25,207 nt of DNA from a virus. Below are positions 1-25,207 of the stretch, in pieces (position 1 is the first letter of the stretch; each line of letters begins with the position of its first letter). Under the pieces are notes generated by a model, which saw only the letters and a program-made list of their open reading frames with translations, did no database searches and was not told the DNA's origin. The DNA lies in the IMG/VR virus record IMGVR_UViG_3300000405_000044, positions 1-25,207 of that record. The stretch is one strand, 5' to 3'. Made by a program: the position numbers and the translations under genes.

Positions 1-1
1 G

Positions 2-163
2 AGGGGCATCAAAGGAATCATTTCAAGAATGGCGATAGAATGTGGACTTCATAATTCAGAAGATAATCTTAGAAGAGCCAATGGAATAGAATGGACAACA
101 AACACTAACGGTAACAGCGTGTTAGAAGATTTCTCTTCATTTAGAATAAACACTTTAATGTAA
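2..163 (+). CDS. 3' end of an unidentified phage gene (5' truncated)
   Basis: Frame 2 is open from the window edge to TAA at 161-163, giving 53 C-terminal residues that end in FRINTLM. Composition and codon use resemble the genes that follow, and the + strand orientation matches. I do not recognise a domain. Its position just upstream of an HNH protein, portal and capsid genes is where a large terminase subunit often lies, but no nuclease or ATPase motif is visible in this fragment, so that is only a positional guess. Confidence 0.5.
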   Translation, partial: RGIKGIISRMAIECGLHNSEDNLRRANGIEWTTNTNGNSVLEDFSSFRINTLM

Positions 164-212
164 TATTAACTTTTAAAAACAAAAACTTTAATTAAAAATA
201 CGCAAAAGTACC

Positions 213-491
213 GTGAACACTTACCAAACATCCGATGGAGAAAGGATAAAAAAATCGGTCATAGACGGTCGAATTAGGAAGGCTAAAGAACAAAAGCTAA
301 CCGATATGAAGGATGAGCATGGCTACGTATTCTGCGAAAACTGCTGCATGTCTAGTGATATATTAGATTGTTCGCACGACATACCAGTTAAAGAGTGCCA
401 AGAAGAGGGGAAGTCTGAATTAGCTTGGGATGTAAAAAATATAACGATAAGATGTAGGCAGTGCCATAGAAGGCATGACAAGACCTACTAA
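213..491 (+). CDS. HNH nuclease-like zinc protein
   Basis: This 92-residue protein has the metal-binding framework of small phage HNH proteins: C41-x2-C44, a central S54-H55-D56 as the first catalytic His, N76, and C81-x2-C84-H85 closing the fold. HNH proteins nick or cut DNA, and in many phages one lies beside the terminase and portal genes and is needed for packaging. That role fits here but is inferred from position. GTG at 213 is the best start: the frame is closed by TAA at 189-191 and there is no ATG between that stop and 213. The gene stands alone between the upstream unit and a strong terminator at 531-563. An alternative is a homing-type HNH with no packaging role. Confidence 0.75.
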   Translation: MNTYQTSDGERIKKSVIDGRIRKAKEQKLTDMKDEHGYVFCENCCMSSDILDCSHDIPVKECQEEGKSELAWDVKNITIRCRQCHRRHDKTY

Positions 492-530
492 GACAATTGC
501 TCTTGTTTGAGTAGTTTTTAGTTGTTGCGA

Positions 531-563
531 AGGGGCGGGTATTAGTTCACCCGCCCTTTTTTT
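531..563 (+). terminator. Rho-independent terminator after the HNH gene
   Basis: GGGCGGGT (533-540) pairs perfectly with ACCCGCCC (549-556) around an 8-nt loop, and a run of seven T follows (557-563). It closes transcription from the left before the GroES/head unit. Confidence 0.92.
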
Positions 564-566
564 GTG

Positions 567-574
567 TACATTTG
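567..574 (+). promoter_or_regulatory. Bacteroidota-type promoter -7 box (TACATTTG) for the GroES/portal unit
   Basis: TACATTTG matches the TAnnTTTG -7 consensus of Bacteroidota sigma factors. It sits directly after a terminator and 30 nt before the ATG at 605, so transcription would start shortly before the A-rich leader. No clear TTTG -33 box is seen about 19 nt upstream, where the terminator stem lies, so it may be weak or need an activator. Confidence 0.6.
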
Positions 575-604
575 TTTCGAATTAAAATGAATTAAAAAAA
601 GAAA

Positions 605-907
605 ATGGGTAAACTTGAAATTAGATTATTAGCGGACAGGGTTCTTGTGAGAGTAGAAGACCAAGGCGAATTAGTAACAAACAGTGGTATAATTATACCA
701 GATTCCGCAACAGAAGAAGCCGCACTTGAGGGCACTATACTAAGTGTTTCTACGAGAATAGAGAAGTGCGAAGTGGAGGAGGACAAAGTATATGTAGGCG
801 AAAAAATACTTTTCAGTAAGTACGCCGGGAGCGATCTACGCTACGGTGGGGATGATTACAAAATTATGCGCATTACGGACGTATTCGGAGCGGTAGATGA
901 TGAATAA
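605..907 (+). CDS. groES: GroES/Cpn10-family co-chaperonin
   Basis: The 100-residue length and sequence fit the Cpn10 family. The N-terminal strand contains LADRVLVRV (residues 9-17). The mobile loop that docks on GroEL ends in G28-I-I-I-P32, and an EGTILSV strand and a YVGEKILFSKYAG stretch follow. Cpn10 caps the GroEL chamber during folding. Phage versions such as T4 gp31 replace host GroES so that the large capsid protein fits in the chamber. No GroEL is seen in the window, so it would act with the host chaperonin. Its placement directly before portal, protease and capsid genes supports a head-folding role. The 3' end overlaps the portal start by 11 nt (897-907), suggesting translational coupling. 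The leader is A-rich with no Shine-Dalgarno sequence. Confidence 0.88.
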   Translation: MGKLEIRLLADRVLVRVEDQGELVTNSGIIIPDSATEEAALEGTILSVSTRIEKCEVEEDKVYVGEKILFSKYAGSDLRYGGDDYKIMRITDVFGAVDDE

Positions 908-3296
908 TAAAAACACTTTTATCGAAATAATGAGTGAGAGCCGCTCTGCGGAGACCACCACTATTTCTGCCAAACTTCCTGTCAAAGGGGGTAGAAGCTC
1001 TGTCTCAGAAGAGAGCAGCACGATAGAAAGCTTTATAGATGGTATGTATTCATCTAAGCCTGATTTCAGCTTGAAATTACTGGATGCCTTGGAGACTTTA
1101 GGAACTTACCATCCCGACCTTTCTCACGCTGTTTCCAACATTAAAGAATTAGGACATACAGATTACAAAGTAACTTTTGATGGCGACATATCGGACGATA
1201 TGCAGAGCAAAATGAAGAAACGAATTAAAATGAAATCTAAAGATACTAATTCGTGGTACTCATTTACAGGCGGTTTGGGAGTTTTGATAAACGATTTATT
1301 AGGCCAATTGGCTTTGATGGGCGCATTATCTGCTGAGATTATCCCTGAAGACGACTTGAGCGGAGTTAAGAAGGTTACAAAAGTAGCACCTAAAAATATA
1401 CGTTTCAGTTACAGCAAAGAATTAGACACTTACGAGCCTTACCAAAAGATAGACACAATCGGTACGAAGTACGATGGTGGGCTGGTAAAACTCAACACGG
1501 TTACTTATAAGTACTTGGCTATCAGCAGGATAGGGGATAAGCCTTATGCACTGCCTCCATTTTTAGCGGCCTTGGAGAACATAGCGATAGGCAGGGACAT
1601 GCAGGAGAACTTCAAGTATGTAGTTAAAAAATTAGGCACTTTAGGATTTTTAGAAGTATTGGTTAATGCTCCTAAGCCTAAGCCTAATGAAGGCGATACG
1701 GCTTACTACAGTAGAACTAAGGACTATTTAGACAGAGTTATCCCAGAAATTGAAAAGGGTCTGTCTAAAGGATACGTAGCAGGTTTCAAAGATATGCACG
1801 AATTTAAAATGCACACCGCTACCACAGATGCCAAAGGAAGTTCTGAATTAAATGATATGAATGACCATAAGGTTATGTCAGGGTTGAAGCAAGACCCTTT
1901 AATGTTTGGGCGCAGTTTTAATACCTCAGAAACTTTGGGCAGGGTAATTCTAGCAAAGATGTCAAGACAGATTGTAAATTACCAGAAGGAAGTAGCTAGT
2001 TTTTTAGAGAGCTTATTCTTAATGGATCTGCAACTTGCAGGCTTTCCAATTGAGTACTTAACTGTGGAGTTTGACCCACCTATGATAGGTGACAGCGTTA
2101 AGCGTGAGCAGGCAACGAATATTAAACTTAGAAATTTAGACAGCTTACTTAGGAAAGGAATTATAAGCATAGAAACTTATGCAACTGAGGCTGGGTATGA
2201 AGAAGTAGCAGATCCAGAAAAACACATGCAAGGTGGTTTTCCCAATCAATCTGATGATGATGATGACGATGACGATGGACCATCTGGAACCGACCCTGAT
2301 AAAGACCCTACCGATGTACAAAGCTCTATAAAAAAATTAGAATTTGGTTTGACCAAAGGTTTAGATGAATTCCCTTATATAAGTAGAGACCATCCAAAGG
2401 AAGCTTTAGAATTTTCAAAAGAAGACCCAAAAACAGTTAATGAATTTGTTTCCGCATACTTCGATTCCACTAACAGGGTATATGGCGAAGCATCGAGGAA
2501 AGCTTCAAAGCAAATATCTGAGGCACTCGCCAAATTAGGTAAAGGTGCAACAGAAGTGGAGATTATAGACACGGTTATTTATACGCTATATAACAATTGG
2601 GATAACAACTTTAAAAAACCCCAGAAAAAAGTAGTGCGTAATTTTGTGGCTTCTGCATACAAAGAATTTAGAAGCGATAAAAGTATCTTTGGAGCAGCCG
2701 CTTCGGAAGCCCCTAAATTCAGCTTCAATGCCATTGATAGAAGAGCAATAGACTATTACAAGCGTTCAGATTCTATGTACCTAGGCAAATTCATAACAGA
2801 TAAAAGCACAAAGAGCAAGATAACCGCATTCATAAAAGAACAGCACTTAACTAGGAAATTGCCGATAGGGGACAACAAAGAAGGTATTAACGCATTCCAA
2901 AAGGAATTTAAGAAGGTTCTAGGGATGCAAGATTGGAAGGTTAGGCAGATAGTGGACACCACCGTCAACAATATGCGCAACACGGCTGCTATTAATTATA
3001 TGGACCAGGCAAATGTGAAGAACTTTGAGATAATAGGCGTGAGTGACCGCTTGCAGTGCGGCTACTGCGCAGAAATGCAGGGCAAGAAGTTCTCTGTTCA
3101 AACCTCTATCGAAAAGATACGCCAACAAACTAATTCCGACCCTAACTACGTTTCTGTAGATAATCCTTTTCTGACGGCTAAATACAAAAGCCCCGAAGAC
3201 TTAAAAGGGGTTGAGGCCAGTACTCTACAGTCGCAAGACATAGATCGACCTCCATATCATCCGTACTGTCGTGACCACGTGATTGCAGTGCTGTGA
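897..3296 (+). CDS. Portal protein fused to a MuF-type minor head domain
   Basis: The 799-residue product has two parts. Residues ~1-445 look like a phage portal: the dodecameric ring at the capsid vertex through which DNA passes and to which the neck attaches. An Asp-only run (D453-D460) in a polar linker leads to a helical region and a C-terminal domain of the Mu gpF/SPP1 gp7 type. That domain shows C721-x2-C724 and, near the end, PP-x-H788-P-Y-C791-R-x-H, the usual Cys/His set of this family. MuF proteins bind the portal inside the capsid and may be ejected with the DNA. They are usually separate genes, so the fusion gives one portal-linked domain per subunit. Two adjacent ATGs (897, 900) are possible starts; both overlap the end of the co-chaperonin gene. 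Confidence 0.85.
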   Translation: MMNNKNTFIEIMSESRSAETTTISAKLPVKGGRSSVSEESSTIESFIDGMYSSKPDFSLKLLDALETLGTYHPDLSHAVSNIKELGHTDYKVTFDGDISDDMQSKMKKRIKMKSKDTNSWYSFTGGLGVLINDLLGQLALMGALSAEIIPEDDLSGVKKVTKVAPKNIRFSYSKELDTYEPYQKIDTIGTKYDGGLVKLNTVTYKYLAISRIGDKPYALPPFLAALENIAIGRDMQENFKYVVKKLGTLGFLEVLVNAPKPKPNEGDTAYYSRTKDYLDRVIPEIEKGLSKGYVAGFKDMHEFKMHTATTDAKGSSELNDMNDHKVMSGLKQDPLMFGRSFNTSETLGRVILAKMSRQIVNYQKEVASFLESLFLMDLQLAGFPIEYLTVEFDPPMIGDSVKREQATNIKLRNLDSLLRKGIISIETYATEAGYEEVADPEKHMQGGFPNQSDDDDDDDDGPSGTDPDKDPTDVQSSIKKLEFGLTKGLDEFPYISRDHPKEALEFSKEDPKTVNEFVSAYFDSTNRVYGEASRKASKQISEALAKLGKGATEVEIIDTVIYTLYNNWDNNFKKPQKKVVRNFVASAYKEFRSDKSIFGAAASEAPKFSFNAIDRRAIDYYKRSDSMYLGKFITDKSTKSKITAFIKEQHLTRKLPIGDNKEGINAFQKEFKKVLGMQDWKVRQIVDTTVNNMRNTAAINYMDQANVKNFEIIGVSDRLQCGYCAEMQGKKFSVQTSIEKIRQQTNSDPNYVSVDNPFLTAKYKSPEDLKGVEASTLQSQDIDRPPYHPYCRDHVIAVL

Positions 3297-3356
3297 ACTA
3301 CCCATCCACACTTCGTGATGAATGGGCTTCGGGAGGTCACTGCCCTCTATAAAATA

Positions 3357-3372
3357 AAAATGAATACATTTG
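3357..3372 (+). promoter_or_regulatory. Repeated promoter-like 16-mer before the protease gene
   Basis: AAAATGAATACATTTG includes the -7 match TACATTTG (3365-3372) and ends only 4 nt before the ATG at 3377. The same 16 bases occur at 17906-17921, also 4 nt before a start. If it is a promoter the mRNA would be leaderless or nearly so. It also contains a six-codon ORF (ATG 3360 to TGA 3380) whose stop overlaps the gene start as ATGA. No convincing -33 box is present. Confidence 0.5.
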
Positions 3373-3376
3373 TAAG

Positions 3377-4792
3377 ATGAAGAAGAGATACAGTTCCAAG
3401 TTAAATTTCAGCAAAGAAGATTTTAAAGCCTCTGTTAACATTGGTGCAAGTGGTATCAATATGCCTTACGATAAAGAAGGCGGTTACGGGTTTGAAACTA
3501 AAAGCTTCGGTTCTATATTCGGCTCGATTAACAGCTCTAAGTTTTATGAGGGGGTTAATAACCAAAATATTATACCTAAAGAAGAAGACTTTATTGACGT
3601 GCCATTTAGATTAATTTCTTCTACTATTGTAGGTGCAGGAACTTGGAAGGCTACCGATTTTGGTAAGAATGAGTCAGTATTAAAGGGGTCAATGCCTTTA
3701 TTAGAAGGTAAACCTCTGTATAAAGATCACGAAACCGATTTAGATAACTGGGTGGGGGTTGTAAAGGCAGTTAAATGGACAGGCAGCGTAACTAAGAAAG
3801 GCGTTAAAATACCTTCAGGTATTGATGGGATTGTTTCTATAGATGCTAAAACCAATCCTAAAGTAGCTAGAGGCGTATTACTCGGAAGTATATTTTCCAA
3901 TTCAGTTACAGTTGATTTCGATTGGGAAATGAGCCACGACTATAGCAGCGAAGGTGAGTTTAACAACGCCATTGGAACTTTAGGCGGTGATGGTACGACT
4001 GTGCGTAGAGTTGTTACTAAGATTAATGACTATTATGAAAGCTCCCTGGTTTGGCTAGGTGCCGACCCATTCGCTAAAGCAATTAACGAAGAAGGCGATT
4101 TAATACACATTGACCATAGTGCTGTAGCTAACTACGCAAAAAATAAGTTCGGGTTTAAAAGCAGTCTTTCCTACGGTAAAGAGGCAAATGAGAACACGGA
4201 TAGGTACGAAAAACAAAAAAAATTCGTAATCGGCTTTGGGATTGACGAGAATGTTGTACCTTTGTCAAGAAAGGAAGAAATAAAAAAATCTGATATGAAT
4301 AAATTAGCAGCAACTCTCATAGCCGTTTTAGGCAGCTCTTTAAATCTAACTAAAAATTCAACCGACAAAGAAGCATTACAAGCTTTGGAAAATTTCGATG
4401 TGGGTTCACTTAAAACAGAAAAAGATGAGAGTGATTTAGCTATTTTGGTGGCTTTGAAAAAACAAGCCTTAGAAAATTTAGGTAAAGAAGAAGTAGATTT
4501 CGAGAATTTCGATAAAGACTACGAGTTTGCTAACAAGGCAGAACTTAAGAAGTTGAGAAAATCTAAAAAAGATTTTGCAAAAAAATTACAGGATAGTGAG
4601 GATGAAATCGAGAGCCTGGAATCCAATATTTCTGAATTAGAGCCTATGTCTAAAGTAGGCAAGAAATTCAGCAAACAGAAAAAAGACGAAGCAATTAGAT
4701 TATACAAGTTGACAGTGGGTGGGACAAAGCTGAGGCTTCTGTCGTGTCTCTATTTGATAAAGCCACTACTGATGAAGTTGAAGGACTTTTAA
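3377..4792 (+). CDS. Prohead protease with C-terminal scaffold-like coiled coil (3' end out of frame)
   Basis: Residues ~85-250 resemble the caudovirus prohead serine protease family. KDH with candidate catalytic H118 is followed by a VGVV strand, and a serine-rich strand S174-N-S176-V precedes the closing ESSLVWLGADPFAKA element typical of this fold. These enzymes cleave scaffold and capsid N-termini during head maturation. Residues ~360-440 are highly charged, with Lys/Glu/Asp heptad-like helices that suit an internal scaffold, so protease and scaffold appear to be one gene. After residue ~447 (4717) the reading (GGTKLRLLSC and on) loses this character, while the -1 frame continues sensibly to 4974. 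The stop at 4792 is therefore probably not the natural end; the joined product would be about 532 residues. The gene lies directly before the decoration and capsid genes. Confidence 0.8.
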   Translation: MKKRYSSKLNFSKEDFKASVNIGASGINMPYDKEGGYGFETKSFGSIFGSINSSKFYEGVNNQNIIPKEEDFIDVPFRLISSTIVGAGTWKATDFGKNESVLKGSMPLLEGKPLYKDHETDLDNWVGVVKAVKWTGSVTKKGVKIPSGIDGIVSIDAKTNPKVARGVLLGSIFSNSVTVDFDWEMSHDYSSEGEFNNAIGTLGGDGTTVRRVVTKINDYYESSLVWLGADPFAKAINEEGDLIHIDHSAVANYAKNKFGFKSSLSYGKEANENTDRYEKQKKFVIGFGIDENVVPLSRKEEIKKSDMNKLAATLIAVLGSSLNLTKNSTDKEALQALENFDVGSLKTEKDESDLAILVALKKQALENLGKEEVDFENFDKDYEFANKAELKKLRKSKKDFAKKLQDSEDEIESLESNISELEPMSKVGKKFSKQKKDEAIRLYKLTVGGTKLRLLSCLYLIKPLLMKLKDF

Positions 4793-4974
4793 AGCAATAC
4801 ACCAAAACAGCTACAGGCAAGTTTACAGGTAAATGCAAGGATTGTGGTTCAGGTGAATTTACTTTTCAATCCACATACGTCGACAAAGATGGTGAGGATG
4901 GAGAGGCAATCGCAGGGATTACTACAGACGACTTGAGAAGCGAATACGACAAACCACGAATGAAAATTAATTAA
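4717..4974 (+). CDS. -1 frame continuation of the protease/scaffold gene (or separate small gene from GTG 4744)
   Basis: From GGG at 4717 this frame reads G-W-D-K-A-E-A-S-V-V and then SLFDKATTDEVEGLLKQYT, followed by C-x2-C (CKDC) and a GEFTFQS strand, ending at TAA 4972-4974. It reads as an uninterrupted C-terminal domain. Upstream it is open only back to 4699, after a TAG at 4696-4698, so the join must lie between about 4699 and 4720. A single extra G in GTGGG at 4715-4719 would fuse it to the preceding gene. A separate start at GTG 4744 is possible but would leave the meaningful upstream codons 4717-4743 unexplained. Function is unknown; a scaffold end domain is the likeliest reading. Confidence 0.6.
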   Translation, partial: GWDKAEASVVSLFDKATTDEVEGLLKQYTKTATGKFTGKCKDCGSGEFTFQSTYVDKDGEDGEAIAGITTDDLRSEYDKPRMKIN

Positions 4975-4977
4975 GAT

Positions 4978-5433
4978 ATGAATACATTAGGAACTACAAG
5001 ACAAACGACAGCAAAGAAGGAAGAAAGCTGGTCTATAAACCACGGTTACACAAGCAGCGTAGCTGTTATGAAAGGTGTTATTGTAAAGTTAAACGCAAGT
5101 ACTGGAGAGGTCGAACCTGTTACAGGTGTTATTGATATACCATTTGGTGTTGTTACGGTAGGATGTAATGATTCAGATGGCGGCCCCGTTACAGTTACCA
5201 CACAATTTGTGGGTATCTATTTCGGTATTGCCGACGGTGCCGTAGCATTGGGCGATGAAGTACAAGCTTCGGGCGTAGATAACGCTTCCCCATCTGATAC
5301 TGGGTACACAAAATATAAAAAAGCAGTAGTAGGTGGCAACAAAGTCACTGCAATCGCTTTGGAAGACGTCAACACTACCGAAATGGGGTGGTTTGGAGTA
5401 TTGAGAGTATTCTACAATACGAACGAAGCGTAA
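4978..5433 (+). CDS. Putative capsid decoration (head stabilisation) protein
   Basis: This 151-residue protein is Gly/Val/Thr-rich and beta-strand dominated, with repeated strands such as VTTQFVGIYFGIADGAVALG followed by GDEVQASG. This resembles capsid cement/decoration proteins (DUF2190-like and related), which bind the outer surface of the expanded capsid lattice. Its position between the protease/scaffold and the major capsid protein is the usual place for such a gene. The ATG at 4978 follows the previous stop by 3 nt. The exact family is not certain from sequence reading. Confidence 0.65.
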   Translation: MNTLGTTRQTTAKKEESWSINHGYTSSVAVMKGVIVKLNASTGEVEPVTGVIDIPFGVVTVGCNDSDGGPVTVTTQFVGIYFGIADGAVALGDEVQASGVDNASPSDTGYTKYKKAVVGGNKVTAIALEDVNTTEMGWFGVLRVFYNTNEA

Positions 5434-5474
5434 CAGCAAGAAAAAAAGAAGCAACACAAAGAAAATATAGTAAT

Positions 5475-6689
5475 ATGAGCCAAGAAAGATTCGATAAGAA
5501 CGCAAAGAAAGTAAAAGAGACTTTAACTAAGACAGAAGGTAAAGTACCTTCTGGAGACACTAAAGGAAGTGGACTTTTGTCCGCCTCTGATATTAAGTCG
5601 AATATACTTCTCGACATGAAATCAGCTGTACGGCAAGTGGATGCCTTGAGAAAAGGCGACCAGTCCGATAGAGCTGTTGACTTAAGTATTGAACAGTTCA
5701 TAAAATCTAAGTATGGTTTTGGAAACTTAGATAGTTTCTACCAAACTTTAGGTATTAATCCAAGCTTCCATACTATGGAGAACTTGGCAAGTATGCCTGA
5801 TTTTGAAGAAGGCTACCGATGGTTACGACCTGAGATAGTTCGAGAAGCTGTTCGTTTAGGTTTGCGAAGAAATCCTATATATCCCGATTTGATTGCATCA
5901 GAAGAAACCGTTACTCAGAAAAAAGTAACTATGCCTTCTGTTAATATGTCAGATGCGATTCCAGAAATTATCCACGAAACTGAGACCATACCGGTAGGCA
6001 GTGTTTCATTTGGTGAGAAGGATGTGAAGTTGCAGAAAATGGGCACGGGACTAAAAATTTCCGACGAGGTACAAGAATACGTTTCTTTAAATATTTTGTC
6101 TTTGTATTTACAGGATGCAGGCGTTAAGCTTGGTCTTGGATTAGACACAATGGCAGTAGATGTTTTACTTAATGGGGATGGTTCTCCTAACTCTGGCGCA
6201 CCAGTTGTGGGAGTAGCAAGTTCCACCACTGGTATTGCGTATAGAGATATGCTTAAGCTTTGGATCAGAATGGGCTTGTTAGGCAGAACGCCAACAGCAC
6301 TTATCTCGAATGAGGCGGTTGCGTTGGATGTTCTTACAATGGACGAATTCTCAAAATGGAGTCCTAATTTAGGTAATTCCAAGCAGAATTTGAATTTAAG
6401 AACGCCAATTCCACAGAATCAAGATTATTTGATTCACGGTGCAATGCCTGCTGTGGCCAAATTAGGGTTCATTGATAAGACATCAGCAATGATTAAGCTT
6501 AATGCTTCTGCCCTTACAACTGAAAGCGAGAGAATCGCAGAACGTCAAATGAATGGTACGTATGTTACCATCACGACGGGATTTGCTAAGTTATTTAGAG
6601 ACGCATTTATTGTTATGAATGGAGGTGCTGAAACAGCATACCCATCGTACCTCGATGTATTCAATGCACAGAATGTTAAAATAGATTAG
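5475..6689 (+). CDS. Major capsid protein (HK97 fold)
   Basis: The 404-residue protein lies exactly where a major capsid protein is expected. Residues ~1-95 are charged and helical, like the delta/scaffold region often removed by the prohead protease. The rest shows capsid-like features: an N-arm strand with VTMPSVN, an E-loop-like segment, and the spine-helix-like LGLDTMAVDVLLNGDGSPN. The segment SNEAVALDVLTMDEF and the C-terminal TTGFAKLFRDAFIVMN strand are typical of the A-domain and P-domain ends. ATG 5475 is preferred over the in-frame ATG at 5388, because 5388 lies inside the decoration gene and adds a basic, non-capsid-like stretch. An A-rich leader of 41 nt precedes 5475. Confidence 0.85.
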   Translation: MSQERFDKNAKKVKETLTKTEGKVPSGDTKGSGLLSASDIKSNILLDMKSAVRQVDALRKGDQSDRAVDLSIEQFIKSKYGFGNLDSFYQTLGINPSFHTMENLASMPDFEEGYRWLRPEIVREAVRLGLRRNPIYPDLIASEETVTQKKVTMPSVNMSDAIPEIIHETETIPVGSVSFGEKDVKLQKMGTGLKISDEVQEYVSLNILSLYLQDAGVKLGLGLDTMAVDVLLNGDGSPNSGAPVVGVASSTTGIAYRDMLKLWIRMGLLGRTPTALISNEAVALDVLTMDEFSKWSPNLGNSKQNLNLRTPIPQNQDYLIHGAMPAVAKLGFIDKTSAMIKLNASALTTESERIAERQMNGTYVTITTGFAKLFRDAFIVMNGGAETAYPSYLDVFNAQNVKID

Positions 6690-6708
6690 CCACTAAAAAG
6701 AGAAAATT

Positions 6709-7029
6709 ATGAATGATATAACATTAAAATTAGTAGACACAGGTTCTATATTTCACGACATATCACAAGGTCGGACTGTCACAGGTTCGGACGAAGTTAA
6801 GTTCAGAAGAACCGACAAGGTTAAGAAAGCTTTAAAAAATGGCGTTGTTGTCGAAGTGAAAGCAAAGTCTAACAAGGTTACTGCCCCTGAGGATTTAGGT
6901 GACAATGGTAGCGAAAACTACTCGGATTTAAAGAAAGCCGAACTGCAAAGCTTACTCGACGAGAGAGGTTTAACTTATAATGAAAAAGCAACCAATTCAG
7001 AATTAGTATCTATATTGGAAAATAATTAA
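6709..7029 (+). CDS. HeH/LEM-like domain protein of the head module
   Basis: In this 106-residue protein, residues 71-106 (YSDLKKAELQSLLDERGL, then NEKATNSELVSILE) form a short two-helix HeH/SAP-like motif. Such motifs are common at the C-termini of small phage proteins next to the capsid gene and are thought to bind DNA or other proteins. The N-terminal ~60 residues are polar, with short strands (DEVKFRRTDKVKKALKNG) resembling small head-associated proteins. The gene starts 19 nt after the capsid stop and is followed by a terminator, so it closes the capsid transcript. Its exact role is unknown. Confidence 0.65.
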   Translation: MNDITLKLVDTGSIFHDISQGRTVTGSDEVKFRRTDKVKKALKNGVVVEVKAKSNKVTAPEDLGDNGSENYSDLKKAELQSLLDERGLTYNEKATNSELVSILENN

Positions 7030-7061
7030 TAATTGATTCTTTTTTTTTTAATTTGTTTTGA

Positions 7062-7091
7062 GAGCCTGCATAATTTGTAGGCTCTTTTTTT
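7062..7091 (+). terminator. Rho-independent terminator after the capsid unit
   Basis: GAGCCTGCA (7062-7070) pairs with TGTAGGCTC (7076-7084) with one G-U pair and a 5-nt loop, followed by T7 (7085-7091). It ends only 9 nt before the next start at 7101 and no clear promoter lies between. The connector genes may therefore depend on partial read-through, which would keep capsid transcripts more abundant. Confidence 0.88.
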
Positions 7092-7100
7092 ATTACTATT

Positions 7101-7679
7101 ATGGCACAACCCGTACATGAATCAGTCGATTTAACCGTTTACAAAATGGTTAAGAATAGGCTTCCTTTTCTGGAAGACACTACAAACAATGAAGAGCTTG
7201 TTTCCAATTTTACTTTGGAGGTTATGCACGAGCTTGGGGCTTGCTTTGGAGTGGAGCCAGAAGACATAGGGGACGAGGCTAAATACACAGTTTTACAGAA
7301 ATCTATTATTGCAGACATTGTAAGCGTTTACATTTTGATTATCCAAATGGTTGCCAATGCAGGCGGTGTATCTAGCAGCAGTGAAACTGTTACTCCGGGC
7401 GATAAAAAAGTACTAACAAGTGCGACCGCTGGTTCTGTTTCAGTTGAGTGGTCTCAGTTTAACAGCAAGTCAGGGGCTTCTTTAAATATGTCGGGTGGAG
7501 ACTTGTTAATGAAATACAAAAAAAGTGCTATCAGAAAGGCTAGAACTTTAGGTTGTTTAATAGATATTTGCGATGATTGTTCTATTGCGGTAGAAATAAT
7601 GATGGGGTACAGTGCAGCCCCTTTTATAGTAGTTGCTGGGGGTGGCTGCGGATGTAAAGATATACCAGAAAGAGGGTAA
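7101..7679 (+). CDS. Putative head-tail connector (adaptor) protein
   Basis: This 192-residue protein has a mostly helical N-terminal half (residues ~5-90), as in gp6-like/adaptor connectors that bind the portal underside. A Ser/Gly/Thr-rich middle follows (~90-140), then a hydrophobic C-terminal part ending in GGGCGC. I cannot name a family. The assignment rests on its being the first gene after the capsid unit and on the order of the next four genes (stopper, tail completion, terminator), which is standard for myoviruses. The Cys-rich tail (C at LGC, ICDDC, GCGC) is unusual for a connector. Confidence 0.5.
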   Translation: MAQPVHESVDLTVYKMVKNRLPFLEDTTNNEELVSNFTLEVMHELGACFGVEPEDIGDEAKYTVLQKSIIADIVSVYILIIQMVANAGGVSSSSETVTPGDKKVLTSATAGSVSVEWSQFNSKSGASLNMSGGDLLMKYKKSAIRKARTLGCLIDICDDCSIAVEIMMGYSAAPFIVVAGGGCGCKDIPERG

Positions 7680-7682
7680 GAT

Positions 7683-8159
7683 ATGAGTTTATTATCAGCA
7701 GCAGATAAGTTAGAAATTAGAGATGCCATAAGAAGCGTCACAGATACCTTTGCCATAACTCCGATAACCTATTACATTGGTGGAGACAGCATCGACCGAT
7801 GGCAGGAAGGACGTGGGGACAAGTACTACTTTTCCATTGAACTAGATGCCTTGCAAGAAAACGAGGATGAACCAGTCGACGAATCGACGGAAGGTAGCGA
7901 AAATCTAAAAGAAATAACAGTAACTTTCAATTTAGATTATTTGCAGGAAAAGGGATTGATAAACGCAGAGTTCCAAGCAGCATTCGATCCTACAAAAGAT
8001 TATTTCAAATCGAAAGGTAAGATGTACAAAGTTTATGAGGTTAAGTATGATGGCCCGCTAAGCAAGAAGGACGTTCTTGTTATTGTTAAAGGCAGGCTAA
8101 GGAACTTCTCTAATATTAGGTTCAACAGTTTGCCTCTACCAGAAAACTTTAAGCCGTGA
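7683..8159 (+). CDS. Putative head closure/stopper protein
   Basis: This 158-residue protein has an acidic central loop (ENEDEPVDESTEGSE, ~residues 59-73) between beta strands. The second half contains KMYKVYEVKYDGPL and VLVIVKGRL, strand patterns seen in small head-completion (stopper) proteins that close the portal after packaging. The product starts 3 nt after the previous stop, and its TGA overlaps the GTG of the next gene by 4 nt (8156-8159). No motif proves the function; it is inferred from size, strand pattern and gene order. Confidence 0.45.
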   Translation: MSLLSAADKLEIRDAIRSVTDTFAITPITYYIGGDSIDRWQEGRGDKYYFSIELDALQENEDEPVDESTEGSENLKEITVTFNLDYLQEKGLINAEFQAAFDPTKDYFKSKGKMYKVYEVKYDGPLSKKDVLVIVKGRLRNFSNIRFNSLPLPENFKP

Positions 8160-8644
8160 AAGGAGCTAGAAAAATAGGCGATTGGGATAAAGTTGGGCGT
8201 ATTACCCACGACTTGGCTAAGGATATGGAGGATGCTAGGGAGGAGTCCCTTAAAAAGTGGGGCTTGAAAGCAGAAGGTACCGCTAAGAAACACATGGGTA
8301 CTCAAGATTTAGGTTGGACTTCGTTAAAGCCAGCTACAATATCAGCTAAAGTTAGGAAAGGTTATTCCGAAAATATATTGATTGCCACTTCCGATTACTT
8401 CCAAGCTATCACAAGTTGGGTAGGTAAAGGTACGGCTTATGTAGGGGTTACTAAGCACGCAACAGACAGTGACGGAACTAAGATAGCAGATATAGCCGCA
8501 GTTCATGAGTTCGGTAGTAAGGGAGCAGGTATACCTAAACGCCCTTTATGGAAACCTACTTTTAAGGAGACTGTAAAGTGGTTCAATAAGAGTAGTTCCA
8601 CTCCGGCTAAAATATTCATGCGAAAAGTAAAGCTAAAATGGTAG
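8156..8644 (+). CDS. Virion morphogenesis / HK97 gp10-like tail completion protein
   Basis: In this 162-residue protein the N-terminal part is a charged helix with a WTSLKPATISAK segment, as in Mu gpG/P2 gpS-like virion morphogenesis proteins. Residues ~118-140 read AAVHEFGSKGAGIPKRPLW, the hallmark HEFG-x-IPxRP motif of this and the HK97 gp10 family. These proteins sit at the head-tail interface and help complete the tail end. The GTG start at 8156 gives the typical 4-nt overlap with the previous stop. Confidence 0.8.
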   Translation: MKGARKIGDWDKVGRITHDLAKDMEDAREESLKKWGLKAEGTAKKHMGTQDLGWTSLKPATISAKVRKGYSENILIATSDYFQAITSWVGKGTAYVGVTKHATDSDGTKIADIAAVHEFGSKGAGIPKRPLWKPTFKETVKWFNKSSSTPAKIFMRKVKLKW

Positions 8645-9309
8645 AGGTAATTACATTAGAAGAAATTGATAGGACTTTGTATGAGTGCATACGTTTGAAG
8701 TTGGTAGAAGAGGGGCACCTTCCTGATGTTACTAATATGAGTACACCTGATGAATATGTTTCCTACAAGCAGTCCATATTAGATGCAGGCGATCAAGTGA
8801 TCGAAGTTTTTGGAGTTTCGGCGACTGAGTCAAAAGATAACAAATCATCGTGTAAAATTATGATAAGTAGGGATAATTTAAATATTGGCTCTTTAGGCGG
8901 TGCGCCTGCTATTCAATTCAATAAGACAAGCCCCACTACTTGGGATAAAGTTACACTACCAAGAAATAGCTTCGATATTTCTTACGGTTTCCGTATTATG
9001 TCTAATAATGCTAAATACGAGAGGATAATGAGTAATATTATTATGGATGTTTTTGGAGGCGGTATATACAAAAAAATTGTGTATGATTACAATAAGACAG
9101 GTAGCAAAGCAATAAATATTGTTTTCAATGGTGATAATAACGTTACGGCTACCACCCTACTTGAGCGTGTGTTTAGATATTCAGTTACCGGTGTTTGGTT
9201 AGGTGGCATGCAAACATTAAGAAAAGATGTTGTGCCTCTTAGCAGCATTGAATTCAATTTAACACTCAAAAGCGAATACTACAATGAAGGCGAAATTCAA
9301 ACTGACTGA
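8638..9309 (+). CDS. Putative tail terminator / neck protein
   Basis: This 223-residue protein starts inside the end of the previous gene (7-nt overlap). A helical N-terminus (residues ~6-25) is followed by beta-strand segments, including FDISYGFRIMSNNAKYERIM and a later SSIEFNLTLKSEYYNE strand. Mixed alpha/beta proteins of about this size, placed just before the sheath gene, usually cap the tail tube and sheath (T4 gp15/gp3-like). No diagnostic motif is visible, so the function is positional inference. Confidence 0.45.
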   Translation: MVEVITLEEIDRTLYECIRLKLVEEGHLPDVTNMSTPDEYVSYKQSILDAGDQVIEVFGVSATESKDNKSSCKIMISRDNLNIGSLGGAPAIQFNKTSPTTWDKVTLPRNSFDISYGFRIMSNNAKYERIMSNIIMDVFGGGIYKKIVYDYNKTGSKAINIVFNGDNNVTATTLLERVFRYSVTGVWLGGMQTLRKDVVPLSSIEFNLTLKSEYYNEGEIQTD

Positions 9310-9311
9310 TT

Positions 9312-9671
9312 ATGGACAGAAATAAAATTATAGGCGGCACGGATATAAAGATAAAGTTCAGGATTAAAGACAAGGACGCTGTTGAAATTAACTTGAACAA
9401 TGTCGAAGTTATCATAGAATTGTGTAACCCTCCTGCGAGTACGGAGTGGGTTAAAACCCCTAGTGCGGACCAAAAGCAAATACATATTACAAACGCCGCT
9501 ATGGGTGAGTGTTATATCATTGTTGATAGAGACTGGACAGAAGCGCAAGCTGGTAAGTTTTTTGATATGTCATTGACCGTTATATTCGATACAGGCAGCG
9601 AATTTAAAAACAGCGAACAATACCGTAAACTTATATGGGAAAATTATCTGAAAATACAGCAGGATTGCTGA
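9312..9671 (+). CDS. Small beta-rich protein of unknown function
   Basis: This 119-residue protein begins 2 nt after the previous stop. Residues ~10-40 (IKIKFRIKDKDAVEINLNNV) resemble the first strands of small immunoglobulin-like or BppU N-terminal-like domains found in phage tail genes. The later KQIHITNAAMGECYIIV and FFDMSLTVIF stretches are also strands. It is the last gene before the sheath promoter. A neck or tail-accessory role is plausible, but I do not recognise the family with confidence. Confidence 0.5.
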   Translation: MDRNKIIGGTDIKIKFRIKDKDAVEINLNNVEVIIELCNPPASTEWVKTPSADQKQIHITNAAMGECYIIVDRDWTEAQAGKFFDMSLTVIFDTGSEFKNSEQYRKLIWENYLKIQQDC

Positions 9672-9688
9672 GGCAATTTCAAAGGTCG

Positions 9689-9719
9689 TTGATTAATCTT
9701 TAATTTATTCTTACCTTTG
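9689..9719 (+). promoter_or_regulatory. Bacteroidota-type promoter for the sheath/tube genes
   Basis: TTG at 9689-9691 and TACCTTTG at 9712-9719 are separated by 20 nt, close to the Bacteroidota TTTG-N19-TAnnTTTG arrangement. The ATG of the sheath gene is 22 nt beyond the -7 box. This would let sheath and tube, needed in many copies, be transcribed independently until the terminator at 11783-11810. Confidence 0.65.
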
Positions 9720-9741
9720 TTTCTAATTAAAATATAGCGTT

Positions 9742-11286
9742 ATGCAACCAACAGGTAGAGCGAGAGTAGAAGGTAAAATAGTAGATTTATCTTCCATAGT
9801 TAATACAGCATCTTCTGGAATCATTGCCCTCATGGGCGCAACGGAACGTGGCGAAGTCGGTAAAAGCCGGGTTGTGGGCTCTGTGGATGAATTTAAAGCC
9901 AATTTTGGTGACTTACTAGAAGACAGCGATTTCCCTTTATACTGCATCAGAGTTTTAGAGCGTGGTGGTGTGATTAGAGTTGCAAGGGCTGGGCATTATA
10001 CCGATGCGGAAGACCTTGCAACACTCGTAGGTGCTAAATCTACAATAAGCGTAGCCACTACACCTAATATTATTGATGTCGAAGCTGCAAGCATCGGAAG
10101 CTGGGGTGATGATATTACAGTAAAAGTTTTAGACGCTGCAAGTGGGGATGCTAACAAAAGAGATATTAAAGTTAGTTTGGCAGGCAGTCCGAATTTAGAT
10201 AAAACTATTTTCGAGATTAATAGCACACTGACACAAGACGACATAGATAAATTTAACGCTCAAAGCGATTTGGCTAAGTTTGCCGACACTGCAGCAGTTG
10301 GTGGGGAGCTGGGTGCTTCTGCCGATTATGCGTTAGCTGGAGGTTCTTACGATGCCACTACGGTAGTTACTGCAGATTACGAAGGTAACTTAACTGCCGG
10401 TACAGGCATTCATTCATTTGATAAGGATACGGATTTCTTTAAAATCGCCATTCCGCACATGGCAGACCCTGATATTGATGATTTGCTTATCGGTTACTGT
10501 GAAACAAGACAAGATTGTAGAGCCATTCTAAGAACTCCAATTAGTATCAGCGGTGCTACTGCTGTTGAGTACAGACAAAGAATAGATACCTACGCAGGCG
10601 GAGACCCGATCGACAGCCTTTATGGAGATATGTACTACGGTACTTTGGTTATCCAAAACCCAACAGGGGTGGGTGAGAAAAGAATTTCGGTTATCGGAGA
10701 CGTTATCGGAGCTATCAGTGCTAAGAGTGCGGACTACCCATCTTGGATTTCAGTAGCAGGAAAAGAACGTGGGGGCTTAGGTAAAAACCTAGGAATTACC
10801 TACAATTTAGCTTCTCCTGCACGTACTGCGGAATTTGATAAAGTAGATTCTGCCGGCATTAATGCAATTGTAGATGATAGAGATTACGGAATTACAATTT
10901 GGGGTAATGGAAGCCTAAGTAAAGATGATACATTATTTAAATTCACAAATGTTTGTGATTTAGTTATCTTCTTATTTAGAGTTATCCCACCACTAGCCAA
11001 GAAATCGTTGTTTGAGCCTAACGATATTGAGACTTGGAAGACTATTTACAGAAGTATAGAGCCTTACCTAAGAAGTATCAAAGACCAACGAGGTGTTTGG
11101 GATTTCTTATACCAAGGAGACCAGTTTGTTGACAGCATTGATGATATTCAAATTAACGATAGCGGCAACATAGATGCTGGAAAGTACATTTTCAATATTT
11201 GGATTAAGCCTAAAGTAGCTTTGAAATATATTGGATTTAGTGTTACAACCACCAATTCAGGTGCTTCGTTTAAAGTTCTAAAATAA
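9742..11286 (+). CDS. Tail sheath protein
   Basis: This 514-residue protein is a contractile tail sheath. The N-terminal part has the conserved opening in which strands run into MGATERGEVG and a VGSVDEFKANFG element (residues ~48-60). The C-terminal ~100 residues carry the sheath core pattern: EPNDIETWKTIYRSIEPYL, a GVWDFLYQGDQF segment, and a final strand-rich part with FNIWIKPKVALKYIGF. The sheath surrounds the tube and contracts on infection. It is followed by the tube gene after 13 nt and has its own promoter. The Gly/Ala-rich stretch (~180-215) is a variable insertion domain. Confidence 0.93.
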   Translation: MQPTGRARVEGKIVDLSSIVNTASSGIIALMGATERGEVGKSRVVGSVDEFKANFGDLLEDSDFPLYCIRVLERGGVIRVARAGHYTDAEDLATLVGAKSTISVATTPNIIDVEAASIGSWGDDITVKVLDAASGDANKRDIKVSLAGSPNLDKTIFEINSTLTQDDIDKFNAQSDLAKFADTAAVGGELGASADYALAGGSYDATTVVTADYEGNLTAGTGIHSFDKDTDFFKIAIPHMADPDIDDLLIGYCETRQDCRAILRTPISISGATAVEYRQRIDTYAGGDPIDSLYGDMYYGTLVIQNPTGVGEKRISVIGDVIGAISAKSADYPSWISVAGKERGGLGKNLGITYNLASPARTAEFDKVDSAGINAIVDDRDYGITIWGNGSLSKDDTLFKFTNVCDLVIFLFRVIPPLAKKSLFEPNDIETWKTIYRSIEPYLRSIKDQRGVWDFLYQGDQFVDSIDDIQINDSGNIDAGKYIFNIWIKPKVALKYIGFSVTTTNSGASFKVLK

Positions 11287-11299
11287 AAAAAAATAAATT

Positions 11300-11755
11300 A
11301 TGCCATATACAGACCCCAGTAAAGTATTTAATTTCGCCATCGAGATAAATGGCATTGATCAATTCTTAATACAAGAAGTACAGAAGCCTAGTGTTTCTGT
11401 TCAGGCAGCCGAACATGGAGACTATAATTCCACCATCAAAACAGCTGGTGGGGTTGAAGTAGGTGATGCAGAGCTTAAGAAGATTAAGCCAACCCCTGAA
11501 GGTGACAGTTTTGCGTGGTTATGGCTTAACCAGGCGCAAGACATGAATCTAAAAAGAGGTGGATTAGCGTTGGAGTATAAAAGAGATATTATCTTTAAAG
11601 AATTAGCCCATAATGGTATTGCAACTAACATTTGGTTATGGCAAGGTTGCTGGGTTAAAGAGGTGTCTGAGGACAACTACGTACGAGGCAATCAAAGCGA
11701 TAACGTTACGGAAACGGTAACGCTTTCGGTAGATAAGGTCGTAAAGATAAAGTAA
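11300..11755 (+). CDS. Tail tube protein
   Basis: This 151-residue protein has the short beta-barrel pattern of T4 gp19-like/CIS inner tube proteins. FNFAIEINGIDQFLIQEV comes near the start, then a GDAELKKIKPTPEGD loop, a DMNLKRGGLALEYKRDI segment and an ending strand VTETVTLSVDKVVKI. It polymerises into the tube through which DNA passes. Its position directly after the sheath and before the terminator and tail chaperone is standard for myoviruses. Confidence 0.9.
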   Translation: MPYTDPSKVFNFAIEINGIDQFLIQEVQKPSVSVQAAEHGDYNSTIKTAGGVEVGDAELKKIKPTPEGDSFAWLWLNQAQDMNLKRGGLALEYKRDIIFKELAHNGIATNIWLWQGCWVKEVSEDNYVRGNQSDNVTETVTLSVDKVVKIK

Positions 11756-11782
11756 AAAATAATTCAATTATCATATAGAAAG

Positions 11783-11810
11783 ACCTGAATGATAATCATT
11801 CGGGTTTTTT
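11783..11810 (+). terminator. Rho-independent terminator after the tube gene
   Basis: ACCTGAATG (11783-11791) pairs with CATTCGGGT (11797-11805) with one T-G pair and a 5-nt loop, followed by a T run to 11810. It lies between tube and tail chaperone genes and should reduce expression of the chaperone and tape measure relative to sheath and tube. Confidence 0.88.
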
Positions 11811-11827
11811 CACTAAAAAAAAATACA

Positions 11828-12619
11828 ATGGAAACAACTCATGTGTTCAATTTATTAAGCGGTGTAGAATGTGAAATAAAAGAACTCACAGGAAAGCACC
11901 AAAAGATGCTAACAGCAGGGTCAAAAGACTTCGAAAAAAAGCTGTCCGCTATGTTATCCGACGTTATCGTACGGATAGGAGACGAAAGACAGATAGACGA
12001 AGAGTTTATTAAAGGTATGCTATCGTGCGATAAGAAGAAAGCCTTAGTAGAGATTAGGCAATTCTCATTGGGGTTTGAAGAGACTTTCTCATTCACTTAC
12101 GACTATAGAGATTTGGACAACACAAAACAAACACACGAAGTTAATGTTCATTTGGAAGACGGAAACTTTCCTTCTAGGACTGTGAAAAGAGAAGGCGAAG
12201 AAGGACTAGTGGATGCCGATTATACCGACTATGCGGATGTACTCGAGAACAAAGATAAATTTATTACTCTGCCAAGAAGCGGTAAAGAGGTTAGATTTAC
12301 AATGCTGGATGGGCGTGGCGAAGCTATTGGAAGTGCGGCAAAGAAAGCAGATAGAAGTTCTCACACGCTTTTGAAAATGAGAAGGCCTGTTTACTTCCAT
12401 AAAAAAGAAGGTGGTAATGAAGCTGTACCAATCCAACTTGACTTGGATGAACTAAGTTATATGGATATAGAACATTTGAGAAAGGAAATTAAGCTACATG
12501 AAGGCTTTGTAGACACTGAAATTGTTTTTGAACATCCAAATAGCGAATTAGGTGAGGACGACCTTAGAGAGGACGTGTTAGGCATTACGGCTTTTTTCTT
12601 CCCATCAGAAGCACTCTAA
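11828..12619 (+). CDS. Tail assembly chaperone, short (zero-frame) form
   Basis: This 263-residue product of the gene between tube and tape measure fits the myoviral tail assembly chaperone. The N-terminus has CEIKELTGKHQKML. The middle has ITLPRSGKEVRFTMLDG, the usual peptide-binding-like core. The C-terminus runs DIEHLRKEIKLHEGFVDTE to the family-typical ending ITAFFFPSEAL. Such chaperones coat the tape measure while the tube assembles. ATG 11828 is preferred to an upstream in-frame ATA/ATG region at 11789, because that lies inside the terminator hairpin. A slippery heptamer at 12592-12598, within the FFF codons, allows a longer form. Confidence 0.85.
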   Translation: METTHVFNLLSGVECEIKELTGKHQKMLTAGSKDFEKKLSAMLSDVIVRIGDERQIDEEFIKGMLSCDKKKALVEIRQFSLGFEETFSFTYDYRDLDNTKQTHEVNVHLEDGNFPSRTVKREGEEGLVDADYTDYADVLENKDKFITLPRSGKEVRFTMLDGRGEAIGSAAKKADRSSHTLLKMRRPVYFHKKEGGNEAVPIQLDLDELSYMDIEHLRKEIKLHEGFVDTEIVFEHPNSELGEDDLREDVLGITAFFFPSEAL

Positions 12620-12762
12620 TAAATGACTATTGCTACTTGACTTATGGTAGCAGTCTCCCGATGGGATACGAAGATTTCTTATCTTTGTCTTATGATGAAC
12701 GGTGTTCTCTTAAAAGTTGGATTAAAGCACAACGTAAGTATGAAGAAGAAAATAGTAAATAG
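11828..12762 (+). CDS. Tail assembly chaperone, long form made by -1 frameshifting
   Basis: After the slip at 12592-12598, reading resumes in the -1 frame at CTT 12598-12600 and runs to TAG 12760-12762, adding 54 codons (about 311 residues in total). The added part includes DYCYLTYG, then MGYEDFLSLSYDERC and LKSWIKAQRKYEE, which has the look of the C-terminal domain of the long tail chaperone (G-T type): an aromatic start, a GYEDFLSL helix and a charged final helix. In related phages the long form recruits the tube while the short form coats the tape measure. The -1 frame has no good start of its own upstream: it is closed by TAG at 12565-12567. The sequence-level evidence is strong; production is unproven. 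Confidence 0.8.
12592..12598 (+). promoter_or_regulatory. -1 ribosomal frameshift site T TTT TTC
   Basis: The heptamer has the canonical X XXY YYZ form and is in the correct phase: zero-frame codons are GCT TTT TTC. Both tRNAs can re-pair one base back on TTT TTT. It lies 7 codons before the zero-frame stop and inside the window where the -1 frame is open (from 12568). Confidence 0.85.
12600..12666 (+). other. Possible RNA structure stimulating the frameshift
   Basis: TCCCATC (12600-12606) is complementary to GATGGGA (12660-12666). Inside it, ATTGCTAC (12629-12636) pairs with GTAGCAGT (12647-12654) with one G-U pair and a 10-nt loop. The outer stem begins 1 nt after the heptamer, closer than the usual 5-9 nt, and a smaller hairpin TCCC-GAT-GGGA (12656-12666) competes with it. 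A structure is therefore plausible but not certain. Confidence 0.45.
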
Positions 12763-12771
12763 TAGATAGTT

Positions 12772-14847
12772 ATGGCAACAGGCAGTTTCGGAGGTAGTGA
12801 TTTAGGAATGGGTATTTCTTTTACCTTGAAAGACAGGTTCTCCAAAACCGCCAATAGGATACAAGGTAAGATGCGTGGCCTTAGCTCCTCTGCTTCTAGG
12901 AACTTCAAAAAATTCAACGGCACCATAAAACAACACGCCAAAGCCATAGCAGCTTACGGTTCTATAGCTTTAATCGGATTAGGCGTTGCAGCCGCAGCAG
13001 CCTATAAACAGTTCGTTAAGTTTGACGACCACATGGCAGATGTCCGAAAGACTGTCGGTCTTACAGAAAAGGAAACCGAAACGTTCGGAAATACCATACT
13101 TGAGATGAGTAAGAAAACCCGAACCTCAGCGGATGATTTAGTTACTATAGCAGCTATTGGTGGTCAAATGGGTATCGGCAAAAAAGGTATAGAGGGTTTC
13201 ACTAAATCTGTGAATGTTTTAGGAGTAGCTATAGGAGATGAATTCGGCGGTGTGGATGAAATGACTAATTCAGTCGGTAAGTTGCGTAACGTTATGTCCG
13301 ATTTCAAGACTGATGATGTAGGCTCCGATGTTCTGCACATAGGTAATGCCTTAAACTCTTTAAGTTCTTCTGGACAGGCGACCGCAGGTACAGTTTCAAA
13401 TATGGCTAAGCGTATTTTAAGTAGAACAGCCGGTTTAAAAATAGCGAGTAGCGATATTTTAGGACTTGCTGCAGTATTGGAGGAAGGAGGCCTGAGAGCA
13501 GAGATTGCAGGATCAGGTACAGCTCGACTACTTTCAACTATGTCAAATAATTATACAAAGTTTGCTAATGTTGCAGGAATGAGTTCTAAGAAATTTGCAG
13601 ACATATTAAATAATGATGCGAATGAGGCTTTAACTGTATTTATGAAGGGTTTAAAAGGTTCAAATTTAGAAGGTATTGAATATAATGCGCTATTAAAAGA
13701 TTTAGGAATTAATGGCGATGGTTTGAAGGCTGTTTTAGGCGTTTTAACTAAAAACATGGGTAAATTAACGGATAAACAAAAGCAAGTTAAAGCTGCATTG
13801 AAAGGCACTAACTCTGTTATGGGTGAATATAATATCAAAAATGAAAATGCAGCGGCACAAATAGCTAAACTTAAAAATAAAGTGAGTGCCCTTGTAATAC
13901 AAGTAGGCAAGAAATTACGGCCTGCTTTCGGAGCTATTGCAGCTGCTGTGTCTAAAGTTATTACTGTTTTTGTCGATTGGTGGAAGAGTTTAAGCCCTTT
14001 CACGAAGGGGGTATTAAAATATATAGCTATTGGTTTGGGTGCACTTGCGGTCGCTCTTACAGTTTATGCAGCCGCTCAGGCTATTGCTACTACGGCTATT
14101 TGGGCTAATACAGTCGCTTTACTTGCCAATCCTATTACTTGGATTATACTAGGCATTGTAATTCTAGTGGCCACCCTTATCCAACTTCAAAAACAATTTC
14201 AGATATTTACAAAAACTTGGGAGTTTATTAAATTCGTGTTCACAAAAATTTGGGATTTTATTAAGTTCGTCTCTATAGGTATTTGGAAAGTAGTAAAGGC
14301 ATATTTGATGTTTATTTTCAATATCTACAAGACTATATTTATGGCTATTTGGAACGTAATAAGTACAGTATTTACATGGATTTCAGATAAGGTGGCGTGG
14401 CTCATGGATATATTTGTTTCATTGGGTACTTCTATGTACGACTTAGGCTCAAATATTGTGTCCTCTGTTTGGGGCGGTATCAAGTCAGGATGGCGTGCGC
14501 TTGTTGACTGGGTAAAAAACGCAGCGGCCGGGTTAGTTGGTTTTATTACCAGCCCTTTTGAATCTATCGGAAATTCTATTTCTGGCTTATTTGGGGGCGG
14601 AGATGGTTCAGGGCAAGGCGTTAATAACAGCGGTGGAGGTGGTGGGGCAACCAACACTCCTGCTCCTGTTTCGGTTGCTTCTGGAAATCATTTTATACCT
14701 ATGAGTGGGCAAAAAACAGTGACTAATAATAACAATACTACACAAGAAAAAATGCAACCCATTATCATAAGAAATGAAATGGATGGCGAAGCTATTTCAG
14801 AACAAATTATAGAAAAGCAGAAAAGGAATAAATCAAGAAAAGAATAA
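12772..14847 (+). CDS. Tape measure protein
   Basis: This 691-residue protein resembles the phage minor tail/tape measure family (PhageMin_Tail). After a basic helical N-terminus, residues ~83-260 contain the conserved segment from FDDHMADVRKTVGLTEKE through KKTRTSADDLVTIAAIGGQMG to the GSGTARLLS element. Residues ~410-560 hold several hydrophobic segments, expected to enter the host membrane on ejection. A Gly-rich linker (~605-625) precedes a polar C-terminal tail. The tape measure sets tail length. At roughly 0.15 nm per residue, 691 residues would give a tail of about 100 nm. It follows the frameshifted chaperone by 9 nt. Confidence 0.9.
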   Translation: MATGSFGGSDLGMGISFTLKDRFSKTANRIQGKMRGLSSSASRNFKKFNGTIKQHAKAIAAYGSIALIGLGVAAAAAYKQFVKFDDHMADVRKTVGLTEKETETFGNTILEMSKKTRTSADDLVTIAAIGGQMGIGKKGIEGFTKSVNVLGVAIGDEFGGVDEMTNSVGKLRNVMSDFKTDDVGSDVLHIGNALNSLSSSGQATAGTVSNMAKRILSRTAGLKIASSDILGLAAVLEEGGLRAEIAGSGTARLLSTMSNNYTKFANVAGMSSKKFADILNNDANEALTVFMKGLKGSNLEGIEYNALLKDLGINGDGLKAVLGVLTKNMGKLTDKQKQVKAALKGTNSVMGEYNIKNENAAAQIAKLKNKVSALVIQVGKKLRPAFGAIAAAVSKVITVFVDWWKSLSPFTKGVLKYIAIGLGALAVALTVYAAAQAIATTAIWANTVALLANPITWIILGIVILVATLIQLQKQFQIFTKTWEFIKFVFTKIWDFIKFVSIGIWKVVKAYLMFIFNIYKTIFMAIWNVISTVFTWISDKVAWLMDIFVSLGTSMYDLGSNIVSSVWGGIKSGWRALVDWVKNAAAGLVGFITSPFESIGNSISGLFGGGDGSGQGVNNSGGGGGATNTPAPVSVASGNHFIPMSGQKTVTNNNNTTQEKMQPIIIRNEMDGEAISEQIIEKQKRNKSRKE

Positions 14848-15317
14848 TGGCAACTACGGAAGGTAAAATGTATTTAACAGCTCTAAGCAGTTTAAAAAAG
14901 TTAGAGATACAGTATGTGCCAACTAAACTAGGCATTAGTCGTGGAGCTAACTGGGCAGAAATAGCTATACTAGGCAGGAACAACCCTATATATCAATATA
15001 CAGGTGGGAGTAACAGCCTGCATTTAACTTTGGATTTCTACTCAGAGCAAGATAATAGGGAGGACGTAGTTGAGAAGTGTAGACTTTTGGAAAGTTGGAC
15101 TATGAATAATGGGTTTGACGAGCCTCCAGAAAGGATAAGACTTACATTCGGTCGGTTATTTAAGGCTACTGAAATATGGCTCATTGAAAGTGTGGATATT
15201 GATTACAAAATGTTTGCTAAAGACTTTGGGTCGCTGCCAAAACAAGCTACCGTAGAGGTTAGCCTAATCTTAGATACAGTGAAAAATAGATCAATAAATG
15301 ATGCGTTATGGAAATAA
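14847..15317 (+). CDS. Tail tube initiator / CIS tube-like baseplate hub protein
   Basis: In this 156-residue protein, LEIQYVPTKLGISRGANW near the N-terminus and LHLTLDFYSEQDNREDV in the middle resemble the N-terminal domain of contractile injection system tube proteins (Afp7/Pvc7-type). These connect the inner tube to the hub. PERIRLTFGRLF and QATVEVSLIL are further family-like strands. In many systems this domain is joined to LysM; here a separate LysM-like gene follows. Its ATG overlaps the tape measure stop by 1 nt, and its end overlaps the next gene by 10 nt. Confidence 0.7.
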   Translation: MATTEGKMYLTALSSLKKLEIQYVPTKLGISRGANWAEIAILGRNNPIYQYTGGSNSLHLTLDFYSEQDNREDVVEKCRLLESWTMNNGFDEPPERIRLTFGRLFKATEIWLIESVDIDYKMFAKDFGSLPKQATVEVSLILDTVKNRSINDALWK

Positions 15318-15622
15318 AACTTACGAGCAATAACATATACAGAAACGGTAGGATAGTAGACTTAGGTGAGAATAAATTGCTTTTGAGAGAAAAGATGCGG
15401 TTGGAAGGCGAAACCAAAGACAAGTACCATACAGTTACCAATTCAGATAGCCTTCTCCTTATTGCTCACAACAGTTATAAGAACACTATGGAGGACGCTT
15501 CAAAACTTTGGTGGATTATAGCGGACGCAAATCAAATACACAATCCAATGGACTTGACCGATTTACTAGGCAAAGAAATAATTATACCTAATATAAATAA
15601 TGTACTCATTAACCTACAGTAA
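15308..15622 (+). CDS. LysM-like baseplate protein
   Basis: In this 104-residue protein, residues ~40-98 have the LysM layout: YHTVTNSDSLLLIAHNSY, then a WWIIADANQIHNPMDL helix-turn segment and a GKEIIIP end strand. In contractile tails a LysM domain next to the tube initiator strengthens the hub or wedge (T4 gp53-like) and may bind peptidoglycan. The gene overlaps both neighbours (10 nt upstream; the stop shares 1 nt with the ATG at 15622). Confidence 0.7.
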   Translation: MEIKLTSNNIYRNGRIVDLGENKLLLREKMRLEGETKDKYHTVTNSDSLLLIAHNSYKNTMEDASKLWWIIADANQIHNPMDLTDLLGKEIIIPNINNVLINLQ

Positions 15623-17001
15623 TGTTAGCACCGTATTACAAAATATATATCGGAAAGGACAAAGAAGATATTACTGATTTGTGCACTCGATTTGTTTTTG
15701 AGGATTGCTCAGAAGAGGACAGTTTACTCACCTTTAAAATGGTGGTAGACGATAAATTTGACGAGAAAATTGCTGCGGGTAATATCGTTTATTTTAAATT
15801 TGGGTACATAGGTTTACAATTATCTGAAGTACACAAATCGAGGATTTCGGATATTAAATATAACTACAGTGGCGAGATTACGGGCACTATTACTTGTTTG
15901 GATTTGGGCACTGTTCTTAGAAAAGTGCCCTCCAATAAAATATGGAAGAAAAAGACTAGTTCAGATATAGCCAAAGAAATAGCTGTTAAGTATGGCATGG
16001 AATACGATATAGAGAAAACAGATAAAGTTTGGGATCAATTGCCACAAGGCAACAGAACTGATTCCACTTTTTTGGGTTACTTGGCAGAACGTGAGAAGTC
16101 GGGGACATACATAACCTACATTCGAGGCACTACTTTATTTTTCAAACAGCGTGATTTAAAACGTAAAAGCGTCAGATTGTTTGATTACAAAAGTGAAGAC
16201 GGCACGGTTAAAGGCTTCTCAGCTACTGAAAATACAAGCTCTCAAGATGGGGCGGCTACTGCTGTGAATATCTCTAGTGGGGATAAGAAGCAAGGTACAG
16301 AAGAAGAAAAAGAGGTGAACAACGAGACAGAAGAGAAAACAGGCACTTTGGGTACGCACAACCTAAATTACACTAGGGTAAATTCAGCTGGTGAAGTTGT
16401 GGGATCGACCGGCCCAGGGTTAGGTGTTAAGGTAGGAGTAAGAGGGGGGTTTTTTACAGAAGCCGCCCCGATAAAAAAAACAACCCCAAATACGCCTGGC
16501 ATAAGTTACACCAAGGTAAATTCAGAAGGCGAAGTTGTGCAAGCAGCCGGGCCGGGATTAGGCGTTAAGGTAGGGGTAAAGGAAGGGTTGTTTTTTCCGA
16601 GCAGAAACATAAATGAACCGACAAGCGATAAACAGGAAGCTGAGAATGTGGCGAACAGCAAGAAGAAGCAAGCCACTTTAGATTCCTTCACAGGAAAACT
16701 GAGGTTGACTGGGCAACCTTCGATAGTACCTAATGTTATAATTACAGTTGCTGGGGTAGCCAACAGGCATAAAGGTAATTGGTACGTCGTGAAAGTTACC
16801 CACAGCTTAACAGAGGGTGGGTACACTACTAGTTTAGATTTGAAAAGAAATGGAACAAGCATGGGTAATAAAACAAAAGTCTCAGATAAAGCAGACGACA
16901 ATAAAGCAACAGATGCTAATACTTCTGTTGGAGACGAAGACCCCAAAGATGGGCAGATAATACCAATAACAGTAAATGCGGAGGGCGTGATACTTGACTA
17001 G
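15622..17001 (+). CDS. Baseplate hub protein (late control gpD / gp27-like) with internal repeat insertion
   Basis: This 459-residue protein has the gpD/gp27 plan. N-terminal strands (YYKIYIGKDKEDITD) and a FGYIG segment form the first tube-like domain. Next comes a SSDIAKEIAVKYGM helix with STFLGYLAEREKSGTYI. The C-terminal barrel domain (residues ~355-415) has LRLTGQPSIVPNVIITV and YVVKVTHSLTEGGY. The trimeric hub connects spike and tube. Between the domains lies a low-complexity insertion (~205-350) with two copies of a ~29-residue repeat (residues 250-278 and 296-325). A further VNAEGV at the C-terminus resembles the repeat core. The insertion is unusual for the family. Confidence 0.85.
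   Translation: MLAPYYKIYIGKDKEDITDLCTRFVFEDCSEEDSLLTFKMVVDDKFDEKIAAGNIVYFKFGYIGLQLSEVHKSRISDIKYNYSGEITGTITCLDLGTVLRKVPSNKIWKKKTSSDIAKEIAVKYGMEYDIEKTDKVWDQLPQGNRTDSTFLGYLAEREKSGTYITYIRGTTLFFKQRDLKRKSVRLFDYKSEDGTVKGFSATENTSSQDGAATAVNISSGDKKQGTEEEKEVNNETEEKTGTLGTHNLNYTRVNSAGEVVGSTGPGLGVKVGVRGGFFTEAAPIKKTTPNTPGISYTKVNSEGEVVQAAGPGLGVKVGVKEGLFFPSRNINEPTSDKQEAENVANSKKKQATLDSFTGKLRLTGQPSIVPNVIITVAGVANRHKGNWYVVKVTHSLTEGGYTTSLDLKRNGTSMGNKTKVSDKADDNKATDANTSVGDEDPKDGQIIPITVNAEGVILD
16369..16455 (+). repeat. Internal protein repeat, copy 1 (hub)
   Basis: The 29 codons read YTRVNSAGEVV, then a variable GST, then GPGLGVKVGVRGGFF. They match copy 2 at most positions, with many synonymous differences at the DNA level, so the protein sequence is conserved rather than recently duplicated. 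Confidence 0.9.
16507..16596 (+). repeat. Internal protein repeat, copy 2 (hub)
   Basis: The 30 codons read YTKVNSEGEVV, then QAA, then GPGLGVKVGVKEGLFF, starting exactly 138 nt after copy 1. The spacer between the copies is Thr/Pro-rich (EAAPIKKTTPNTPG). Confidence 0.9.
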
Positions 17002-17677
17002 CAAAGATATAAAAGATAACGGATTAGAATATTTTGGGAGGTATTACGCCTCCTATAAAGGCACGGTACACTCAAATAAAGACCCAGATAACCTAGGCAG
17101 ACTTCAATTGAAAGTGCCTGATGTTTATGGGCAGGAAGTCTACGAAACATGGGCGTACCCAAAAGGATTGTACTCTGGAAAGGATATTGGCTCTTTCTGG
17201 CTGCCAAACGAAGGCGATAAGGTTTGGGTTTCATTCGAGAAAGGTGATGTTAGATTTCCTTTGTGGGAATACGGTTGGTGGGTTAAAGGTTCTGTACCCA
17301 AAGACGCTGACCCTGATGTGAAGGTACTACAGACGACCTCTGGTAATAGAATTGTGTTTGACGACAAAGATAAGCTAATACGAATAAAAGATGCTCACGG
17401 CAACATTGTGGAGCTTAATAGAAACGGCGTTTCTGTTGTTACAGATAAAATCAGTTTAGGTTCTTTGGATGGGAGTGACGAGCCTGCCGTTCTAGGAGAC
17501 AAAGCAATGGACTTGCTTAATGAATTTATAGTGGATTTAGGAAATGTCGGTACCATAACCACAAGCACGGGTGTTACTAACTTACTTAGCACCTCTCCAC
17601 AGTGGGCAACGCTTGTTACTAAGTGGAAAACTAAATGGAAGTATTTTAAATCTAAAAAGGTAACCATAGATAAATAA
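16994..17677 (+). CDS. Baseplate spike protein (gpV / gp5 OB-fold)
   Basis: In this 227-residue protein, residues ~15-100 form the OB-fold of phage baseplate assembly protein V/gp5: GTVHSNKDPDNLGRLQLKVP, then a TWAYP segment, SGSFWLP-like FWLPNEGDKVWVSFE, and PLWEYGWW. Residues ~105-150 (LQTTSGNRIVFDDKDKLIRI, then HGNIVELNRNGVSV) match the start of the beta-helix spike. The C-terminal ~75 residues are helical and basic (ATLVTKWKTKWKYFKSKK). The spike punctures the outer membrane. TTG at 16994 is the only start in frame after a TGA at 16988-16990, overlapping the hub gene by 8 nt. No lysozyme domain is present. Confidence 0.88.
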   Translation: MTSKDIKDNGLEYFGRYYASYKGTVHSNKDPDNLGRLQLKVPDVYGQEVYETWAYPKGLYSGKDIGSFWLPNEGDKVWVSFEKGDVRFPLWEYGWWVKGSVPKDADPDVKVLQTTSGNRIVFDDKDKLIRIKDAHGNIVELNRNGVSVVTDKISLGSLDGSDEPAVLGDKAMDLLNEFIVDLGNVGTITTSTGVTNLLSTSPQWATLVTKWKTKWKYFKSKKVTIDK

Positions 17678-17907
17678 TGGCATTAAATAAAGCAGGTTTG
17701 AAAGCCGCAATTATTGCTGCACAAAAGAAATCAAGTAAAGAAGACAGTTCAGTCGCTGCGCAAGATACATTTGCGAGTGAATTATCTACAGCAATAGATA
17801 TATTCGTTAAGTCGGGCACTGTTGCGGTCAATACGCAAGCAGTTGGTGCGGGTTATAACGGGTTTGTAGTTAACAGTATAGGTACGGGAACTGGAACTGT
17901 CACGTAA
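17677..17907 (+). CDS. Small baseplate-associated protein
   Basis: In this 76-residue protein, the N-terminal helix (LKAAIIAAQKKSSKE) is followed by FASELSTAIDIFVKSGTVAVN and a Gly/Thr-rich end. Similar short proteins with an A-D-F-I-K-S-G-T-V-like core are often found between spike and gp25 genes in contractile-tail phages, probably at the spike tip or wedge contact. I know no defined function. Its ATG shares 1 nt with the preceding stop, and its end is 18 nt before the next start. Confidence 0.6.
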   Translation: MALNKAGLKAAIIAAQKKSSKEDSSVAAQDTFASELSTAIDIFVKSGTVAVNTQAVGAGYNGFVVNSIGTGTGTVT

Positions 17908-17921
17908 AATGAATACATTTG
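17906..17921 (+). promoter_or_regulatory. Repeated promoter-like 16-mer before the gp25-like gene
   Basis: AAAATGAATACATTTG is identical to 3357-3372 and again ends exactly 4 nt before a start codon (17926). The -7 match is TACATTTG (17914-17921). A six-codon ORF from 17909 ends with a TGA that overlaps the ATG of the next gene. Confidence 0.5.
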
Positions 17922-17925
17922 CAGT

Positions 17926-18306
17926 ATGAGCGAGTATTTAGGCGTAGGCTTGCAATTTCCTTTGAATCTTGTAGACGGTTCGGCTAATTTAGTAAGCGAC
18001 AATTTACTTATTCAACAGTCTATTGTAGATATTTTGAACACCCCTAAAGGTGGGCGGTTCTTTCTACCACAATACGGAAGTAGGTTGAGAGAACTTATAT
18101 TTGAGGTTAATGACGACCTTTTAATTGACTTGATGAAAGTGTTCATTGTGGGGGCCTTAAACGAATGGGAAAAGAGGATTGCCATTAAAGACGTTATTTT
18201 TGATGTGCGTGACACAACTGTTGATTGTCGCATAACTTACACTGTACTCAGCAGAAATGAAGTGGATAGTTTTATTTATCCTTTTTATCGAAAAATAAAA
18301 ACATAA
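17926..18306 (+). CDS. Baseplate wedge protein (gp25/GPW family)
   Basis: This 126-residue protein has the compact gp25 pattern. NLLIQQSIVDILNTPKGGRF and the invariant-type FLPQYGSRLRELIFE near residues ~45-62 are followed by a strand DVIFDVRDTTVDCRITYTV. gp25 is a core wedge component conserved across contractile injection systems and also touches the sheath initiation site. The catalytic-looking residues sometimes noted in family members are not implied. Its context between spike and gpJ-like genes is exactly as expected. Confidence 0.9.
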   Translation: MSEYLGVGLQFPLNLVDGSANLVSDNLLIQQSIVDILNTPKGGRFFLPQYGSRLRELIFEVNDDLLIDLMKVFIVGALNEWEKRIAIKDVIFDVRDTTVDCRITYTVLSRNEVDSFIYPFYRKIKT

Positions 18307-18310
18307 ATTT

Positions 18311-19945
18311 ATGAAACTTAATAACAACTGGGTAGGGTATTTAGATAGAAGTTATTTGCAGATAAAAAATAGTGTTTTATCTTTACTGCCAACCTATACG
18401 CCCGAAATTACAGACCATACAGAAAGTAACCCACTTGTTAGGATGCTCTCTGTATGGGCAGGAATAGCAGAAATGCTGGGTTACTATATTGATAATGGTG
18501 CAAGGGAGGCGCACCTTTCTACATTTCGTTTATTCAAATCAGGAGTAAAAATAGCAAACTCATACGACTACAGAATTAAGGCGTACATTCCAAGCAGTGG
18601 GATGGTTACTTTCTACCTTGATGCGGTAGAGGCAAGCCCTGTAACTATTCCAAAAGATACGAAATTAGAGACTGAGGATGGCATTGTTTTTTATACACAA
18701 GAACAAAAAATAATACAAGCTGGAAATATAAATGTTGAAGTTCCTGTTGCGCAATACGAGAAAACGCCTTATTACACTGTTGGAACTTCGGACGGTTCTG
18801 AACAACAAGTTTTCATACTGGTAGATGGTAATGTAGTGGACAATAGTGTTATAGTAAAGATCAATAACGTAGGGTGGGTTATAAAGAATACCTTCGCATT
18901 CAGTGTTGGCACTGACAAGCATTTTGTGCAGACCGCAGACGAGGACAGGAATATTATTATAAAGTTTGGGGACGATATTAATGGGAAAATACCCACAACT
19001 GGAATGCCGATTGAAGTTAGTTATAAAACCAGCAGGGGTACAGAAGGTAACGTGGGGTCGGAGACTATTACTAAAGTGTTGCCACCCATGAGCACGCCTA
19101 CGGTCAGCGTAACTAATAATGACCCAAGTACTGGTGGGTTCGGTGTGGAGTCCGTAGAACTCATTAAAAGGAGAATACCCAAGTCTATACGCACCTTAGA
19201 TAGAGCGGTATCGCTACAAGACTTTATAGATGTTACTGAACTTCATGCGGGGGTGGCTAAGGCAGGCATTGAGTTTGAATGCTCTACTGCCATACAGGAT
19301 TATATTGTACCACTTGGTGGTGGGGTTGCTAACCCTACTCTGCTGGCAGAAGTACAGGAATGGATTGATAATCGTAAGATATTTACTTTGGAGGTGGAAG
19401 TGCGCCCGGCTGGCGAGGTTCACCTTATTTTGAATTTGGATTTGGTCGCAAGAAACGGCTACGACCTTGCAGACGTTGAGCAAAAGGTTACAGATAGTCT
19501 AGTGGATTTTTTAAGTTTTAAAAATCAAAATATAATGGGCAATGTTTATCTATCCGATTTGTATGAAATAATAGAAACAACAGAAGGCGTGTCACACAGC
19601 ACTATTAAAATAATGAAGCCGGTACCTTACGCTAGTAGAGTGCCCGGCACTAACACAAGTTTAAATGCAGAAATAAACATACTAAAACCCAGTAGCAGTA
19701 CGGATAAATGGCGAATAGGTATGACGAGTTCAAATTCTTTTGATTTGTATAGAAATAACAGTGTGGCAGGAAACTATGCAGTAGGCGATTTGATTACTTT
19801 TACAGACATTGAAATAACAGTTTTATCAGGTAATTATTCAGTAGGCATGGCTTGGGAGTTTTACTCCTACCCTTATTTCGGCAATTTAAACGTTCAAGGC
19901 CCCAGTTTGCCTGTATCTTCGCCGTCTGACATAACAATAAATTAG
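18311..19945 (+). CDS. Baseplate wedge protein (gpJ / gp6-like)
   Basis: The 544-residue length and layout match gpJ/gp6-type wedge proteins. The N-terminal helices contain TDHTESNPLVRMLSVWAGIAEMLGYYIDNGAREAHL split over residues ~33-72. Next is the strand part with PSSGMVTFYLD and IPKDTKLETEDGIVFYT. The core has FGDDINGKIPTTGMPIEVSY, then VELIKRRIPKSIRTLDRAVS and LQDFIDVTELHAGVAKA. These are the recognised baseplate J blocks. The ~85 C-terminal residues after KIMKPVPYASR are a beta-rich extra domain. It follows the gp25-like gene by 4 nt. Confidence 0.88.
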   Translation: MKLNNNWVGYLDRSYLQIKNSVLSLLPTYTPEITDHTESNPLVRMLSVWAGIAEMLGYYIDNGAREAHLSTFRLFKSGVKIANSYDYRIKAYIPSSGMVTFYLDAVEASPVTIPKDTKLETEDGIVFYTQEQKIIQAGNINVEVPVAQYEKTPYYTVGTSDGSEQQVFILVDGNVVDNSVIVKINNVGWVIKNTFAFSVGTDKHFVQTADEDRNIIIKFGDDINGKIPTTGMPIEVSYKTSRGTEGNVGSETITKVLPPMSTPTVSVTNNDPSTGGFGVESVELIKRRIPKSIRTLDRAVSLQDFIDVTELHAGVAKAGIEFECSTAIQDYIVPLGGGVANPTLLAEVQEWIDNRKIFTLEVEVRPAGEVHLILNLDLVARNGYDLADVEQKVTDSLVDFLSFKNQNIMGNVYLSDLYEIIETTEGVSHSTIKIMKPVPYASRVPGTNTSLNAEINILKPSSSTDKWRIGMTSSNSFDLYRNNSVAGNYAVGDLITFTDIEITVLSGNYSVGMAWEFYSYPYFGNLNVQGPSLPVSSPSDITIN

Positions 19946-19947
19946 AT

Positions 19948-20553
19948 ATGTTCTCAGTCAAGGAAATAATATACTCTTTTTTTGGTAATTACTTCAATGA
20001 GAAGGATTCCAATAAAGATTCTAATGGCAAAGGTACTTTGGAACGCTATAATGAAATCGTCGGTGAAGACATTGACGATGTTATAATTCAGCATATTGAA
20101 GACATGGTTAAAGATAACCTCGACCCACAGGAAATGTTGTCTCAATTCCTATCTTTACGTGAAAGTAGTTTAGGTATCGACCTTACATATTTCAGTACGG
20201 AAAAGTGGCGAAGGAAGACTATAAAATATTTCCCAAAATGGGTTCGAATGAAAGGCACTAGGGAGGGTTTAGATTTGATGTTCGGTATTCTGGGTATTAC
20301 TGTGAATAGCGTTACATTATCAACATCTACGTTTTCTTTTGATGACACTAATTTTGATAACCCCGACAGGGTATTTGATATGAATTGCAATAATTGTGTG
20401 GAGTATGAGCTTGCTCTGGGCAATATTGGTACTTTAACGCCTGAATTAAAAAGGGCTATTGAAAATATAATCCAATTTAACCAGCCTATAAATGCAAAAT
20501 TGCTAACTTGGCAGGGCAGTTTTGACAATAGTTTTAACCTTAGTTTTAATTAA
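19948..20553 (+). CDS. Tail protein I-like baseplate component
   Basis: In this 201-residue protein, the central segment RRKTIKYFPKWVRMKGTREG, followed by LDLMFGILGITV, resembles the P2 gpI/Mu gp48-like tail protein family (baseplate wedge partner of gpJ). The N-terminus is acidic-helical, and the C-terminal part has strands ending in KLLTWQGSFDNSFNLSFN. It starts 2 nt after the gpJ-like stop. The gene order spike, gp25, J, I is the standard baseplate cassette and supports the call. Confidence 0.75.
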   Translation: MFSVKEIIYSFFGNYFNEKDSNKDSNGKGTLERYNEIVGEDIDDVIIQHIEDMVKDNLDPQEMLSQFLSLRESSLGIDLTYFSTEKWRRKTIKYFPKWVRMKGTREGLDLMFGILGITVNSVTLSTSTFSFDDTNFDNPDRVFDMNCNNCVEYELALGNIGTLTPELKRAIENIIQFNQPINAKLLTWQGSFDNSFNLSFN

Positions 20554-20565
20554 TTTTAAATAGAT

Positions 20566-21054
20566 ATGGATTATGCAACTTTAACGCAGAAGATACAGAA
20601 TACGGTTTACTCTAACTCCGTCAAAGATGTTTCCGGTGATGATGTACAGGAAGTTATGCTCGACACACTGGACTATGCAGAAGGTAAATTTAAACCTACT
20701 TTAATTCCCTTTAGCGAAGAATTAAAAGTAGATAAATACTACCTAAGTGTGGAGACAAATAGGTACACTCAATCGGCAGATATTAATTTAACGGTTGATA
20801 AAACAGATGCTGTCGTTGGCGGAGGAGGTAAATTTGAATTGAAATCGGATGGTAGCAATATTATGCTGACAACAGATTTTAGCACAATCTATCCACCATC
20901 AGGGGCAACTGTAGGTTATGGAAGTATAACATTACCTGCCGGACTTTATGAAGTTAGTTATTTTTGGACAGGAAACAAATTGAAACTTGGTATTGTAGAA
21001 TTTGTACAGATAGATATTTGCTCTCAAATAGTAGATTTGAAGCTGATAGTATAA
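20566..21054 (+). CDS. Tail-tip protein, N-terminal part (frame lost before its Fn3 domain)
   Basis: This 162-residue reading begins with MDYATLTQKIQNTVYSNS and a DVSGDDVQEVMLDTLDYAE segment, a start seen in many Bacteroidota tail-fibre genes. A beta domain follows (residues ~45-140), ending EVSYFWTGNKLKLG. After GIVEFVQIDICSQIVDLK the frame quickly ends at TAA 21052-21054, while the -1 frame continues straight into a complete Fn3 domain. The intact protein would be about 241 residues. It follows the gpI-like gene by 12 nt, so it is probably a baseplate-peripheral or host-contact protein. Confidence 0.65.
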   Translation: MDYATLTQKIQNTVYSNSVKDVSGDDVQEVMLDTLDYAEGKFKPTLIPFSEELKVDKYYLSVETNRYTQSADINLTVDKTDAVVGGGGKFELKSDGSNIMLTTDFSTIYPPSGATVGYGSITLPAGLYEVSYFWTGNKLKLGIVEFVQIDICSQIVDLKLIV

Positions 21055-21290
21055 CAGACAATTCAGCTGATATTAGCTGGACTGAGTTAAGTTTTGCGAC
21101 CAGTTGGGAACTTGAGTATGGCCCTCCAGGTCACACTCCCGGCACGGGTATTATTGAAACTGTGGTTGGTTCTCCTTCGTACCAATTACAAAACCTAAGT
21201 TCAACAACGGAGTATGATATTTATGTTAGAGGCTATTGCGGAAGTACCTACGGACAAAGGGTTATAGTAAGTTTTGCGACTTTTTTTTAA
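21036..21290 (+). CDS. Fibronectin type III domain, -1 frame continuation of the preceding gene
   Basis: From about 21036 this frame gives EADSITDNSADISWTELS, then ATSWELEYGPPGHTPGTG, SYQLQNLSSTTEYDIYVRGY and CGSTYGQR. These are the Fn3 landmarks: W in strand B, L-x-P/T-x-Y near strand F, and the YVR-x-YCG variant common in Flavobacteriia secreted proteins. In the preceding frame C-x-Q-I-V-D-L just before the shift matches the usual lead-in to such a domain. One added base (for example A at 21040-21041 or T at 21036-21038) would fuse the two. An ATG in this frame at 20964 exists, but the codons between it and 21036 look like noise. Confidence 0.6.
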   Translation, partial: FEADSITDNSADISWTELSFATSWELEYGPPGHTPGTGIIETVVGSPSYQLQNLSSTTEYDIYVRGYCGSTYGQRVIVSFATFF

Positions 21291-21332
21291 TCAATTTAAA
21301 ACTAAAAAGTTTAATAAACAAACTTTGATAGT

Positions 21333-21554
21333 ATGAAACATTTAGAAAAACCTATGGAATTCGACGGCAACCTAAGTATCCCCAACACATTTATTATTAT
21401 CATAACCAGCTGGATTGTTAGAGCCGCCGGCTCCGTTTCACAGAGCGATGTTACGTTTATTTTATCTAGCATAGTATCTAGTTTAGGTATAATATATCTC
21501 ATTTTCTCGATTATTAAAAAAAGAAAAGAAATTAAAAAACTAAAAGATAAATAA
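21333..21554 (+). CDS. Small membrane protein, holin candidate
   Basis: This 73-residue protein has two predicted membrane segments (residues ~19-33 and 42-61) joined by a short polar turn, and a Lys-rich cytoplasmic tail (KKRKEIKKLKDK). That is the layout of small class II holins. Its stop shares bases with the ATG of a second membrane protein. No endolysin is recognisable nearby, so the holin role is only a suggestion. The 42-nt gap upstream has no TAnnTTTG box; the closest is AAACTTTG at 21318-21325. Confidence 0.5.
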   Translation: MKHLEKPMEFDGNLSIPNTFIIIITSWIVRAAGSVSQSDVTFILSSIVSSLGIIYLIFSIIKKRKEIKKLKDK

Positions 21555-21892
21555 TGGAAATTTTAAATCACTTACTAGGCTCGGAAAACATAGGCTACTA
21601 TATTAGCTTTTATATATTTTCTTTTTTTGGATTCACTGTCTTTTCTTTTATTAGATATTCAGATAAAAGCAATTCAGAGTTCTCATTCAAATACTTTGTG
21701 AGGCATAATTGGCAGGATTTACTTTTCTGGGTTTTGGGCACATTCTTAGCCGCAAGGTTTGAATCCAGAATTGAAACTCTCATATTTTCAGTCGATGTAT
21801 CGAAAATGCTGTTTGCTTTCGGTTGGGGGTACTTAAATATAAACATCGTTAGAATAGTTAGAAGTAAAATTAATAAACACAAGAAAAAATGA
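21554..21892 (+). CDS. Small multi-pass membrane protein
   Basis: This 112-residue protein has hydrophobic segments near residues 14-34, 55-67 and 84-100, separated by charged loops, and a basic tail (RSKINKHKKK). It is very rich in Phe and Tyr. It lies between another small membrane gene (1-nt overlap) and a fibre gene (4-nt ATGA overlap). A holin/antiholin-like or pinholin pair is possible, or a membrane protein that blocks superinfection. I do not recognise a family. Confidence 0.5.
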   Translation: MEILNHLLGSENIGYYISFYIFSFFGFTVFSFIRYSDKSNSEFSFKYFVRHNWQDLLFWVLGTFLAARFESRIETLIFSVDVSKMLFAFGWGYLNINIVRIVRSKINKHKKK

Positions 21893-22653
21893 GTCAAGAA
21901 AAATTTTGGAATTGGAAGGATGACGATAACACATTCAGGTTAAATTGGCAGAATTTAACCATACTACCTTATGGTTTATATAGTGGTTTTACCGCTAATC
22001 TACAGTCGGGAATGAATTTAATTCTTGAGCATGAAGAAACCAAAGTAAAACAGGATTTAACGAAGTCCGACCCCATGGGTGTTTGGAAAAGTAAACAAGG
22101 CGTGGTTATTACTGAGGATAGTTCTATTACCATCCCTATCACCGATGGAGATTCGAGCAACGACAGAATTGATTTGATTGTAGGGCAACATCGGTATATT
22201 AAATCTAAGGGAGGTGCTGCGGCTTTATACGTAGTGATACAAGGCGTACCTTCGGTTAACCCTAGTAAACCCACACTTACAATACCCAATGAACAGGTGG
22301 TATTGGGTTACTTACTTGTACCTCAAAATTCTACCGACCTAAGCGGTGCGGTGTACACTAAAGCCGATCACCCTCTTATAGACTATCTTGCTTCTTTGAA
22401 GGATGTCAGCCTATCTTCTCCCGGTAACAGAGATATACTTCTATATGATGGTTCACAGTGGGAAAATGAATCACTTAAAACCGGCATAGAGGATACGGAA
22501 ATAAAAATGAATCAACCTTTTAGTGCTGGCCTCATTGAGTATAATGCCAGCTTTCCCTTATTTCCGCTGGATGCTCAAGGTAATTTAACATTGCCACCCC
22601 AACGTATTCTGTATGTTAATGATGATAGGGCGAATCATCTATTACGTCGATAA
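21889..22653 (+). CDS. Tail fibre/baseplate-peripheral protein, N-terminal part (frame lost near the C-terminus)
   Basis: In this 254-residue reading, FWNWKDDDNTFRLNWQN at the start is followed by SNDRIDLIVGQHRYI and IPNEQVVLGYLLVP. These resemble the N-terminal attachment part of phage fibre-type proteins. After DAQGNLTLPPQRILYVNDDR (residue ~247) it reads only seven more residues, ANHLLRR, to a TAA at 22651-22653. The -1 frame goes on sensibly for another 74 codons (22629-22853), so the intact protein is probably about 321 residues. The start overlaps the preceding gene as ATGA. Confidence 0.6.
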   Translation: MSQEKFWNWKDDDNTFRLNWQNLTILPYGLYSGFTANLQSGMNLILEHEETKVKQDLTKSDPMGVWKSKQGVVITEDSSITIPITDGDSSNDRIDLIVGQHRYIKSKGGAAALYVVIQGVPSVNPSKPTLTIPNEQVVLGYLLVPQNSTDLSGAVYTKADHPLIDYLASLKDVSLSSPGNRDILLYDGSQWENESLKTGIEDTEIKMNQPFSAGLIEYNASFPLFPLDAQGNLTLPPQRILYVNDDRANHLLRR

Positions 22654-22853
22654 AAAACCTTGTGGATAGTTCTCCTGTTGGGACGGAAAAAATAATGATT
22701 TTCAAAGACTATAATTACCCAATTGTAGATACAGGAAATATAGAGTTTGCGGGTGATTTCACTTTAAGTACTGTAAGCAATAAAACAGTGCTATTTGTAA
22801 AGGTGGATGCAGTGTCGGATCCAAATAAATGGCTGGCCTTAAAAGTTTATTAG
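22629..22853 (+). CDS. -1 frame continuation of the fibre gene
   Basis: From GGC 22629 this frame reads GESSITSIKNLVDSSPVGTE, then KIMIFKDYNYPIVDTGN and a final FVKVDAVSDPNKWLALKVY, ending in TAG at 22851-22853. The alternation of strands and turns matches a fibre C-terminal domain. It is closed upstream by TAG 22626-22628. Restoring one G to the GGG at 22628-22630 would join VNDDR to GESSITS without a break. A separate GTG start at 22662 is possible but would discard eleven well-behaved codons. Confidence 0.55.
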   Translation, partial: GESSITSIKNLVDSSPVGTEKIMIFKDYNYPIVDTGNIEFAGDFTLSTVSNKTVLFVKVDAVSDPNKWLALKVY

Positions 22854-22859
22854 TAAATT

Positions 22860-22883
22860 AAATTTTGTTTAGCCGCAAAATTT
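22860..22883. repeat. 8-bp inverted repeat over the -33 box of the replication-unit promoter
   Basis: AAATTTTG (22860-22867) and CAAAATTT (22876-22883) are perfect inverted arms around an 8-nt centre (TTTAGCCG). The left arm contains the TTTG -33 element. A repressor or activator operator is the natural reading. An alternative is a weak terminator of the fibre unit, followed by T-rich sequence. Confidence 0.5.
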
Positions 22884-22894
22884 TAGTATTTTTG
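22864..22894 (+). promoter_or_regulatory. Consensus Bacteroidota promoter for the replication unit
   Basis: TTTG (22864-22867), 19 nt, then TATTTTTG (22887-22894) is an exact fit to the TTTG-N19-TAnnTTTG consensus. The ATG at 22916 lies 21 nt beyond the -7 box after an A-rich leader. It is the best promoter in the window, and it separates virion genes from replication genes. Confidence 0.8.
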
Positions 22895-22915
22895 GAGTTC
22901 ATTAAAAAAGTATTT

Positions 22916-23578
22916 ATGGATAAGGAGAAAATAATGCGGCTAACTAACGATAATAAAGGTTGGGTTACGCTAACAGGTTATGCACTTAATAGATCCGTTA
23001 GGGTAGAGGGTGAACCAATAGGAGGTGGTTACCAATGGGGTTACCGTTCTAACAAGTCTTCACAACTAGCGAAAGCAATACTACCAATTTTTACCAATAA
23101 ACCCGTATCTGTAAAAATGATTTCTAACTTTGATAGAGGTATTCTTGCACAACTGCCTAAAGGCAATTTCAATGTTAGATTGAACATAGATAGGGTACTA
23201 GGTATTTTATTAGGCGAAAACGTGAGCAAGAAAAAGCACTCCCATCAACTTATACAGATTGGTATTGGTGATTCTTACTACTCAAAACTGTTGGATTTTG
23301 TGTCCATGCCGTATAGAACTTGCCTATTCGAGCAAGGAACTGTGGAGTATGATTTACTGGAGCAGTTAAACGAAGAGCAAATACAAGAGATTAAAGACTA
23401 CACAGCTAAATATACCATAAGAAAAGAGCCTAATAACGAGGGCGGTACGAAAGAAGTTTATACGGAGTTTCTGGGTAAGACAGAATTGAAACCTAGAGAG
23501 GGTGCTTATGTGGTTAGAAAAGGAATGGGAACAGGCATTAACAAAGGATTAGATAGTAAAGAATACGGGGTTAACTAA
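22916..23578 (+). CDS. DUF6166-like phage protein
   Basis: In this 220-residue protein, residues 33-56 contain GGGYQWGYRSNKSSQLAKAIL. This resembles the core of the small DUF6166 proteins common in phages (a W-G-Y then S-x-x-L-A-x-A-I-L pattern), which have no known activity. The C-terminal half is charged, with a LLEQLNEEQIQEIKDY helix. ATG 22916 is chosen over the in-frame TTG at 22865 because the TTG lies within the promoter. It is the first gene of the replication unit and precedes the helicase by 11 nt. The family match is from memory of the motif and is moderate. Confidence 0.6.
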   Translation: MDKEKIMRLTNDNKGWVTLTGYALNRSVRVEGEPIGGGYQWGYRSNKSSQLAKAILPIFTNKPVSVKMISNFDRGILAQLPKGNFNVRLNIDRVLGILLGENVSKKKHSHQLIQIGIGDSYYSKLLDFVSMPYRTCLFEQGTVEYDLLEQLNEEQIQEIKDYTAKYTIRKEPNNEGGTKEVYTEFLGKTELKPREGAYVVRKGMGTGINKGLDSKEYGVN

Positions 23579-23589
23579 AAACAAATTAT

Positions 23590-24981
23590 ATGAAAATTGA
23601 ATTTCAGAATGAGATGATTAAATATCTTGTTCAAAGAAAGGAAGCTAGGAAATATATACAGGCAGTAGGCAGCGAGCTCTTTGATTTAGATGTCACTAAA
23701 ACTGTATTTGATTTACTGCAAACATTTGATGAACGCTACAATTCTCAGCCTAGTATCGGCAATATGCTTGAGTTTTTCGATAGGGAGATAAGACAAGCTA
23801 AGAGTGGGGATTTATCGGATGTTTATAAAGAGGTGGAAAAAGAGATAAAAGAAATCTACAGACCATTCACAGCTAATACCAATCAAATACGTGAGATAAT
23901 AATTCAAGAATATCAAGCTAGGTTGATGAAGGAATTATTCATCGAGAAGGGTTCAGAGCTGAAAACAGGTGACAAGGATATTATTAAAGATGTATTTACG
24001 AGGGTTTCAGATATTAAACGAATCGGTGATAACGATTTCGAACAGGAAGACAATAGAGGTATCTTTGCTCTTAGGCAATATGGCGAAGGCAAGAGAACAA
24101 TCATAGAAGGAAGTCCAACTTACTTGAGACAACTCAATAGAATGACCTCTACAGGCGGATTTTACAGCCCTCAGCTTGTTATACTCATGGCAGCTCCTAA
24201 GTCCTTTAAGACAGGAACGCTTATCAATGTAGCAATGAACTACGTTAGAGACGGTAAGAACGTTTACTACGTAGATTGCGAGAACGGTGAGGGTAAGATA
24301 CTAGATAGGTTCTATCAATCAATGCTGGGAGCTAACTGGTCAGAGTATTCATCGGGTGAACTTGACGATACTTTAAAAGAAATGGTGGGCAGGTTTAAAG
24401 CGATGGGAGGTGAATTTAAAGCCGACTTCTATCCTGCCAATTCAAATACAATAGCAGACGTGGAAGCCGAACTCGAGAGATTGAAATTAGAACACGGGTG
24501 GGAGCCGGATATAATCTGCTACGACTACTTGGATCTGATGAATCCGAATGATTATAAAATAACCGAAAAAAGATTAAAGATACAGGCTGTTTATTTTGAT
24601 GCCATCAAGTTGCAAAAGAAATCGGGCATTTTTGGTATCGGACTTTCGCAAGTCAGCAAGGGAGCAGTAAGCCAAAAAATAATTACAATGACCGATTTTG
24701 CTGAGGACTTCGGAAAAGCCGCTAACTGCCATGCGGCTTTTGCGCTCTGTAAAATACCAGATGAAGAAGAAGCCGGGGTTATGAGAATAACGCCCGTAGC
24801 GCAACGAGATGGTGTAGGAGTATCGTCAGGAATGGCTTGCTTTGTTGCGGTAGATGAAAGTAGAATGACTGTAAAGGAGATAACCAAAGATGAGTGGAAG
24901 GAAAGGGTTAGTGCCAGGGAAAAAACCACAAGCAAGAAAACAAGCCCGAGAAGGAATACTGCAAATCTAAAGGACAGGTGA
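23590..24981 (+). CDS. DnaB/gp41-type replicative helicase
   Basis: In this 463-residue protein, residues ~1-150 form a helical N-terminal domain as in replicative helicases. The RecA-fold core follows: a strand QLVILMAAPKSFKTG (201-209) at the Walker A position, VYYVDCENGEG (motif 1a), a Walker B DIICYDYLDL (D307-L316, with D312), and GIFGIGLSQVSKGA (motif H3 with Q). A late MRITPVAQRDGVG segment matches motif H4. It would be a hexameric helicase that unwinds DNA at the phage fork. The P-loop lacks both usual Gly residues (A201 and F206 instead) but keeps K207-T208. The C-terminal ~25 residues are basic and disordered. The ATG at 23590 follows an A-rich leader. Confidence 0.82.
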   Translation: MKIEFQNEMIKYLVQRKEARKYIQAVGSELFDLDVTKTVFDLLQTFDERYNSQPSIGNMLEFFDREIRQAKSGDLSDVYKEVEKEIKEIYRPFTANTNQIREIIIQEYQARLMKELFIEKGSELKTGDKDIIKDVFTRVSDIKRIGDNDFEQEDNRGIFALRQYGEGKRTIIEGSPTYLRQLNRMTSTGGFYSPQLVILMAAPKSFKTGTLINVAMNYVRDGKNVYYVDCENGEGKILDRFYQSMLGANWSEYSSGELDDTLKEMVGRFKAMGGEFKADFYPANSNTIADVEAELERLKLEHGWEPDIICYDYLDLMNPNDYKITEKRLKIQAVYFDAIKLQKKSGIFGIGLSQVSKGAVSQKIITMTDFAEDFGKAANCHAAFALCKIPDEEEAGVMRITPVAQRDGVGVSSGMACFVAVDESRMTVKEITKDEWKERVSAREKTTSKKTSPRRNTANLKDR

Positions 24982-25021
24982 AAAACATGAGAAACTACGA
25001 ATAATTAAATAACTTTATAAA

Positions 25022-25207
25022 ATGGGACAAAACACAAAAATAAGCAAAGAAAAGAAATACGGTATAATCGTCGTCCCTATTTTATCTATATGCTGCAAAA
25101 AAGGGACGACGATAACCAATACTACAAATGATATAAAATGTTATAAGTGCAATGATTGTGGTAAATTAACAGGCATTGAAGATGAATTTGGTAAAAGGCT
25201 TAATTAA
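25022..25207 (+). CDS. Small Cys-rich protein (zinc-ribbon-like)
   Basis: This 61-residue protein ends at the last base of the window. Cysteines at 24, 25, 40, 43 and 46 include CYKCNDCGKLTG, a zinc-ribbon-like knuckle, with C24/C25 as possible first ligands. Small zinc-ribbon proteins are common next to phage replication genes, but no function can be given. ATG 25022 follows 40 nt of A/T-rich leader with TAACTTTA at 25009-25016, one base off the -7 consensus. The coding sequence contains a perfect 12-bp inverted repeat (25067-25113). Confidence 0.6.
   Translation: MGQNTKISKEKKYGIIVVPILSICCKKGTTITNTTNDIKCYKCNDCGKLTGIEDEFGKRLN
25067..25113. repeat. Perfect 12-bp inverted repeat inside the small Cys-rich ORF
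   Basis: ATCGTCGTCCCT (25067-25078) and AGGGACGACGAT (25102-25113) are exact reverse complements around a 23-nt loop. No T run follows, so it does not look like an intrinsic terminator. It could be an mRNA hairpin or a protein-binding site. Confidence 0.8.

Follow-up and report, generated by a model that had tools for sequence, protein, structure and literature searches.

Does the open reading frame (ORF) that lies between the tail tube and tape measure genes of this virus yield a single protein, or does −1 ribosomal frameshifting near its 3′ end give rise to a second, longer one? To answer this, we analyzed the whole 25,207-nt stretch of IMG/VR record IMGVR_UViG_3300000405_000044 (hereafter the window), for which a preliminary description had proposed a frameshifted tail assembly chaperone in this position. 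Profile searches gave the order sheath, tube, short ORF, −1 extension and tape measure, bearing out the placement between the tube and tape measure genes, which is that of a G/GT-type chaperone. The features of the locus are:

9742–11286, plus strand: tail sheath gene (phrog_23 tail sheath, E 1.1e-40)
11300–11755, plus strand: tail tube gene (PF06841 Phage_T4_gp19, E 1.5e-11; phrog_4542)
11828–12619, plus strand: predicted short form of the tail assembly chaperone, T4 gp26/gp51-like (homologue starts, profile–profile comparison, fold)
12592–12598, plus strand: predicted slippery heptamer T_TTT_TTC, −1 site (phase, and identity in relatives)
12598–12762, plus strand: predicted −1 extension, 54 codons plus TAG, T-like domain (open frame; aligned extensions and selection in relatives)
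12600–12666, plus strand: putative stem-loop, possibly stimulatory (outer CCCATC/GATGGG, inner hairpin)
12772–14847, plus strand: tape measure gene (phrog_28, E 1.8e-50; PF10145 PhageMin_Tail)

For the short ORF, we preferred the ATG at 11828, where the homologues also begin, to a start at 11789, which gives a protein of 263 aa ending at the TAA at 12617–12619. Direct reading of the codons (GGC ATT ACG GCT TTT TTC TTC CCA TCA GAA GCA CTC TAA TAA) placed T_TTT_TTC at 12592–12598 on the plus strand, in a phase of the ATG 11828 ORF that fits simultaneous −1 slippage. The zero-frame stop is the seventh codon past the heptamer, with six sense codons in between. The −1 frame is open for 54 codons (12598–12759) and ends with the TAG at 12760–12762, leaving a gap of nine bases to the start of the tape measure gene at 12772. 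The phase of the heptamer, its distance to the stop and the length of the −1 frame were therefore all as first described. Joining 11828–12598 to 12598–12759 gives a predicted long form of 311 aa. Two more copies of TTTTTTC occur in the window, one at 11805 upstream of the chaperone start and the other at 16591, out of phase within its gene. Since 20 window ORFs together contain 44 in-phase sites of the general form X_XXY_YYZ (T_TTT_TTC being represented once among them), the motif on its own is weak evidence, and we took conservation of the heptamer, rather than its mere presence, to be decisive for assigning the frameshift site.

A tblastn search returned two gut phage records with 23–26% identity, which we used to reach more loci. 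We analyzed 12 distinct relatives (L003, L004, L006, L007, L010, L011, L012, L013, L014, L016, L017 and L019), whose protein identity to the window was 18–26% where aligned. T_TTT_TTC was present in the same phase and place in all 12 of them as well as in the window, and also in L005. Throughout this close family, the heptamer lies four to eight codons ahead of the stop and the −1 ORF comprises 50–61 codons. Past the zero-frame stop, the −1 frames of L003 and L004 differ from each other with a pS of 0.36 and a pN of 0.05. A search for closer relatives via sheath and tube returned near-identical sibling contigs only. In the deposited record of L017 (KX501134, 200–430), a small ORF annotated on the complementary strand overlies the chaperone, and the extension is unannotated.

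The heptamer was also found well outside the close family, among others in several T4-group phages. In the cyanophages S-SSM7 and S-RIM8 as well as in Vibrio PC-Liy1, Citrobacter Ci1 and Aeromonas Asswx_1, the gp26 gene closes with TTT TTC Nnn stop and has the same heptamer in the same phase as the window; its −1 frame runs into either an annotated small ‘gp51’ or an unannotated gap. An IMG/VR survey recovered T_TTT_TTC in 82 of 82 loci, comprising 80 of 80 cyanophage-like loci (the best 80 of >590 candidates, weighted toward S-SSM7 relatives) and 2 of 2 KVP40-like ones, with an open −1 ORF ahead of the tape measure gene. The expectation of the preliminary description that homologues would keep the heptamer was thus confirmed, and the situation it had named as contrary evidence, homologues without a slippery site and with a separate start for the −1 ORF, was the opposite of what we saw in nearly all relatives. 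Across 101 loci, the T run is exactly six and the next base is always C, and the preceding codon always ends in T, though the residue it encodes may be S, D, N, G or A. In the remainder of these genes, Phe is encoded by TTT 643 times and by TTC 242 times, and just 59% of the Ser codons end in T. Such invariance would be very unlikely without constraint at the nucleotide level, bearing in mind that the loci are related and not independent. Moreover, the cyanophage −1 frame had a median pN/pS of 0.25, the other frames giving 1.15 and 2.5. By this measure, which was taken in relatives rather than in the window, the extension frame is under purifying selection.

Our reading, to which we assign a probability of roughly 95%, is that of a gene for a G/GT-type tail assembly chaperone whose two forms arise by −1 slippage at T_TTT_TTC. 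The pattern of conservation supports the mechanism of the preliminary description, namely a frameshifted chaperone. Most ribosomes would terminate at the TAA at 12617–12619 and produce the short form. A minority would slip back one base, with the two tRNA-Phe on TTT TTC at 12593–12598 re-pairing with TTT TTT, and would then read 54 more codons, which add a tail domain at the C-terminus and so make the long form. The −1 frameshifted tail assembly chaperone of lambda, gpG/gpGT, serves as the precedent (Levin 1993; Xu, Hendrix, Duda 2004, both as relayed in PMC5009743). By analogy, the short part may form a coat around the tape measure protein, with the tail domain recruiting tube subunits during assembly; more generally, we infer the slippage, its efficiency, and the roles and binding partners of both proteins. 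As in lambda, two ORFs that overlap separate the major tail protein gene from that of the tape measure, the first ORF has an in-phase heptamer close to its end, and gene callers overlook the −1 extension. Unlike in lambda, the slippery heptamer is a different one, the phage has a contractile tail with a T4 gp19-like tube, and no sequence similarity to gpG/gpGT was established here.

Alternatively, the extension could be a separate small protein, which we consider highly improbable. Its translation would begin either at an internal start codon (TTG 12637 or ATG 12661) or by re-initiation once ribosomes have terminated on the short ORF. The extension had originally been described as lacking a start of its own. 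For the window this is inexact, as its −1 frame contains TTG 12637, ATG 12661 and TTG 12685, but ten relatives have no ATG, GTG or TTG within the first 25 extension codons; in L003, L004 and L007, the relevant part of the extension is free of all three. Ahead of the candidate starts in the window, we found no convincing purine-rich ribosome-binding site at the usual distance, and a late start would drop the part of the extension adjacent to the junction. Consistent with separate translation, a small ‘gp51’ is annotated on its own in cyanophage records, and the Ackermannviridae-type Vibrio phage SD25 (L028, 3500–3695) lacks TTTTTTC and has an extension ORF that starts at an overlapping TAATG, which suggests coupled translation in place of frameshifting in that phage. 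For the loci that do carry the heptamer, however, an independent start would leave its invariance without a reason.

Still less likely is transcriptional slippage, in which RNA polymerase would add a U on the T run and thereby give access to the same downstream frame. The six-T run required for this is present and the outcome for the frame would be alike, but runs of six bases are short for RNA polymerase slippage. In addition, such a mechanism would tolerate or even favour longer runs and would have no need of a particular phase, whereas the run in the 101 loci is never longer than six, always ends in C and occurs in one phase. Finally, the chance that the heptamer and the open −1 frame coincide by accident or reflect a sequencing indel is negligible: the 44 in-phase heptamers in 20 ORFs and one indel elsewhere in the record speak for it, but the slip site is unchanged in L001, a sibling contig of 99.94% identity, which excludes an assembly indel there, and conservation in distant relatives together with selection on the −1 frame already refutes it.

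In a head maturation protease-like ORF of the window (3377–4792), the frame is lost near 4720 (4700–4750). The siblings L126 and L127 carry one extra base near 4720 compared to this record, and intact copies of the protease exist. We therefore rejected recoding of this ORF in favour of a single-base assembly deletion.

The window was also searched for an RNA element that might stimulate frameshifting. The stem-loop at 12600–12666 has a predicted stability of −20.1 kcal/mol (z −2.3), and 6 of 200 shuffled sequences were as stable. The downstream structure varied among relatives, and a search of 77 distinct cyanophage-like sequences returned no conserved RNA structure downstream. Given the moderate stability in the window and the lack of a consensus among relatives, we do not claim a stimulatory RNA structure.

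To which family does the chaperone belong? Neither the short form nor the extension of the window had a match in Pfam or PHROG. As the window protein thus had no direct profile match to PF12322 or phrog_150, we refer to it as gp26/gp51-like rather than as a Pfam-level member. Members of the close family did match PF12322 and phrog_150, with L010, L012, L013 and L014 scoring above the Pfam curated cut-off. Aligning the window family to the T4-group gp26/gp51 set with hhalign gave an E of 2.7e-7 (Prob 93%), with the alignment extending through the final FF. Single-sequence comparison of the window with T4 gp26 and gp51 was uninformative, and only the profile–profile approach worked. When searched against BFVD, an AlphaFold2 model of the short form (pLDDT 76) matched entries named ‘T4-like baseplate hub assembly protein’ (E 1e-10 and 7e-10); it had no match among solved structures. 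Taken together, the profiles and the predicted fold support the assignment of the short form to the T4 gp26/gp51 type.

T4 itself, as well as phiP4-3, Aeromonas 31, PhT2 and SFHK24, has a short gp26 and a longer gp51, indicating that T4 makes both forms from two genes. In these phages, the gp51 tail follows in frame from the slip position onward, and the last 50–60 residues of gp51 match the −1 extensions of cyanophages (E 3.7e-14; no column shuffle out of 100 did as well). The similarity between the window-type and T4-group extensions is weak by sequence (score 15.8, shuffled maximum 15.2), and the comparison of the window-type extension with the gp51 C-terminus was not significant (29 of 100 shuffles were as good), which is why we claim no homology between these two. 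A 2016 review had named T4 as an exception to chaperone frameshifting (PMC5009743). According to citing papers, Vladimirov, Gautam and Davidson (2022) described T4 gp26 and gp51 as tail assembly chaperones encoded by separate genes (PMC10885494, PRFect), and the occurrence of poly-T slip signals in the chaperone genes of T4-like phages is credited to the same work (PMC12846349). As cited there, the two-gene explanation for T4 is already published, which reduces the novelty of our observation.

The window thus shares with T4 gp26/gp51 (PF12322, phrog_150) the short-form profile and predicted fold, and T4-type gp51 combines a short-like domain with an in-frame tail at the point where frameshifting relatives carry the slip site. 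T4-type enteric phages have two separate genes and no frameshift, whereas the window has a single gene with T_TTT_TTC and a divergent extension. In T4-like cyanophages and KVP40-like phages, gp26 and the small ‘gp51’ resemble the window in having the identical heptamer in the same phase; there, the −1 ORF has 57–66 codons and the next gene encodes a long tail protein. Their zero-frame stop follows one sense codon past the heptamer, compared to six in the window, and their extension is weakly similar in sequence to that of the window. The chaperone genes of Vandenendeviridae/Andersonviridae, likewise from myoviruses, also finish with a poly-T slip motif, GTTTTT, and their −1 frame is always open (PMC12846349); the motif and the phage families differ from those of the window.

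Frameshifting is in itself a well-known phage device, which a divergent and unannotated phage group would now join with its chaperones. The most interesting part is the breadth of conservation, with a single heptamer unchanged over very large protein divergence. We see the odds as evenly balanced on whether T_TTT_TTC frameshifting is ancestral in the gp26/gp51 family, with the T4 pair having arisen by later duplication and in-frame fusion at the slip position and the shift having changed in Bacillus SP-15 and Listeria LIS04. This ancestral reading spans unannotated gut and environmental phages, cyanophages and KVP40. When annotating phages of the T4 group and their relatives, we suggest seeking T_TTT_TTC ahead of the stop of gp26-like genes; a small ‘gp51’ or an unannotated gap behind the heptamer is probably the tail domain of the longer form.

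Several phages showed other arrangements. In S-SCSM1 (L025, NC_070962; 3675–3874), the heptamer is kept and followed by an 11-base insertion, which places the extension in the +1/−2 frame; the explanation could be slippage by −2, independent initiation or an error in the sequence. Alishewanella phage Slicko01 (L121, reverse strand, 3′ end of the CDS at 1548–2369) has an extension-like stretch, SPESISKMSVSKYDFYISALEKDLKDKD, in the +1/−2 frame without a T run. In SP-15 (L118, 1390–1640) and LIS04 (L119, 1410–1680), the gp26-like gene has TTT TTT at its end, in another phase, and it is the +1 (or −2) frame that encodes the conserved extension, so that the direction of the frameshift has probably changed in this branch.
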